This document shows, in pieces, positions 1 through 64,000 of a stretch of 64,000 nucleotides of DNA. Each line of letters starts with the position of its first letter. The first letter of the stretch is position 1. The stretch lies in assembly GCF_004959925.1 (NCBI RefSeq), contig NZ_SPUW01000001.1, positions 248,001-312,000 of the forward strand, read 5' to 3'. A program made the position numbers and the translations under genes. The notes beneath the pieces were generated by a model. That model had not been told where the DNA came from, made no database searches, and worked only from the letters and a program-made list of their open reading frames with translations. This stretch comes from Pseudooceanicola onchidii. GTDB taxonomy: Bacteria > Pseudomonadota > Alphaproteobacteria > Rhodobacterales > Rhodobacteraceae.

Positions 1-1017
1 GCAGCATATGCCTACATCGCGATGTCCCAGGCGATTGCCGACGCGGGCCTGACCGAAGATCAGGTCTCCAACCCGCGCACCGGCCTTGTCGCAGGGTCGG
101 GCGGGCCGTCGACCAGCGCCATGCTGAGCGCGCACCAGACGGTGCTGTCGACCGGCGCGACCAAGCGGATCGGGCCCTTTGCGGTGCCCAAATGCATGTC
201 TTCGACCGTGTCGGCGAACCTCGCGACCTCGTTCAAGATCAAGGGCATCAACTATTCGATCACCTCGGCCTGCTCGACCTCGCTGCACTGCATCGGCAAC
301 GCGGCGGAACAGATCATGCTGGGCAAGCAGGACGTGATGTTCGCGGGCGGCGGCGAAGAACTGGACTGGACGCTGTCGTGCCTGTTCGATGCCATGGGTG
401 CGATGTCGTCCAAGTACAACGACACGCCCGAAAAGGCCTCGCGTGCGTTTGACGAAACCCGCGACGGCTTTGTCATCTCGGGCGGCGGCGGCATCGTCGT
501 GCTGGAAGATCTGGACCACGCGCTGGCGCGCGGTGCCACGATCTATGCCGAGGTGACAGGCTATGCCGCGACCTCGGACGGGCATGACATGGTGGCCCCC
601 TCGGGCGAGGGCGGCGAACGCGCCATGCGCCTCGCGCTCGACACGCTGCCCGAGGGCCGCAAGGTCAGCTATATCAACGCGCACGGCACCTCGACCCCCG
701 TGGGCGACGTGGGCGAGATCCAGGCAGTCCGACGCGTCTTTGGCGAAGGCCAGACGCCGCCGGTCAGTTCGACCAAGTCGATGACGGGCCATGCGCAGGG
801 CGCCGCCGGCGCGCTCGAGGCGATCTTCTGCCTGCTGATGCTGAAGGACGACTTCATCACACCGTCGATCAACGTCGAAACGCTCGACCCGCAGCTGAAG
901 CCCGAGGAAATCGCCACATCGCTGGTCGAAAACGCCGGGCTGGACACGGTCATGACGAACTCGTTCGGGTTCGGCGGCACCAACGGCTCCATGCTGCTCA
1001 GCCGCTACCAGGCCTGA
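1..1017 (+). CDS. fabB: Beta-ketoacyl-ACP synthase I (3' part, start outside window)
   Basis: Condenses malonyl-ACP with acyl-ACP in type II fatty-acid elongation in the cytoplasm. The reading frame is open from base 1, so the true start lies upstream. The visible part holds the thiolase-fold catalytic triad of the KAS family: the nucleophile Cys in TSACSTSLH, the first His in [11 protein letters not shown], and the second His in GHAQGAAGA. The C-terminus ends in the usual SFGFGGTN stretch. fabI follows about 150 bases downstream on the same strand. The usual alphaproteobacterial order is fabA-fabB-fabI, so fabA is expected just outside the window (inference). FabF is the main alternative, but this context favours FabB. 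Confidence 0.93.
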
Positions 1018-1170
1018 GCTTGGCGTGCCGGGGCGATGGTCGGCCCGGCACATCGCATGCCTGTGACGCAAACGCTACGCCGTCCGGCCGGCTGGCCCGA
1101 CGGGGACCGGCGGCTTGACGTGATCGCCTGAATTGGCCAAATCGAAGGGCAGCCCGGAGGGGAGAAATCC

Positions 1171-1956
1171 ATGTTGTCTCTTGAAAACAAACGCGGCCTG
1201 ATCATGGGCGTGGCGAACGAACGCTCTATCGCATGGGGCATCGCCAAGGAAATGGCGGCCGCCGGCGCGCAGCTGGCCTTCAGCTACCAGGGCGAGGCCT
1301 TCGGAAAACGTCTGCAGCCCCTGGCCGAGTCGATCGGGTCCGACCTGATGGTCGACATGGATGTCACTGACGACGCCGCGATGGACAAGGGCTTTGCCGA
1401 CCTGGCCGCGAAATGGCCGACCATCGACTTCGTGGTCCACGCCATCGCCTTTTCGAACAAGGACGAGCTGGGCGGCCGGTTCATCAACACCAGCCGCGAC
1501 AACTTCAAGAATTCGCTGGATATCTCGTGCTATTCGCTGATCGACGTGGCCCGCCGTGCGGCACCGCTGATGACCAACGGCGGCACGATCCTGACCCTGA
1601 CCTACCAGGGGTCGAACCGCGTGACCCCCTATTACAACGTGATGGGCGTGGCCAAGGCAGCACTGGAATCCGCGGTGCGCTACCTTGCCAATGACCTCGG
1701 CCCCGACGGCATCCGCGTCAACGCGATCTCTCCGGGTCCGATGAAGACGCTGGCCGGCGCCGCGATTTCCGGCGCGCGCAAGACCTTCCGCCAGACCGAG
1801 GCGAACGCGCCCATGCGCGCCAACGCGACGCTTGAGGCCGTGGGCGGCACGGCCGTCTACCTGGCCTCTGACGCGGGCGCCTGCACCAGCGGAGAGATCG
1901 TGCGCGTCGACGGCGGATACCACGTGCTGGGGATGCCGCAGCCGGAGAACCTCTGA
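1171..1956 (+). CDS. fabI: Enoyl-ACP reductase [NADH]
   Basis: Reduces the trans-2 double bond of enoyl-ACP, the last step of each fatty-acid elongation cycle. The protein has 261 residues, normal for the family. It has the FabI-type nucleotide-binding start (GVANERSIAWGIA) instead of the ordinary SDR glycine motif, and the FabI Tyr-x6-Lys pair at Tyr155 and Lys162 (YNVMGVAK). The ATG is preceded by a strong GGAGGGGAG ribosome-binding site. It lies downstream of fabB and converges on gltX; a hairpin just past its stop probably ends transcription. This is the enzyme family inhibited by triclosan; nothing here shows resistance. Confidence 0.95.
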   Translation: MLSLENKRGLIMGVANERSIAWGIAKEMAAAGAQLAFSYQGEAFGKRLQPLAESIGSDLMVDMDVTDDAAMDKGFADLAAKWPTIDFVVHAIAFSNKDELGGRFINTSRDNFKNSLDISCYSLIDVARRAAPLMTNGGTILTLTYQGSNRVTPYYNVMGVAKAALESAVRYLANDLGPDGIRVNAISPGPMKTLAGAAISGARKTFRQTEANAPMRANATLEAVGGTAVYLASDAGACTSGEIVRVDGGYHVLGMPQPENL

Positions 1957-1994
1957 GGCTGCGCAGACCTCGGGTCGGCTGCTGGCGGAGCGCG

Positions 1995-2015
1995 CCGGGG
2001 GCTGTCTGCCCCCGG
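1995..2015. terminator. Hairpin terminator between convergent fabI and gltX
   Basis: A perfect 8-bp stem, CCGGGGGC with GCCCCCGG, closes a 5-base loop 39 bases after the fabI stop. It is followed by CCCCGAGGATATTG, a divergent copy of the Rhodobacteraceae-type repeat also seen near 43002 and 61784. There is no T-run, so termination is inferred from position and stem strength. Confidence 0.6.
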
Positions 2016-2079
2016 ACCCCCGAGGATATTGAAACCAGAGGAAGCAGGCGGCCCGTTTCGTCGCCGGAGCGTACCGCCC

Positions 2080-2103
2080 GTAGGGTGCGTGCTGGCACGC
2101 ACC
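2080..2103 (+). repeat. REP-like hairpin, family B (GTAG-led)
   Basis: GTAG is followed directly by the arms GGTGCGTGC and GCACGCACC. The same arms and GTAG leader recur at 26443-26467 (inverted) and 26490-26514. It lies between the fabI terminator and the 3' end of gltX. The GTAG-plus-stem design is that of REP elements recognised by RAYT transposases. Confidence 0.7.
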
Positions 2104-2121
2104 GTCACGCGGCGCGAGGCG

Positions 2122-3447
2122 TCAGTAGGTTCGCGCCTTGATCACCTGAAGCAACGGCAGCAGCGCGGCCATGTCAGGCCCGTTGGTGCGCCCGGTGACG
2201 GCCTTGCGCAGCGGCATGAACAGCCCCTTGCCCTTGCGCCCCGTCGCGTCCTTTACCGCCGATGTCCACTGGCCCCAGGTGTCACCGTCGACCTCTTCGG
2301 GCAGCATCGGCATGGCGGCGCGGATGAAGTCGGCATCTTCGTCGTCGACCAGCGGATCCGCCCCGTCGCGCATCAGCGCCCACCAGCCGTCGACCTCGTC
2401 CAGCACCGAGATATTGTCGCGCACGACGGCCCAGAAGGCCTGAGCCAGGTCATCCGGCACGCCGGCGGCCGCGATGCGGTCCTTGACCGACGCGTAGTCC
2501 GTGCCCTGCAGCACATGCGCGGTCAGGGGCAGCAGGTCGTTTTCGTCGAACTTGGTCGGGGCCGATCCGAACTGCGACAGGTCGAACCCTTCGATCAGCT
2601 CGTCGATCGACGACCGCAGTTCGACCGGCTGCGACGACCCCAGGCGCGCCATCAGCGACAAAAGCGCCATCGGCGCGATGCCCCGCGCGCGCAGGTCGCG
2701 GATCGACAGCGTGCCGAGCCGTTTCGACAGCGCCTCGCCCTGCGGGCCGGTCAGCAGGGAATGGTGCGCAAAGGCCGGGGCCGTGGCACCAAGCGCGTGG
2801 ATCATCTGGATCTGTGTCGCGGTGTTCGTCACGTGGTCCGAGCCCCGCACCACATGGGTCACGCCCATGTCGGTGTCATCGACCACGGAAGCCAGCGTGT
2901 AAAGAACCTGACCATCTGCGCGGATCAGCACCGGGTCCGAGACCGAGGCCGCGTCGATCGACAGGTCCCCCAGGATGCCGTCGGTCCACTCGATCCGTTC
3001 CTGGTCCAGCTTGAACCGCCAGACGCCATCGCCGCGTTCGGTGCGCAGCCGGGCCTTGTCGTCGTCCGACAGCGCCAGGGCGGCGCGGTCGTAGACCGGC
3101 GGCTTGCCCATGTTCAGCTGTTTCTTGCGCTTCAGGTCCAGTTCCGTCGGCGTCTCGAAGGCCTCGTAGAAGCGGCCCATGTCGCGGTACTTGTCGGCGG
3201 CGTCGGCATAGCGGTCCAGCCGGTCCGACTGCCGTTCGACCCGGTCCCAGGTCAGGCCCAGCCATTCCAGATCCTGCTTGATCGCGTCGACGTATTCTTC
3301 CTTGGAACGTTCGGGATCGGTGTCGTCGATCCGCAGGATGAAGGTGCCGCCCTGCTTGCGCGCGATCAGGAAATTGAAGAGCGCAGTGCGCAGGTTGCCG
3401 ACGTGGATATAGCCGGTCGGAGAGGGGGCGAAACGGGTGACGGTCAT
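2122..3447 (-). CDS. gltX: Glutamyl-tRNA synthetase
   Basis: Class I aminoacyl-tRNA synthetase that charges tRNA-Glu (and tRNA-Gln in organisms using the amidotransferase route). The 441-residue protein begins MTVTRFAPSPTGYIHVGN, where HVGN is the HIGH signature. The KMSKS-equivalent loop is ALSKRLG near residue 240. An AGGAGC ribosome-binding site precedes the ATG. The length and the AxSKR-type loop resemble the shorter of the two GltX paralogues many alphaproteobacteria carry, so a second gltX elsewhere is likely (inference). It converges with fabI. Confidence 0.93.
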   Translation of the reverse strand: MTVTRFAPSPTGYIHVGNLRTALFNFLIARKQGGTFILRIDDTDPERSKEEYVDAIKQDLEWLGLTWDRVERQSDRLDRYADAADKYRDMGRFYEAFETPTELDLKRKKQLNMGKPPVYDRAALALSDDDKARLRTERGDGVWRFKLDQERIEWTDGILGDLSIDAASVSDPVLIRADGQVLYTLASVVDDTDMGVTHVVRGSDHVTNTATQIQMIHALGATAPAFAHHSLLTGPQGEALSKRLGTLSIRDLRARGIAPMALLSLMARLGSSQPVELRSSIDELIEGFDLSQFGSAPTKFDENDLLPLTAHVLQGTDYASVKDRIAAAGVPDDLAQAFWAVVRDNISVLDEVDGWWALMRDGADPLVDDEDADFIRAAMPMLPEEVDGDTWGQWTSAVKDATGRKGKGLFMPLRKAVTGRTNGPDMAALLPLLQVIKARTY

Positions 3448-3509
3448 GTGCGGGCTCCTGAATGCCCCGGCGCTTTGTCACATGCGCGCCGAAATGTCCA
3501 TCGGAAGGG

Positions 3510-3938
3510 CTAGGTCGGCCGCACCGGCCAGATCCGCGACAGGTCGTCGATGCCAGTGCGGATCAGTTCGGCCAGCACATCCATGTCCACCGCATCCAGC
3601 CGGGTGATATAGAGGCAAGATTTCCCCATCTTGTGTGGTCCCAGCCGGTCAAGGATCGCGCCATAATCCTGGTAGCCCGGCATGATGTAGACCGACAGGG
3701 CCGCCTTGCGGGGCGAAAACCCGGTGGCCAGCCATGTGCCGCTGCGACCGCTGGCATAGGTGTAGTCATAGGCGCCGTAGCCCAGGATCGAAGGCCCCCA
3801 CATCCGCGCCTGCCATCCGGTCACGCGGTCGAACATTGCCTTCAGCGCAAGCCCCTGGTGCCGTCTGCGATCTGGCTGAACCGAGGCAAGGAAGGACATC
3901 GGCGCGACATCCGTGGGTAGGGTCTTCTGGTCGGTCAT
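3510..3938 (-). CDS. DUF1801 domain protein
   Basis: Small cytoplasmic protein of 142 residues with the DUF1801/YdhG-like fold signature: an N-terminal region with LKAMFDRVTGWQARMWG, then YGAYDYTYASGRSGTW and a C-terminal helical region. Members are widespread and mostly uncharacterised. I chose the ATG giving MTDQKTLPTD; the upstream in-frame alternative at 3971 has no better ribosome-binding site. It lies 62 bases upstream of gltX on the same strand and may be co-transcribed. Confidence 0.7.
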   Translation of the reverse strand: MTDQKTLPTDVAPMSFLASVQPDRRRHQGLALKAMFDRVTGWQARMWGPSILGYGAYDYTYASGRSGTWLATGFSPRKAALSVYIMPGYQDYGAILDRLGPHKMGKSCLYITRLDAVDMDVLAELIRTGIDDLSRIWPVRPT

Positions 3939-4029
3939 GCGGCGCAGGATAGCACGCCGACCGACATGCAAAAATACCCGGGCCTGCTTGGGGGCGGCAG
4001 GCCCGGATGCGTTGGCGATCGTGGAAGGA

Positions 4030-5097
4030 TCAGAGAAAACCGGTCAGGAGGTCATCGACGACACCGTCGTCTCCTGCGCCGTCACAACCACAGTCGTCGC
4101 CGAACAATTCGTCCACGGTTCCGCCACCGCCCAGCAGATGTTCGACAGCAGCCCAGGTGGTGTCGGTCTCGTCCGGGGTATTGTCGCCATTGAGGACGTC
4201 ATCGAGCGTGCCGCCGTCCCCGGCGATTTCGTCCACCGTGCCGCCATCCGCCAGCAGATCGTCGATCAGACCGTCGTTTTCGGTGCCGTCGGCCATGTCG
4301 TCCCCGGTCAGGATCGTGTCGATCACACCGCCGTCGCCAGCCAGTTCGTCGACGATGCCGCCTTCGGCCACCAGATCGTCAATCAGCCCGTCGGTCTCGG
4401 TGTCGTCGGGGTGGTCATCGCCGGTCAGCAGGTGATCCAGAACACCGCCGTCGCCCGCCAGGTCATCGATCAGGCCGTCTTCTTCCGTCAGCCCGGCGTG
4501 CATGGCGTCCTTGTCGTGGTCTGAACCGATCTGGACCCCGACGTGGACACTGACGCTGGCGTGCACGCTCAGCCCGTCGTCGCAATCGTCGCCTCCGTCC
4601 TGCCAGTCATCATGGCCCAGCAGTTCGTCGAGGATCCCGTCGTCGCCCGCGATATTGTCGACGGCGCCGTCCGTTTCGCTTGCATCCCCGTCGGGGTGGT
4701 TGTCGCCTGTCAGGATGTCGTCGACCGTACCGCCGTCACCCAGAAGTTCGTCCACCGTGCCGCCTTCGGCCAGCAGATCGTCCAGCAGTCCGTCATTGTG
4801 GGTCCCGTCGGCCTCGTCATCGCCCGTGAGTGTGGCGTCGATCACACCGCCATCCCCGGCCAGCTCATCCACCAGTCCGCCCTCGGCAACCAGGTCGTCC
4901 ACCAGCCCGTCGGTCTCGGTCCCGTCCGACGTGTGATCGCCTGTCAGCAGCGCATCGACCGCGCCGCCATCGCCAAGCAGGTCATCAAGGAAGCCGTCTT
5001 CCGACGTGACAGACCCGTCGTGATGAGGGGCCTTCTGGGCAGGAGGCGTGAACACCTTTGCCGCTGAATCGAACAATTTGATTTTAAAGCCAAACAT
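4030..5097 (-). CDS. Asp/Gly-rich acidic repeat protein of unknown function
   Basis: I do not recognise a family. The 355-residue product has a short basic start (MFGFKIKLFDSAAK) and is then almost wholly built of roughly 10-11-residue units such as DGGTVDDILTG and EGGIVDELAG. I see no arginine and only five lysines, so it is extremely acidic. Residues 34-175 and 207-350 are two copies of one block at a constant offset of 173 residues, joined by a linker containing the valine-rich SVHASVSVHVGVQIG. The DNA of the two copies differs largely at silent positions, which points to selection on the protein. There is no signal peptide or transmembrane segment. Three cysteines (172, 336, 338) sit at the ends of the blocks. 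A GAGGAT ribosome-binding site precedes the ATG. It resembles a calcium-binding or elongated surface repeat protein but lacks RTX nonapeptides. Confidence 0.75.
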   Translation of the reverse strand: MFGFKIKLFDSAAKVFTPPAQKAPHHDGSVTSEDGFLDDLLGDGGAVDALLTGDHTSDGTETDGLVDDLVAEGGLVDELAGDGGVIDATLTGDDEADGTHNDGLLDDLLAEGGTVDELLGDGGTVDDILTGDNHPDGDASETDGAVDNIAGDDGILDELLGHDDWQDGGDDCDDGLSVHASVSVHVGVQIGSDHDKDAMHAGLTEEDGLIDDLAGDGGVLDHLLTGDDHPDDTETDGLIDDLVAEGGIVDELAGDGGVIDTILTGDDMADGTENDGLIDDLLADGGTVDEIAGDGGTLDDVLNGDNTPDETDTTWAAVEHLLGGGGTVDELFGDDCGCDGAGDDGVVDDLLTGFL

Positions 5098-5399
5098 GGG
5101 CGTATCCTCAATACTCGTTACACAATGTCAGGCCAACGGGGCCCGATAGCTGTATCGTCGGCGCATAAATTCATGCTGGCTATGGTTGAGTGCGGGACAC
5201 ATTTTTTCGCGCATGGAAACGGCCGAAGCGGTTTGATTGGCACTGCAAATCATGCGCGGCAAAGATATGATTTCGGGCGAAAAAGTGGCGACGGTGCGGC
5301 AAGACAGCGACACCGACACGGGGCCGGCGCGAAATAGTTTCACGCATCGGCGGGAAATGACGGGCCGGTTTCAGACCTCAAACGGGTGCGAATCGTCGG
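5098..5399. other. Intergenic region between acidic repeat protein and trmB
   Basis: About 300 bases, more AT-rich than its surroundings. It must carry the promoter and leader of the acidic repeat gene (the stretch just above 5097). I see no convincing gene, tRNA or strong hairpin terminator for trmB; small ORFs here lack a good start. Confidence 0.5.
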
Positions 5400-6110
5400 T
5401 CAGATCCGGCGGAATGTCAGGTAATGCGGGGTGCGCCCTTCGCGCAGCGCCTTTTGTTCGTAGCGGGTCGAGATCCAGTCGTCCCAGGGCTCGCGCCAGT
5501 CCGAAGGTGTCTCGGCCAGCCACTCGAACCCCTGCCGTGGCACCTGTTCCAGCGTCTGGCGGACATAGTCGGGGATGTCGGTCGCCACGCGGAAGATCGC
5601 GCCGGGCTTCAGCTTGCGCGCCAGCGGCTCCAGGTGTTCGGGCGTGACGAAGCGGCGGCGGTGATGCCGTTTCTTTGGCCAGGGATCGGGATACAGTAGA
5701 AACGCCCGCGACAGCGACTGGTCCGGCAGCACGTCGAACAGATCGCGCGCATCGCCGGGATGCACCGCAAGGTTGTCGACACCGGCTTCGCGGATCTTGC
5801 CCAGAAGCATCGCGACGCCGTTGATATAGGGCTCGGCCCCGATGATGCCGACCTGCGGGTTCCGGGCGGCCTGATGCACCAGGTGCTCTCCGCCGCCGAA
5901 CCCGATTTCAAGCCAGACGTCCTTGTCGCCGAATAGCGCCGCAAGGTCGATCGGGGTGCGATCCGGGTTCGCCTCCCAAGTGACGGCACCGGGCGACAGC
6001 GCATCGAGGTCTTCGTCAAGGTAGACCTCCTGCGACTTGCGCAGGCCCTTGCCCTTGAACCGGCCATAGAAGTTGCGCCAGGGGGCGCCAGAGGGATGCT
6101 GATCAGACAT
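5400..6110 (-). CDS. trmB: tRNA (guanine-N7-)-methyltransferase
   Basis: Methylates N7 of G46 in tRNA using S-adenosylmethionine. The 236-residue product shows the SAM-binding motif EIGFGGGEHLV, an acidic GAEPYINGV loop, the TrmB signature FLLYPDPWPKKRHHRRR, and TRYEQKALREGR at the C-terminus. The ATG giving MSDQHPSGA was chosen because homology starts there and AGGGGA lies upstream. metK and trmB are usually adjacent in this group; here about 2.6 kb of accessory genes separate them. Confidence 0.93.
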   Translation of the reverse strand: MSDQHPSGAPWRNFYGRFKGKGLRKSQEVYLDEDLDALSPGAVTWEANPDRTPIDLAALFGDKDVWLEIGFGGGEHLVHQAARNPQVGIIGAEPYINGVAMLLGKIREAGVDNLAVHPGDARDLFDVLPDQSLSRAFLLYPDPWPKKRHHRRRFVTPEHLEPLARKLKPGAIFRVATDIPDYVRQTLEQVPRQGFEWLAETPSDWREPWDDWISTRYEQKALREGRTPHYLTFRRI

Positions 6111-6155
6111 GCGCGTCCCCTTAGCGCCCGCAGGGCGGGGGATCAACCAGAGCCG

Positions 6156-6710
6156 TCAGTTCTGCTGCGCCATCATGCGCTCGTGCACCGCCGCCATGCC
6201 ACGATTGGCCATGTCGGTCACCTCGTCCGCGTGGGTCTGCAGCGCCGCGACGACCTCTGGATCGTCCGAGGTCTGGGTGACCATCAGCCCGCCGTCGACC
6301 GCGGCGATGTCGGTGTCGATCCGGTCGCTGCGCGCGAACAGGATATCCAGCGTCGGGCTCTGGATGAACACCTTGGGGTCGTCCTTGTCGATGACCCGGC
6401 TGGTCATGCCGCTGATGTGGCTGACCAGGGCCGCTGCGACCTCTGGATCGTCGGACCGGGTCGTGGTGCGAATGCCGTTTGGCAGGTGTTCGACCTGCCG
6501 CTCCAACTGGGTGAAGTTCCGGAACAGCATGGCCATCTCGGCGCTTTCGTCCGTTGTGACGTTCTCTCCGCGCAGTCCGGGCATGTTGACCATGTCGTGG
6601 CCCGTCCCGTCCGCCCCGTGACCATGACCGTGTTGTCCACCGCCGTGCATCTGTGCGGCAACGGGGGCGGCCAGGACGGCGGCGGTCATCAGGGCAATCG
6701 CAAATCGCAT
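6156..6710 (-). CDS. Exported histidine-rich protein
   Basis: No named family recognised. The 184-residue product has a clear Sec signal peptide (MRFAIALMTAAVLAAPVAAQ) and then a His/Gly segment, MHGGGQHGHGHGADGTGH, that could bind Cu, Ni or Zn in the periplasm. The rest has two related segments, each with an SDDPEV[AV]AAL helix (RSDDPEVAAALVSHISGM and TSDDPEVVAALQTHADEV). The start is fixed by AAAGGAGT just upstream of the ATG. It faces the doxX gene across about 200 bases, so the two may share a regulatory region. Metal binding is inference from composition. Confidence 0.7.
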   Translation of the reverse strand: MRFAIALMTAAVLAAPVAAQMHGGGQHGHGHGADGTGHDMVNMPGLRGENVTTDESAEMAMLFRNFTQLERQVEHLPNGIRTTTRSDDPEVAAALVSHISGMTSRVIDKDDPKVFIQSPTLDILFARSDRIDTDIAAVDGGLMVTQTSDDPEVVAALQTHADEVTDMANRGMAAVHERMMAQQN

Positions 6711-6910
6711 CGGGCACTCCTTTGGATCGAGTAGGTGTATACAGACATCGCGCCGGGCCGGCCAAAATTCTGCGTGATCCATCCCGGACGCTTGGGCCGT
6801 CTTGCGCATTCCTGCACAGAATATGTCGAATTTCACCGAATATGCCACAAGCGCGAACGATGTCATCTTCCCTGCATCCCCCGCAAGGGCCCATCACAAG
6901 GACAGACACA

Positions 6911-7330
6911 ATGACCAACCTTCTTGCCTACGCCGCGCCGCTTGGCCGCGTTCTTCTTTCCTTCATGTTCATCCTCTCCGGCTTCCAGAAGATCACCGGC
7001 TATGCCGGTACCCAGGGCTATATGGAGATGATGGGCGTTCCCGGTGCGCTTCTTCCGCTTGTCATCCTGGTCGAGCTTGTCGGCGGCATCGCCCTGCTGG
7101 TCGGCTGGCAGGCACAGATCGCCGCCTTCCTTCTGGCCGGCTTCTCGATCGTGTCGGGCTTCCTGTTCCACCTCGTCCCGTCCTTCGGGATGGAGGGCAT
7201 GGCCGCCCAGGGCGAAGTCATCAGCTTCATGAAGAACGTCACCATCGCCGGTGGCATGCTGATGGTCGTCGCCTTCGGCCCCGGCACCCTGTCGGTCGGC
7301 AGCCGTCGCGTGGCCGTGCCTGCGGAATAA
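6911..7330 (+). CDS. DoxX family membrane protein
   Basis: Predicted inner-membrane protein of 139 residues with four hydrophobic segments and the DoxX-like opening LGRVLLSFMFILSGFQKI. Family members are linked to redox or oxidative-stress complexes, but specific roles are rarely known. The start is the ATG at 6911 with AAGGACA upstream; the frame is open further 5', but that part is not membrane-like. It is divergent from the His-rich protein gene and convergent with the HxlR regulator. Confidence 0.85.
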   Translation: MTNLLAYAAPLGRVLLSFMFILSGFQKITGYAGTQGYMEMMGVPGALLPLVILVELVGGIALLVGWQAQIAAFLLAGFSIVSGFLFHLVPSFGMEGMAAQGEVISFMKNVTIAGGMLMVVAFGPGTLSVGSRRVAVPAE

Positions 7331-7386
7331 GCTGCGCCAACCCCACCTTGACGGGCCATCGGCACAATGCCGGTGGCCTTTTCGTG

Positions 7387-7791
7387 TCAGCCCTCCTGCC
7401 GGGCGGCATAGGCGGCGCGGGCGTCCTGGATGTCGGTGTAATGCGCCTCGGCCCATATCCAGACACCGCAGAACGCCTTGCTCAGCCCGGCGCCAAGGTC
7501 GGTCAGCCGGTATTCCACCTTCGGCGGCACCACCGGATAGACCTTGCGCGACACCAGCCCGTCCCGTTCCATCGCGCGCAGGGTCTGGGTCAGCATCTTC
7601 TGGCTGATGCCCGGACAGGCGCGGGACAGTTCGCCAAAGCGGCAGCACGCGTTTTCGGTCAGGATCTCGATCAGCAGCATGGTCCACTTGTCGGCGACGC
7701 GGCCGATCAGCTCTTCGACCAACCGGTCGACCGCCGGATCGGTTTCGATCTGGCGCAATTCCTGTCTCAGGTCAGGGTCGGGCATGTCCAT
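7387..7791 (-). CDS. HxlR family transcriptional regulator
   Basis: A 134-residue winged-helix regulator. It has the HxlR pattern KWTMLLIEILTENACCRFGEL, then PGISQKMLTQTLRAMERDGLV (recognition helix) and the wing VPPKVEYRLTDLG. HxlR proteins commonly sense electrophiles or redox change and control a divergent oxidoreductase gene. Here it faces an SDR gene across about 95 bases, which fits that pattern. Two ATGs (7791 and 7785) are possible starts. The adjacent cysteines Cys49-Cys50 at the start of the DNA-binding domain could be redox sensors (inference). Confidence 0.88.
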   Translation of the reverse strand: MDMPDPDLRQELRQIETDPAVDRLVEELIGRVADKWTMLLIEILTENACCRFGELSRACPGISQKMLTQTLRAMERDGLVSRKVYPVVPPKVEYRLTDLGAGLSKAFCGVWIWAEAHYTDIQDARAAYAARQEG

Positions 7792-7796
7792 ACTCT

Positions 7797-7824
7797 CTTT
7801 TGGGTAAGTATAAATCTTTTGGGT
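7797..7824. promoter_or_regulatory. Direct repeats in the HxlR-SDR divergent promoter
   Basis: CTTTTGGGT occurs at 7797-7805 and again at 7816-7824, two helical turns apart, within an AT-richer stretch containing TAAGTATAAAT. Position between the regulator and its presumed target makes this a candidate operator; binding is inference. Confidence 0.4.
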
Positions 7825-7887
7825 GCCTTCTTTCCCATGGGTAGCAAAGGCGACATCTGGGGGAAAGTCACGACGAAAGGACACCCC

Positions 7888-8634
7888 ATGACCATGACAC
7901 ATCGCACGATCCTCATCACCGGCGGCAATTCCGGCATCGGCGCGGCGCTGGCGCGCGCGCTGCTGGCCCTGGGCAACCGGGTGGTGATCACCGGCCGCAA
8001 CCCCGACCGGCTGGCCGCCGTGCTGGCGGACACCCCCGGCCTCGCGGGCTATGCGCTGGATGTCACCGATCCGGCCGCGCTGGCGGATTTCCCGGCGCAG
8101 GTGCTGGCCGATCATCCGCAGCTGGACACGCTGATCCTGAACGCAGGCATCATGGAGGCCGAGGATTACACCGCCGATCCGGTTTCGACCGACGTCGCCG
8201 ATCGCACCATCGCCACCAACCTGACGGCCCCGATCCACATGGCTGCGGCTTTCCTGCCGCACCTGCGGTCCCGGCCGCAGGCGGCGCTGATCACGGTGTC
8301 CTCGGGTCTGGCCTTCGTGCCCAAGGCGGCGAACCCGGTCTATTCCGCGACCAAGGCTGCAATCCATTCCTGGAGCCAGTCGTTGCGCCATCAGCTGCGC
8401 GACACCTCGGTCGCCGTGCACGAGATCGCCCCGCCACTGGTCGCGACAGAGCTGACGCCGGGCCAGTCCAAAGTCGCCGCCGCCTTGCCGTTGCAGGACT
8501 TCACCGATGAGGTCATCGCGATCCTGTCGCGTGACCGGATCCCGGACGAGGTTCTGGTCGACCGCGTCGGATTCCAGCGCCGCGCCGAGGCCGAGGGGCG
8601 TCACGCCGCCGCCTTTGCCGCGATCAACGGCTGA
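7888..8634 (+). CDS. Short-chain dehydrogenase/reductase (DltE-like)
   Basis: Cytoplasmic NAD(P)-dependent oxidoreductase of 248 residues. It has the classical SDR cofactor motif TGGNSGIG near the N-terminus, the NAG-type motif LILNAGIM, and the catalytic Ser (TVSSGLA) with YSATK (Tyr-x3-Lys). Sequence style and length match the DltE/COG3967 group, whose substrates are not established. AAAGG precedes the ATG. It is transcribed away from the HxlR gene, and a perfect hairpin terminator follows the stop. Confidence 0.88.
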   Translation: MTMTHRTILITGGNSGIGAALARALLALGNRVVITGRNPDRLAAVLADTPGLAGYALDVTDPAALADFPAQVLADHPQLDTLILNAGIMEAEDYTADPVSTDVADRTIATNLTAPIHMAAAFLPHLRSRPQAALITVSSGLAFVPKAANPVYSATKAAIHSWSQSLRHQLRDTSVAVHEIAPPLVATELTPGQSKVAAALPLQDFTDEVIAILSRDRIPDEVLVDRVGFQRRAEAEGRHAAAFAAING

Positions 8635-8645
8635 GGCCTGAACGA

Positions 8646-8675
8646 AAACGCCCCCGCACAAGGGCGGGGGCGTTT
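8646..8675. terminator. Bidirectional intrinsic terminator between SDR gene and metK
   Basis: A perfect 12-bp stem (AAACGCCCCCGC with GCGGGGGCGTTT) and 6-base loop, with A's on the left and T's on the right, so it can work on both strands. It lies between two convergent genes. Confidence 0.85.
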
Positions 8676-8698
8676 GTCGTGTCAGGCTCGGGCCTTGG

Positions 8699-9880
8699 TC
8701 AGATCGCTTTCTTCAGCGCCTCGACCAGGTCGGTCTTTTCCCAGGAAAACCCGCCGTCCGCTTCGGGCTTGCGGCCAAAGTGGCCGTAGGCGGCGGTGCG
8801 CTGGTAGATCGGCTTGTTCAGCTCAAGATGTTCGCGGATGCCGCGCGGGGTCAGATCCATGACCCGGGCCACGGCGCGCTCGATCTCGGCCTCGTCGACG
8901 TTGCCGGTGCCGTAGGTGTCGGCATAGATCGACAGCGGCTTGGAAATCCCGATCGCGTAGGACAGCTGGATCGTGCATTTCTCGGCCATGCCCGCCGCCA
9001 CGACGTTCTTCGCCAGGTAACGCGCCGCATAGGCGGCCGAGCGGTCGACCTTGGTCGGATCCTTGCCGGAAAACGCGCCGCCGCCATGCGGGGCCGCGCC
9101 GCCGTAGGTGTCGACGATGATCTTGCGCCCGGTCAGGCCCGCGTCACCGTCCGGCCCGCCGATGACGAACTTGCCGGTCGGGTTGATCCACCATTCGGTG
9201 TTCGCGGTCAGCCAGTCACCGGGGATGACTTCGCGGATATAGGGTTCGACGATGGCGCGGATGTCAGCCGAGGTCTGGGTTTCGTCATGGTGCTGGGTCG
9301 ACAGCACCAGCTGCATGACCTCGACCGGCTGGCCGTTTTCATAACGCAGCGACACCTGGGACTTCGCGTCCGGCCCAAGCGTCGGCTCGGTGCCGTCCTT
9401 GCGGACCTCGGCCAGGCGGCGCAGGATCTTGTGCGCAAACTGGATCGGTGCGGGCATCAGGTCGTCGGTTTCGGTCGTGGCATAGCCGAACATGATCCCC
9501 TGATCGCCGGCGCCTTCGTCCTTGTCGGCCTTGGCATCCACACCCTGCGCGATATGGGCGGACTGTTCGTGCAGCAGGTTGGTGATTTCCACCGTTTCGT
9601 GGTGGAACTTGTCCTGTTCGTAGCCGATGTCCTTGATGCACTCGCGCGCGATGGCGTCGATGCGGCCCATGTAGTCCTTCAGCTTGTCCTGGTCCGACAG
9701 GCCAACCTCGCCGCCGATGACGACGCGATTGGTGGTGGCGAAGGTTTCGCAGGCGACGCGGGCCTGCGGCTCTTCGCTCAGGAAGGCGTCGAGGACGGCG
9801 TCGGAAATCCGGTCACAAACTTTGTCCGGGTGCCCCTCGGAGACGGATTCCGAGGTGAAGATGTAATTCTTGCGGGTCAT
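8699..9880 (-). CDS. metK: S-adenosylmethionine synthetase
   Basis: Makes S-adenosylmethionine from ATP and methionine. The 393-residue protein has [13 protein letters not shown] at the N-terminus, the ATP-binding hexapeptide-type motif [12 protein letters not shown], and the glycine loop [16 protein letters not shown]. The start ATG is immediately preceded by a SAM/SAH-type riboswitch whose 3' arm includes the ribosome-binding site, so translation is probably shut down when SAM/SAH is abundant. It ends the run ybeY-corC-lnt-metK. Confidence 0.96.
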
Positions 9881-9886
9881 GAGAAG

Positions 9887-9932
9887 TGCTCCGATGAAAG
9901 TAGACTACTCCGTCAGGAAGCCGTTGGAGCAG
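9887..9932 (-). promoter_or_regulatory. SAM/SAH riboswitch upstream of metK
   Basis: Read on the minus strand, CTGCTCC pairs with GGAGTAG (one G-U) around the conserved loop AACGGCTTCCTGAC. After a short linker, ATCGGAGCA follows 7 bases before the metK ATG. Loop sequence, short stem and the GGAGCA that doubles as ribosome-binding site match the SAM/SAH riboswitch known from Rhodobacterales, always at metK. Control is expected at translation through a pseudoknot hiding GGAGCA. Confidence 0.9.
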
Positions 9933-9945
9933 CAGTTCCACCGGG

Positions 9946-11508
9946 TTAGACGCCGCCGTGTGGGGCGTCAACGTCAATCTGTGCGGCTTTTTTGCGATTG
10001 ATCACCGCAAGACCGGCCAGGCCAAGGACCAGAAGCGCCGTCAGCGGCCAATCCCCGGTGCGCGCATAGAGCGTAGCATTGCGGGCCGGGGGCAGGGGCA
10101 CATCGCGCACGCCCTGCATGCCAAGCGCCATCTCTCCGCTCAGGCGGCCGGCCGGGTCGATCACCGCCGAAACACCGGTATTGGCCACGCGCACCATCGG
10201 CAGGCCCTGTTCCACCGACCGTAGCCGCGCCTGCGCCAGATGCTGATAAGGCCCCGAAACCGTGCCGAACCAGGCGTCGTTGGTGATCAGCATCAGAAGG
10301 TCGGGCCGGGCCGGGGCGGCGGCCAGGTCGCGGGGAAAGATCCCCTCGTAACAGATCAGCGGCAGGGTGGCGCCGACGCCGGGAATGTCGATCAGCCGCG
10401 CACCGGGACCGGGCGAGAACCCGTTGCCCTCACGCTGCGCCAGGCCCCGGATGCCAACCCGCCCCAACAGGTCGCCAAGCGGTGTGTATTCGCCGAAAGG
10501 CACGAGGTGATGCTTGTCGTAAACCTCGGCGATGCCCGCGTCGGACCCGAGCAGCACGAGCGAATTGTAGATCCGTTGCGCGCCCGCACGGTTGATCCCG
10601 AAGATCAGCGGCACCTGCCCGCCCGCATCCGAGATCACCGGCATCAGGTGCATCACATCCTCGAGCCAGGCGGGGATGGCGGTTTCGGGCCAGACGATCA
10701 GGTCCGGCGCGCCCGGGCTGCGGGTCAGATCAAGCAGTCGGGTGAAGTGCTGCGGCGCCAACGCCGGATCCCATTTGTCCGCCTGCGGCACATTGGGTTG
10801 CACCAGTCGCACGACCGGGCGGCCGTCGGTTGGCGCAACCGCGGGGGTGATGGCCAGCCCCAGCAGGTAGATGCCCGCCCCAGCCACGGTCCAGACCGGC
10901 ACCCCGACCCATGGGCGTGACAGGGCGAACACCAGCGCCACCGCGAACCCCGACACCACAAGGGTCAGCCCGATCGCACCCGTCCATTGCGCCAGCATCA
11001 GTATCGGCGTTGTGATCAGAACGTGCCCGGGCAGGGCCCAGGGAAAGCCCGTGAAGATCCAGCCGCGCAGCACGCCCGCCAAGGTCAGGGACAGGATCGT
11101 CGCAAAGGCAAAGCCGCTGCCGCGACCGGGGGCGATCCAGCGGGCCACCAGCCCCGCCAGCCCCCAGAACAGCGCCATGCCCCCGGCCATGAGCACAAGG
11201 GCAAAGGGTGCCATCCAGCCGTGCCGGGGGGCGTCGACAAGGAACGGCTCAACGATCCAGCTGAGCGACAGGGCGAAGTATCCCGTTCCCGCCGCCCACC
11301 AGATCGCCGCAACATGCCGCGCGCGCGGCACCGGGCGCGTCAGGCCAAAGACCACCGCCATCCCGATCACCGTCAAAGGCCACAGCGCCCAGGGGGCTTG
11401 CCCAAGCGCCGCCAGACCCCCGGCCAGGAACGACAGGGCCATGGACGGGCGCAGCTTCAGCCCCTCCGGCACGGGCCAGAGGGATCGGGCCGCCCCCGGT
11501 CCGGTCAT
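9946..11508 (-). CDS. lnt: Apolipoprotein N-acyltransferase
   Basis: Inner-membrane enzyme that adds the third acyl chain to the N-terminal cysteine of lipoproteins. The 520 residues comprise about six N-terminal membrane segments, a periplasmic nitrilase-type domain and a last membrane helix near the C-terminus. The catalytic triad is visible as Glu275 (WPETAIP), Lys332 (YDKHHLVPFGEYTP) and Cys386 (LICYEG), very close to the E. coli positions. Its start overlaps the corC stop by four bases (ATGA), so it is translationally coupled. metK follows on the same strand. Confidence 0.95.
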   Translation of the reverse strand: MTGPGAARSLWPVPEGLKLRPSMALSFLAGGLAALGQAPWALWPLTVIGMAVVFGLTRPVPRARHVAAIWWAAGTGYFALSLSWIVEPFLVDAPRHGWMAPFALVLMAGGMALFWGLAGLVARWIAPGRGSGFAFATILSLTLAGVLRGWIFTGFPWALPGHVLITTPILMLAQWTGAIGLTLVVSGFAVALVFALSRPWVGVPVWTVAGAGIYLLGLAITPAVAPTDGRPVVRLVQPNVPQADKWDPALAPQHFTRLLDLTRSPGAPDLIVWPETAIPAWLEDVMHLMPVISDAGGQVPLIFGINRAGAQRIYNSLVLLGSDAGIAEVYDKHHLVPFGEYTPLGDLLGRVGIRGLAQREGNGFSPGPGARLIDIPGVGATLPLICYEGIFPRDLAAAPARPDLLMLITNDAWFGTVSGPYQHLAQARLRSVEQGLPMVRVANTGVSAVIDPAGRLSGEMALGMQGVRDVPLPPARNATLYARTGDWPLTALLVLGLAGLAVINRKKAAQIDVDAPHGGV

Positions 11509-12455
11509 TGCGCGGCAAGCTCTCTGGGCTGGTCCTCTTCGGGTTGGATCGCGGGCGCGCCTTCGGGGCGCAACCGCACGCGCAGCCGCTTGATCCGGCG
11601 CGGGTCGGCATCGACGACCTCGAACTCGTGTCCGGCGGGGTGCGGTACGACCTCACCCCGGGCAGGCACGCGGCCCGACAGCATGAAGACCAGGCCGCCA
11701 AGCGTGTCGATTTCCTCTTCGTCGACACTGTCGTCTTCGGTCAGGTCCACCCCGGTTTCCGAGGCGAAGTCCGACAGCGGCGTCTTGGCCAACGCGACAT
11801 AGCTGTTCTCGGCCTCGCGGGTCCACAGCTTGCCTTCCTCGACGTCGTGTTCGTCCTCGATCTGGCCGATGACCTGTTCGATCAGGTCCTCGATCGTGAC
11901 CAGCCCGTCGACCCCGCCGTATTCGTCGATCACCAGCGCCATGTGGCGACGTTCGGTCTGCATCTTCTGCAGCAGCACGCCGATCGGCATCGACGGCGGC
12001 ACGAATAGCAGCGGCCGCAGCATCGCCTTCAGCGAAAACCGCGTCTGCTTGCCGTTGAACCCGTGGCGCAGCGCAAAGTCCTTGAGGTGGATCATCCCGA
12101 CCGGCGTGTCCAGCGTGTCCTGGTAGACAGGCAGGCGGGTCATGCCGCTGTCGCGGAACACCTTCACCAGGTCCTCGCGGGTGATCGAGATCGGCACCGC
12201 CACGATTTCGACCTTCGGTACGGCCACGTCTTCCACGCGCATGCGGCGCAGGTTGATCATGCCGTGGGTCTGGCGCGGCATTGCTCCGTCCGCCCGTGTC
12301 ACTGGTGCCGTGGTTGAGGCAGGGGAGGTGCCCCCGCCGAACAGGCGCGCCCAGAATCCCCGCCTCGGGGCCTGATCCGCGTCCTTCTGTGTCGTCTTGC
12401 CCTCGGGCAGCGCGCCCTGCGCTGCGTTAGAAGACCCGTCGTTTATGTCGCCCAT
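11505..12455 (-). CDS. corC: CBS-domain CorC/HlyC-type protein
   Basis: Cytoplasmic or membrane-associated protein of 316 residues with tandem CBS domains (about residues 75-200, including VGMIHLKDFA and GGVDGLVTIEDLIEQVIGQI) and a C-terminal CorC/HlyC transporter-associated domain ending in basic RIKRLRVRLR. CorC is linked to Mg/Co efflux. ybeX/corC genes next to ybeY and lnt are a very common arrangement, and exactly that order is seen here. The start is the ATG at 12455 with AAGGA upstream; a TTG codon lies just before it. Confidence 0.9.
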   Translation of the reverse strand: MGDINDGSSNAAQGALPEGKTTQKDADQAPRRGFWARLFGGGTSPASTTAPVTRADGAMPRQTHGMINLRRMRVEDVAVPKVEIVAVPISITREDLVKVFRDSGMTRLPVYQDTLDTPVGMIHLKDFALRHGFNGKQTRFSLKAMLRPLLFVPPSMPIGVLLQKMQTERRHMALVIDEYGGVDGLVTIEDLIEQVIGQIEDEHDVEEGKLWTREAENSYVALAKTPLSDFASETGVDLTEDDSVDEEEIDTLGGLVFMLSGRVPARGEVVPHPAGHEFEVVDADPRRIKRLRVRLRPEGAPAIQPEEDQPRELAAQ

Positions 12456-12520
12456 CAATCCTTACCATTACGCGCCGTTCCGATCGGTGCTCCGAATCGG
12501 TCGGGTGCCGGGGAGTGCCC

Positions 12521-13015
12521 CTAACACCCTTCATATGGGTCTGGCAGACCCATTTTGCCAAGTATTTCCGTCTCAAGCCCCTCCATCAGGGCCGCATCCG
12601 GGTCATTTTCATGATCATAGCCGAGAAGATGCAACACTGCGTGAACGATCAGGTGCGACACATGTTCCGCCAGCGGTTTGTTGCCCTCGGCCTCGCGGGC
12701 ACAGGTGTCATAGGCGATGGCGATGTCGCCAAGCTCGGGATCGAACCCCGGTTCCGGCAGGTCCGGCCGGTCGCCCGGGATCTCTGCCGCGCGTTCCTCG
12801 GACGGCCAGGACAGCACGTTGGTCGGCGTCGGCTTGGCGCGGAATTCGGCGTTCAGATCCGCAATCCGGGCGTCGTCGCAGGCAAGAAGCGATACCTCCC
12901 AATCCTCGGGGTCCAGCCCTAGGTGCGTCAACGCCGCGCGCGCGGCCGCCTCGGCCAGGGGGGCAATGCCCAGGTCCGTCCAGCGGTCGTCTTCTGTCAT
13001 CACATCCACGATCAT
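12521..13015 (-). CDS. ybeY: Endoribonuclease / rRNA maturation factor YbeY
   Basis: Zinc-dependent endoribonuclease for 16S rRNA 3' maturation and ribosome quality control. With the start at 13015 the product has 164 residues and the full metal site H-x3-H-x5-H at His125, His129 and His135 (HAVLHLLGYDH). Also visible are NVLSWPS and LGDIAIAYDTC, usual for the family. The upstream in-frame start at 13051 would fall into the regulatory region of the divergent arsR gene, so the shorter form is preferred, though its ribosome-binding site is weak. corC follows. Confidence 0.93.
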   Translation of the reverse strand: MIVDVMTEDDRWTDLGIAPLAEAAARAALTHLGLDPEDWEVSLLACDDARIADLNAEFRAKPTPTNVLSWPSEERAAEIPGDRPDLPEPGFDPELGDIAIAYDTCAREAEGNKPLAEHVSHLIVHAVLHLLGYDHENDPDAALMEGLETEILGKMGLPDPYEGC

Positions 13016-13059
13016 GGAGGCAGAGCTAATGTCGACGGGGTGCGACGGCAAGATCTCGC

Positions 13060-13087
13060 AGAAAGTTAGTCAATCTCCTAACTTTCT
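13060..13087. promoter_or_regulatory. Perfect inverted repeat, probable ArsR-family operator
   Basis: AGAAAGTTAG and CTAACTTTCT form a perfect 10-bp inverted repeat with an 8-base spacer in the intergenic region between divergent ybeY and the arsR-type gene. A weaker CTTAG/CTAAG pair overlaps the arsR start near 13113-13130. The likely ligand is the adjacent ArsR protein (inference). Confidence 0.65.
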
Positions 13088-13123
13088 CTTGCGCGACTCG
13101 CCGGGCGCTGATTACTTAGTCAC

Positions 13124-13465
13124 ATGGCTAAGCATGATCCCTCACTCGATACCGTCTTTTCCGCCCTTGGCGATCCGACCCGGCGCGCGATCCTGGAACG
13201 TCTGGCCACCGGGCCCGCCTCGGTCTCGGATCTCTCGGCCCCGTTCGCGATGGCGATGCCGTCGTTCATGGGCCACCTGAAAAAGCTTGAGGCGGCTGGG
13301 CTGATTACCTCGGACAAGGCCGGGCGCGTGCGCACCTGCGCGCTTGTGCCCGGCGCCTTCGCCCCGGCGCGCGACTGGCTGTCGGCGCAGAAGGACCTGT
13401 GGAACGCCCGCCTCGATCGCTTCGACGCCTTTGTCACCCAACTTGCCAAGGACCAATCCGAATGA
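13124..13465 (+). CDS. ArsR family transcriptional regulator
   Basis: Winged-helix repressor of 113 residues with the ArsR core FSALGDPTRRAILERLATGPASVSDL and the recognition helix MAMPSFMGHLKKLEAAGLI. It lacks the metal-binding Cys box of arsenic sensors. ArsR proteins of this type next to SRPBCC (AHSA1) genes are common, and that is the arrangement here. Its stop overlaps the next start (ATGA). A perfect 10-bp inverted repeat lies 36 bases upstream, suggesting autoregulation. Confidence 0.9.
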   Translation: MAKHDPSLDTVFSALGDPTRRAILERLATGPASVSDLSAPFAMAMPSFMGHLKKLEAAGLITSDKAGRVRTCALVPGAFAPARDWLSAQKDLWNARLDRFDAFVTQLAKDQSE

Positions 13466-14370
13466 CCCCGAACCCCGAAACCGACCTGGCCTTCACCCGG
13501 ACGATCCCCGCCCCGCGCGATCTGGTCTGGGCCTGCTGGACCGATCCCAAGCTGCTGCCGCGCTGGTTCATGCCCGAACCCCACACGGTCGAGGAGGTCG
13601 AGATCGATCTACGTCCCGGCGGCATCTTCCGCACCCGGATGAACGTCGACGGCACCATCATGGACACCCCCGGCGTGTTCCTCGAGGTCGACGCGACCCG
13701 GCGGCTGGTCTTCACCGATGCCTATGCGCCCGGCTGGGTGATGAACCCGACGCCCTTCATGACCGCGATCCTGCGGTTTTCCGATGCCGACGGCGGCGGC
13801 ACCACCTACGACGTGCTGGTCCGCCATGCGGACAAGGCGGCGCGGGACAATCACGAGAAGATGGGCTTCTTCGACGGCTGGGGCACTGTTGCCGACCAGC
13901 TGGGCGCCGCCGCCGCCGCCCTTTCCGGTCCCGAGCCCGAGCGCGAGATCCTGCTGACCCGCCGCATCGCCGTGCCGCCCGCCGTCGCCTGGAAGGCCTG
14001 GACCGACCCGGCGCTTCTGCCGAAATGGTGGGGGCCCGATGGCTATCACTGTGAAACCGAAAGCATCGACCTGCGCGCCGGTGGCCACTGGCGGTTCACC
14101 ATGGTCGGCGAAGGGCAGCGGTTCCCCAACCTGCACGAGTTCGGTGAGATGGAGGAGGCGACGCGGCTGACCTACCGCCTGTCCGGCTTCGACGACATGC
14201 GCCACCACGCCGACGTGACCGTCGATTTCAGCGAAGAGGCCGGGGGCACCCGCGTGACCATGAAGATGACCCTCGCCGACATGAAGGCGGCGGATGCCAT
14301 GCAGTTCGGCGCCCTGGAGAAGGGCTATGAAACCCTTGCCTCGCTTGAACAGGTGGCGCGGACGCTTTGA
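13462..14370 (+). CDS. Tandem SRPBCC (AHSA1-type) domain protein
   Basis: A 302-residue cytoplasmic protein made of two consecutive START/Bet v1-like AHSA1 domains, about residues 5-150 and 153-300. Each has the START-type opening (IPAPRDLVWACWTDPKLLPRWF and AVPPAVAWKAWTDPALLPKWW) and the IDLR[PA]GG strand turn. Such domains bind hydrophobic ligands; the ligand is unknown. Most AHSA1 genes encode one domain, so this is a fused duplication. The start overlaps the arsR stop, so the pair is a translationally coupled operon. Confidence 0.88.
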   Translation: MTPNPETDLAFTRTIPAPRDLVWACWTDPKLLPRWFMPEPHTVEEVEIDLRPGGIFRTRMNVDGTIMDTPGVFLEVDATRRLVFTDAYAPGWVMNPTPFMTAILRFSDADGGGTTYDVLVRHADKAARDNHEKMGFFDGWGTVADQLGAAAAALSGPEPEREILLTRRIAVPPAVAWKAWTDPALLPKWWGPDGYHCETESIDLRAGGHWRFTMVGEGQRFPNLHEFGEMEEATRLTYRLSGFDDMRHHADVTVDFSEEAGGTRVTMKMTLADMKAADAMQFGALEKGYETLASLEQVARTL

Positions 14371-14379
14371 CCGGTGCCG

Positions 14380-14610
14380 TTATTCGGTATGATCCGGATC
14401 ATCCAGCACGCCGAAGTTGCTTGACGGCGATCCGCTTTGCGCCTGCGTGTAATAGCCTTCGGCGGCCAACCCCCGCCGGAGGAGTTCCCGAACGGCTGCG
14501 GATCTGCTGGGCATGCGAAGTTTGAAGCGCCAGTTGTCCACGGCCTCCAGTTCGTGATCGGTCAGCATGATCTGCAACCGCTCAAGTCTCTTCGATGCTT
14601 CGTCCGCCAT
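14380..14610 (-). CDS. Ribbon-helix-helix domain protein
   Basis: A 76-residue protein whose first 50 residues look like a ribbon-helix-helix DNA-binding unit: the strand RLQIMLTDHELEAVDNWR, then MPSRSAAVRELLRRGL. The C-terminus is short and polar. The ATG has a clear GGAGAAAGGC ribosome-binding site. No toxin gene is adjacent, so it is not obviously an antitoxin; a stand-alone regulator is more likely. It converges with the SRPBCC gene. Confidence 0.8.
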   Translation of the reverse strand: MADEASKRLERLQIMLTDHELEAVDNWRFKLRMPSRSAAVRELLRRGLAAEGYYTQAQSGSPSSNFGVLDDPDHTE

Positions 14611-14791
14611 GCCTTTCTCCGTTTTGGTGCCCGCAACATAAAGGAAGGGTGTCCCCGGATGACAAGATCCCCCATCCGAAATCGTTACTCATAATACCAA
14701 ATACGCTAAATCGCTCAATCCACGCTTAGCAAGCAATATGATAAACTAAGTACATGAAATATATTGTATTTTACCAAGGTGAGTTCAGTAT

Positions 14792-15178
14792 GTGCCTATG
14801 GATAGAATCGTCGAGACATTGCGCACGACCCACGATGACCCACCCCTGTCATCGGAGGTGCTGATCATCAGCAGCGACGCCCTGATGTCGCTGGATATCC
14901 AGATGTTCCTAAAATCGCAGGGATTTCTGCCGCAGATCATGACGTTTCCCACGGATGCGGCAATGCAGGTGACCCAGCTGTCGCGGTATTCCGCCGTCAT
15001 CCTGGATATCGAACGCCCGTCTGACGCAACGTTATCGATGCTGGACTGGCTGACGCAGGGCCTTAGGCCAATCATCGTGGTGTCGACCTTCGACGAGGGC
15101 ACGGTCGAAGGTCTGCCGCCCGGAACGATCTGGCACGCCAAGCCGCTCCGGGTCGATGATCTGGTGGTCCGGGCCTAG
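14792..15178 (+). CDS. Stand-alone receiver-like (CheY-fold) protein
   Basis: A 128-residue protein with the pattern of a response-regulator receiver: strand EVLIISSD, acceptor-like Asp72 (AVILDIE), VVST as the Thr/Ser strand, and Lys117 in HAKPL. The usual acidic pair at the first strand is reduced to SSD, so phosphorylation may be impaired. No output domain is present. The start is probably the GTG at 14792, six bases after AAGGTGAG; an in-frame ATG lies at 14798. The 180 bases upstream are strikingly AT-rich, unlike the flanks. No kinase gene is nearby. Confidence 0.7.
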   Translation: MPMDRIVETLRTTHDDPPLSSEVLIISSDALMSLDIQMFLKSQGFLPQIMTFPTDAAMQVTQLSRYSAVILDIERPSDATLSMLDWLTQGLRPIIVVSTFDEGTVEGLPPGTIWHAKPLRVDDLVVRA

Positions 15179-15199
15179 GACCGGACCAACAAGGGGCGC

Positions 15200-16219
15200 T
15201 CAGCCCTGCGGATCGGCCTCGTAGGCTTCGATGATCTTGGCCACCAGCGGATGCCGCACCACGTCCTTCGAGGTGAAGTAGTTGAAGCTGATCTTGTCGA
15301 TCGACTTGAGCAGCCGTTCCGCATCCATCAGCCCCGACGGCATGCCGCGCGGCAGGTCGACCTGGCTGCGGTCGCCGGTGATGACCATGCGCGATCCTTC
15401 ACCCAGGCGGGTCAGGAACATCTTCATCTGCATGGTCGTGGCATTCTGCGCCTCGTCCAGCACCACGAAGGCGTGGGAGAGCGTCCGGCCGCGCATGAAG
15501 GCGAGCGGCGCGATTTCGATCACCTTCTCCTCCATCATCTTGGCCAACTGCTTGCCGGGCAGGAAGTCGTTCAGCGCGTCGTAAAGCGGCTGCATGTAGG
15601 GATCGACCTTGTCCTTCATGTCACCCGGCAGATAGCCCAGCTTCTCGCCCGCCTCGACGGCCGGACGGGACAGGATGATCTTGTCGACCAGGCCGTCGAT
15701 GAACATCGACACGCCCACGGCGACCGCCAGATAGGTCTTGCCCGTCCCTGCCGGTCCGATCCCGAAGGCCAGTTCGTTCTGGAACAGGTTCTGGACATAG
15801 GCCTTCTGCGCCTCGGTCCGGGGTTCGACCACCTTCTTGCGGGTCTTGATCTCGACCGGGCCGCCCTTGAACATCTCGATCTGGTGACCGTCGCGGCTGG
15901 CGCGGTCCTGGGTGTCGCTGCCGGGCATCCGCAATTCACGGTCGATGTCGCCCGAGGTCACCGGACGACCGGCCTCGAGCCGCGCGTAGAGGTTACGCAG
16001 CACCTGAACGGCCTCGTCCGCCGCGGGCTTCTCGCCCATGGCGACAAGGTGGTTACCGCGGCGCAGGATCTGCACCGACAGTTTCTGTTCCAGTTCGGCA
16101 AGGTTCCGGTCGAACTCTCCGCACAGTTCGATCAGCAGGAAGTTGTCGGGAAATTCGACGGCAACCTCTGCAAGCGATGGCGCGTCGGTCTCACGGGGGG
16201 GCAGCAATGTGGCAGCCAA
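15200..16219 (-). CDS. phoH: PhoH-like ATPase
   Basis: Cytoplasmic P-loop ATPase of 339 residues, thought to act with YbeY in RNA metabolism. Walker A is GPAGTGKT (residues 155-162) and Walker B is HAFVVLDEAQN; the conserved FMRGRTL and GDRSQVDLPRG are present. The start is TTG at 16219, eleven bases after AGGAGA, and the family's N-terminus agrees. In related genomes phoH is normally followed by ybeY; here about 2.1 kb of accessory genes intervene. Confidence 0.93.
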   Translation of the reverse strand: MAATLLPPRETDAPSLAEVAVEFPDNFLLIELCGEFDRNLAELEQKLSVQILRRGNHLVAMGEKPAADEAVQVLRNLYARLEAGRPVTSGDIDRELRMPGSDTQDRASRDGHQIEMFKGGPVEIKTRKKVVEPRTEAQKAYVQNLFQNELAFGIGPAGTGKTYLAVAVGVSMFIDGLVDKIILSRPAVEAGEKLGYLPGDMKDKVDPYMQPLYDALNDFLPGKQLAKMMEEKVIEIAPLAFMRGRTLSHAFVVLDEAQNATTMQMKMFLTRLGEGSRMVITGDRSQVDLPRGMPSGLMDAERLLKSIDKISFNYFTSKDVVRHPLVAKIIEAYEADPQG

Positions 16220-16343
16220 GCAGGTCTCCTAGTCTTGTACTGGTGAAGGTAGGGCAGAACGCACCGACCCGGAAATCAAAAATGCCGCAGGCGAAAACCT
16301 GCGGCATGACTTTGCGTGATATGCGGGATCACCGTGCATTTCG

Positions 16344-16676
16344 TTACGACTGCGTCCCCGTGGTCGGAGAGTTCGGGTCGAAGATGTGACCGCCTCTCTT
16401 GAACCCGCCCGTCGCCGTGTTGGGCGGGGCCGTGCCGGAGCAGACCGGTTTCCCGTAGGGGTCGAGCCGGGTGCTGAGGTAACCTTCGACACCATCGTCG
16501 ATGATCCAGTGGTCGCAACCGTTCGGATCGATCCAGATCCCGGCCTGCAACTGGCTGAGGTGCTTCTTGCCGAAGCCCCGGTCGACGCCCTTGAAGTCAG
16601 GGGTCGGGCTGGGGTGGCCGCAGGCCGCGACGCCGCCGACCATGGCGCATCCGAGGGCGAGTTTCCTGAAGTTCAT
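16344..16676 (-). CDS. Small lipoprotein sharing a motif with the upstream OmpA-like protein
   Basis: Predicted lipoprotein of 110 residues: signal peptide with lipobox VAAC and lipidation at Cys19. The mature part carries IWIDPNGCDHW followed by DDGVEGY and a second Cys, which closely matches the OmpA-like protein encoded directly upstream (IWVDPDGCEHW, DDGLEGY). The C-terminus is Gly/Thr-rich. A strong GAGGAGGGAG ribosome-binding site precedes the ATG. The two genes are 14 bases apart and clearly one operon. Function unknown; an envelope role is inferred. Confidence 0.8.
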   Translation of the reverse strand: MNFRKLALGCAMVGGVAACGHPSPTPDFKGVDRGFGKKHLSQLQAGIWIDPNGCDHWIIDDGVEGYLSTRLDPYGKPVCSGTAPPNTATGGFKRGGHIFDPNSPTTGTQS

Positions 16677-16690
16677 GATGCTCCCTCCTC

Positions 16691-17257
16691 TCACTGGATG
16701 CAGATGATTTCGACGCGGCGGTTCTGCGCCATGCCGGCCGAGGTGTTGTTCGCCGCGATCGGCATCCGTTCCCCGTAGCCGCGCACATCCGCGATCCGCA
16801 CGCCGGTGGCCGCAGCGACCTTGGCCACCGCATTGGCGCGGTTGTAGCTGAGGCGCATGTTGTATTCGTCGGACGCCCGGCTGTCGGTGTGACCCGCGAT
16901 GATAAAGGCCGTCGCGGTCGAGGACTTGAAGAACTGCGCCAGCCGCTGCTGGTTCGCCGGGCTGATGCGGTACTTGTCGGTTGCGAAGAACTGGTCCGTC
17001 TGCATCACGCCGCAGACGTTCTTGCGGTGGCACACCGGCAGGCCCTGACGGGTCAGGTGCGGGTCCATGTACCCTTCAAGGCCGTCGTCCATGGCCCAGT
17101 GCTCGCACCCGTCCGGATCGACCCAGATCGTCGGAATATACGTTTCGTTATAGCCCTTGCCCTGCGCGAAGGCGGGGCCGGAAATCGCGACGAGGCAAAG
17201 GGCAGCGGCAGCGAACCCCTTCACGACTGTCGCGGCTGATCTGAAATCCAGCTTCAC
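16691..17257 (-). CDS. OmpA-domain envelope protein
   Basis: A 188-residue exported protein: signal peptide (cleaved near SGPAFA), then the shared IWVDPDGCEHW...DDGLEGY motif, and a C-terminal OmpA peptidoglycan-binding domain with AGHTDSRASDEYNMRLSYNR and NRRVEI. The start is one of two consecutive GTG codons (17260 or 17257) after AGAGGAA; there is no suitable ATG. It probably sits in the outer membrane or periplasm attached to peptidoglycan. It is followed by the lipoprotein gene with the same N-terminal motif. Confidence 0.85.
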   Translation of the reverse strand: MKLDFRSAATVVKGFAAAALCLVAISGPAFAQGKGYNETYIPTIWVDPDGCEHWAMDDGLEGYMDPHLTRQGLPVCHRKNVCGVMQTDQFFATDKYRISPANQQRLAQFFKSSTATAFIIAGHTDSRASDEYNMRLSYNRANAVAKVAAATGVRIADVRGYGERMPIAANNTSAGMAQNRRVEIICIQ

Positions 17258-17509
17258 CACTAATGTTCCTCTGCTTCCCCCGAGGGCCGTTCCGGTTTGG
17301 CAGCAGGACCGGCCCAAGCGTGTTATCTGCCTTCACTTTAGCGGTTTGCGTGATCTTGTGAAGATTCAATCACAGCAATCCACACCGAAATCTAGCGATC
17401 CCGGCCCGAACAGCCACGAAAGATAGCGTATTGAACCGCAGGTCGCGGCGAAGGCGGGTGTTGGGCCAAGGCCGGGAACAACGCGGGGAATCAGACAGCC
17501 TTGGCGGCG

Positions 17510-18826
17510 TCAGATCAGCTCGCCCGCCAGGGAATTGGGGCCGCTTTCCACGATACGCACCCGGGCCAGCGATCCGGGTGCCAGATCGCACTGGACATGA
17601 ACGGCGTGCAGGTGGTCCGACTTGCCGACCATCTGGCCCGCCATCCGGCCCGGCCGTTCGATCAGCACGCCGACTTCGTGGCCGACCATGGCGTCCTGCA
17701 CCGCGCGTTGCTGGCGGGTGATCAGCGCCTGAAGTTCCTGAAGGCGGTCGGATTTCACATCCTCGGGCACCTGCGGGCGTTCGGCGGCCGGCGTGCCGGG
17801 GCGGGTCGAATACTTGAACGAAAACGCCTGCCCGTAATTGACCTCTTCGATCAGGCGCAGGGTGTCGCGGAAATCCTCGTCCGTCTCTTCGGGGAAGCCG
17901 ACGATGAAGTCGCCCGACAGCAGGATATCGGGCCGTGCCGCGCGGATCCGGTCGATCAGCCGCAGGTAACTGTCGCGGTCATGGCTGCGGTTCATCCGTT
18001 TGAGGATCTTGTCCGACCCCGACTGCACCGGCAGATGCAGATAGGGCATCAGTTTCGCACAATCGCCATGGGCCGCGATCAGGTCGTCATCCATGTCGTT
18101 GGGATGCGAGGTGGTGAACCGGATGCGCGCCAGATCGTCGATTTCGGCCAGTTCGCGGATCAGGCGGGCCAGCGTCCAGTCGCGGCCGTCCGGGCCCGCG
18201 CCGTGATAGGCGTTGACGTTCTGGCCCAGCAGGGTGATCTCGCGCACGCCACGCTCGACCAGATCCTGCGCCTCGGTCAACACGCGATCGACAGGGCGCG
18301 ACACCTCGGCGCCCCGGGTATAGGGCACGACGCAGAAGGCGCAGAACTTGTCGCAGCCTTCCTGCACGGTCAGGAACGCGGTCGGGCCACGCTTGGCCTT
18401 GGGGCGGGTTTTCAGCTTCTCGAACTTGTCTTCCTCGGGAAAGTCGGTGTCGATCACCTTCTCGGCCCCGGCGCGCGCCTCCATCTCGGGCAGGCGGTGA
18501 TAGCTTTGCGGGCCCACGACCAGATCGACCATCGGCTGGCGGCGCATGATCTCGGCCCCTTCGGCCTGCGCGACGCAGCCTGCCACGCCGATCTTCAGAT
18601 CCGGCTTCTCGGCCTTCAGCCCCTTGAAGCGGCCCAGTTCCGAATAGACCTTTTCCGCCGCCTTTTCCCGGATGTGGCAGGTGTTCAGCAGGATCATGTC
18701 CGCCTCTTCGGGCGATCCAACCTCGACATAGCCGCTCGGCCCCAGGGCCTCGGCCATGCGTTCGCTGTCGTAGACGTTCATCTGGCAGCCGTAGGTCTTG
18801 ATGAAAAGCTTCTTGGGCTGGGTCAT
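17510..18826 (-). CDS. miaB: tRNA-2-methylthio-N6-isopentenyladenosine synthase
   Basis: Radical-SAM methylthiotransferase acting on i6A37 in tRNA. The 438-residue product has the N-terminal UPF0004 domain with three cysteines ([26 protein letters not shown]), the radical-SAM cluster motif CDKFCAFC, and a C-terminal TRAM domain. The ATG at 18826 begins [15 protein letters not shown]; the longer frame upstream is not conserved-looking. It heads the minus-strand cluster that includes phoH, ybeY, corC, lnt and metK. Confidence 0.95.
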
Positions 18827-18944
18827 CGGGCATCTCGGAAAGGGCAGGGGATCGGGCGCCTGCCTACCGGAAACCTCCGGCTCTTGCAATGGAGCGGAAA
18901 AGGCGGGACTTTCGCCCAATCCTCAGACGATCCGCAGGGCAGCC

Positions 18945-19814
18945 ATGCAGTTCACCACCCTCGACGCCTTTCTGAACGCCCGGCTGGCCGAGTTCACGAA
19001 GGGGCCGTCGGCAATGATCTTCGCCGAGGACGAGGTCGAACTGGACAGCACCCTGCGCCATCACCTGAAGGCCGGGTTCCGTTGCGTGGTGCTGTTCGCG
19101 CCGCCGGGCTTCAAGCTGGCCCGCGATCTGACGTCCCAGGTGATCCGTGTGGACTACGACCTGTTCAAGGGCGGGCGCATCGACGAGGCCGTCACCCGCG
19201 CCATCGCGATCGCGCCCGGGACGTGGCTCTATTACTGCTACAACGGCGAATACCTGATCCATCCCTTCTGCGAGAGCCGGACAGTCGGCGAAATGCTGGC
19301 CTTCCACGCCGAGGAACGGCGGGACGCCATGCTGACCTTCGTCATCGACCTCTATGCCGGCAATCTCGACGACGCGCCCGATGCGGTGACGCTGGACGAC
19401 GCCTGGCTGGACAAGTCGGGATACTATGCGCTCGATCGGCTGGACCCGGCGAACAGCTATCGCAAGAAGGACCGACAGTTGGATTTCTACGGCGGCCTGA
19501 AGTGGCGGTTCGAGGAACATGTGCCCTATGAACGCCGCCGCATAGACCGGGTGTCGCTGTTCCGCGCGAAACCGGGGCTGGTCATGGCGCCGGATTTCAC
19601 CTTCAACGATGAAGAATACAACACCATCTCGTGCAAGTGGCACCACAACCTGACCGCGGCGATCTGTTCGTTCCGCGCGGCCAAGGCGCTCAGGCGGAAC
19701 CCCGGATCAACGTACGAGATCCGGACATTCCGCTGGCACAACTCCGCGCCCTTTGACTGGACGTCGGATCAGCTGATGGCGCTTGGCCTGATCGAGCCGG
19801 GCCAATGGTTCTGA
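18945..19814 (+). CDS. Conserved protein of unknown function
   Basis: A 289-residue soluble protein with no signal peptide and no motif I can assign. It is rich in aromatic and acidic residues and contains FAEDEVELDSTLRHHLKAGF near the start, YYCYNGEYLIHPFCESR in the middle, and an SCKWHHNL...TFRWHNSAPFD segment near the end, with many Trp/His. Some features are reminiscent of glycosyltransferase-like proteins, but I cannot support that call. The start is ATG 18945. It is divergent from miaB and convergent with the flavin reductase gene. Confidence 0.7.
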   Translation: MQFTTLDAFLNARLAEFTKGPSAMIFAEDEVELDSTLRHHLKAGFRCVVLFAPPGFKLARDLTSQVIRVDYDLFKGGRIDEAVTRAIAIAPGTWLYYCYNGEYLIHPFCESRTVGEMLAFHAEERRDAMLTFVIDLYAGNLDDAPDAVTLDDAWLDKSGYYALDRLDPANSYRKKDRQLDFYGGLKWRFEEHVPYERRRIDRVSLFRAKPGLVMAPDFTFNDEEYNTISCKWHHNLTAAICSFRAAKALRRNPGSTYEIRTFRWHNSAPFDWTSDQLMALGLIEPGQWF

Positions 19815-19847
19815 CAGTTGCGGTCCTGACGGCCCGGCCCGCGGTGG

Positions 19848-20528
19848 TCAGTCCAGATCTTCGGTGACGATCCGGTCTTCGCTGAATCCCAGGCTGATCA
19901 GCGCGTCATGCACGTCGTCGATCATCGGCTCCGGTCCGCAGATATAGGCTTTTCCATGGGCCGGATCGACGTGGTCCTTCAGGAAATCGCGGTCGATCTT
20001 GCGGGTCTCGACCCCGGCCGAGGGATGCTTGTCCCCGGTGACGGTATAGACGGTCTTCAACCCCTCCATCTTGTCGAAGGTGTCGCGCAGGATGATGTCC
20101 TCTTCCCTCTCGTTCGAGAAGATGAGCGTGCAGTCCTTCAGCGTTCCATGGGTTTCAAGCCGATCTTCCAGCACGGCGATGAAGGGCGTGACGCCCGCAC
20201 CGCCGGCGATGAAATAGCCCGGCCCCTCGTCGTGGATGGCCCCCCAGGGATCGTCGATGATGACCCTGTCGCCCGGTTTCATCTGGCCGATCTGTTCGGT
20301 CACGCCGTCATGGTCCGGGTAGGACTTGATGACGAACCGAAGCTTGGGCTCATCGGGCAGGGACACCGGGGTGAAGGGGCGCTTTTCCTCGCGCCAGCCG
20401 TCGCGGTCCAGGGCAAGGTCGACAGCCTGCCCGGGGGTATAGTCGAAGCCCTCGGGACGGCTGAAGCTGAGGTGATGGGTATCCGGGGTGACCGGTTCGA
20501 TCTTCTCTAGCGTCAGTGTGTGTGACAT
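19848..20528 (-). CDS. Ferredoxin/flavodoxin reductase-type flavoprotein
   Basis: FAD/NAD(P)-binding oxidoreductase of 226 residues. The FAD-binding barrel has the RxxTP[VS]S-type motif KRPFTPVSL, and the NAD-binding half has GYFIAGGAGVTPF and AYICGPEPMI. It lacks a 2Fe-2S domain, so it must pass electrons to a separate partner. AAGGAGAACG precedes the ATG. The gamma-glutamylcyclotransferase gene lies upstream on the same strand. Confidence 0.88.
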   Translation of the reverse strand: MSHTLTLEKIEPVTPDTHHLSFSRPEGFDYTPGQAVDLALDRDGWREEKRPFTPVSLPDEPKLRFVIKSYPDHDGVTEQIGQMKPGDRVIIDDPWGAIHDEGPGYFIAGGAGVTPFIAVLEDRLETHGTLKDCTLIFSNEREEDIILRDTFDKMEGLKTVYTVTGDKHPSAGVETRKIDRDFLKDHVDPAHGKAYICGPEPMIDDVHDALISLGFSEDRIVTEDLD

Positions 20529-20595
20529 GGCGTTCTCCTTTGCCAGAAGAACGTGATCGCGGCTGCCCGGGTTCCGACGCCGGCCCGGAGGGGCC

Positions 20596-21168
20596 TCAGC
20601 CGGCCTTGACCAGCTGCGCCCCCATGCCTGCCAGCGCCCTGTCGACAAAGCGCGTTTCCTCGGTCTTCAGCAGCTGCGCGCGCGGATATAGCGGGGCGTC
20701 GCGATCATCCAGAATGGTGGTGTCCCAGCCTGCGGTCGTGTCGAAGAAATGCTGCCCGCCTTCTTCGCCGAACACCTGGAGATAGCCCTGCACCACCACG
20801 TCGAGATAGCTCAGCAGAATCGGGCGCGGCCCATCCGCCGGGCCGTGCTTGTCGGCGGGGATGTGATAGACCGCGATCTCGCCTGCATCGCTGGCCTCGT
20901 GGCGGATGCCCTGCGCCAGCGGCAGGCGGTCATAGCCCGTTTCGCGCAGATCCAGCGCGGCCCAGTCCGCCCCCGGCACTGCCGCGATCAGCCCGTCGAT
21001 ATAGCTGCCCTCGAACGGTTCGGCCGTCAGAAAAGCCATTTCCCGGAAGGGCGTATGCCGCCAGACCCGCCGCCAGCCGTCCAGACGCGCACGGTGATGG
21101 CGGTCATAAACGTGGGTCTGCGTGTTCACGAGGCTGCCGTAGCCGAAGAAGAACGGGTCGTGTGACAA
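20596..21168 (-). CDS. Gamma-glutamylcyclotransferase-like protein
   Basis: A 190-residue cytoplasmic protein with the GGCT-fold opening FFFGYGSLVN and the downstream acidic/aromatic pattern of this fold. Relatives split gamma-glutamyl amino acids to 5-oxoproline, but many have unknown substrates. The start is TTG at 21168 (reading TTG TCA CAC GAC) after TAGGAGCC. It faces the Rrf2 regulator across a region with a long inverted repeat, so Rrf2 control is possible. Confidence 0.8.
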   Translation of the reverse strand: MSHDPFFFGYGSLVNTQTHVYDRHHRARLDGWRRVWRHTPFREMAFLTAEPFEGSYIDGLIAAVPGADWAALDLRETGYDRLPLAQGIRHEASDAGEIAVYHIPADKHGPADGPRPILLSYLDVVVQGYLQVFGEEGGQHFFDTTAGWDTTILDDRDAPLYPRAQLLKTEETRFVDRALAGMGAQLVKAG

Positions 21169-21186
21169 AACTGGCTCCTATTTGAT

Positions 21187-21222
21187 CCATGTCATATATG
21201 TGTTTGTTGATATGTGACATGG
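21187..21222. promoter_or_regulatory. Inverted repeat between gamma-glutamylcyclotransferase and rrf2 genes
   Basis: CCATGTCA (21187-21194) and TGACATGG (21215-21222) form a perfect 8-bp inverted repeat around an AT-rich spacer with CATATATG and GATATG. The palindrome TGTATACA follows at 21223-21230. This is the only regulatory-looking sequence between the two divergent genes and is a candidate Rrf2 operator. Confidence 0.5.
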
Positions 21223-21307
21223 TGTATACATGTCGCATGTTATTGATCGGGTCCGCGCCTGGATCCGATACCCTGTAACGGCGGCCCAGGCCAAGGAGGC
21301 TTCCGCA

Positions 21308-21772
21308 ATGCGATTGACCAAACGTTCCAACATTGCCATGCGCGTTCTGATGTATTGCGGCGTGAACAGGCACTCTCTCGTGACCAAATCGGAAATCGCC
21401 GAGTCCTGCAATACGTCGGAAAACCACCTTGCGCAGGTGATCAACCGTTTGGCGCAGCTTGGCTTCCTGCACACGCAACGCGGCCGCAACGGTGGCATGC
21501 GCCTGGCCCGCGACATGGAGGAGATCTCGGTCGGAGAGGTGCTGCGCGCGACCGAGGCGACGGTGCCGATTACCGAATGCTTCGATGCGTCGGAAAATAC
21601 CTGCCCGCTAGTCCGGGGATGCCGCCTGCGCGATGTCATCGCCCGTGCGACCGAAGCCTTCTATGCCTCGATGGACGATGTCACCCTGGCGGATCTGGTC
21701 TGCGAAAATAATCAGCTGGACGCGATCCTGTCCGCGCCGGTGACCTGCCCGCAGCGGGCGATCCACGCCTGA
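21308..21772 (+). CDS. Rrf2 family Fe-S transcriptional regulator (RirA/NsrR-like)
   Basis: A 154-residue winged-helix regulator beginning MRLTKRSNIAMRVLMY with the Rrf2 wing RGRNGGMRLA. Three cysteines at 91, 99 and 105 (C-x7-C-x5-C) are at the same numbers as the cluster ligands of the iron regulator RirA; NsrR has different spacing in E. coli. The DNA-contact helix (SENHLAQVINRLAQLGF) is more NsrR-like, so assignment to iron or nitric-oxide sensing is open. The start is ATG 21308 with AAGGAGG. Confidence 0.88.
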   Translation: MRLTKRSNIAMRVLMYCGVNRHSLVTKSEIAESCNTSENHLAQVINRLAQLGFLHTQRGRNGGMRLARDMEEISVGEVLRATEATVPITECFDASENTCPLVRGCRLRDVIARATEAFYASMDDVTLADLVCENNQLDAILSAPVTCPQRAIHA

Positions 21773-21778
21773 CCTCTT

Positions 21779-21799
21779 GCGCGGGTCGTTTTCCCGCGC
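21779..21799 (+). terminator. Hairpin after the rrf2 stop
   Basis: GCGCGGG and CCCGCGC form a 7-bp stem 6 bases past the rrf2 stop, separating it from the glycine riboswitch. There is no T-run after it, so terminator activity is uncertain. Confidence 0.35.
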
Positions 21800-21812
21800 T
21801 AGAGCGTCGATT

Positions 21813-21966
21813 ACGGACAGGGAGAACCGGCCTCGCGCCGGTGCCGAAGGAGCAACCGCCCCGGAAACTCTCAGGCCCAAGGACCTGCCGTATTCGAACT
21901 CTGGAGAGTGGCGCCTAACGCGCCCGCCGAAGGGATAGCGATCTCAGGCGCAAGGACAGAGGGGGC
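21813..21966 (+). promoter_or_regulatory. Tandem glycine riboswitch upstream of gcvT
   Basis: Two aptamers in series, about 21813-21891 and 21898-21966. The first shows GGACAGGGAGA, GCCGAAGGAGCAA, AAACTCTCAGG and AAGGAC; the second shows CTCTGGAGAG, GCCGAAGGG, ATCTCAGG and AAGGACAGAGG. This is the classic glycine riboswitch pattern, about 60 bases before gcvT. It is expected to turn the glycine cleavage operon on when glycine is abundant. Confidence 0.95.
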
Positions 21967-22025
21967 ATCGTGGCGCATCCGCGCCAGCGATGCCCGGCGC
22001 TTCCCGGGTCGGAAAGAGGACCGGG

Positions 22026-23138
22026 ATGGACGACCTGCAAAGCCTGCCGCTTCATGACCTGCACGTGGACCTTGGTGCCAAGATGGTGCCGTTTGCGGGC
22101 TACGAGATGCCCGTGCAATACGCCGCCGGGGTGATGAAGGAACACCTGCACACCCGCGCCGCCGCCGGCCTCTTCGACGTGTCGCACATGGGGCAGGTGA
22201 TCCTGCGCGGCACCGACGTGGCGCAGGCGTTCGAAGCACTGGTACCGGTCGACGTCATGGGGCTGGGCGAAGGCCGCCAGCGCTATGGGTTTTTCACCAA
22301 CGACGACGGCGGCATCCTGGATGACCTGATGTTCGCCAACCGGGGCGATCACCTGTTCGTGGTCATCAATGCCGCCTGCAAGGCCGCCGATCTGGCGCAC
22401 ATGCGGGCCAACCTGACGGGCGTCGAGATCGAGGAAATCACCGACCGCGCCCTGCTCGCACTGCAGGGCCCCAAGGCCGAAGCCGTGCTGGCCACCCTCG
22501 CGCCCGAGGTGGCCGACATGCGGTTCATGGACGTGCGCACCGTCGCCCTCTGCGGGGCCGAATGCTGGGTCTCACGCTCGGGCTACACGGGCGAGGACGG
22601 ATACGAGATCTCGGTCCCCGAAGACGCCGCCGAAACCCTGGCCCGCGCCCTGCTGGATCACGAAGACACCCTGCCGATCGGCCTTGGCGCGCGGGACAGC
22701 CTGCGGCTAGAGGCCGGGCTCTGCCTTTATGGCCATGACATCGACACGACCACCTCTCCGGTCGAGGCCGGTCTGCAGTGGGCCATCCAGAAGGTCCGCC
22801 GCACCGGTGGCGCGCGCGAAGGCGGCTTTCCCGGGGCCGACCGCATCCTGCGCGAACTGACCGAAGGTGCCAGCCGTAAGCGCGTCGGCCTGGCCCCGCA
22901 GGGCCGCGCCCCCATGCGCGAAGGCGTGCCGTTGTTTGCGGCCGACGACAGCGCCGACCAGATCGGCACCATCACCTCGGGTGCCTTCGGGCCGACGGTG
23001 CAGGCACCGGTGTCCATGGGCTATGTCCCCATTGACATGGCCGCACCGGGAACGATCATTTCCGCCGAATTGCGCGGCAAGCGTGCTCCGGTCGAGATCG
23101 CCCCGCTGCCCTTCACCCCCGCCAATTTCAAACGCTGA
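22026..23138 (+). CDS. gcvT: Glycine cleavage system T protein (aminomethyltransferase)
   Basis: Transfers the aminomethyl carbon from GcvH to tetrahydrofolate, releasing ammonia. The 370-residue product has LFDVSHMGQ near the N-terminus, WVSRSGYTGEDGYEI, and the folate-binding GLGARDSLRLEAGLCLYGHD. The ATG at 22026 follows AAAGAGGA. First gene of gcvTHP, directly behind a tandem glycine riboswitch. Confidence 0.96.
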   Translation: MDDLQSLPLHDLHVDLGAKMVPFAGYEMPVQYAAGVMKEHLHTRAAAGLFDVSHMGQVILRGTDVAQAFEALVPVDVMGLGEGRQRYGFFTNDDGGILDDLMFANRGDHLFVVINAACKAADLAHMRANLTGVEIEEITDRALLALQGPKAEAVLATLAPEVADMRFMDVRTVALCGAECWVSRSGYTGEDGYEISVPEDAAETLARALLDHEDTLPIGLGARDSLRLEAGLCLYGHDIDTTTSPVEAGLQWAIQKVRRTGGAREGGFPGADRILRELTEGASRKRVGLAPQGRAPMREGVPLFAADDSADQIGTITSGAFGPTVQAPVSMGYVPIDMAAPGTIISAELRGKRAPVEIAPLPFTPANFKR

Positions 23139-23158
23139 CAAAAGCTGACGAGGACACC

Positions 23159-23518
23159 ATGAAATTCACCGAAGAACACGAATGGCTGCGGCCCGAGGGC
23201 GACGAGATCGTCGTGGGCATCACCGAACACGCCGCCGAGCAGCTGGGCGACATCGTCTTCGTCGAACTGCCCGAGGTCGGCACCGAGGTGTCCAAGGACG
23301 ACGAATGCGTGGTGATTGAATCGGTGAAGGCCGCGTCGGACATCCTCGCGCCCCTCGACGGTGAGATCACCGAGGTCAACGAAGCGCTGGTCAACGATCC
23401 CGGCAAGGTCAACGAAGACCCCATGGGCGACGCCTGGTTCTTCAAGATCAAGCCGTCTGAGCCAGAGCAGATGGACGACTACATGACCGAGAAGGAATAT
23501 CAGGACATGATTTCCTGA
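23159..23518 (+). CDS. gcvH: Glycine cleavage system H protein
   Basis: Lipoyl-carrying shuttle of the glycine cleavage complex. At 119 residues it has normal length; the lipoylated lysine is Lys57 in ESVKAASD. The ATG at 23159 follows GAGGACACC, 20 bases after gcvT, so the two are co-transcribed. gcvP follows 70 bases on. Confidence 0.96.
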   Translation: MKFTEEHEWLRPEGDEIVVGITEHAAEQLGDIVFVELPEVGTEVSKDDECVVIESVKAASDILAPLDGEITEVNEALVNDPGKVNEDPMGDAWFFKIKPSEPEQMDDYMTEKEYQDMIS

Positions 23519-23588
23519 TCTCCTGACGTGTTCCCGCGCGGCGGCCCGCCCGCCGCGCCCCCTTTCCTGCCAGACGTGACCGGACGCC

Positions 23589-26429
<2,841 letters not shown>

Positions 26430-26442
26430 GGGCGACGCCGAC

Positions 26443-26467
26443 GGTGCGTGGGAACCACGCACCCTAC
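26443..26467 (-). repeat. REP-like hairpin, family B (inverted copy)
   Basis: Arms GGTGCGTGG and CCACGCACC close a 3-base loop, followed directly by CTAC, the complement of the GTAG leader. It forms an inverted pair with the copy at 26490-26514 just after gcvP. Confidence 0.7.
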
Positions 26468-26489
26468 GGCACCCCATTCCGCCGGATAT

Positions 26490-26514
26490 GTAGGGTGCGT
26501 GCTCCGCACGCACC
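26490..26514 (+). repeat. REP-like hairpin, family B
   Basis: GTAG followed directly by GGTGCGTGC, a 3-base loop and GCACGCACC. Nearly identical to the copy at 2080-2103; with 26443-26467 it makes a head-to-head pair of the kind called BIME in enterobacteria. Confidence 0.7.
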
Positions 26515-26531
26515 TCTACCCCACCCGACGC

Positions 26532-29072
26532 CTACTCCTGCGCCCTGAGCACCTGCGCCGGGCGCGCCGACAGGGGGCGCCAGGCAAAGACCAGCCCGGC
26601 CAGAAGGTTGGCGACCAGCCCGCCCAACACGACCGCAAAGGCGTTGCCCCAGATCACGGAAAACTCGGTCTCGAGCACGAAGTAGCAGACCGCCCAGCCC
26701 CCCTCGATCCCGGCGGCCAGGGCGACCACGCCGGCCCCCGCGCCCATCAGGGCCGACCGCAGGGCGAGGCTCGACAGGATCCGCCCGCGCGACGCGCCGA
26801 GGGTCTTCAGCACCGCCGCCTCGTAGATCCGCTCGCGCTCGCCCGACAGCGCCGCGCCGATCAGCACCAGGAACCCGGTCAATAGCGTCGCCGCCGCCCC
26901 CCAGGACGTGGCCGAAGCGATGCCCGCCAGCAACAGCGCCACCCGGTCGATCGCATCGCGCACCCGGATCGCCGTGACGTTCGGCGCGTCCGATCCGACG
27001 TCACGCAGGATCGCGGCCTCGGCGTCTTCCTCGGCATAGACCGTGGCGATGAAGGAATGCGGCGCACCGGCCAGCGCGGCCTCGTTCATGGCAAGGATGA
27101 ACCCCATCCCGGCCGTGGAAAAATCGACCTCCCGGAACGACGCGATGGTGCCGGTGATGTCGCGGCCCAGCACGTTGATGGTCATCGTGTCGCCGATGGT
27201 CAGCCCCATCTCCTCGGCCTCTTCGGCAGCGAAGGAGATCAGGGGCGGGCCCGCATAATCCTCGGGCCACCATTCGCCCGCGGTGATCTTCGAGGTCTCG
27301 GGCAGGGCCGCCGAATAGGTGATGCCACGATCGCCCCGGACCACCCAGTGATCGCCCGCGACCTCGCGGGCGGGGCGGCCGTTGATCTGGCTGATGATCC
27401 CGCGCAGCATCGGCGCATAGTCGACCCGGCTGACCGCCGGATCGCCCTGCACCCGGTCAAGGAACCCGTCGATCTGGTCTTTCTGGATATCGACAAAGAA
27501 ATACGAGGGCGCGCGGTCCGGCAGTTGCCGGGTGATGGCGCTGCGCATGTTGCCGTCGATCTGGCCGACAGCGGCCAGCACCGACAGGCCCAGGCCAAGC
27601 GACAGCACCACCGGCAGCACCTCGCTGCGTGGTCCGCCGATCGCCGACAGCGCCCATCTGAGAGCGGCGCGGCCCCGCGCCACCCGTTGCCCCCGCCGCG
27701 CCAGCCGCCGCAGCCCGGCCCCCGCCAGCGCCAGCAGCACCAGCGCGAAGAGGATCCCCCCGGCGGTCCAGAGCGTCAGGCCCCAGGTCCCGCTGAAGAG
27801 CGCCGCCGCCACGACCAGCAACGCCAGCAACCCGACGATGACGACAAGGTAGGGCAGGGGCGGCAGCACCCGGCCCGCCGACAGCGCATCGCGGAACAGC
27901 GTGGCGGCGCGGATCTCTCCGGTCCGGGCCAGCGGCCAGAGGGTGAAGATCAGCGCCGTCAGCACGCCATAGAACGCGGCCTCGGCCAATGTGCCGGGAT
28001 AGAGGCCGAAGCGCGCGGGCACCGGCAGTTCGGCCGCGATGATCGGCCCGAAAAGGATCGGCACCACCGCCCCCAGCACCAGCCCGATCGCGATGCCCAG
28101 CACCGCCAGCGCGCCGATCTGCAGGAAGTAGGTCAGGAAGATCACCCGACGTTCCGCGCCAAGCGTCCGCAAGGTCGCGATGACGGATGTCTTGCGTGCC
28201 AGGTACGCCCGCACCGCCGCCGACACGCCGACGCCGCCCACGGCCAGCCCCGACAGCCCGACAAGGATCAGAAAGGCGCCCAGCCGGTCGACGAACCGCG
28301 CCACCCCGGGCGCGCCGTTGCGCGCATCGCGCCAGCGCAGGCCCGAGGACGAAAACCGCCCCTGCGCCTCGGCCTTGGCGGTGTCCAGCAGCAGCCCGTC
28401 CTTCAGGATCATGCGGTAGTGGCTGTCATAAAGCGTACCGGGTTGCAGCAGCCCGGACCCTTCAAGATCCGCCCGGCGCACGATCAGCCGGGGTCCGAAG
28501 GAAAAGCCCGCGGTGGCGCTGTCGGGTTCGCGCTCCAGAACGGCGGCAAGGGTGAAGTCCTTCTCGCCAAGGCTCAGCTGGTCGCCGGGCACCAGCCCCA
28601 GGCGGTCGGTCAACAGGGCCTCGGCCACGACGCAGGGCCGCGCGGGATCGCAATCAAAGGCGTCGGCCAACGGCATCGCGGGCGACAGGGCAACCGATCC
28701 GACCAGCGGATAGGCGTCGTCCACCGCCTTGATCTGGGTCAGCGCGCGCTCGGCCTCGCCGTCGCGGGTGACCACGGCCATCGACCGGAAGTCTGCGATT
28801 TCCGACACCTGCGCGGCGGTCGCCTCCATCCAGGCGCGTTCCTCGTCACTGGCGAAGCGATAGGTGAAGGACACCTCCGCATCGCCGCCCAGAAGCGCCG
28901 CGCCTTCCTCGGACAGCCCCGCCTCGATGGCCGAGCGGACCGACCCGACGCCTGCGATGGCGGCCACGCCAAGCGCCAGGCAGGCCAGCAGGATGCGAAA
29001 GCCCGACAGGCCTCCGCGCAACTCCCGCGCCGCGAACCGCCCCGCCAGCCGGGCGTCGGCCAGCAGGCTCAT
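26532..29072 (-). CDS. FtsX-type ABC transporter permease (YbbP-like)
   Basis: Inner-membrane permease of 846 residues with two FtsX/MacB-type four-helix modules and long extracytoplasmic segments. An N-terminal anchor helix (LLACLALGVAAIAGVGSV) starts the protein, and a C-terminal helix pair ends LVANLLAGLVFAWRPLSARPA. It matches the YbbP group, which pairs with a YbbA ATPase; export or extraction of envelope lipids or lipoproteins is suspected for such systems. The start overlaps the ATPase stop by four bases (ATGA). Confidence 0.9.
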   Translation of the reverse strand: MSLLADARLAGRFAARELRGGLSGFRILLACLALGVAAIAGVGSVRSAIEAGLSEEGAALLGGDAEVSFTYRFASDEERAWMEATAAQVSEIADFRSMAVVTRDGEAERALTQIKAVDDAYPLVGSVALSPAMPLADAFDCDPARPCVVAEALLTDRLGLVPGDQLSLGEKDFTLAAVLEREPDSATAGFSFGPRLIVRRADLEGSGLLQPGTLYDSHYRMILKDGLLLDTAKAEAQGRFSSSGLRWRDARNGAPGVARFVDRLGAFLILVGLSGLAVGGVGVSAAVRAYLARKTSVIATLRTLGAERRVIFLTYFLQIGALAVLGIAIGLVLGAVVPILFGPIIAAELPVPARFGLYPGTLAEAAFYGVLTALIFTLWPLARTGEIRAATLFRDALSAGRVLPPLPYLVVIVGLLALLVVAAALFSGTWGLTLWTAGGILFALVLLALAGAGLRRLARRGQRVARGRAALRWALSAIGGPRSEVLPVVLSLGLGLSVLAAVGQIDGNMRSAITRQLPDRAPSYFFVDIQKDQIDGFLDRVQGDPAVSRVDYAPMLRGIISQINGRPAREVAGDHWVVRGDRGITYSAALPETSKITAGEWWPEDYAGPPLISFAAEEAEEMGLTIGDTMTINVLGRDITGTIASFREVDFSTAGMGFILAMNEAALAGAPHSFIATVYAEEDAEAAILRDVGSDAPNVTAIRVRDAIDRVALLLAGIASATSWGAAATLLTGFLVLIGAALSGERERIYEAAVLKTLGASRGRILSSLALRSALMGAGAGVVALAAGIEGGWAVCYFVLETEFSVIWGNAFAVVLGGLVANLLAGLVFAWRPLSARPAQVLRAQE

Positions 29073-29755
29073 GCGGCGGCCTCGGCGCGGTCAAGTTCGC
29101 CGTCGCGCAGCCGGATCACCCGGTCGCAGCGCGCGGCCAGGTCGGGCGCATGGGTGACCAGCACCAGCGTCGCACCATGGCGGTCGCGCAGGCCGAACAG
29201 CAGATCCATGATTGCCTGGCCATTCGGCCCGTCGAGGTTGCCGGTCGGTTCATCCGCCAGCAGTATATCGGGGCGCGGCGCCACGGCCCGCGCCAGCGCC
29301 ACCCGCTGTTGTTCGCCACCCGACATTTGCGCCGGGTAATGCCCCGCCCGCGAGGCAAGGCCGACGGCGGCCAGTTCGTCCTCGGCCCGGTCGAAGGCGT
29401 CCGGCACACCGGCCAGTTCCAGCGGGGTCGCGACGTTTTCCAGCGCCGTCATCGTCGGAATCAGGTGGAAGGATTGAAACACCACCCCCATATGTTCCCT
29501 GCGGAAACGGGCGAGCGCATCTTCGTCCATCGCGGTCAGATCCTGTCCGAGCGCACGGATCACCCCGCCGGTGGCGCGTTCCAGCCCGCCCATGAGCATG
29601 AGGAGTGACGACTTGCCCGATCCCGATGGCCCGATGAGCCCCAGTGTTTCCCCCTTCGCGACCTCAAGCGATATGCCCCGCAGGATGTCGACGGGGCCGG
29701 CATTGCCGTCCAGCGTCAGCCGCGCGTCGTCGAGGGTGAGGATCGGATCGGTCAT
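29069..29755 (-). CDS. ABC transporter ATPase (YbbA-like)
   Basis: Cytoplasmic ATPase of 228 residues in the LolD/MacB/YbbA class. Walker A is GPSGSGKSSLL, the signature is MSGGEQQRVALARA, and Walker B is DILLADEPTGNLD. It partners the downstream FtsX-type permease. The ATG at 29755 overlaps the presumed start codon of the divergent esterase gene; a TTG six bases upstream is possible. The ybbA/tesA divergent pairing is the same as in E. coli. Confidence 0.92.
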   Translation of the reverse strand: MTDPILTLDDARLTLDGNAGPVDILRGISLEVAKGETLGLIGPSGSGKSSLLMLMGGLERATGGVIRALGQDLTAMDEDALARFRREHMGVVFQSFHLIPTMTALENVATPLELAGVPDAFDRAEDELAAVGLASRAGHYPAQMSGGEQQRVALARAVAPRPDILLADEPTGNLDGPNGQAIMDLLFGLRDRHGATLVLVTHAPDLAARCDRVIRLRDGELDRAEAAA

Positions 29756-30452
29756 GGGCAAACTCTCTGCGTTGCGGCGTTCTTGGACATATGGTCATCG
29801 CGCCGCGCGGGGCAAGGCGACGGCGGCGATTGTTGCAGCTCTGTGTGCCCTGCCGGTTAACGCCATGGCAGACACCACTATCCTCGCGCTTGGTGACAGC
29901 CTGACCCAGGGCTACGGCCTGCCGCAGGACGACGGCTTTGTCCCGCAGCTGCAGGCCTGGCTGCGCGATCGTGGGCATGCGGTCACCGTGATCAACGGCG
30001 GCGTGTCCGGCGACACCTCGCGCGGGGGGCTGTCACGGGTGGACTGGTCGCTGACCGATGACATCGACGCGATGATCGTGACGCTTGGCGGCAACGACAT
30101 CCTGCGCGGGCTGGATCCGGCCGAAACGCGGCGCAACCTCGACGGCATCCTGAAGGCAGGCGAGGCAAAGGGCGTCGAGATGCTGCTGGTCGGGCTCAGC
30201 GCCGCGGGCAACTATGGCCCTGCCTACAAGCGCGATTTCGACGCGATCTACCCCGAACTCTCGGACACCTACGGCACGCTCTACGAGCCCAGCTTCTTCA
30301 CCGGCCTGACCGGCGACAGCAACGATCCGGCCGCCGCCGCAGGACTGATGCAAGCCGACGGCATCCACCCCGCCGCAGAAGGCGTGACACGGATCGTGGC
30401 GCAGATCGGCCCCAGGGTGGAAGAGCTGATTGCCCGCACGGAATCGGAGTGA
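29754..30452 (+). CDS. tesA: Exported GDSL esterase/lipase, TesA-like
   Basis: SGNH-family esterase (lysophospholipase/arylesterase type) likely in the periplasm. Block I is LALGDSLTQGYG with the nucleophile Ser, block II GVSGDTS, block III GGND and block V DGIHPAAEG with the Asp-His pair. A signal-peptide hydrophobic core (ATAAIVAALCALPVNAMA) precedes the mature start ADTT. The N-terminus is uncertain: ATG 29754 overlaps the ybbA start codon, TTG 29772 is another option, and ATG 29865 would remove the signal peptide. Divergent pairing with ybbA supports the TesA call. Confidence 0.88.
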   Translation: MGKLSALRRSWTYGHRAARGKATAAIVAALCALPVNAMADTTILALGDSLTQGYGLPQDDGFVPQLQAWLRDRGHAVTVINGGVSGDTSRGGLSRVDWSLTDDIDAMIVTLGGNDILRGLDPAETRRNLDGILKAGEAKGVEMLLVGLSAAGNYGPAYKRDFDAIYPELSDTYGTLYEPSFFTGLTGDSNDPAAAAGLMQADGIHPAAEGVTRIVAQIGPRVEELIARTESE

Positions 30453-30528
30453 CTTTGCTGCACTGAAACGGGCACGCTTCCGCCGCATTCCGCGAATCGG
30501 CTTCCCGGAGGACCGTGAATATGCGATG

Positions 30529-30543
30529 GTATAGGCGCTATAC
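30529..30543. promoter_or_regulatory. Inverted repeat in the cspA upstream region
   Basis: GTATAG and CTATAC form a perfect 6-bp inverted repeat with a 3-base centre, about 110 bases before the cspA start. It could be an operator, or part of the promoter if TATAG serves as a -10 element. Role unknown. Confidence 0.35.
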
Positions 30544-30651
30544 GACCTCTACCGACTCTTCTGTTTTCCGTTCCGGTGACAGTCCTCGTTAGACAAAGGA
30601 CAGCCGGGCCGTCGCACTTCCGCGGGCGGCACTAAACAGGAGACCACGGAA

Positions 30652-30858
30652 ATGGCCAATGGCACCGTGAAATGGTTCAACACCACCAAGGGTTACGGCT
30701 TCATCGAGCCGGAAGGCGGCAGCAAGGACGTGTTCGTCCACATCTCCGCCGTCGAGAAGTCCGGCCTCACCGGCCTGAAGGACGGCGCGAAGGTCACCTA
30801 TGACCTCGCCTCCGGCCGTGACGGCCGCGAAAGCGCGACCAACATCGTCGTGCTCTGA
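30652..30858 (+). CDS. cspA: Cold-shock protein (CspA family)
   Basis: Single-stranded nucleic-acid-binding protein of 68 residues. It has RNP1 (KGYGFIEP) and RNP2 (VFVHISAV), and opens MANGTVKWFNTTKGYG. AGGAGACC lies upstream of the ATG. The gene has a long non-coding leader (at least 110 bases after the esterase stop region), as is usual for thermoregulated csp mRNAs, and is closed by a strong intrinsic terminator. Confidence 0.96.
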   Translation: MANGTVKWFNTTKGYGFIEPEGGSKDVFVHISAVEKSGLTGLKDGAKVTYDLASGRDGRESATNIVVL

Positions 30859-30883
30859 TCCTCGATCACAGCCACCGATGACG

Positions 30884-30917
30884 AACGCCTGCGGATTTCC
30901 GCAGGCGTTTGCTTTTT
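30884..30917 (+). terminator. Intrinsic terminator of cspA
   Basis: AACGCCTGCGG pairs with CCGCAGGCGTT over 11 bp around a 4-base ATTT loop, followed by TGCTTTTT. It begins 26 bases after the cspA stop. Confidence 0.92.
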
Positions 30918-31068
30918 ATGGCGGCCCTCACCGGAATGTGATCGCGATCTCGTGACACATCGGCCACAGGACGGGGGGGCAAGTGGAACGGGTCAGGGTT
31001 TCCGGACGTTACGAATCGGCCATCACATGGCAGAATCCGCTGTAACTTCCGTGTAAAAGGCTGCTCGT

Positions 31069-31638
31069 ATGTCCACCCGTCGTGATTTTCTGCTGACCTC
31101 TTCCGCCGCCGTCGCGGCCGCCGCCCTGCCGATGCCTGCGCTGGCCTACACGCCGCCCAAGCACCTGATGCCCACCAAGGTGCGCATCGCCGCGCGGTTC
31201 CAGCCCGGAGAGATCGTGATCCTGCCGCGCAGCTATTTCCTGTACTACGTCACCGGCCCGAAAGAGGCGATCCGCTATGGCATCGCCGTCGCCAAGCCGG
31301 GTCTGGGGTACACCGGCACCGCCGTCATCAAGCGCAAGGTCGAATGGCCGACATGGCGTCCCACGGACGAGATGATCGAACGCAGCCCGCGCACCTATGG
31401 TCGGTTCAAGGACAACGAGGAACGGATGAAGGGCGGCCCGGGCAACCCGCTTGGCGCACGGGCGATGTACCTCTACGAGGGCAACAAGGACACCTACATC
31501 CGCATCCACGGAACGGTCGAACCGCAGTCGATCGGGCACATGGCGTCCTCGGGCTGCTTCCGGATGATCAATGACCACGTCATCGACCTCTACAACCGGG
31601 TGCCGATCGGGACCAAGGTGACGGTTCTGCCCTCCTGA
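31069..31638 (+). CDS. L,D-transpeptidase (YkuD domain)
   Basis: Periplasmic enzyme that makes or remodels 3-3 peptidoglycan cross-links or anchors proteins to the wall. The 189 residues start with a Tat-type signal (MSTRRDFLLTSSAAV...ALA). The YkuD catalytic motif is present: His147 in IHGTVEPQSIG and the nucleophile Cys163 in SSGCFRM. It is a single-domain protein without LysM. It stands alone and converges on trxC. Confidence 0.92.
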   Translation: MSTRRDFLLTSSAAVAAAALPMPALAYTPPKHLMPTKVRIAARFQPGEIVILPRSYFLYYVTGPKEAIRYGIAVAKPGLGYTGTAVIKRKVEWPTWRPTDEMIERSPRTYGRFKDNEERMKGGPGNPLGARAMYLYEGNKDTYIRIHGTVEPQSIGHMASSGCFRMINDHVIDLYNRVPIGTKVTVLPS

Positions 31639-31670
31639 TCCCCATCTGACCCCGGTGTGTCGCGAACCGC

Positions 31671-32099
31671 CTAGACGCCCTGCGCCCAGTCGATGATCGC
31701 CGGGCTGCGCAGGGCGCCGGACTGGCGCTTGCGCTCCCGTCCACCGGAAAAGCCGACCATCGTGGGAATGCCCCGGATGCCGTAGATCTGTCCGGCCTTG
31801 GGGTGGGCCTCGGTGTTCAGCTTGACCAGACGCACCCGGCCCGACAGCGCCTGCGCGGCCTTCGAGAATTCGGGCCCCATCATCCGGCAGGGGCCGCACC
31901 AGGGCGCCCAGAAATCGACGACCAGCGGCACGTCATCGGTCCGCGCGGCCTTCTGCAACGTCGCCAGATCGACCTCGATCGCCTTGGTCGACATCAGCTT
32001 CGCACCGCAGGTGCCGCACTTGGGCCCGGCGTCCAGGCGGTCGCTGGCGACGCGGTTCACCTGTCCGCACGCCAGGCATGTCAGTTTGTGGCCGCTCAT
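31671..32099 (-). CDS. trxC: Thioredoxin 2 (zinc-ribbon thioredoxin)
   Basis: Cytoplasmic disulfide reductase of 142 residues. The N-terminal zinc ribbon has two CxxC pairs (CLAC and CGTC), and the thioredoxin domain has the active site WAPWCGPC. The cis-Pro loop RGIPTMVGF is present. The ATG at 32099 has GGAGGCG just before it; the upstream ATG at 32111 would place that ribosome-binding site inside the gene. TrxC is typically induced by oxidative stress; no OxyR site was identified here. Confidence 0.94.
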   Translation of the reverse strand: MSGHKLTCLACGQVNRVASDRLDAGPKCGTCGAKLMSTKAIEVDLATLQKAARTDDVPLVVDFWAPWCGPCRMMGPEFSKAAQALSGRVRLVKLNTEAHPKAGQIYGIRGIPTMVGFSGGRERKRQSGALRSPAIIDWAQGV

Positions 32100-32262
32100 C
32101 TGCGCCTCCATTCACATTCGTATCGTCATATATGTACGCGCTGCGCCCCCGTGAAGACCTCGCGTTAACACTCCCGCGACCGCCGGATCGAAGATCCCGA
32201 TGCGGGCTGGCGAATCCCGCCCCGTATCCTATGATCCGGGTCCATTGTCCCGGTCGGATGTC

Positions 32263-33156
32263 ATGCGCCGCCTCGCCCTGCTGATCTTCCTTGCGCTTGC
32301 CGCCTGTTCCACCCTGCCGCCGCCCCAGAAGGTCGACGGGGTGCATCCGGTCGTGCACGACGGCAAGGCGGAAAAGGGCGTCGGGTCGGCCATCGTGCTG
32401 ATACCGGGCGCGCTCGCCTCGATCGAGCTTTTCGCGCCGGTGCTGGACTGGGACGTGCCCGACAGCACCACCATGGCCTACCGCTTTCCCGGCGTCGACG
32501 GGCTCGCGCTCAACCACCGGATCGACATCGTGGATTCCGGTGCCCTGATCGCCAATCACCTCAACGCGCTTGGGGTAAAGCACGTCTATCTCATCGGCTA
32601 TTCCACCGGCGGCCCGATCGCACTGGAAGCCGCCCGCCGGATCGAGGGGGCGAAGGTCGACGTGGCGCTTCTGTCGACGGCCAGCGACATGCCGGCCGCG
32701 CTGATCGCCTCGGCCAGGGGGGCGGTGGACGTGATCAAGGCGCTGCTGCGGGCCGACCAGGCCGGCCTGGACGAGGCGCTGCTGGAAAACTACCGCACGC
32801 TTCTTTACGGCCGCCGTCACTTCACCGAAGCGCAGCTGGCCGAACAAAGCCGCCGCCTTGCCGCGCTGCAACGGGGCCAGATCACGACGCCGCCCCGCAA
32901 GATGACGCTGGCCCACACCTCGGACCTGATGACCTGGTCGATCCGCGACCCCAGCTCGGTTCACGGCGCCCGGATCGGGGTGTTCCACGGCGCCGAGGAT
33001 TCGGTTTTCTCGGAACAGTTGACCTGGCGCTTCGCCAAGCGGTTGCACGCAGAGACCTTCCGCAGTTATCAGGGCCAGGGTCATCTGCTGTTCGTCACCG
33101 AGCGGCGTATTTGGGACGACATCCGAGACTTTTTCGGACTCACGCCGGGGCAGTGA
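32263..33156 (+). CDS. Alpha/beta-hydrolase lipoprotein
   Basis: Predicted lipoprotein hydrolase of 297 residues: signal peptide with lipobox LAAC and lipidation at Cys15, then an alpha/beta-hydrolase fold with nucleophile elbow GYSTGG and a likely catalytic Asp in FHGAEDSV and His in GQGHLLF. The substrate is unknown. Its TGA overlaps the ATG of the next gene by one base, so the two are coupled. Confidence 0.85.
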   Translation: MRRLALLIFLALAACSTLPPPQKVDGVHPVVHDGKAEKGVGSAIVLIPGALASIELFAPVLDWDVPDSTTMAYRFPGVDGLALNHRIDIVDSGALIANHLNALGVKHVYLIGYSTGGPIALEAARRIEGAKVDVALLSTASDMPAALIASARGAVDVIKALLRADQAGLDEALLENYRTLLYGRRHFTEAQLAEQSRRLAALQRGQITTPPRKMTLAHTSDLMTWSIRDPSSVHGARIGVFHGAEDSVFSEQLTWRFAKRLHAETFRSYQGQGHLLFVTERRIWDDIRDFFGLTPGQ

Positions 33157-34304
33157 TGGAAGATTTCGACGTAGTGGTAATCGGCGGTGGACCCGCCGGA
33201 GGGTCTGCTGCCCATGTGGCGGCCCGCGCGGGGCTGACGGTGGCGCTGGTCGACCGCCACGCCTTCCCGCGCGACAAGCTGTGCGGCGGCGGTTTCACCG
33301 GGCGCAGCTATCGGTATTACGAAGACATCTTCGGCCAGCCGATCCCCGAAGACATCATCCTCACCAAGACCAGTGTCGAATTCCACGCGCACGGGCAGGA
33401 ACTGGCCCGGATCGACGACATCCCGCCCATCCACATGACCATGCGCCGCGACCTCGATGCCTCGATCGTGGCCCATGCCATGGCCAGCGGCGCGGCGGAT
33501 TTCTGCGGCGCCGGGGTCGAGGCCATCGACCTCGAGGCCCGCACCGTCACCGTGAAGGACGGCCGCGTGCTGCGCTACAAGGTGCTGATCGGTGCGGATG
33601 GGGCAAACTCCGGCGTGGCCCGGGCGCTTTATGGCCGCGCTTTCGATCACGACCGCATCGGCTTCGGGCTTGAGATCGAGGCCCCGACGCCCGCCCCCGA
33701 CGCCCCCGTGCGCATCGATTTCGGCGCGGCCGAATGGGGCTATGGCTGGAACTTCCCCAAGGCCGGATCCGCGACCATCGGCATCGGCGGCGTGAACGTC
33801 CGCAACCCCGACATGAAGGCCGCGATGGAGCGCTATTGCGAGATCTTCGGCGTCGCCGGCCAGCACAAGGTCAAGGGCGCCTTCCTGCCGTTTGGTGACG
33901 TGCGCCGCTGGCCCGGCCGACGCGAGGTGCTGCTGGCAGGCGATGCCGCGGGCCTTGTCGATCCGATCACCGGCGAAGGCATCGCCTATGCCATGCAATC
34001 CGGCGCCATGGCAGGCGAGGCGGCGATCGAGGCGATCCGCGCCAATCATCCGCCCCGCGCCCTGACGCTCTACAAGCAGAAGCTGCGCCCGATCCACAGC
34101 GCCATGTTCCACGCCCGCTGGATCCGCCAGATCATCTTCGGCAAACGCTTCCGCGACACCTTCGTGCGGGCCTTCCGTGGATCTGGCACCGTGCGCTACC
34201 AATACCTCCGCCTCATGGCCGGAGAGATCGAATACCCCGCGCTCGCCTGGGCCACCTTCAAGAAGGTGCCGGGGTTCGTGATGCGCAGCATGACCGGGCG
34301 GTAA
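33156..34304 (+). CDS. Geranylgeranyl reductase family flavoprotein
   Basis: FAD-dependent oxidoreductase of 382 residues. The N-terminus has the dinucleotide motif VVVIGGGPAGGSAA, followed by PRDKLCGGGFTGRSY and the C-terminal FAD motif LAGDAAGLVDPITGEGI, as in ChlP/geranylgeranyl-reductase-type enzymes. Substrates range from isoprenoid side chains to other lipids. No bacteriochlorophyll genes are present, so a photosynthetic role is not supported here. It is translationally coupled to the hydrolase upstream. Confidence 0.88.
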   Translation: MEDFDVVVIGGGPAGGSAAHVAARAGLTVALVDRHAFPRDKLCGGGFTGRSYRYYEDIFGQPIPEDIILTKTSVEFHAHGQELARIDDIPPIHMTMRRDLDASIVAHAMASGAADFCGAGVEAIDLEARTVTVKDGRVLRYKVLIGADGANSGVARALYGRAFDHDRIGFGLEIEAPTPAPDAPVRIDFGAAEWGYGWNFPKAGSATIGIGGVNVRNPDMKAAMERYCEIFGVAGQHKVKGAFLPFGDVRRWPGRREVLLAGDAAGLVDPITGEGIAYAMQSGAMAGEAAIEAIRANHPPRALTLYKQKLRPIHSAMFHARWIRQIIFGKRFRDTFVRAFRGSGTVRYQYLRLMAGEIEYPALAWATFKKVPGFVMRSMTGR

Positions 34305-34315
34305 ACACCATGCGG

Positions 34316-34337
34316 TAGGGCGGGGTTCACCCCGCCC
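34316..34337 (+). repeat. REP-like hairpin, family A, upstream of RAYT
   Basis: Full 22-base unit: GTAG, arm GGCGGGG, loop TTCA, arm CCCCGCC. It starts 12 bases after the preceding gene's stop and ends about 46 bases before the transposase start. Confidence 0.85.
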
Positions 34338-34383
34338 GATCCCCCTTCACCGGTATTTAACCAATATCGGCCCAACATCCGCC

Positions 34384-34941
34384 ATGCCGCGTTACATCCG
34401 CCCCCGGCACAGTGGGGCCACGATCTTCTGCACCCTTTGCCTTGCAGACCGCCGCTCCGGCCTGCTGACGCAAAACATCGACAGGTTGCGGTCCGCCGTG
34501 CTCGCCACCCTGCTCGACAGACCGGTGACGGTGGACGCATGGGTGGTGCTGCCGGACCACATGCATTTTGTCTGGACGCTGCCGGAGCGTGACGAGGCCT
34601 ATTCGATCAGGATCGCGGCCATGAAGGCGCGGTTTTCCAGGGCGATGCTTACGGCGGGGTTCATCCCGCCGCCGGTTGGCCGATGCAAGGGCGGGGTGAA
34701 CCCCGCCCTACGCCGGAAGGGAGAGATCGGTCTCTGGCAGCCCCGGTTCTGGGAGCATCACATCCGGGATCAGGCCGATTACCAGGCGCATGTCCGGTAC
34801 TGCTGGGGCAATCCGGTGAAACACGGGCTGGCAAGGCGCCCGGTGGATTGGCCATACTCGTCGATCCACCGCGATATACGCCGTGGGCTGGTCGAGGCGG
34901 AATGGTCGGCGGATGTGCCCGAAGGGGCGTTCGGAGAGTAG
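34384..34941 (+). CDS. REP-associated tyrosine transposase (RAYT)
   Basis: Single-strand DNA nuclease of the Y1/HUH class, related to TnpA_REP. The 185-residue product has the metal-binding HUH motif His59-Met-His61 in LPDHMHFVWTLP and the probable catalytic Tyr139 in YCWGNPVKHG; RFWEHHIRD and DWPYSSIHR are typical RAYT segments. Residues 90-110 are encoded by an inverted pair of the REP-like hairpins themselves, inserted in frame where relatives have a short basic linker. The stop codon TAG is part of the GTAG of a further hairpin. No clear ribosome-binding site precedes the ATG. Such genes are domesticated, usually single-copy, and linked to spread of REP hairpins. Confidence 0.9.
   Translation: MPRYIRPRHSGATIFCTLCLADRRSGLLTQNIDRLRSAVLATLLDRPVTVDAWVVLPDHMHFVWTLPERDEAYSIRIAAMKARFSRAMLTAGFIPPPVGRCKGGVNPALRRKGEIGLWQPRFWEHHIRDQADYQAHVRYCWGNPVKHGLARRPVDWPYSSIHRDIRRGLVEAEWSADVPEGAFGE
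34649..34711. repeat. Inverted REP pair inside the RAYT coding sequence
   Basis: Plus-oriented copy at 34649-34670 (leader decayed to TTAC, arms GGCGGGG and TCCCGCC with a G-T pair). Minus-oriented copy at 34690-34711 (arms GGCGGGG and CCCCGCC, loop TGAA, then CTAC). They are separated by 19 bases and stay in the transposase reading frame. Confidence 0.9.
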
Positions 34942-35100
34942 GGCGGGATTTATCCCGCCGCGCATTGGTGAGGTCGAGGCGGGGCAAACCCCGTCCTTCA
35001 GGTTATGATCGGCAAATTCATCCGGACCGTAGGGCGGGATTTATCCCGCCGTACACCGGCGAGGTTTGGCAAGGGTACGGCGGGGTGAACCCCGCCCTAC
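34938..35100. repeat. Cluster of four REP-like hairpins downstream of RAYT
   Basis: Two plus/minus pairs. Pair 1: 34938-34959 (GTAG, GGCGGGA, TTTA, TCCCGCC) and a decayed inverted copy at 34978-34999. Pair 2: 35029-35050 (plus) and 35079-35100 (minus, ending CTAC). The first copy overlaps the RAYT stop codon. Confidence 0.88.
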
Positions 35101-35120
35101 GACGCCGAGACCCCAACCGG

Positions 35121-35400
35121 GTGCTGCTCTCACGGTTTGCATCCGCAAACCGCTGCCGCACACGGCTGGAACCCAAGCGGGAACCTTAAGAAATCCTCCC
35201 TTAGCGGGAGAACTTCTTATGGTTCAGGCGCTTGGGCGCAACGGCGTCGCACTGCTGAACCGAGTGCCGCTCTCGCGGTTTGCTTCCGCAAACCGCTGCC
35301 GCGCACGCGTCGAACCGATCCGCGAACCCCAATAACTCCGTTCTAGCGAACGAATTTCTTGTGCTTCAGTCGTTTCGGTTCGACGGCATCCGGACCCAAT
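35121..35400. repeat. Diverged direct duplication spanning the ettA 3' end
   Basis: Two copies about 143 bases apart: 35121-35254 and 35264-35397. Each begins GTGCYGCTCTC, contains a hairpin (CGGTTTGC with GCAAACCG, at 35133-35152 and 35276-35295), then CGCTGCCGC, and then the ettA stop region. The second copy is joined to the intact ettA; the first ends in a 17-codon remnant. The hairpin may be the ettA transcript terminator. Confidence 0.75.
35201..35254 (-). pseudogene. Remnant of an ettA 3' end
   Basis: On the minus strand these bases read QCDAVAPKRLNHKKFSR then stop, against DAVEPKRLKHKKFVR then stop at the end of the intact ettA 142 bases away. Thirteen of the last 16 positions agree, while the DNA differs at many silent sites. 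Nothing upstream of it is ettA-like, so it is a fragment, not a gene. Confidence 0.75.
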
Positions 35401-36998
35401 CTCCGCTTCTTGTCTTCCTCGTAATCCTCGAAGTTCCCCTCGAACCACTCCACATGCGCATCCCCTTCAAACGCAAGGATATGCGTGCAGATCCGGTCGA
35501 GGAAGAAACGGTCGTGAGAGATCACTACCGCGCAGCCCGCGAATTCCGTCAAAGCATCTTCCAGCGCCCGGAGCGTCTCAACGTCCAGGTCGTTGGTCGG
35601 TTCGTCGAGCAGGAGAACGTTGCCGCCCGATTTCAGCAGCCGCGCCATGTGGACGCGGTTGCGTTCACCACCCGACAGCAGGTTGACCTTCTTCTGCTGG
35701 TCGCCGCCCTTGAAGTTGAAGGACGAGCAATAGGCGCGGGAGTTCACCTGCGCGTCGCCCAGCTGGATGATCTCGGCCCCGCCGGTGATCGCCTCCCACA
35801 CCGTGTCGCCATCGCTCAGGTCGTCGCGCGACTGGTCAACGTAGGACAGCTGCACCGTGTCGCCGAATTCGATCGTGCCGGTGTCGGGCTTTTCCTGCCC
35901 GGTCAGCATCTTGAACAGCGTCGACTTGCCCGCGCCGTTCGGACCGATCACGCCGACGATGCCGCCCGGCGGCAGCGAGAACGACAGATCCTCGATCAAC
36001 AGCTTGTCGCCCATGGCCTTCTTCAGGCCCTCGACCTCGATCACCTTGCCACCAAGCCGCTGGCCTGCGGGGATGACGATCTGGGCGCGGGTGATTTTCT
36101 CGCGTTCGGACTGGTTCGCCAGATCCTCATACGCCTGGATCCGCGCCTTCGACTTGGCCTGCCGGGCCTTCGCGCCCTGCCGCATCCAGTCCAATTCACG
36201 CTGCAGCGTCTTCTGCTTGGCCTTGTCTTCCTTGGCCTCATGCTCAAGCCGCTTGGCCTTCTGTTCCAGCCAGGACGAATAGTTGCCCTCGTAGGGGATG
36301 CCCCGGCCGCGGTCCAATTCGAGGATCCAGCCGGTGATGTCATCCAGGAAATAGCGGTCGTGGGTGACGATCAGGATCGTGCCCTTGTAGTCGATCAGGT
36401 GCTGCTGCAGCCAGGCGATGGTTTCCGCGTCCAGGTGGTTGGTCGGTTCGTCCAGAAGCAGCATGTCGGGCTGTTCCAGCAGCAGCTTGCAGAGCGCGAC
36501 GCGGCGTTTTTCCCCGCCCGAGAGGCTGGTCACGTCGGCATCGTCCGGCGGGCAGCGCAGCGCCTCCATCGAGATGTCGATCTGCGCGTCCAGATCCCAC
36601 AGGTTCTGCGCGTCGATCTCGTCCTGCAGCTTGGCCATCTCTTCCGCCGTCTCGTCGGAATAGTTCATCGCCAGCTCGTTGTACTTGTCGAGGATCGCCT
36701 TCTTCCCAGCCACGCCCAGCATCACGTTGCCGCGCACGTCGAGGTTCGGGTCCAGTTCCGGCTCCTGCGGGAGGTAACCGACCTTGGCGCCTTCGGCATG
36801 CCAGGCCTCGCCCGAAAAGTCCTTGTCCCAGCCTGCCATGATCTTCAGCAGCGTGGACTTACCCGCGCCGTTGACGCCGACGACGCCGATCTTCACGCCG
36901 GGCAGGAAGTTCAGGTTGATGTTTTCAAAGCACTTCTTGCCACCCGGATAGGTCTTGGACACTCCGGACATGTGGTAGACATACTGATAGGCGGCCAT
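35343..36998 (-). CDS. ettA: Energy-dependent translational throttle ABC-F protein
   Basis: Ribosome-associated ABC-F ATPase of 551 residues that gates translation by energy state. It has two ABC domains: Walker A sequences GVNGAGKSTLL and GPNGAGKSTLF, signatures LSGGEKRRVALCK and LSGGERNRVHMAR, and Walker B sequences LLLDEPTNHLD and LLLDEPTNDLD. The arm/linker between them is charged. It ends KRLKHKKFVR as expected for EttA. GGAGGATTCC precedes the ATG at 36998. A decayed second copy of its 3' end lies just downstream. Confidence 0.95.
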   Translation of the reverse strand: MAAYQYVYHMSGVSKTYPGGKKCFENINLNFLPGVKIGVVGVNGAGKSTLLKIMAGWDKDFSGEAWHAEGAKVGYLPQEPELDPNLDVRGNVMLGVAGKKAILDKYNELAMNYSDETAEEMAKLQDEIDAQNLWDLDAQIDISMEALRCPPDDADVTSLSGGEKRRVALCKLLLEQPDMLLLDEPTNHLDAETIAWLQQHLIDYKGTILIVTHDRYFLDDITGWILELDRGRGIPYEGNYSSWLEQKAKRLEHEAKEDKAKQKTLQRELDWMRQGAKARQAKSKARIQAYEDLANQSEREKITRAQIVIPAGQRLGGKVIEVEGLKKAMGDKLLIEDLSFSLPPGGIVGVIGPNGAGKSTLFKMLTGQEKPDTGTIEFGDTVQLSYVDQSRDDLSDGDTVWEAITGGAEIIQLGDAQVNSRAYCSSFNFKGGDQQKKVNLLSGGERNRVHMARLLKSGGNVLLLDEPTNDLDVETLRALEDALTEFAGCAVVISHDRFFLDRICTHILAFEGDAHVEWFEGNFEDYEEDKKRRLGPDAVEPKRLKHKKFVR

Positions 36999-37149
36999 GG
37001 AATCCTCCGTCGATTTGGCCGGTGTGATACGCGCAGCGGTCGCGCGGGGCAATCGGGGCCGCAAAAAAAGGGCTGTCCGCACCCTGCACCCGGCGGAACC
37101 CGACCCGGGCCCCGGCGTTGCCCCGTATAGGGTCAGGGAGATCACCGGC

Positions 37150-38265
37150 GTGGCGGACGGACAGGGTACGAGTATCACGGGTCAGGAACTGGACGAACGC
37201 CGCATCGCGTCGCTTCGCCATATCGAATACATGATCGGCGCGCTTCTGGTGCTGGCCATGATCGCGGCCATTTCGCTGGCCAAGGTCGTGGTCCTGCCGA
37301 TCGTCCTTGGCTTCCTCTTCGCGCTGACCCTGTCACCGCTGGTCCGGCTGCTGGTGCGGATGCACCTGCCGATCGGCATTGCCTCTGTCCTCGTGATTAC
37401 CTTCCTCGGGTCAGCCTCGGCCTTCGGGCTCTATATGATGAGCGGCCCGGCCGCGATGCTGATGGATACCGTCCCCGAGATGCAGGCGGCCGCCGAAGAC
37501 AAGCTGCACATGATCCGCGACAAGATGGAACAGATGGAGCAAGCCGAAAAGCAGGTCGAAGAGATGACCGGCAATGGCGATGGGGAAAGGATCGTGGTCG
37601 ACGACCCGGGGCTGGTGCAATCGGCCCTCGCATCCGTCGCAGGTCTGGGCAGCACGCTGGTGGTGGCGCTGATCCTGGCGATGTTTCTGCTGGCGGCAGG
37701 CGACATGTTCCAGCACAAGCTGGTGCGCAGCTTCAACCGCTTTGGCGACAAGAAGCGCGCGATCCGCATCAGCCACGACATCGAACGCCAGATTTCGCGC
37801 TACCTCGGCGCGATCACCATCATCAACGCGGGCCTTGGCGTCGCCGTGGGCCTCGCGCTCTGGGGGCTGGGGATGCCCTATCCCTATATCTGGGGCGTCG
37901 CGGCCTTTGCGCTGAACTACCTGCCGTATCTTGGCGCGATGATCGGCGTGGCAGCGGTTTCGGCCTTTTCGCTCATCACCTATGACACCACCGGGCAGAT
38001 GCTGTTGCCGCCGCTGGTCTATTTCACCCTGACCTCGATCGAAGGTCAGCTGATCACGCCGGTGCTGGTCGGTCGGCACCTCAGCCTCAATGCGCCGGCG
38101 GTCTTTGTCGCGGTGATCTTCTGGGCGTGGCTCTGGGGGTTTGCCGGGGCGCTTATGGCGGTGCCCTTCCTCGTGGTGGTCAAGGTGGTCTGCGACAATA
38201 TCCCGGCGGTTGAATTCATCGGCATCTTCCTGGGTGGCGAAGACGACCGGATCGAAACCGACTGA
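37150..38265 (+). CDS. AI-2E family (PerM/TqsA-like) membrane protein
   Basis: Inner-membrane protein of 371 residues with about eight hydrophobic segments in the UPF0118/AI-2E transporter pattern. A charged cytoplasmic-type segment lies at 115-150 ([14 protein letters not shown]), and the family motif LPYLGAMIG and a [13 protein letters not shown] stretch are present. The name derives from an autoinducer-2 exporter, but most members have other or unknown substrates. The start is probably GTG 37150 after AGGGAGATC. It is divergent from ettA and followed by nadD. Confidence 0.87.
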
Positions 38266-38309
38266 CTGCGCAGCCCCTTGGGGAGGCGCGAAAAATCGGG
38301 TATGGCCGG

Positions 38310-38951
38310 ATGATGCGTCACGACTTTCCCTCCGCCGCCCCCGGCATGGTGATCGGGTTGCTGGGCGGGTCGTTCGACCCGGCCCACGACGGACATGTGC
38401 ACATCACGCTCGAGGCGCTGCGCCGGTTCGGCCTGACCCATGTCTGGTGGCTGGTCAGCCCCGGCAACCCCCTCAAGCCCAATCCGCCCGCCCCGCTTGC
38501 GACCCGGATCGCCCGGGCGCGGGCCGAAATGCAGCACCCCCGCGTCACCGTGACGGGGGTCGAGGCCAGGCTGGGCACCCGCTATACCGCCGAAACCATC
38601 CGCCGTCTGCGCGAACGCTATCCGGGCGTGCGGTTCGTCTGGCTGATGGGGGCGGACAACCTGACCCAGTTCGATCAATGGCAGGATTGGCGCTGGATCA
38701 TGGACACCGTGCCGGTCGGCGTCCTGGCCCGGCCGGGTGACCGGATCTCGGCCCGGATGTCGCGTGCGGCGCGCGTCTATCGCCATGCCCGGCTGCCCGC
38801 CGGGGCGTCGCACCTGCTGGGCCGGTCGGCCGCGCCAAGCTGGTGTTTCGTCAATGTCCCCATGGTTTCGCTGTCGTCGACAATGCTGCGCGCCGCGGGA
38901 AACTGGGGGGCGAACGCCGCCGATGCCACCCCCGCCGCCGATCAGGCTTGA
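38310..38951 (+). CDS. nadD: Nicotinate-nucleotide adenylyltransferase
   Basis: Adenylylates nicotinate mononucleotide in NAD synthesis. The 213-residue product has the nucleotidyltransferase motif [14 protein letters not shown] and the second motif [17 protein letters not shown] is also characteristic. Two consecutive ATGs can start translation. In many relatives nadD is followed by rsfS and rlmH; here a PBP4-type gene follows instead. Confidence 0.94.
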
Positions 38952-38983
38952 GAGCGCCGCGCAAGCCTGATTAACCTTGCGCC

Positions 38984-40477
38984 ATGACACGTCATCTCGA
39001 ACGCCGGTCTTTCCTGACGATGCTTGCCGCGGGGGCGCTTTTGCCCGGTGCGGTGCAGGCCGATATTCCCCGCACCTCTCTGCGCCCGCAGTCCCGCCCG
39101 GGGTCGGCCCGACCACTCGCCGCGACTGCCGATGACCTGATCGACAAGGCCAAGCTGAGCGGAGAGGTCAATTTTTCCGTCTTCGACCTGAACAGCGGCC
39201 GCCCGGTCGAGGCCCGCAACCCCACCAAACCCCTGCCGCCGGCCAGCGTGGCCAAGTCGCTGACGGCGCTCTACGCGCTGGATGTGCTGGGCTCCGATCA
39301 CCGGTTCGAAACCCGGGTTCTGGGTACCGGGCCGATCGAAGGCGGGGTGCTGAAGGGCGACCTGATTCTGGCAGGCGGCGGCGATCCGACCCTGCAGACC
39401 GACGACCTGGCCGACTTGGCCGCCCGGGTGAAAGAGGCCGGCGTCGTCTCGGTCGAGGGCGATCTGCTGGTCTGGGGCGGGGCGCTTGCGTTCGAGCCGG
39501 TGATCGACACGCTGCAGCCGCCCCATGTCGGCTATAATCCGGCACTGTCGGGGCTGGCGCTGAACTTCAACCGCGTGCACTTCGAATGGAAACGGCAGGA
39601 CGGCCAGTGGGGCGTCACCATGGACGCGCGGTCCAACCGGTACCGCCCGGCGGTCAGCATGGCGCGGATGCGGATCGTGAACCGCGATGTGCCGGTCTAT
39701 ACCTATGCCGACGACGGCGATCGCGACGACTGGACCGTGGCGCAGACGGCGCTTGGCAACGGCGGATCGCGCTGGCTTCCCGTCCGCAAGCCCGAGCTTT
39801 ATGCGGGCGAGGTCTTCCAGACCATGATGCGGTCCCATGGCATCGTGCTGAAGGCGCCCGTGGTGATCACGGCCCTTCCGCCCGCCACGCCGATCGCCCG
39901 CCGCGACAGCGCCCCGCTGGACGACGTGCTGCGCGACATGCTCAAGTATTCCACCAATATCACGGCGGAAATGGTCGGCATGGCCGCCACCGTCGTGCGT
40001 CGCGGCCAGCCCGCCACGCTGGCCGGGTCCGCCGCCGAGATGAGCGATTGGGCCCGCGAGACGCTGGATCTGCGCGAAACGGCGATGGTGGATCATTCGG
40101 GGCTGGGCGACGGATCGCGCACCTCGGCCGGGGATCTGATCCGGGCGCTGCGCAGTCCGCTGGCGCGGGGCACCCTGCGCCCGCTGCTCAAGGACATCAC
40201 GGTGCGCGACCAGAACTATCGCGCGATCAAGGGCCATCCGCTGCAGGTCGTGGCCAAGACCGGCACGCTGAATTTCGTCAGCACGCTGGCCGGGTACGCC
40301 AGCCTGCCCGACGGCACCGACCTGGCCTTTGCCATCCTGACCGCCGACATCGACCGCCGCGATGCGCTGACGATGAGCGAACGGGAACGGCCAAGCGGCG
40401 GCCCCGGGTGGAACCGCCGCTCGAAGCTGCTGCAGCAGGCGCTATTGCAAAGATGGGGCGTGATCCACGCCGGATAG
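38984..40477 (+). CDS. dacB: D-alanyl-D-alanine carboxypeptidase/endopeptidase (PBP4 type)
   Basis: Periplasmic peptidoglycan hydrolase of class C low-mass PBPs, 497 residues. A Tat-like signal (ERRSFLTMLAAG) begins the protein. Active-site motifs are S88-VA-K91 (PASVAKS), the SxN motif STN in KYSTNITAEM, and KTG in VAKTGTLN. The large insertion between the first two motifs is typical for PBP4. The stop lies 8 bases from the stop of a convergent small ORF. Confidence 0.93.
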   Translation: MTRHLERRSFLTMLAAGALLPGAVQADIPRTSLRPQSRPGSARPLAATADDLIDKAKLSGEVNFSVFDLNSGRPVEARNPTKPLPPASVAKSLTALYALDVLGSDHRFETRVLGTGPIEGGVLKGDLILAGGGDPTLQTDDLADLAARVKEAGVVSVEGDLLVWGGALAFEPVIDTLQPPHVGYNPALSGLALNFNRVHFEWKRQDGQWGVTMDARSNRYRPAVSMARMRIVNRDVPVYTYADDGDRDDWTVAQTALGNGGSRWLPVRKPELYAGEVFQTMMRSHGIVLKAPVVITALPPATPIARRDSAPLDDVLRDMLKYSTNITAEMVGMAATVVRRGQPATLAGSAAEMSDWARETLDLRETAMVDHSGLGDGSRTSAGDLIRALRSPLARGTLRPLLKDITVRDQNYRAIKGHPLQVVAKTGTLNFVSTLAGYASLPDGTDLAFAILTADIDRRDALTMSERERPSGGPGWNRRSKLLQQALLQRWGVIHAG

Positions 40478-40485
40478 GCGGCCGA

Positions 40486-40635
40486 TCAGTAGGCCAGCGG
40501 GGCCGTCAGCACCTGCGTCGGCGCGGCCAGTCGCGCGGTCCGCGTGTGGCCATCCTGCGCCGACACGAAGGTTCCCAGGATCGGCATCGCGCACAACAGC
40601 GCGACCCCCACGAGAAGAAAGACTGATTTCGGCAT
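40486..40635 (-). CDS. Small exported or membrane peptide
   Basis: A 49-residue ORF with a good ribosome-binding site (GGAGCAGG) before ATG 40635. The first 26 residues form a signal peptide or membrane helix (MPKSVFLLVGVALLCAMPIL...VSA), leaving a mature tail of about 23 residues, QDGHTRTARLAAPTQVL. No family recognised. The clean start and signal favour a real gene, but its shortness keeps this tentative. Confidence 0.55.
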   Translation of the reverse strand: MPKSVFLLVGVALLCAMPILGTFVSAQDGHTRTARLAAPTQVLTAPLAY

Positions 40636-40752
40636 TCGACCTGCTCCGGTTCGTTTTTGTGTTGAACCAGATTTGGGCCCGCCCTCGCATCCGATCAATT
40701 CACGGACGCGTGTAGGGCAGGGCGCTGGCGGAAATCGGCCAGCGCCCGCCTG

Positions 40753-41178
40753 TTACAGCGTCATGTGCCGCGCCCGCGCGCCCCGTTCGATCGCGCCCGC
40801 ATGCAGCCGGTCGATGTTCAGCTCGTCCCGGATTTCCTCGAGCAGGCGCAGCTCTCCGTCCCGAATGGTGCCGTCGGCGGCGGCCACGTCGCAGGCCAGC
40901 GCATAGGCGGTCTCGAACAGCCGTTCGGGCATGTTGTCCCGCACAAGGCCGAACAGCGCGTCCAGCCCGTCTTCTTCCGCGAACAGGTCATAGACCGTCT
41001 TCGACAGCACGGTGATCCGGTCTATGTCGAACTGCCCGAAGATCGGCAGGGTGTTCACCTGGTTCTCGATCTTGATCAGTTCGGAGGTGCGGATCGTCTG
41101 ATCCGACACCGACACGGCGATCATCAGCATGACCAGGCAGTCCTGCGGGGTAAGGGGGTGGTCTTGGGCATCGGTCAT
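40753..41178 (-). CDS. TerB-like (tellurite-resistance) domain protein
   Basis: All-helical cytoplasmic protein of 141 residues. The TerB/COG2310-like pattern is visible in CLVMLMIAVSVSDQTIRTSEL and the second repeat CDVAAADGTIRDGELRLLEEI, each with an acidic loop that can bind metal. No other ter genes are nearby, so a tellurite role is not supported. It is divergent from lysS. Confidence 0.82.
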   Translation of the reverse strand: MTDAQDHPLTPQDCLVMLMIAVSVSDQTIRTSELIKIENQVNTLPIFGQFDIDRITVLSKTVYDLFAEEDGLDALFGLVRDNMPERLFETAYALACDVAAADGTIRDGELRLLEEIRDELNIDRLHAGAIERGARARHMTL

Positions 41179-41288
41179 AGAAATTCTCCGGGGTCTTGTT
41201 GCGGTGCAGAATATTGACCCTTCCCATGCGGGGCAATAAGGAGGTGATCCTGACCGGACCCCTTCCGGGTAAAGAGATGGAGAGCAAG

Positions 41289-42863
41289 ATGACCGATCTG
41301 CGTGACGCGGGCATGACGTCCAAGGCCTGGCCCTTCGAAGAAGCGCGCCGCTTGCTCAAACGCTATGAAAAGACGCCACCCGCCAAGGGCTACGTGCTGT
41401 TCGAGACGGGCTATGGCCCCTCGGGCCTGCCGCATATCGGCACCTTTGGCGAAGTGCTGCGGACCACGATGATCCGCCGCGCCTTCGAGGTGATCAGCGA
41501 CATCCCGACCCGCCTGATCTGCTTTTCCGACGACATGGACGGGATGCGCAAGATCCCCGGCAACGTGCCGAACCAGGACCGCCTGCGCGAAGATATCCAG
41601 AAGCCGCTGACCGCCGTCTACGACCCCTTCGAGACGCACGAGAGCTTTGGCCACCACAACAACGCCATGCTGCGCCGGTTCCTCGACACCTTCGGGTTCG
41701 AGTATGACTTCTATTCCGCGACCGAATTCTACAAGTCCGGCGATTTCGACGCGGTGCTGAAGCTGGCCGTCGACCGCTATGACGACGTGATGAAGGTCAT
41801 GCTGAAATCGCTGCGCGAGGAGCGCCAGCAGACCTATTCGATCTTCCTGCCGATCCACCCCGAAACCGGGCGTGTGCTGTATGTGCCCATGAAGTCGGTC
41901 AACAAGGAAGACTACACCATCACCTTCGATGACGAGGACGGCCGCGAATGGACCCTTCCCGTCACCGGCGGCAACGTGAAGCTGCAGTGGAAGCCCGACT
42001 TCGGCGCCCGTTGGGCCGCGCTTGGCGTCGATTTCGAGATGTACGGCAAGGACCATTCGACGAACACGCCGATCTACGACCGCATCTGTGAAATCCTCGG
42101 CGGCCAGAAGCCCGAGCATTTCACCTATGAGCTCTTCCTGGACGACAAGGGTCAGAAAATCTCCAAATCCTCGGGCAACGGCATCTCGATCGACGAATGG
42201 CTGACCTATGCCTCGACCGAGTCGCTGTCGTACTTCATGTTCCAGAAGCCGAAGACCGCCAAGCGCCTGTTCTTCGACGTGATCCCGCGCGCCATGGACG
42301 AATACCACCAGCAGCTGCGCGCCTATCCCGGCCAGTCGCCGGAACAGCAGGTGGCGAACCCGGTCTTCCACATCCACAACGGCGATGTGCCCGCGTCGGA
42401 CATGGTCGTGCCGTTCTCGATGCTGCTCAACCTCGCGTCTGTCGCCGGGGCCGAGGATACCGAGACGCTCTGGGGCTTCATCCGCCGCTATGCGTCCGAC
42501 GCCACGCCCCAGACGCACCCGCAGCTGGATGCCGCCGCCGGCTATGCCGTGCGCTACTACAATGACTTCGTGAAGCCCGAGAAGGTCTTCCGCGCCCCGA
42601 CCGATCAGGAACGCGAGGCGCTTGAGGCGCTGCGTGACGCGCTGAAGGCCTATGACGGTGCGGTGGACGGCGATGCGCTGCAACAGGTGGTCTTCGACGT
42701 CGGTCGCGACCGGTTCGACCCGATGCGCGACTGGTTCAAGGCCCTTTACGAGGTGCTGCTGGGCGCGTCCCAGGGGCCCCGGTTCGGCGGGTTCATCGCG
42801 CTTTACGGCGTGGAAAACACCATCGCGCTGATCGACAAGGGCCTCGCGGGCGAGCTGGGCTGA
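41289..42863 (+). CDS. lysS: Lysyl-tRNA synthetase, class I
   Basis: Class I LysRS, the archaeal-type enzyme that also occurs in alphaproteobacteria in place of the class II form. The 524-residue product has the HIGH motif in [10 protein letters not shown] and the KMSKS motif in [16 protein letters not shown] ends five bases before the ATG at 41289; an upstream ATG at 41277 is possible. Three GTAG-led hairpins follow the stop. Confidence 0.95.
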
Positions 42864-42874
42864 GATCGCGAGCC

Positions 42875-42976
42875 GGGCGGGGTGAACCCCGCCCTACAAG
42901 GTGGGGTTGGTCCTGCGGTGGCGGGATAAATCCCGCCCGACGGTCATGTCTGCGGTAGGGCGGGGTTCACCCCGCC
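42875..42976. repeat. Second cluster of REP-like hairpins, family A
   Basis: Three copies after lysS: 42876-42897 (inverted, ends CTAC), 42920-42941 (inverted, leader decayed to CGAC, loop TAAA) and 42955-42976 (plus, GTAG). These match the RAYT-linked hairpins 8 kb away. Confidence 0.85.
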
Positions 42977-43001
42977 GCGCCCCTGCGGGCCGTTGCCTCC
43001 G

Positions 43002-43027
43002 GCGGGAGTATTTCCGGCAAGATGAAA
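43002..43027 (+). repeat. Dispersed TATTTCCGGCAA-type repeat
   Basis: GGGAGTATTTCCGGCAAGA followed by TGAAAC. A close relative is at 61784-61809 (GGGATATTTCCGGCAAAAAG) and a worn copy at about 2018-2045. I associate this repeat with gene ends in Rhodobacteraceae; its role is unknown. Confidence 0.5.
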
Positions 43028-43082
43028 CCGCGCAGGCGCGGGGCGCGTACCTAGGGTATCATCCGCAAAGGAGGACCCTGCG

Positions 43083-43487
43083 ATGCGTTTCCCGTCCCTG
43101 TCGGCCGCCGCCCTGCTGTCCGTCTGCCTTGCCTGGCCCGTACTGGCCCAGGACGGACCCGGTGGCGTGATCCAGAACCAGTTCGAAGCCTTCCGCGCCG
43201 ACGACCTGCCCCGCGCCTTTTCCCATGCCAGCCCGATGATCCAGGGCTATTTCCGCACGCCCGAGAATTTCGGCCGGATGGTCGAACAGGGCTATCCGCA
43301 GATCCGCGAGCCCGGCGAGGTCCGGCTGCTTGAGCTGCGCGAGGTGGGCGGTCGGCTGGTGCAGCGGTTGCAGGTCCTGGACGTGCGTGGCGTGCCGCAC
43401 CTGTTCGACTACGAGGTCGTTCAGACCGAAGAGGGCTGGAAAATCAACGGCGTGCGCTATGTCGGACCGCCCCCAGCCAGCGTGTGA
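43083..43487 (+). CDS. DUF4864 exported protein
   Basis: Periplasmic protein of 134 residues with a clear signal peptide (MRFPSLSAAALLSVCLAWPVLA). The mature part fits DUF4864, a small alpha+beta fold related to NTF2-like domains: IQNQFEAFRADDLPRAFSHA, then FGRMVEQGYP and DYEVVQTEEGWKINGV. Function unknown. AAAGGAGGA precedes the ATG. It stands alone between a repeat cluster and the beta-helix gene. Confidence 0.82.
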   Translation: MRFPSLSAAALLSVCLAWPVLAQDGPGGVIQNQFEAFRADDLPRAFSHASPMIQGYFRTPENFGRMVEQGYPQIREPGEVRLLELREVGGRLVQRLQVLDVRGVPHLFDYEVVQTEEGWKINGVRYVGPPPASV

Positions 43488-43581
43488 ACCGGGGGCACCG
43501 TCACGGTGCTGTCAGACTTGATTAACGAATTCTGAATATCTCTGTCCCCTCGCCATTCCACGCGATGAGAAGGGGACACTC

Positions 43582-45873
43582 ATGAACAAGGCAATCACCG
43601 ACGGCATCGGCTTCATGCCACCGGCCTTTGACGCCGGCCTGGGCGTCTGGTCCAGCGGCGATGGCACCAGCGGCTCCGACACCTATGCCGGGTCGCCCGA
43701 CGCGGCACTGGTACCCGCTGACCAGGATTTTGGCGGATGTCTGGAAATTCTGAAATCCTCGTCAACTCAGAAACTGCGTTACATGGGGCAGACGCCGATC
43801 CTGCCGGGCTGCTATCTGCGCATCACGGCACGGGTGAAGGCGGTGGCGGGGGCACTGCCCTCGGTCCGGATCGCGGGCTGGGCGGGGCGCAACAACGATG
43901 TCCATGTGGGCGGTCTGGTCGAAGCCACCGCGCCCGTCACCCTGACCAGCTATGGCGAGGTGGTCGAGGTCCAGGCGATCGTCGGCACCGGCAACCGCCC
44001 GGGCGTCGACATGGCCTGGGGGACCGAGCCGACCTATGGCTACTTTGGCGTTGATCTGACAGGCGCAAACGGCGGCACGGTGCGGATCGACGACCTGGTG
44101 ATCGAGGACGTCACCAGCGTCTTCCTGCGCGACATGATGGCCTGGGTCGACGTGCGCGACTATGGCGCCCGGGGGGACGGGGTGAGCAACGACCGCGCCG
44201 CCTTTGCCGCCGCCGACGCCGCCGCAAACGGGCGCCAGATCATGGTGCCCGCAGGCGTCTTTCACCTGGCCGACAGCATCGTGATCAACAGCCGCATCCA
44301 GTTCGAAGGCACGGTGACCATGCCGACGGACAAGATCCTGTCGCTGACCAAGAACTTCGATCTGCCCGCCTACATCGACGCCTTCGGAGACGAGGAGCTG
44401 GCGTTCAAGAAGGCATTTCAGGCGCTTCTGAACAATACGGATCACGAAAGCCTCGACCTTGGGGGGCGTCGGATCGGCGTCACCGAACCGATCGACATGC
44501 AGGCCGCCGTCGCCAACAAGGACAGCTATGCCACCCGTCGGCAGATCCACAATGGCCAGTTCGAATGCATCGCGGGCCCGGCCTGGGACACGACCACCGT
44601 GACCTCGCAGGCAAGCTATGCCCCGTCGAATGCGCTCAAGCTGACGGGCGTGACCAATGTTGCGAATATCCCCGTGGGCTCGCTGGTCACCGCCAGCGGC
44701 GTCGGACGCGAGGTCTATGTCCGGTCGGTCAACATCGGCGCACAAGAGGTCACGCTGTCGAAGCCGCTGTACGATGCGGCCGGAACCCAGACCTATACCT
44801 TCAAGCGGTTCAAGTACCTGCTGGATTTCAGCGGCTTTTCCCGCCTGGACAAGTTCGGCATGTCGAACATCGAATTCCAGTGCTGGGGCGATTGTTCGGC
44901 CATTCTGCTGGCCCCGACAGGCGTGGTCTTCCACCTGCGCGACTGCTTCATCACCCGACCCCGCGATCGCGGCATCACCTCGCACGGGCAGGGGTGCCAG
45001 GGGATGCTGATCGACCGTTGCCAGTTCCTGTCGGACGAAAGCGACAAGCTGGGGCAGGACCGCGTGTCGATCGGGTTCAACACCAATGCCAACGACATCA
45101 AGATCCGCGACAACCGGGCCCAGCATCTGCGCCATTTCGCCGTGGTGGGCGGGGCGAATTCGATCTTCACCGGCAACCATTTCTTCCAGGGCGACGGTGC
45201 CTCGAACGCCATCCGAACCGCCGGCATCATCCTGACCGAGATCTCGGCCCGCATGACCTTTACCGGCAACTACGTCGACAATTGCCACATCGAATGGGCG
45301 AACGAACACGACCCCGCTCCCGAGTTCGGGTCCGAGCTGTCGTTCTCGGCGCTCAGCCTGACGGGCAACATCTTCCTGGCCAGCCACGTCGCGCCCTGGT
45401 TCACCTTCCTGACCGTGCGGCCGCACGGGGTGGGGCATTTCATCAACGGGCTGTCGGTGACCGGCAACCTGTTCCGCGTCGTCGGTGGCAACACCAACCG
45501 GGTCGAGACGCTGGACACCAGCTTTGCCCCGATGGACTTCAGCCGGATGAAGAACATCACCTTCGCCGAGAATTCCTTCAACCAGGTGAACCATCCCGCC
45601 TCGAACCCCGTGACGATCAGCCATGCGCAGAACAGCCCGGCCCAGACCTGGACGGTGCCCTGCGCGCCGGGCCTGCCCTTTGGCGGCTGGGCGCAGACGG
45701 TCGAGGGGATCATCGCCAAGGGGGCGATCACCACCGGCGGCAACGTGAAGAAATTCGGGATGCCCCATGTGCAGACCGAACAGGGCGGCAGCCGGGATCA
45801 GATCACCCTGGGGTGGGAAACGGCCGTGAAGGGCAGCGTGGGTGTCACGGTCCGGATGGACAATCCGCTGTGA
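43582..45873 (+). CDS. Pectate-lyase-superfamily beta-helix protein
   Basis: A 763-residue protein without a signal peptide. The N-terminal 190 residues resemble a carbohydrate-binding beta-sandwich (DQDFGGCLEILKSSS, YFGVDLTGANGGTVRIDDL). DVRDYGARGDGVSNDRAAF then opens a pectate-lyase/GH28-like right-handed beta-helix that runs to the end with repeated LTGN and FTGN turns. The ATG follows AAGGGGAC. Related proteins are common in Roseobacters. The lack of a secretion signal leaves three options: secretion by a dedicated system, a phage or gene-transfer-agent spike, or surface polysaccharide modification. I cannot choose among them. Confidence 0.75.
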   Translation: MNKAITDGIGFMPPAFDAGLGVWSSGDGTSGSDTYAGSPDAALVPADQDFGGCLEILKSSSTQKLRYMGQTPILPGCYLRITARVKAVAGALPSVRIAGWAGRNNDVHVGGLVEATAPVTLTSYGEVVEVQAIVGTGNRPGVDMAWGTEPTYGYFGVDLTGANGGTVRIDDLVIEDVTSVFLRDMMAWVDVRDYGARGDGVSNDRAAFAAADAAANGRQIMVPAGVFHLADSIVINSRIQFEGTVTMPTDKILSLTKNFDLPAYIDAFGDEELAFKKAFQALLNNTDHESLDLGGRRIGVTEPIDMQAAVANKDSYATRRQIHNGQFECIAGPAWDTTTVTSQASYAPSNALKLTGVTNVANIPVGSLVTASGVGREVYVRSVNIGAQEVTLSKPLYDAAGTQTYTFKRFKYLLDFSGFSRLDKFGMSNIEFQCWGDCSAILLAPTGVVFHLRDCFITRPRDRGITSHGQGCQGMLIDRCQFLSDESDKLGQDRVSIGFNTNANDIKIRDNRAQHLRHFAVVGGANSIFTGNHFFQGDGASNAIRTAGIILTEISARMTFTGNYVDNCHIEWANEHDPAPEFGSELSFSALSLTGNIFLASHVAPWFTFLTVRPHGVGHFINGLSVTGNLFRVVGGNTNRVETLDTSFAPMDFSRMKNITFAENSFNQVNHPASNPVTISHAQNSPAQTWTVPCAPGLPFGGWAQTVEGIIAKGAITTGGNVKKFGMPHVQTEQGGSRDQITLGWETAVKGSVGVTVRMDNPL

Positions 45874-45889
45874 CCGTCACCGGCGATCA

Positions 45890-46372
45890 TCACAGTCCAA
45901 GATCTTCGGGCGTCAGGACAAAGGCCTTGCCGAACCCTCCGTTGAGGATCGCCCGCCGGACGGTGAAGCGGACCAGGTAGAAGTCGCCGAAATCGATGTA
46001 GAGCTTCGATTTCGGCCGCAATGCCAGGTAATGCTCGCGCAGGGCGACAAACCGGTCGTCATCCCGGGCCACCGGATCGGCCTGCGCCTGTAGCGTCAGG
46101 CGGGGGTGGGTCAGCGGGTCTCCGCGATCTTCGGGCTCTCCGACCAGCAGCGAACAGACCGGGTCCGCCGCCAGGGCACGGGCATGGGCCGACAAGGATG
46201 ATATCAGGCTGATCGGCGCCGCGTCCGGGTCCATGGCGATGGCCACGCGGCTCAGCATCGGGCCGCCACCGTCGGGGTCCATCACGCCGAGCGCGGCAAA
46301 GGTGGCGTCATCCATCAACCCGCGCGCCAGGGCGCGGGCTTCGTCGTCTGTCGGGCGGATCGGGTCGGTCAT
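45890..46372 (-). CDS. HugZ-like pyridoxamine-5'-phosphate-oxidase-fold protein
   Basis: A 160-residue split-barrel protein with the FMN/haem-binding PPOX pattern: an N-terminal helix (PTDDEARALARGLM), the strand GGPMLSRVAIAMD, the segment SSLSAHARALAADPVCSLLVGE, and YIDFGDFYLVRF at the end. Similar proteins bind haem (HugZ) or flavin. No haem-uptake genes are adjacent. It converges with the beta-helix gene. Confidence 0.82.
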   Translation of the reverse strand: MTDPIRPTDDEARALARGLMDDATFAALGVMDPDGGGPMLSRVAIAMDPDAAPISLISSLSAHARALAADPVCSLLVGEPEDRGDPLTHPRLTLQAQADPVARDDDRFVALREHYLALRPKSKLYIDFGDFYLVRFTVRRAILNGGFGKAFVLTPEDLGL

Positions 46373-46411
46373 GGGCGCAGGATAGATCCGCGCCTGGGTG
46401 CCCTCAACCCC

Positions 46412-47059
46412 CTAGAATTCCGCCCATATTCCCAGGCTGATCCGCGCCGTCCCGCCGCGATCCAACCCCTGGGATGCCTTCAGCGTGACCCAGGTCGTCG
46501 CGCCAACCGGCAGGGCCGCGCCAAGGCCTGCGCGCACCTCAGTCAGCCGCGCGGGGGCCAGCAGGGGCCGGATCTGCATGTCGCCGGTAACAGAAAGCTG
46601 TGTCCAGAGCTTCAGGGCCCCGCCCGTGGTCACGCCAAGCGTCGCCTCGGCCCGCGTTTCGATCGCCGTGGCGGTGCCGATCACCTCGGTCTCGCCACTG
46701 ATCCAGCCGTCCAGCCCCATGATCCGGACGCCGCGCCCGATGGCCAGCGCGCCGCGTGCGGCCGCATCTCCGTCGTGCAGGCCCAGACCCAGGGCCCAGC
46801 CATGCCGCCAAGCCCGGTCGGGCCAGAGATCGCGCGCGATCGACACCATCGCGCGCGGTGGCCCGCCCCGTGTCCGGCTGGCCGAAAAGACAAGCGTCAT
46901 CCGGTCGGTCAGCCCGTGTTCGCCATACCCGGCAACCCCGGGCGCCCCACCATCCGAGGTGACGGAAAAGCTGAGAAACTGCTGCCCCGCGCCCCTTGGC
47001 CATGGACCCGCCCCGACGGAGGTCGCCCACATCATCAACAAAAGTACAACCCGAACCAC
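46412..47059 (-). CDS. Putative outer-membrane beta-barrel protein
   Basis: A 215-residue exported protein. The GTG start at 47059 follows GCGGAGGTC and gives a signal peptide (VVRVVLLLMMWATSVGA, read with Met first). The rest is alternating beta-strand-like sequence ending LGIWAEF, and the C-terminal Phe is typical of outer-membrane barrels. No family recognised. It lies downstream of the CtrA-like regulator, with an intrinsic terminator between them. Confidence 0.65.
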   Translation of the reverse strand: MVRVVLLLMMWATSVGAGPWPRGAGQQFLSFSVTSDGGAPGVAGYGEHGLTDRMTLVFSASRTRGGPPRAMVSIARDLWPDRAWRHGWALGLGLHDGDAAARGALAIGRGVRIMGLDGWISGETEVIGTATAIETRAEATLGVTTGGALKLWTQLSVTGDMQIRPLLAPARLTEVRAGLGAALPVGATTWVTLKASQGLDRGGTARISLGIWAEF

Positions 47060-47145
47060 GGCGACCTCCGCGCCCCTCACAAGAGGCGTCCCGATATTGA
47101 ACCCAAGATGGTTAACAAAGGCTGAAGGCCACGGCGCAGACAGCA

Positions 47146-47181
47146 AAACGCCCGCCGGGGAGAGAGACCGGCGGGACGTTT
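47146..47181 (-). terminator. Intrinsic terminator after the CtrA-like regulator
   Basis: CCCGCCGG and CCGGCGGG form an 8-bp stem extended by AAACG/CGTTT across one bulged base, with an A/T run on the outer side (CGTTTTG on the minus strand). It lies 33 bases beyond the regulator's stop. Confidence 0.8.
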
Positions 47182-47213
47182 CAGGAGGGGCCGCGCAGGT
47201 GCGCGCGGCGGGG

Positions 47214-47915
47214 TCAGGCAGCGACGGCGGTGGCTTCGACAGGGATGGTGTTCAGCCGGTACCCCTGGGCGAACGAGGTCACGATCACCTCCTCTGTCGC
47301 GCCGGCGGCGGCCATCTTGGCACGCAGGCGGCAGATGTAGACGTCGATGATCTTGGCGTCCGGTTCATCCTTCCAGGCGTAAAGCTGCAGCATGATCTGG
47401 TCGCGGCTGATCAGGCGTCCATTGCGCAGGGCCATCGTCTCGATCAGCTCGTATTCCAGCCGGGTCAGGTGCACCGGCATGTCGCCGTACCGCACGACCT
47501 GCTGTTCAAGGTCGATGACCAGCCCGCCGACTTCGACTTCGGTGGTGGCAAAGCCCGCGGCACGGCGCACATAGGCCCGAAGCCGCGCCAGGATGTCCCC
47601 GACGCCATGGTCGGGCCAGCGGATCACGTCATCGGCGCCGTTGATCAGGGCGCGGGTCAGGTCCTGGTCGTCGACCTTGCGGGTGAACAGGCAGATCGGG
47701 ATGTGGCGGTTCAGCGACCGCAGGCGGCGCACCAGGTCATGCGCATCGCCATCCGGCAGGTCGGGGTCGATCAGGATCGCGTCCTGTTCGCCCAGCCGGG
47801 CGAATTCGGTCAGCTCGGCGCCGCTGCCAGCTTCGGTCACGAAGAACCCGGCATCCCGCAGCTCTTTCGCGAGGATGGCCATGTTCCAGGTTGTATCGGT
47901 CAGAAGAATGCGCAT
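47214..47915 (-). CDS. Atypical CtrA-like response regulator
   Basis: OmpR-class regulator of 233 residues: a receiver (1-118) and a winged-helix DNA-binding domain (125-225). The latter's KIIDVYICRLRAKM is very close to CtrA. The receiver keeps acceptor-like Asp50 (ILIDPDLPD) but has lost the acidic pair (TDTTW) and the conserved Lys (IRWPD at 99-101). It may therefore act without phosphorylation, like FtcR or other CtrA paralogues. The ATG at 47915 follows AAGGAAAGG. No kinase or flagellar genes are nearby. It is not ctrA itself. Confidence 0.85.
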   Translation of the reverse strand: MRILLTDTTWNMAILAKELRDAGFFVTEAGSGAELTEFARLGEQDAILIDPDLPDGDAHDLVRRLRSLNRHIPICLFTRKVDDQDLTRALINGADDVIRWPDHGVGDILARLRAYVRRAAGFATTEVEVGGLVIDLEQQVVRYGDMPVHLTRLEYELIETMALRNGRLISRDQIMLQLYAWKDEPDAKIIDVYICRLRAKMAAAGATEEVIVTSFAQGYRLNTIPVEATAVAA

Positions 47916-48126
47916 GGCGCCGGGCCTTTCCTTGGGACGGAAGGGCGGCGCGTCCACGGGGTGGCAACACCGGCCCACACCGTCGACTGTTTCTGGGGAA
48001 GGGCGACCGTTCTGCCGCCGTTGCATCAGGGTATACAGGTCCTTGCATCCCCTGTGACCTGTCCGAAAGGATAAAACCCGGGGGATTTGAAGGGCTTGGT
48101 TAACAGCGTGGGGCGCAGACCCGGCC

Positions 48127-48462
48127 TTACAGCCAGCGCAGCATCAGCGCCATCGCGACCAGCGCACAGCCGATCCCGGCCATGTCGCGCCATTCCGCCG
48201 TTTCGCCGAAAACCCAGACACCGACGACGAAGAGCCCGATGAGAGAGAACATCGAATAGGCCACCGCCGCCTGCCCAAGCGAGATGTGGCGCATCGTGAA
48301 GAACCAGATCACCGCCGAGAACACGTAAAGCCCGACGCCGAAGGCCATGGGACGAGACGAGAAATCTTCGCCCTCGGCCGCGATCTTGATGGAATAATCC
48401 GCGAAAATGATGATGGCCGACGTGACCAGAGAGAGCCCGAGCCCCATAAATGTACTGAACAT
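48127..48462 (-). CDS. Small four-helix DMT-superfamily transporter (SMR/EamA-half-like)
   Basis: A 111-residue inner-membrane protein with four hydrophobic segments, the size of SMR transporters and ArnE-type half-EamA flippase subunits. The last helices carry GQAAVAYSMFSLIGLFVVG and GIGCALVAMALML. Active forms of such proteins are usually dimers. The substrate cannot be inferred. The ATG at 48462 follows AGCAGGA. Confidence 0.75.
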   Translation of the reverse strand: MFSTFMGLGLSLVTSAIIIFADYSIKIAAEGEDFSSRPMAFGVGLYVFSAVIWFFTMRHISLGQAAVAYSMFSLIGLFVVGVWVFGETAEWRDMAGIGCALVAMALMLRWL

Positions 48463-48562
48463 AAGAAAATCCTGCTGAATGCGGCCCTTTGGTCTGGCCG
48501 TCTGACAGCAGGTTAGCGGCACGGGGTGACGCAGCGTAAGTCAGGTATTCCCGACCCGCCGG

Positions 48563-49180
48563 TCATTCGCGACAGGCGTAGACCGTGCCGCCAACCACGA
48601 CGAGAGCCGAGGTCGCCGCCGTCGCCCCGACCGCCGTCACGGCCGTGCCCAGCAACGTCACCGCCGTGGCCCGCAGCGCATCCGACAGCGTCCGCGTGAC
48701 GATGGTATCGCCGCCCCGCAGGATGACCGCGCCCGAGGACTCCTTCAGATAGGTTTCCTCCTCTTCGGTCTTGGCGCGTCGCAGCCCGGTGACCAGCGCC
48801 GCCGTGTCGGCCGTATCGGTCACCCGTTCGCAGAAACTGCGCGTCGGCTTCTCGCACCTGAGGAAGGCATCGCGCGACCCTTCGGCGAACCCCGCATAGG
48901 TCCGCACCTCCTTGTCCCAGACAAGGCAGAAGGGGCCACGCTGCGCGTCCTCAAGTTCGGGCGTGAGGTAGCGCAGGGTGACGAAGGCCGGACAATCCAG
49001 CCCCTTGTGTTCGCCGCGCAGCCATTCCCGGAAGGACACGTTGTCCTTCACCGTCTCATCGTCGGGCAGATAGCTGATCTGCAACGTCTCGCCCCGGATC
49101 GAGGTGGTGCATTTCGTCAGCTCCTGCGCCGTAGCGGGGGCGGCGAGGGTCAGCAGGAAGAGGAGGAAGGCGATGCGCAT
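48563..49180 (-). CDS. Exported protein of unknown function
   Basis: A 205-residue protein with a Sec signal peptide (MRIAFLLFLLTLAAPATA). It has about six cysteines in the mature part, suggesting disulfides, and a glycine/alanine/threonine-rich hydrophobic C-terminus (LLGTAVTAVGATAATSALVVVGG) that could enter a membrane. GGAG precedes the ATG at 49180. No family recognised; it is alone in its neighbourhood. Confidence 0.65.
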   Translation of the reverse strand: MRIAFLLFLLTLAAPATAQELTKCTTSIRGETLQISYLPDDETVKDNVSFREWLRGEHKGLDCPAFVTLRYLTPELEDAQRGPFCLVWDKEVRTYAGFAEGSRDAFLRCEKPTRSFCERVTDTADTAALVTGLRRAKTEEEETYLKESSGAVILRGGDTIVTRTLSDALRATAVTLLGTAVTAVGATAATSALVVVGGTVYACRE

Positions 49181-49583
49181 GATGGCTCCGGTCGGGTCGG
49201 CGCAGGCATAGGACGGGATGGGCCGAACCGGCAAGTCACACCCGAGTGAGAGGGCGGGCCGGGGGTGGTTGTCTGGTTGGGCGCTAAGAGACACCGCGCC
49301 GGACCATGTGATGCCCGCCCGGATCAATGACCTGACCCAGGGGCAGGGCCTGTCCGCCGGGCGGGCGTGCCACCGCCCGAGGTCGTCGGTTTATCGTGCC
49401 GTGGTAGCGCCAAGTGCAATCGTCGGGAAGGCGTCCCCGAAGCGCCCGTCCGAGGGGGTGAGGGCCGTCAAGGAAACGGTCCAGTGGGCCGTTTCAGGCC
49501 CGAACGGGCGAAGCCCAGTACAGACGGGCGCTGGCCCGGCGGCACTGCGTGCCTTGTTCCGGGTCAGTAGCCCGTAAAGTGAT
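49181..49583. other. Intergenic region with one hairpin
   Basis: About 400 bases without a supported gene. It holds a 10-bp hairpin at 49473-49495 (GAAACGGTCC with GGGCCGTTTC, one G-T pair) of a type I have seen dispersed in this family. Base composition changes near 49560 from GC-rich to the AT-richer island of the next gene. Confidence 0.55.
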
Positions 49584-50504
49584 TTATTCTTCATAGCTTC
49601 CAGAGATGTCGTTTTTGGGCAATCGATCCTCAGGGAATTGCTTTTCCCATGTTTCGACCAAGAAAAGTGCGACTGTCGAAGCAGTGCTCACTGACAAGCG
49701 AGCAATCCGAGGGTCTAACCTGCGAAAGCCTCTTTCTCTGCCGTGAGCTGTCCCCGAGTGTGTTCTTAAAGCACCAATTCCGGATACGACATTCGACAGT
49801 CCGCTGAGTACTGATCGAATATCAGATTCGATTTCTGATCCAGGTAAATCCTTGTCGGGTGATAGCCCAAGTGGCTCTCGTACAGCTTTGTATAGCGTTT
49901 TTATGTCCAGCGTTTTTGGGGGCGGTATATTCCTTGCAGAGATTATCGACCGGCAAACGCTCTCCAGCATAGAGCTGGCTGCCGTTACAGCGGCTTCAGG
50001 GTCTGAATCTATGTTGTCAAAAGCCCTTCTGTACTCTCTTTCAAGTGTATCCAAAGTCCACTCTGCACTCACCCGATGTATTAAGGGCCCAGCTGTGTGA
50101 GATGGCTGGGAACCGATTTCTCCTATCAATTTCCGGAATGGGACATCCTCGCGAGACGCTTCCTCATGTAGAGAGTTCAATTGTTCTAAAGTTACGGACC
50201 AAGATTCTGAATTGTATGCCGTGTGAGTCCTGTCGATAATCTCATCACGCTCAAGGTGCTTTCGGGTCCAAAGAAGCTTTAGAAGCTCTATCACTAGGTG
50301 CGGGGGAGAAAGTTCTATGAAGGCCAGCAACCTGTTGAATTTAGAAGTCCCTTTCTCGCTAAAAGCATCGGCATAAATGTTAATTTCGAAGTGGTCCTGA
50401 AAAAACTCGGAGAATGTTCGATTTGTAAAGTCTAAGACGTAGCCGGGCTCGGGGCAAAACCATTTCGTAATTTGATCACGTTGATAATGTTTCAATTGAG
50501 CCAA
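49584..50504 (-). CDS. Abortive-infection-like protein (Abi_C domain)
   Basis: A 306-residue soluble protein. The N-terminal region (DFTNRTFSEFF...GTSKFNRLLAFI) resembles a domain common in phage-defence and Abi proteins. Residues 165-290 fit the Abi_C family: DPEAAVTAASSMLESVCRSI, GLSNVVSGIGALRTHSGTAHG, and a terminal helix. The likely role is defence through growth arrest, but the effector activity is unknown. The start is a TTG three bases after the uvrB stop, so translation is coupled to uvrB. The gene is much more AT-rich and uses different codons from its neighbours, which indicates transfer. Confidence 0.75.
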   Translation of the reverse strand: MAQLKHYQRDQITKWFCPEPGYVLDFTNRTFSEFFQDHFEINIYADAFSEKGTSKFNRLLAFIELSPPHLVIELLKLLWTRKHLERDEIIDRTHTAYNSESWSVTLEQLNSLHEEASREDVPFRKLIGEIGSQPSHTAGPLIHRVSAEWTLDTLEREYRRAFDNIDSDPEAAVTAASSMLESVCRSIISARNIPPPKTLDIKTLYKAVREPLGLSPDKDLPGSEIESDIRSVLSGLSNVVSGIGALRTHSGTAHGRERGFRRLDPRIARLSVSTASTVALFLVETWEKQFPEDRLPKNDISGSYEE

Positions 50505-50507
50505 GAG

Positions 50508-52691
<2,184 letters not shown>

Positions 52692-53086
52692 GGGCGATTC
52701 TCCGGTTGCCCAAGATTTGATCTCATTTTGTTCCGGTTCAACCCCACCTCCTGACAGCGCGTGTCATGAGACCGCCCGCCGCAGGACCGAAAAGCCGCCT
52801 TTACCTGAATCCAAGGCGTGGCCCGAAAGGCCCGTGACACTTGGCCCAAGGCGCAATCCCTTGACCGATCAGTCAAAACTCGTGACTTGCAGGGGCAGGG
52901 GACGCGTGGAAGCCTGACTGCAGATGCCGCGGGTCGTGACGGGGTCTGGATTGCTCCTTACCCACCCTTCGCTCCTGCAATTCACAGCCCGGAAGGTCCG
53001 CGGCATCGCCCTTGGCGCGACCCTGAAACCCCTTGCCTGACACGGCGCGATCCCGCATAACCGGCCCGTTCGCACCGGAGGTTTCC
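52692..53086. other. Intergenic region between divergent uvrB and the complex I subunit gene
   Basis: About 395 bases with no supported gene. It contains the near-palindrome TTGACCGATCAGTCAA at 52861-52876 (one mismatch), a shape typical of TetR-family operators. No TetR gene lies nearby. Promoters for both flanking genes must be here. Confidence 0.5.
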
Positions 53087-53398
53087 ATGACCGCACGTAT
53101 CTATCGCCCCGCCCGCAACGCCATGCAGTCCGGCACGGCCAAGACGAAGGACTGGGTGCTGGACTATGTCTCGGACACGGCGCGGGATATCGATCCGCTG
53201 ATGGGCTGGACCTCGAACGAGGACACGCAGGCGCAGGTGCGGCTGCGGTTCCCGACGAAGGAAGCGGCGCTGGACTATGCCAAGGACAACGGCATCGACG
53301 CAGTGGTGATCGAACCGCAGACGCGCAAGGCAAACGTCCGCCCCGGTGGCTATGGCGACAACTTTGCGACCAACCGCCGCCAGGTCTGGACGCACTGA
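53087..53398 (+). CDS. NADH dehydrogenase accessory subunit (NDUFS4-like)
   Basis: A 103-residue protein of the ETC complex I conserved-region family (the 18-kDa/NDUFS4 subunit of mitochondria and alphaproteobacteria). Typical features: [15 protein letters not shown] followed by TSNEDT, and [15 protein letters not shown] at the end. It associates with the peripheral arm of complex I; the main nuo operon is not in this window. CGGAGG precedes the ATG. Confidence 0.9.
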
Positions 53399-53505
53399 TC
53401 CCGCACGCCCGGGGCATCAGGGCCGGCGGGACATGAGGCCGACGGGACACGGGGCATCCAGCTTCTTGCCAAACCCGCATCAATGCAGCAGAACCCCGAT
53501 CAAGC

Positions 53506-53582
53506 GGTCCCTTAGCTCAACTGGATAGAGCAGCTGACTTCTAATCAGCAGGTTTGGGGTTCGAGTCCTCAAGGGATCGCCA
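53506..53582 (+). tRNA. tRNA-Arg (TCT anticodon)
   Basis: A 77-base cloverleaf including an encoded CCA. The acceptor GGTCCCT pairs with AGGGATC (one G-U), discriminator G, then CCA at 53580-53582. The D-arm has TAGCTCAACTGGATAGAGC, the anticodon stem GCTGA/TCAGC encloses CTTCTAA with TCT at 53540-53542, and the T-loop is GTTCGAGTC. Confidence 0.95.
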
Positions 53583-53611
53583 GCCTGCCCGGGGTGTCCG
53601 GGCCCCCGCCC

Positions 53612-53896
53612 TCAGTCCGAATTGATGTCGCGGTCGATCACGCGGCTCTGGCCGTGGCGCACGCCGACCAGGCGCCGCAGCAGGATCCAGGCGGCCAGCG
53701 ACAGCGCGGCGAACATCACCAGCAGAAGCGGCAGAGACCCCGCGATCATCGCCGCCACCGGTCCGCCGACCAGCAGCAGAAGTCCGATGATCAGTGCCCC
53801 GATCGCAAAGCCCAGCACGATGAAGGCCGGCGCCAGCAGTTCCACGATGCCCAGCAGCAGGGCGGCGACGATCCAGACCCACCATTCGGCCCACAT
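53612..53896 (-). CDS. NfeD-like membrane protein (short form)
   Basis: A 94-residue membrane protein with two to three hydrophobic segments (VWIVAALLLGIVELLAPAFIVLG) and a short polar C-terminal tail; this is the truncated NfeD-1b-type partner of SPFH proteins. It overlaps the SPFH gene by one base, so they form an operon that probably organises membrane microdomains or protease quality control. Confidence 0.88.
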   Translation of the reverse strand: MWAEWWVWIVAALLLGIVELLAPAFIVLGFAIGALIIGLLLLVGGPVAAMIAGSLPLLLVMFAALSLAAWILLRRLVGVRHGQSRVIDRDINSD

Positions 53897-54795
53897 CAGC
53901 CGCGCCCCTTCAGCAGCTTGAAGGCATCCCCGAAGGCCTCGATCGCGGCGGCGGGCACGATGATGGTCTGCCGGCCCGTGCCTTCGCCCAGGGCGGCCAG
54001 GGTTTCGACCTGCTTCAGCGCCACCTGGTATTGCGCGGCCTCAAGCCCGTTGTCGGCAATCGCCTTGGCCACGACCGAGGTCGCATAGGCCTCGGCCTCG
54101 GCCTGGACCTTGCGCGCCTCGGCGGTCTTCTGCGCAGCATAGAGGTCGGCGTCGGCCTTCAGTTCAACCGCGCGCTTCTTGCCCTCGGCCTCGGTCACAT
54201 GGGCACGGCGGGCGCGTTCGGCGTTCAGCTGCTGCAGCATCGCGTCGCGCGTCGCCTGGTCGAGGTTCACGTCCAAAATCTCGGCCCGCGTCACCTCGAT
54301 CCCCCAGTTGTCCACGGCATCTTCGACGCTGCCCTTGATCGTGGCGATCAGCGCGGCGCGGTTAGATTGCACCTCGTCCAGCTCCATCTTGCCGATCTCG
54401 GCGCGGACGATCCCGGCGACCGTGGTGGCGATGGCGGCGTCCACGTCGCGGATCCGGTAGACGGTCTTTTCCGGCTCGAGGATGCGGTAGAAGACGGACG
54501 TCTCGACCTCGACCAGCACGTTGTCGGCGGTGATGGCATCCTGGCTGGCCGTGGGCAGCTGGCGTTCCAGGATCGACACCTTGTGCGCCACCCGGTCGAG
54601 GAACGGCACGATGAAGTTGATGCCCGGCCCCAGCACCGACCGCAGCCGCCCGAAGCGTTCGACCACATGCTGTTCCGATTGCGGCACGATCCGCACGCCC
54701 AGCCAGATGACGAGGATCAGCAGGATCGCCAGCAGCCACATCCATGCGCCCGAGGCACCGCCGATCTCGTCCAGTACCATCTGCAATTCGTTCAT
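53896..54795 (-). CDS. SPFH/stomatin-type membrane protein
   Basis: A 299-residue membrane-anchored protein: one N-terminal transmembrane helix ([17 protein letters not shown]), the SPFH core ([28 protein letters not shown]), then a charged coiled-coil ([22 protein letters not shown] in part) and a hydrophobic C-terminal helix. It is the QmcA/YbbK-like partner of NfeD. ATG 54795 follows GGGAGAGG. Confidence 0.93.
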
Positions 54796-54949
54796 CAAAC
54801 CTCTCCCGGCCTGGTCAGGCCCCGTCAATTGCCGCCCGTCAATGGTCGACAGTATGGGGCGGAATGCGGGGCGGGGGAAGGCGGTTCGTCGGCGCGGCTT
54901 GCCACGGCCTGCGCCGCGTGGTTCCCTGTGCCCGACGACGGAGACCACG

Positions 54950-55573
54950 ATGCCCCACGACCACGCAGACCACGATCACACCCACGACCACAGCGACCTT
55001 GACGACATGACCGCCCGTGTCATGGCGATGGAGAAACTGCTTGTCGACAAGGGGTTGGTGGATCCCGCCGCGCTGGATGCCATCGTCGAGACCTACGAGG
55101 AAAAGATCGGCCCCCGCAACGGCGCCAAGGTTGTCGCCCGTGCCTGGACCGACCCCGACTTTGCCGCCGCACTGAAGGACGACGCCACCACCGCGATCGC
55201 CACGCTTGGCTTCAGCGGTCGCGGCGGCGAACACATGATGGCGCTGTTCAACACCCCCGATCAGCACAACATGGTCGTCTGCACCCTGTGTTCATGCTAT
55301 CCGTGGCCGGTGCTGGGCCTGCCGCCGGTCTGGTACAAGTCGATGCCCTACCGGTCGCGCGCGATCAGCGAACCCCGCGCCGTGCTGGCCGAATTCGGCG
55401 TGACCCTGCCCGAGGGCACGAAGATCCGTGTCTGGGACAGCACGTCCGAACTGCGCTACCTTGTCATTCCGATGCGCCCCGAGGGGACCGAGGGCTGGAC
55501 GGCCGAACAGCTGGAAACCCTTGTCACCCGCGATTCCATGATCGGCACGGGCCTTGCGGGGGCGCGGCCATGA
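54950..55573 (+). CDS. nthA: Nitrile hydratase alpha subunit (cobalt type)
   Basis: Catalytic subunit that hydrates nitriles to amides. The 207-residue product has the metal claw Cys111-Thr-Leu-Cys114-Ser-Cys116 (VCTLCSC); Thr after the first Cys marks the Co3+ type. The N-terminus is unusually His/Asp-rich ([12 protein letters not shown]), possibly a metal-loading tail. It overlaps the beta subunit gene (ATGA). No cobalt transporter gene is adjacent. Confidence 0.95.
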
Positions 55574-56232
55574 ACGGGCCGCAGGACGCGGGCGGGCGGA
55601 TGGGCTTTGGCCCGGTCGAGGCCGAGGTGGACGAGCCGGTCTTTCACGCCCCCTGGGAACGCCGGGCGCTGGCGCTGAACGTGGCCGCAGGCGCCGCCGG
55701 GCAATGGACCATCGACCAGAGCCGCCACGCCCGCGAAGACTGTCCGCCCGCCGACTATTACAGCTTCAGCTATTACCAGATCTGGATGCGGGCGCTGGAA
55801 AACATGCTGGTCGAACGCGGGCTTGCCACGCGGGACGAGATCGCGACCGGGCAGATGCAGCAGCCCCTGCGCGCGGGTATCACGCCGCTGGCGGGCGATC
55901 GCGTGGCGGATGTGCTGGCGGCGGGCTTTCCCTATGACCGCGACCCCAAGGGGCAGGCCCCGGCCTATCCGCTTGGCACCCGCGTGCGCACCCGCAACCT
56001 GCAGCCGCGCGGCCATATCCGCCTGCCATCCTACTGCCGCGGCAAGGTGGGCGAGGTCACGACGATCCACGGCTACCACGTCTTTCCCGACACCAGCGCC
56101 GAGGGCGACAAGAGCATCGCGCATTGGCTTTATGCCGTGACCTTCCAGGCGCGTGATCTGTTCGGGGATCGCGCGGCCGAAGGCGACACCGTCTGCGTCG
56201 ACCTGTGGGAGCCTTACCTCGATGCCGAATAA
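55570..56232 (+). CDS. nthB: Nitrile hydratase beta subunit
   Basis: Structural subunit of 220 residues pairing with NthA. Family features: an N-terminal [21 protein letters not shown], and a C-terminal SH3-like domain with [20 protein letters not shown] and a CRGKVGEV strand. It is coupled to nthA by a 4-base overlap and overlaps the accessory gene by 11 bases. Confidence 0.94.
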
Positions 56233-56587
56233 CCCCGCCATCCCCGGGCTGGACGGCGACGCCCCGCATTTCTTCGCCCCCTGGCAGGCCAAGGCCTTTG
56301 CCCTGACCGTCCACCTGCATGACCAGGGGCGGTTCACCTGGACGGAATGGGTCGACACCTTCGCCCCCCGCGTGGGCGGCACCGCACCCTTGCCCGACGC
56401 CGCCACCACCGCCGACCACGCCGAGGTCTACTACCTTGCCTGGCTCGACGCGCTTCAGGCGATCCTGGGCGACAAGGGCCTGGCCGAGGCGGCCCTGATC
56501 GGCGAGATGGCCGAGGTCTGGCGCCGCGCCGCGCTGGCCACGCCACACGGCACCCCGATCCTCTACGAGGCCGGGCTGACGGGGTAG
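56222..56587 (+). CDS. Nitrile hydratase accessory protein
   Basis: A 121-residue protein of the NHase accessory family. It resembles the beta-subunit N-terminus (FFAPWQAKAFALTVHLHDQGRFTWTEWVD) and functions as a self-subunit-swapping cobalt chaperone in Co-type enzymes. It overlaps nthB, so all three genes are one operon. This supports cobalt over iron as the metal. Confidence 0.9.
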   Translation: MPNNPAIPGLDGDAPHFFAPWQAKAFALTVHLHDQGRFTWTEWVDTFAPRVGGTAPLPDAATTADHAEVYYLAWLDALQAILGDKGLAEAALIGEMAEVWRRAALATPHGTPILYEAGLTG

Positions 56588-56670
56588 GGGCCTGCGTCCG
56601 GGTGCGGCGCGGGGCATTTTCAAACCCGCTGCGGTGCCCTAGACTTGGGCCAACCAAAATAGGGGCAGAG

Positions 56671-57894
56671 ATGAGCAGAGCCTCGAAGCTATTGATCGCG
56701 GCCTGTCTTGTGGTCGCGGGTCTTGTGTCTCCGGTGCAGGCGCAGGGCCTGTTCGGCGTGGCGCGGATCGCGGCCGGGGACAGTGCGCTGACCGAGGATC
56801 GCGGTCGGCTGGACCTGAGCCTGTCGCTGACGCAGCCGGTGCCCTGGCGGATCTTCACCCTGACCGATCCGGCCCGCGTGGTCATGGACTTCCGCGAGGT
56901 CGACTGGACCGGCCTGACGCCCGAGCGGCTGCGCCAGACCGCGCTGGTGACGGACGTGCGTTTCGGCACTTATCGTCCCGGCTGGTCGCGGCTGGTGCTG
57001 ACGCTGGCGGATCCGATGGCGCTGGCCTCGTCGGCCATGACCGTCGATCCTGACCGGGGCACCGCCCGGATCACCGCCCGCTTCGCCCCGGTGGCGGCAG
57101 GTGTCTTTGCCGAAGGCGCGGGGGCGCCGAAGACCCCCGGCTGGGATCTGCCCGACCCGGCGGTGACCGCCGGACAGGCGGTTGACGATGGCGTGCTGAC
57201 GGTCGTGATCGACCCGGGCCACGGCGGCATCGATCCGGGCGCGGTGCGCGGCAATCTGACCGAAAAGACCCTGATGCTGACGCTGGCCCGCACGCTGGCC
57301 GAAACGCTGATCCGCGAAGGCGACACCCGCGTGATCCTCACGCGGGAAGACGACAGCTTCGTGCCCCTGGAACGCCGCGTGTCGCTGGCGCACGAGGCCG
57401 GGGCGGATCTGTTCATCTCGCTTCATGCCGACGTGCTGCCCAATGGCCGGGCGCGCGGCGCGACGGTCTATACCCTGTCGGAACAGGCCAGCGACGAGGC
57501 CTCGGCCAAGCTGGCCGAACGGCACGACCGCGACGACCTGCTGTCGGGCGTGGACCTGACCGGCAAGGATGACGTGGTCGCGGGCGTGCTGCTGGACCTG
57601 GCGCGGCAGGAAACCCGCCCGCGCACAACCGCCTTTTCCCGCGCCCTGACCGAAGCGATCGGCGCGGCGGAGGTGCCGCTGAATTCGCACCCGCTGAGAT
57701 CGGCGGATTTCTCGGTGCTCAAGGCGGCGGACATACCGTCGGTGCTGATCGAGGTCGGCTACCTGTCATCGGACCGCGACCGCGAGAACCTGAAGGACCC
57801 CGCATTCCTGACCCGCATCGCGGGCGCCATCCGCGATGCGATCCTTGCCTGGTCCAAGGCCGACGCGGCCTTGAAGCCCCTGGTCAGGCAGTAG
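56671..57894 (+). CDS. amiC: N-acetylmuramoyl-L-alanine amidase (AmiC-type)
   Basis: Periplasmic amidase that splits septal peptidoglycan during cell separation. The 407 residues comprise a signal peptide (ending VSPVQA), an N-terminal AMIN domain (about 30-140), and an Amidase_3 catalytic domain with zinc ligands in VIDPGHGGIDPG, NLTEKTLML (Glu) and SLHADV, plus catalytic Glu in IEVGYLS. It is followed by mrcA in the same direction, a common pairing. Confidence 0.93.
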   Translation: MSRASKLLIAACLVVAGLVSPVQAQGLFGVARIAAGDSALTEDRGRLDLSLSLTQPVPWRIFTLTDPARVVMDFREVDWTGLTPERLRQTALVTDVRFGTYRPGWSRLVLTLADPMALASSAMTVDPDRGTARITARFAPVAAGVFAEGAGAPKTPGWDLPDPAVTAGQAVDDGVLTVVIDPGHGGIDPGAVRGNLTEKTLMLTLARTLAETLIREGDTRVILTREDDSFVPLERRVSLAHEAGADLFISLHADVLPNGRARGATVYTLSEQASDEASAKLAERHDRDDLLSGVDLTGKDDVVAGVLLDLARQETRPRTTAFSRALTEAIGAAEVPLNSHPLRSADFSVLKAADIPSVLIEVGYLSSDRDRENLKDPAFLTRIAGAIRDAILAWSKADAALKPLVRQ

Positions 57895-58004
57895 GGTCCA
57901 GGGGGCAAACCGGCGATGGCGCGACCAAATGCGCCCATTGCACGAACGTGTTTTGACCCCACGCCTGCAGCCGCCTATATGGTTCGGGATCGACAGAGGC
58001 GACC

Positions 58005-60518
58005 ATGATCCGATTCATACTTTCCTTCTTCGGGGCTATTTTCAGCCTCCTGACCCTTGGGCTGAGCGTCATCGCGCTGTCCATCGGGGCGGTGTTCTGG
58101 GTCTATGGGCAGGATCTGCCAAGCCATGAAAGCCTGGCTTCCTACCAGCCCAAGACGATCAGCCGGATCTATTCGTCCGAAGGGCGGATCATCGACGAAT
58201 TCGCGGTGGAACGGCGTCTCTTCGCGCCTGCTGCCGAAATCCCCGACCTCGTGAAGCACGCCTTCATCTCGGCCGAGGACAAGAACTTCTACACCCACGC
58301 GGGCTATGACACGCGCGGCATCGCCGCCGCCATCGTCGAAGCGGTGCAGTCGCGCGGCAAGAACGTGCGCGGGGCCTCGACCATCACGCAGCAGGTGATG
58401 AAGAACTTCCTGCTGTCCGGCGACCGCCAGATCGAACGCAAGATCAAGGAAATCATCCTCGCCGCCCGGCTTGAGGAATCGATGTCCAAGGAAAAGATCC
58501 TCGAGCTCTACCTGAACGAGATCTTCCTGGGCCAGAACTCCTATGGCGTGGCCGCCGCCGCGCAGACCTATTTCAACAAGCCGCTGTCGGAACTGGCCCC
58601 GCACGAAGCCGCCACGCTGGCCTCGATGCCCAAGGCGCCGTCGGATTATCACCCGGTTCGCCGCAAGGACCGCCTGCTGCAACGCCGCGACTACGTCCTG
58701 CGCGAGATGATGGAGAACGGCTATATCTCGGCCGCCGTCTACGAGACGGAAGTCGCACAGCCGCTGCGGTCGGTGCAGAACGGCGACTTCGACAGCTATC
58801 GCGACGAACGCCCGCCGCGCGACTATTTCACCGATGAGATCCGCCGCCAGCTGTCGCGCGACTTCGGCGACGAGGAATTCTTCTCGGGCGGGTACACGGT
58901 CCGCGCGACCATCGACCCCGACATGCAGGTCGTCGCCGCCCATGCGCTGCAGACGCAGCTGGAACAATACGATCGCGGCCTTGGCATCTGGACCGGCACC
59001 GGCAAGACGATCGAAGCGGACAAGCTGGGCAGCGAGGCCGAGTGGCGCGCCGCCCTGGCGAACGTCAACGTGGCGCGCGACGTCACGCTCGAGGCACCCT
59101 GGCATCCGGCGGTCGTTCTGGCGGTCGAGGACCAGCAGCTGCGCATCGGCATCGAAGGGGTCGAGGAAACCGAGGCCGAGCCCTTCGTCGTGCCGCGCAA
59201 GGACATCGGCTGGCTGCGCGGCAATTTCCAGGACAACTTCAAGGTCGGCGACGTCGTGCACGTCCGCCGCATGACCGAGGGCGAAACCTTTATCCGCTGG
59301 ACCCTGCGACAGGTGCCCAAGGTGCAGGGCGGCTTCATGGCGATGGACGTGAACACCGGCCGCGTCATCGCGATGCAGGGCGGGTTCAGCTACCAGAACT
59401 CGGTCTTCAACCGCGCCACGCAGGCCCGCCGCCAGCCGGGGTCCAGCTTCAAGCCCTTCGTCTATGCCTCGGCGCTCGACAGTGGCTATACCCCCGCCAC
59501 GATCATCATCGACGCCCCGATCGAGATCGACACGCCGCAGGGTGTCTGGCGGCCGCAGAACGCCAGCCACCAGTATTACGGCCCGACCCCTCTGCGCACC
59601 GGCATCGAACGGTCGCGGAACCTGATGACGATCCGCCTCGCGCAGGAGGTCGGCATGGATATCGTCGCCTCCTACGCGGAGAAGTTCGGGGTCTACGACA
59701 ACATGGGGCAGTTCCTGGCCAACGCGCTCGGGTCCGAGGAGACGACGCTTTACAAGATGGTGTCGGCCTACGCGATGTTCGCCAACGGCGGCGAACGGGT
59801 CGAACCGACGCTCGTCGACCGGGTGCAGGACCGCTATGGCAAGACGATCTATCGCCATGACCAGCGCACCTGCGTCGATTGCGCCGATCCCCGCATCCCG
59901 CGCTCGCGCAGCCCGCGCATCGTGTCGGACCGCGCCCGGGTCATGGATGCCATCACCGCCTACCAGCTGACCTCGATGCTGCAGGGCGTGGTCGAACGCG
60001 GCACCGCCTCGAACGCGGTCAACCTGCCGGTCCCGACCGCAGGCAAGACCGGCACCACCAACGATGCCAAGGACGTGTGGTTTATCGGCTTCACCTCGAA
60101 CGTGGTGGCCGGCTGCTACATCGGCTACGACGATCCCAAGCCGCTTGGCCGGGGCGCCTCGGGCGGGGGGTTCTGCGGGCCGGTCTTCCAGCGCTTCATG
60201 AGCGAGGCGGTCAAGGAATACGGCGGCGGCAAGTTCAAGGTCCCGCCGGGTGGCCATTTCATCAAGATCGACCGCTTCACCGGCGCCCGTCTGCCCGACG
60301 ACGCCAGCGGCGAAAACGTGGTGGCCGAATACTTCCGCGACGGTGAAGAGCCGATCTTCGGCATCACCTTCGACGGCGGCTTCGCCATGGGCGCGGACCT
60401 GCCCCTGTTCGAAGAGGCCCGCACCGGCGCGCGGCAGGTCACCACCTCGACCGGTCGCAAGGCCGTGGTCGGGCCCAAGGCGACCTTCGGCACGCTCAGC
60501 TCGGGCGGGCTTTACTGA
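58005..60518 (+). CDS. mrcA: Penicillin-binding protein 1A
   Basis: Bifunctional peptidoglycan glycosyltransferase/transpeptidase, 837 residues, anchored by one N-terminal helix. The glycosyltransferase part has SAEDKNFYTHAGYD and GASTITQQVMKNF. An OB-type insert follows. The transpeptidase part has the SxxK motif in QPGSSFKPFVY, SxN in SRN and KTG in AGKTGTTND. Full length. Confidence 0.96.
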   Translation: MIRFILSFFGAIFSLLTLGLSVIALSIGAVFWVYGQDLPSHESLASYQPKTISRIYSSEGRIIDEFAVERRLFAPAAEIPDLVKHAFISAEDKNFYTHAGYDTRGIAAAIVEAVQSRGKNVRGASTITQQVMKNFLLSGDRQIERKIKEIILAARLEESMSKEKILELYLNEIFLGQNSYGVAAAAQTYFNKPLSELAPHEAATLASMPKAPSDYHPVRRKDRLLQRRDYVLREMMENGYISAAVYETEVAQPLRSVQNGDFDSYRDERPPRDYFTDEIRRQLSRDFGDEEFFSGGYTVRATIDPDMQVVAAHALQTQLEQYDRGLGIWTGTGKTIEADKLGSEAEWRAALANVNVARDVTLEAPWHPAVVLAVEDQQLRIGIEGVEETEAEPFVVPRKDIGWLRGNFQDNFKVGDVVHVRRMTEGETFIRWTLRQVPKVQGGFMAMDVNTGRVIAMQGGFSYQNSVFNRATQARRQPGSSFKPFVYASALDSGYTPATIIIDAPIEIDTPQGVWRPQNASHQYYGPTPLRTGIERSRNLMTIRLAQEVGMDIVASYAEKFGVYDNMGQFLANALGSEETTLYKMVSAYAMFANGGERVEPTLVDRVQDRYGKTIYRHDQRTCVDCADPRIPRSRSPRIVSDRARVMDAITAYQLTSMLQGVVERGTASNAVNLPVPTAGKTGTTNDAKDVWFIGFTSNVVAGCYIGYDDPKPLGRGASGGGFCGPVFQRFMSEAVKEYGGGKFKVPPGGHFIKIDRFTGARLPDDASGENVVAEYFRDGEEPIFGITFDGGFAMGADLPLFEEARTGARQVTTSTGRKAVVGPKATFGTLSSGGLY

Positions 60519-60611
60519 CGGGGCGGGGGCGGCCCGCAACGGCACGCCCCCCGCTTGCCCCGCCGCCCCCTTCGCGGTATCACGCGGCTTCCATATCTAG
60601 GACACCCGATC

Positions 60612-61733
60612 ATGCGCGCAGAGACCCAGAACCTTGTCTCGGACATCGAAACCTCGCTGGAGCTTCTGCGCCAGCGGATGGACTGGGAGACCGCGCAGCA
60701 CCGGCTTGAGGAATTCAACGCCCGGGTCGAGGATCCCAACCTCTGGGACGATCCCGCCAAGGCGCAGGCGCTGATGCGCGACCGGCAGGGGCTGGTCGAC
60801 GCCATGGCCGTGCACGACGGCATCAAGCAGGATCTGTCCGACAACGTCGAGCTGATCGAGCTGGGCGAGATGGAGGACGATGCCGAGGTCATCGCCGACG
60901 CCGAGGCCGCCCTGAAGGCCCTGCGAGACAAGGCCGCCGAAAAGGAGCTTGAGGCGCTGCTGAACGGTGAGGCCGACAGCAACGACACCTTTTTGGAAAT
61001 CAACGCGGGCGCCGGCGGCACCGAGGCCTGCGACTGGGCCAACATGCTGCAACGGATGTATGTCCGTTGGGCCGAAAAGCGCGGCTACAAGGTTGAACTG
61101 CAATCGGAAGAAGCGGGCGCCGAGGCGGGCATCAAGTCGATCGCCTACAAGATTTCCGGCCCCAATGCCTATGGCTGGTTGAAATCCGAAAGCGGCGTGC
61201 ACCGGTTGGTCCGGATCAGTCCCTTCGGCAAGGGCACGCGCGAAACCAGCTTTGCCTCGGTCTGGGTCTATCCGGTCGTCGACGACAACATCGAGATCGA
61301 GGTCAACCCGGCCGACATCCGCATCGACACCTACCGGTCCTCGGGCGCGGGCGGTCAGCACGTGAACACCACCGACTCGGCCGTGCGGATCACGCACCAC
61401 CCCACGGGGATCGTCGTGACCAGTTCCGAGAAATCGCAGCACCAGAACCGCGACATCGCCATGAAGGCCCTGAAATCGCGGCTGTATCAGCTGGAACTCG
61501 ACAAGCGGAACGCGGCGATCAACGAGGCGCATGAGAACAAGGGATCGGCCGGCTGGGGCAACCAGATCCGGTCCTATGTCCTGCAGCCCTACCAGATGGT
61601 GAAGGATCTGCGTACCCAGCACGAGACCAGCGACACGCAGGGCGTTCTGGACGGCGCGCTGGACGAATTCATGGCCGCGACGCTGGCGATGGACGTGTCC
61701 GGCAAAAGCCGCGCCGAGGCGACGGCCGAGTAG
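60612..61733 (+). CDS. prfB: Peptide chain release factor 2
   Basis: Terminates translation at UGA and UAA. The 373-residue product has the stop-recognition motif SPF in RISPFGKG and the catalytic GGQ in [11 protein letters not shown]. The frame is continuous from ATG 60612 with no in-frame UGA, so the autoregulatory +1 frameshift of E. coli is absent, as usual in alphaproteobacteria. A double hairpin terminator follows. Confidence 0.96.
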
Positions 61734-61742
61734 GCGGGAAAA

Positions 61743-61809
61743 GGGGCGCTGCCCCTGCGACAAAGCAGGCTTTGTCGCCACCCCGGGATATTTCCGGCAA
61801 AAAGAAGCA
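61743..61809 (+). terminator. Double hairpin and TATTTCCGGCAA-type repeat after prfB
   Basis: Hairpin 1 is GGGGC/GCCCC (61743-61755). Hairpin 2 is a perfect 9-bp GCGACAAAG/CTTTGTCGC (61757-61778). ACCCCGGGATATTTCCGGCA and an A-rich tail follow. The tail matches the repeat at 43002-43027. Terminator role inferred from position. Confidence 0.6.
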
Positions 61810-61922
61810 AGGCGCCGCCGACCCCTTGAGGGCGTCGGTGGATCCCCGCCTGTGCCACGCCGCGCGCTATGGGGCGGGGGCGCGATCCATGGCAGACTGT
61901 CGAAAAAAGACAGGACGAGCAT

Positions 61923-62801
61923 ATGGACGGACAGCTTCCCGACACCCTGACCCGCATTTCCAGCGATCAGCTGGACATCACCGTTTCCGATCTGGGGGCG
62001 GAGATGCAGAGCCTTGTGGCACATGGCGAAGACTACCTTTGGCACGGGGATCCGGCCTGGTGGTCGGGGCGGTCGCCGATCCTGTTCCCGATCGTCGGCA
62101 AGGCGCCGGGGGACCGGGTGGGCGTCGACGGGCAGGAGGGCGAGATGGCGCAGCACGGGTTTGCCCGGCGCATGACCTTTGCCCGCGCAAAGGCGGAAGC
62201 CACCCGTGTGGTGCATACGCTGACCGATACGGTCGCCACGCGCCGCGCCTATCCCAAGCCTTTCGCGCTGACCGTGACCCATTCGGTCAGCGGCGCCACG
62301 CTGAGTGTCAGTGCCACCGTGGCCAATACCGGCCGCGCGCCCTTGCCCTTCGGGTTGGGATTTCACCCGGCCTTCCGCTGGCCCCTGCCGGGGGCCGAGG
62401 GGCAGGCGCATGAGGTAACGCTGGCCAACCGGGGCGAGCCCGCGCTGGCCCGTCTGCGCGATGGCCTGCTGGACGATCAGCGCCATCCCTCGCCCTTCCG
62501 GCGTGGCAGGCTGACGCTGGATCCGGCGATGTTCGATGCCGACGCGATGATCTTTCCCGAAGGGGCAGGCACGGGCCTGAGCTATGGGGCCGACAAGGGG
62601 CCCGAGCTGACGTTCACCTTCGACAACCTGCCCAACCTCGCGCTCTGGCAGAAGCCCGGCGCGCCCTTCCTTTGCATCGAACCCTGGCACGGCATGGCGG
62701 CGCGGCACGGCGCGGGGCCCGAGATCGCCGCACGCCCCGGCACCTGCACGCTCGCCCCCGGGGACGTCGCGCGCTTCCGCTGGTCGGTTACCGTGCGCTA
62801 G
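61923..62801 (+). CDS. Aldose 1-epimerase family protein
   Basis: Galactose-mutarotase-fold protein of 292 residues, probably cytoplasmic. Typical elements are SDLGAEMQSLV, WWSGRSPILFPIVGKAP, QHGFARRMTF, GLGFHPAFRWP and CIEPWHGM. It resembles the LacX/YphB-like group, which acts on sugars that are not firmly known. It stands alone and converges with the transglycosylase gene. Confidence 0.87.
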   Translation: MDGQLPDTLTRISSDQLDITVSDLGAEMQSLVAHGEDYLWHGDPAWWSGRSPILFPIVGKAPGDRVGVDGQEGEMAQHGFARRMTFARAKAEATRVVHTLTDTVATRRAYPKPFALTVTHSVSGATLSVSATVANTGRAPLPFGLGFHPAFRWPLPGAEGQAHEVTLANRGEPALARLRDGLLDDQRHPSPFRRGRLTLDPAMFDADAMIFPEGAGTGLSYGADKGPELTFTFDNLPNLALWQKPGAPFLCIEPWHGMAARHGAGPEIAARPGTCTLAPGDVARFRWSVTVR

Positions 62802-62805
62802 GCGG

Positions 62806-63597
62806 TCAGCCGTCGATCCGGCGGGCCGCGATGGCGATGGCCTGCTGATAGACCGTTGCCGCGTTCCATTCGTTCAGCACGCGGAAATTCCGCGACCCCT
62901 CTCCATAGGGCTGGCCCGGTTGCCAGCCCTTCTGGCTCAGGTAGTTGGCGGTCGAGGCCATGGCGTCGGACAGGCCATAAAGGTTGACCCGCCCGTCGCC
63001 ATCGCCATCCCGCCCGTAGGTCAGGACGTTGCCGGCAAGGAACTGGGTATGCCCGATCTCGCCATGCGCGGCGCCGATCGCGTTCGGGTCCAGCCAGCCG
63101 CGATCCACCATCTCCAGCGCTGCCAGCATATGGGCCGCAAAGAACTTGGACCGCCGACAGTCATAGGCGACCGTCGCGTTTGAACTCAGGACGTTGTACT
63201 TGCCCAGGAAGGATCCAAAGCCGCTTTCCATCCCGTGGATCGCCAGCAGGATCCCCGCAGGTACCCCGTAGATCCGTTCAAGCGAGGCATAGAAGGTCGC
63301 ATTCGCCGCCTTGCGCTTGCGCCCGCCCGCGACGATGGCATCGACGCCGCGGATCCGCATGAAATCCTGCAGCGAATACTTCACGCCCTTCTGGTTGCGA
63401 TCCGCCGCGATGGTGCCCTTGGAATATTGCACCTGCGACAGGGCCTGAAGGCCGCGCTGGCCGATGCCCTTGGCGGCCGCCTCTTGCGCGAAGGCGGCTT
63501 TCCAGGCGGCGAAGCCGTTGGCGGTATTGCCGCAGGGGGCGGCGGCGGCGGCGAAGGGCAGGGTGGCCAGGACGAGGGCGGCAATCAGGGGACGCAT
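62806..63597 (-). CDS. Lytic murein transglycosylase (MltB/SLT_2 type)
   Basis: Periplasmic enzyme of 263 residues that cleaves glycan strands to anhydromuropeptides. A signal peptide (ending PFAAAAA) is followed by the SLT_2 domain with the catalytic Glu in IHGMESGFGSFLGKYN, then GEIGHTQFL and the family end segment LSDAMASTANYL. It lacks a C-terminal peptidoglycan-binding domain. It is soluble, since no lipobox is seen. Confidence 0.92.
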   Translation of the reverse strand: MRPLIAALVLATLPFAAAAAPCGNTANGFAAWKAAFAQEAAAKGIGQRGLQALSQVQYSKGTIAADRNQKGVKYSLQDFMRIRGVDAIVAGGRKRKAANATFYASLERIYGVPAGILLAIHGMESGFGSFLGKYNVLSSNATVAYDCRRSKFFAAHMLAALEMVDRGWLDPNAIGAAHGEIGHTQFLAGNVLTYGRDGDGDGRVNLYGLSDAMASTANYLSQKGWQPGQPYGEGSRNFRVLNEWNAATVYQQAIAIAARRIDG

Positions 63598-63771
63598 GAG
63601 AAACCTTTCAACGGAAATACCTTGGGGGCCAGCCTAGCGCGCCCCGGTCTTTGCCCCAAGCGATCTTTGCAGTCCCGGGGTGGCCAGGGTTACTGGGGGG
63701 CAGGGTGTGAAAAGGCTGGCGACGGGTGGGGTTCGCGGTCATGCTGCGCCGAAATTGGAAAGGCCCGCCTG

Positions 63772-64000
63772 ATGACCCTGATCGACCTCGACGCCACCGC
63801 CCTTGTTGCCCAGATGGAGACCGGCGCGGTCACCTCGGAAGAGGTGATGACCGCCTGTCTCGACCGGATCGAGGCGGTGAACGGGCAGGTCAACGCCATC
63901 GTCGCCCTGCGCGACCGCGACACCCTGCTGGCGGAAGCCCGCGCCGCCGATGCCACCCCGCGCAAGGGCTGGCTGCATGGCCTGCCGATCGCGGTGAAGG
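63772..64000 (+). CDS. Amidase-signature family enzyme (5' part, runs off window)
   Basis: Only the first 76 codons are inside the window. They encode a typical amidase-signature N-terminus: LIDLDATALVAQMETGAVTS, CLDRIEAVNGQVNAIVAL and LHGLPIAVK, which leads into the catalytic Lys region. The subfamily (GatA-like, acylamidase or other) cannot be told without the rest. A nitrile hydratase operon lies 7 kb upstream and would make amide substrates, but the distance makes a link speculative. Confidence 0.8.
   Translation, partial: MTLIDLDATALVAQMETGAVTSEEVMTACLDRIEAVNGQVNAIVALRDRDTLLAEARAADATPRKGWLHGLPIAVK

Follow-up and report, generated by a model that had tools for sequence, protein, structure and literature searches.

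The window examined here is a 64,000-nucleotide stretch of DNA from Pseudooceanicola onchidii. An open reading frame of 185 amino acids on its plus strand (34384-34941) was identified as a RAYT, or TnpA-REP, gene, with an NF047646 score of 148.9 bits against a cut-off of 80. The E. coli TnpA-REP structure 4er8, the sole RAYT structure returned by the sequence and fold searches, is the top PDB match of the protein by both routes. It is also the nearest fold of the AlphaFold model (E 2.5e-18; mean pLDDT 85.7), and residues 116-185 of the protein align to residues 92-161 of 4er8, with a GE end in both. The gene was missed by a simple codon-usage gene caller and its codon usage is atypical; the 'intergenic' label carried by its own REPs is an artefact of that caller. 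The gene, its motif codons and the REP copies in and around it are given below in window coordinates.

34315-34337, plus strand: REP upstream of the gene (repeat search and genome pattern search).
34384-34941, plus strand: RAYT / TnpA-REP gene, 185 aa (open reading frame; NF047646; 4er8 match in sequence and fold).
34558-34566, plus strand: HUH motif codons, His59-Met60-His61 (H59 and H61 are invariant alignment columns).
34649-34670, plus strand: left in-gene REP with a degenerate leader, TTAC for GTAG (2 mismatches to the pattern).
34671-34689, plus strand: 19-nt spacer between the two in-gene REPs (sequence reading).
34690-34711, minus strand: right in-gene REP, an exact consensus GTAG hairpin (0 mismatches), whose CTAC end gives a CTA Leu codon.
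34798-34800, plus strand: codon of the presumed catalytic Tyr139 in YCWGNP (Y139, N143 and P144 nearly invariant; role by homology to TnpA-REP).
34938-34960, plus strand: REP with a GTAG leader that supplies the TAG stop (repeat search and genome pattern search).
34978-34999, minus strand: degenerate REP, partner of the 34938 copy (read by eye).
35029-35051, plus strand: REP of the second downstream pair (repeat search and genome pattern search).
35078-35101, minus strand: partner of the REP at 35029 (repeat search and genome pattern search).

The inverted REP pair inside the gene codes for residues 89/90-110 of the ORF. The original prediction, that residues 90-110 are encoded by a plus/minus pair of REP units and that the TAG stop (34939-34941) lies within the GTAG leader of the next copy, is confirmed on both counts, the pair being in frame. 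One small correction applies: of the two in-gene units, the right one alone is a canonical GTAG hairpin, on the minus strand, the leader of the left one being mutated. The same layout of a TAG stop taken from a REP leader was found in 111 of 234 RAYT ORFs. The 22-nt REP pattern, with at most two mismatches, occurs at 41 places in the 3.67-Mb genome and at none in a backwards-read control, so chance is an implausible source. None of 200 shuffles of the 72 nt inside the gene folds as well as the native sequence, either as DNA (z -4.2) or as RNA (z -4.6). An 82-nt direct repeat (35115-35196 and 35258-35339; 80% identical) adjoins the REP cluster, and each of its units holds a CGGTTTGC...GCAAACCG palindrome.

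The motifs of class 2 RAYT / TnpA-REP proteins, H59-M-H61 and Y139-CWG-NP, are present and are invariant or nearly so in the alignment of relatives. As in that class, GTAG REPs lie on both sides of the gene and are repeated genome-wide at the places counted above. By similarity, rather than by subclass profiles, the window RAYT is assigned to group 2 / subclass 2.2, the E. coli type. According to the text of Quentin et al. 2018, the insertion that separates alphaC from beta4 in subclass 2.2, which includes the E. coli protein, is short, at 10 aa (PMC6006769). The window RAYT departs from this trait of about 10 aa: it has 28 residues (88-115) where 4er8 has 4 (88-91), and it is therefore called a variant of the group. 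An IS200/IS605 transposase (subclass 1.1), with Y...Q and self-mobile, near-identical copies, was excluded by the Y...NP of the protein and by the other RAYT match of the genome, L002, which is 52% identical. The linker of L002 has 20 aa with no REP inside, and the REP after its stop differs from that of the window RAYT. TnpA-REP is described as processing single-stranded REP in a strand-specific manner (PMC8266576); by analogy, cleavage of its cognate single-stranded REP is a putative activity of the window protein.

Motif alignment placed the insert between the HUH motif (H59/H61) and Tyr139, as had been proposed. In the AlphaFold model it comes after a helix at residues 73-90 (helix C) and before a strand at 123-126 (strand 4), and residues 100-112 have a pLDDT below 50. 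The insert is thus predicted to form a flexible loop on the surface, joining helix C to strand 4 next to the region that reads the REP. For E. coli TnpA-REP, the DNA contacts described include K82 in helix alpha3 and residues around beta4 such as Q95 (PMC8266576). By these contacts, the insert of the window RAYT would lie between a DNA-reading helix and a strand whose surroundings contact GTAG. The suggestion that the insert may change the protein receives weak support from the predicted flexibility of the loop.

Of 235 unique RAYT ORFs of relatives, mostly Rhodobacteraceae, 127 have an extended loop at the corresponding place in the protein. A GTAG-type hairpin, defined by a GTAG leader with at most one mismatch and a 7-bp stem with at most one mismatch, is present in the linker of 122 of the 127 inserted ORFs, as against 10 of the 108 insertless ones. 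The insert is common among relatives, and a private accident of one genome was rejected. In many of these relatives the insert is both in frame and derived from REPs.

These ORFs come from several draws. In a family draw of 394 genomes, a RAYT match was found in 120; the loci fetched from it, with the weaker places only partly taken in, gave 121 unique ORFs, 64 of which have a linker of at least 24 aa. In an order draw of 244 genomes there was a match in 102, and 40 of 126 near-full-profile matches (40 of 97 genomes) exceed the profile by at least 4 aa, a count that leaves out matches split in two pieces or covering part of the profile. One locus set was chosen by similarity to the window RAYT and favours inserts (68 of 79 unique ORFs inserted). 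Thirteen of 293 profile matches were left out of the final ORF set (50 dropped at first, 37 recovered), and 19 loci without the motifs were dropped from the set of relatives. Some related ORFs, L003 and L046 among them, are identical to those in genomes of the genus of the window.

Outside the family, one of 83 higher-scoring matches, which are part of those over the cut-off, is at least 4 aa longer than the profile. In this one, G1084 (+5 aa), the 25-aa linker matches its own flanks over at most 8 nt and no REP was seen; no GTAG hairpin was present between HuH and Y in G1025 or in the weaker over-cut-off matches G1250, G1253 and G982 (+9 to +10 aa). Linkers outside the family were readable in 34 of 61 fetched loci, a few with wrong anchors. 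In-gene REPs outside the family Rhodobacteraceae were not seen in this sample.

Where dS could be estimated for a pair, and in many pairs it was close to saturation, dN/dS is about 0.05-0.3, which indicates that the core is under purifying selection. The low dN/dS and the conserved motifs led us to reject a decayed gene for the family. The inserts of relatives do show hairpin similarity at the DNA level and the insert-bearing genes look functional, so neither of the two outcomes named beforehand as speaking against self-targeting was encountered. The Y..NP pattern is absent from 41 of the 108 ORFs that have no insert and from 13 of the 127 that have one (for example L297, L301, L303 and L308). 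Some of these read like HLIRSAPIHAG at the place of the catalytic Tyr, and truncated ORFs are possibly among them; the pattern suggests a RAYT group without the usual tyrosine. At L034 / L184 two RAYT copies are adjacent, and a 54-nt piece of one linker is repeated in the neighbouring DNA. At L021 / L058 the RAYT ORF stops early, before the linker, with the remainder in a separate open piece.

On the core tree, which is weakly supported, the presence of the insert changes at least 26 times. Such turnover could be attributed to chance insertions of REPs, independent and frequent, into a permissive loop where they are harmless, any match with the flanks then reflecting the recent insertion of a local REP. 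The predicted flexibility of the loop, the several spacer lengths and the intragenic REPs known in unrelated genes from the text of PMC3733652 are all in keeping with such passive decoration. It is nevertheless held to be unlikely. The codon phase is nearly the same across the main REP classes, a single phase being used by 89 of 92 plus REPs and 106 of 116 minus REPs; by reading of the sequence, the common REPs have at least two open phases in each orientation. Related spacers recur within clades, as judged by eye. Of the REP copies outside the RAYT locus in the window genome, none of 33 lies inside a gene called by the simple codon-usage caller, the same one that also missed the RAYT.

Maintenance of the hairpins is visible at the DNA level. 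In a set of 155 ORFs, the Leu of the hairpin leader is encoded by CTA in 94 of 107 cases, against 1.7% of Leu codons in the rest of the same genes, and the leader Arg by AGG or AGA in 85 of 88, against 7.3% elsewhere. These codons are rare and are found at the in-gene hairpins because the REP leader forces them. The best linker hairpin reaches a score of at least 7 in 90 of the 111 ORFs with an insert and in 3 of the 44 without. When the inserted linkers were compared with synonymous recodings of their own peptide, the hairpin came out ahead at 5% in only 47 of 111, as the peptide itself predisposes to pairing. The REP classes specify their own peptides (AGFTPP/GVNPAL, VGFHPT/VGWNPTL and AGFSPP/AGLKPGL). 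A coincidence at the protein level, with no DNA similarity, was rejected on the rare codons and on matches to the genes' own flanks.

Compensatory change in the right-hand stems was scored on an alignment in which identical hairpins were entered once (27 distinct of 82), without the off-register hairpin of L104; a right-hand 22-nt hairpin of the exact shape is lacking in 45 of the 127 inserted ORFs, which fall outside this set. Cells with both sides changed number 25, against 5.8 in shuffles, and the covariation score is 0.37, against 0.10; for either measure none of 500 shuffles was as high. Of five measures of covariation, two gave weak results: 19 of 500 shuffles were as high for pairs with both sides changed, and 66 of 500 for further pair types. 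Hairpins kept in the mRNA, which would limit translation or protect the transcript, could in principle account for stems of this kind. The strong folding of the in-gene stretch as RNA agrees with this, as does the frequent transcription of REPs mentioned in PMC3733652. However, the stems vary almost solely as Watson-Crick pairs, wobble pairs making up 3 of 182 stem cells, and a role in mRNA needs no match to flanking DNA repeats. Autoregulation at the RNA level is thus considered quite improbable as the reason for the hairpins.

The in-gene REPs tend to be of the type that flanks the same gene. The six-base key of the internal REP is shared with its own flanks in 71 of 97 ORFs, where 2000 permutations gave a mean of 25.5 (sd 3.9, maximum 40); the other 26 ORFs have an internal class that their own flanks lack. 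The longest match between a linker and its own flank is 16.8 nt on average. At 60-70% core identity it is 17.0 nt, against 10.7 nt to the linkers and flanks of relatives. The gene's own flank was a better match than the flank of the nearest relative in 62 cases and worse in 28, with 7 ties; it was no better than the linker of the nearest relative (46 vs 50, p 0.11). In genes more than 80% identical, linkers match one another over 28.6 nt, their own flank over 18.8 and the relative's flank over 17.2, and inheritance therefore dominates among close relatives.

The comparison was also made in tree-disjoint pairs, for which tips were paired on the whole of the best, weakly supported core tree. In 24 such pairs with differing internal classes, own flanks were better in 16.4, worse in 2.0 and tied in 5.5 (median p 0.0013); by longest match they were favoured by 21.6 vs 1.3. 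When supported branches alone are used, at most 3 independent pairs per class are left, no test reaches 0.05, and the comparison is without power.

Gene and flanks could have moved between lineages together, so that the REPs match without any renewal in place. The atypical codon usage of the window RAYT, missed by the codon model, would fit such cassette exchange, and transfer of RAYTs between species is proposed in the text of PMC6006769. Against it, the pairs L061/L107, L064/L115 and L022/L115 are alike in the core before and after the insert and yet differ in REP class, so that change in the insert can outpace change in the core. The inserts of L061 and L115 do not match their own flanks. 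Little probability is given to joint movement of gene and flanks as the source of the match.

Several individual loci were recorded alongside. L061 has an internal REP whose exact pattern is found in its genome inside the gene only, and its flanks carry another REP. The in-gene REP class of L057 is absent from its flanks and has one copy elsewhere in its genome. L096 (genome G1276) has internal REPs that agree with its flanks; at the locus, all four copies have loops CTTG or CTCG, and the six same-stem copies found elsewhere in that genome have the loop TTCA, so the match is with the locus and not always with the REP population of the genome. REPs beside insertless ORFs are mostly of the GGTGCG and GGTGGG types, and the types GGCGGG, GCCGGG and GTCGGG occur almost exclusively in the flanks of inserted ORFs.

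The matching does not extend to the DNA between the hairpins. In 78 plus/minus units of relatives, outside which the window's own unit falls because its left leader is too degenerate, spacers match their own flanks over 8.0 nt and those of others over 7.8 nt; matching is therefore limited to the hairpins. Spacer length is one of four values in 55 of the 78, and the left and right hairpins of one gene agree at 0.93, against 0.77 when permuted. With spacers unlike the flanks, a copy of flanking DNA including the spacer is not supported. Nor is a copy of a dispersed REP pair: in a hand count (L230-L243 and window 42920-42976), 12 of 14 dispersed pairs of the window genome are minus/plus, the opposite of the plus/minus order in the gene. 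Both the opposite orientation and the flank-unlike spacers count against the simple 'BIME donor' reading offered at the outset, and the earlier interpretation as a whole is partly supported.

Taken together, the account we consider probable is that of an E. coli-like RAYT whose loop derives from an old in-frame REP pair, the hairpins being renewed or selected so as to go on matching the REPs of the locus. REPs would have been acquired in frame long ago, once or more than once, and inherited in place, in a loop that may be tolerated because it is flexible. The hairpins alone, and not the surrounding DNA, would then have been repeatedly renewed, or selected to remain cognate with the REPs of the locus. 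The source could be hairpin-limited exchange by the enzyme on single-stranded DNA, through its own cleavage and strand transfer, or selection for recognition, or both. The gene would thus belong permanently to the targets of its own product, and the enzyme may bind and cleave every copy of the gene that is single-stranded. Enzyme and REP type would be tied together in cis, and the expression or activity of the enzyme may perhaps be limited by the in-gene targets.

In-frame REPs within tnpAREP genes, generally between HuH and Y, are already in print: Quentin et al. 2018 describe them as unique to subclass 2.4 (PMC6006769). The window RAYT shares with that subclass a REP in frame between HuH and Y. 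According to the same text, subclass 2.4 (RAYT group 4) is abundant in Cyanobacteria and Bacteroidetes and has a variable insertion between beta3 and alphaC and the motif NH[IFV]H, and Alphaproteobacteria have none or few homologs per genome (PMC6006769). The window RAYT, in contrast, is E. coli-like, with its insert after alphaC, the motif DHMH and relatives mostly in Rhodobacteraceae. The text sections of PMC6006769, as distinct from its supplement, contain no test that we encountered of in-gene against flanking REPs. With E. coli TnpA-REP (4er8) the protein has in common the fold, the HUH-Tyr core, the GE-ending C-terminal tail and the GTAG REP flanks; the E. coli REPs carry a bulge, as described in PMC8266576, whereas those of the window are near-perfect palindromes.

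Rickettsia palindromic elements (RPE) are not known to have a cognate HUH enzyme. As described in PMC3733652, by which they were compared, they too are palindromic repeats within protein genes. In the text of Di Nocera et al. 2013, GTAG REPs lie wholly inside ORFs and TAG stops are supplied by a REP end (PMC3733652), so an intragenic GTAG REP and a REP-supplied TAG stop are shared with the window RAYT. The hosts there, in contrast, are DNA repair and other genes, and in the sections compared the overlaps of REPs with tyrosine transposase genes are at the 5' or 3' end only, with no mention of a REP in the middle of a RAYT (PMC3733652). Among the papers that searches of the open-licence PMC literature listed, no title or abstract start dealt with in-gene REPs in group-2 RAYTs or in Rhodobacteraceae. 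What is new here is the presence of in-frame REPs in E. coli-like RAYTs, at another site, with hairpins that track the flanks.

A REP inside the gene might also be read twice, as a DNA target and as the codons that write a loop beside the REP-reading helix and the GTAG-contacting strand. The near-invariant codon phase and the class-specific peptides are compatible with this, and the low confidence of the loop in a DNA-free model speaks neither for nor against it. We regard such double reading as highly speculative and very doubtful. If it were true, a change of REP would alter target and reader in one step, and co-evolution would be automatic.

In-frame REPs, so far described for a single RAYT subclass, are thereby shown in E. 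coli-like RAYTs as well, where they occupy another place in the protein. The results bear on two issues, the spread of REPs and the way in which a RAYT and its REPs stay matched. The RAYTs of these relatives provide an extensive natural data set: the reading frame of the enzyme contains a fixed copy of its target, and this copy nevertheless tends to keep to the REP type of the locus, apparently through replacement or selection of hairpin-sized units. Thus, co-evolution of enzyme and target may be tested with a single gene, and the in-gene hairpins would be clean substrates for assays of single-stranded DNA binding and strand transfer.
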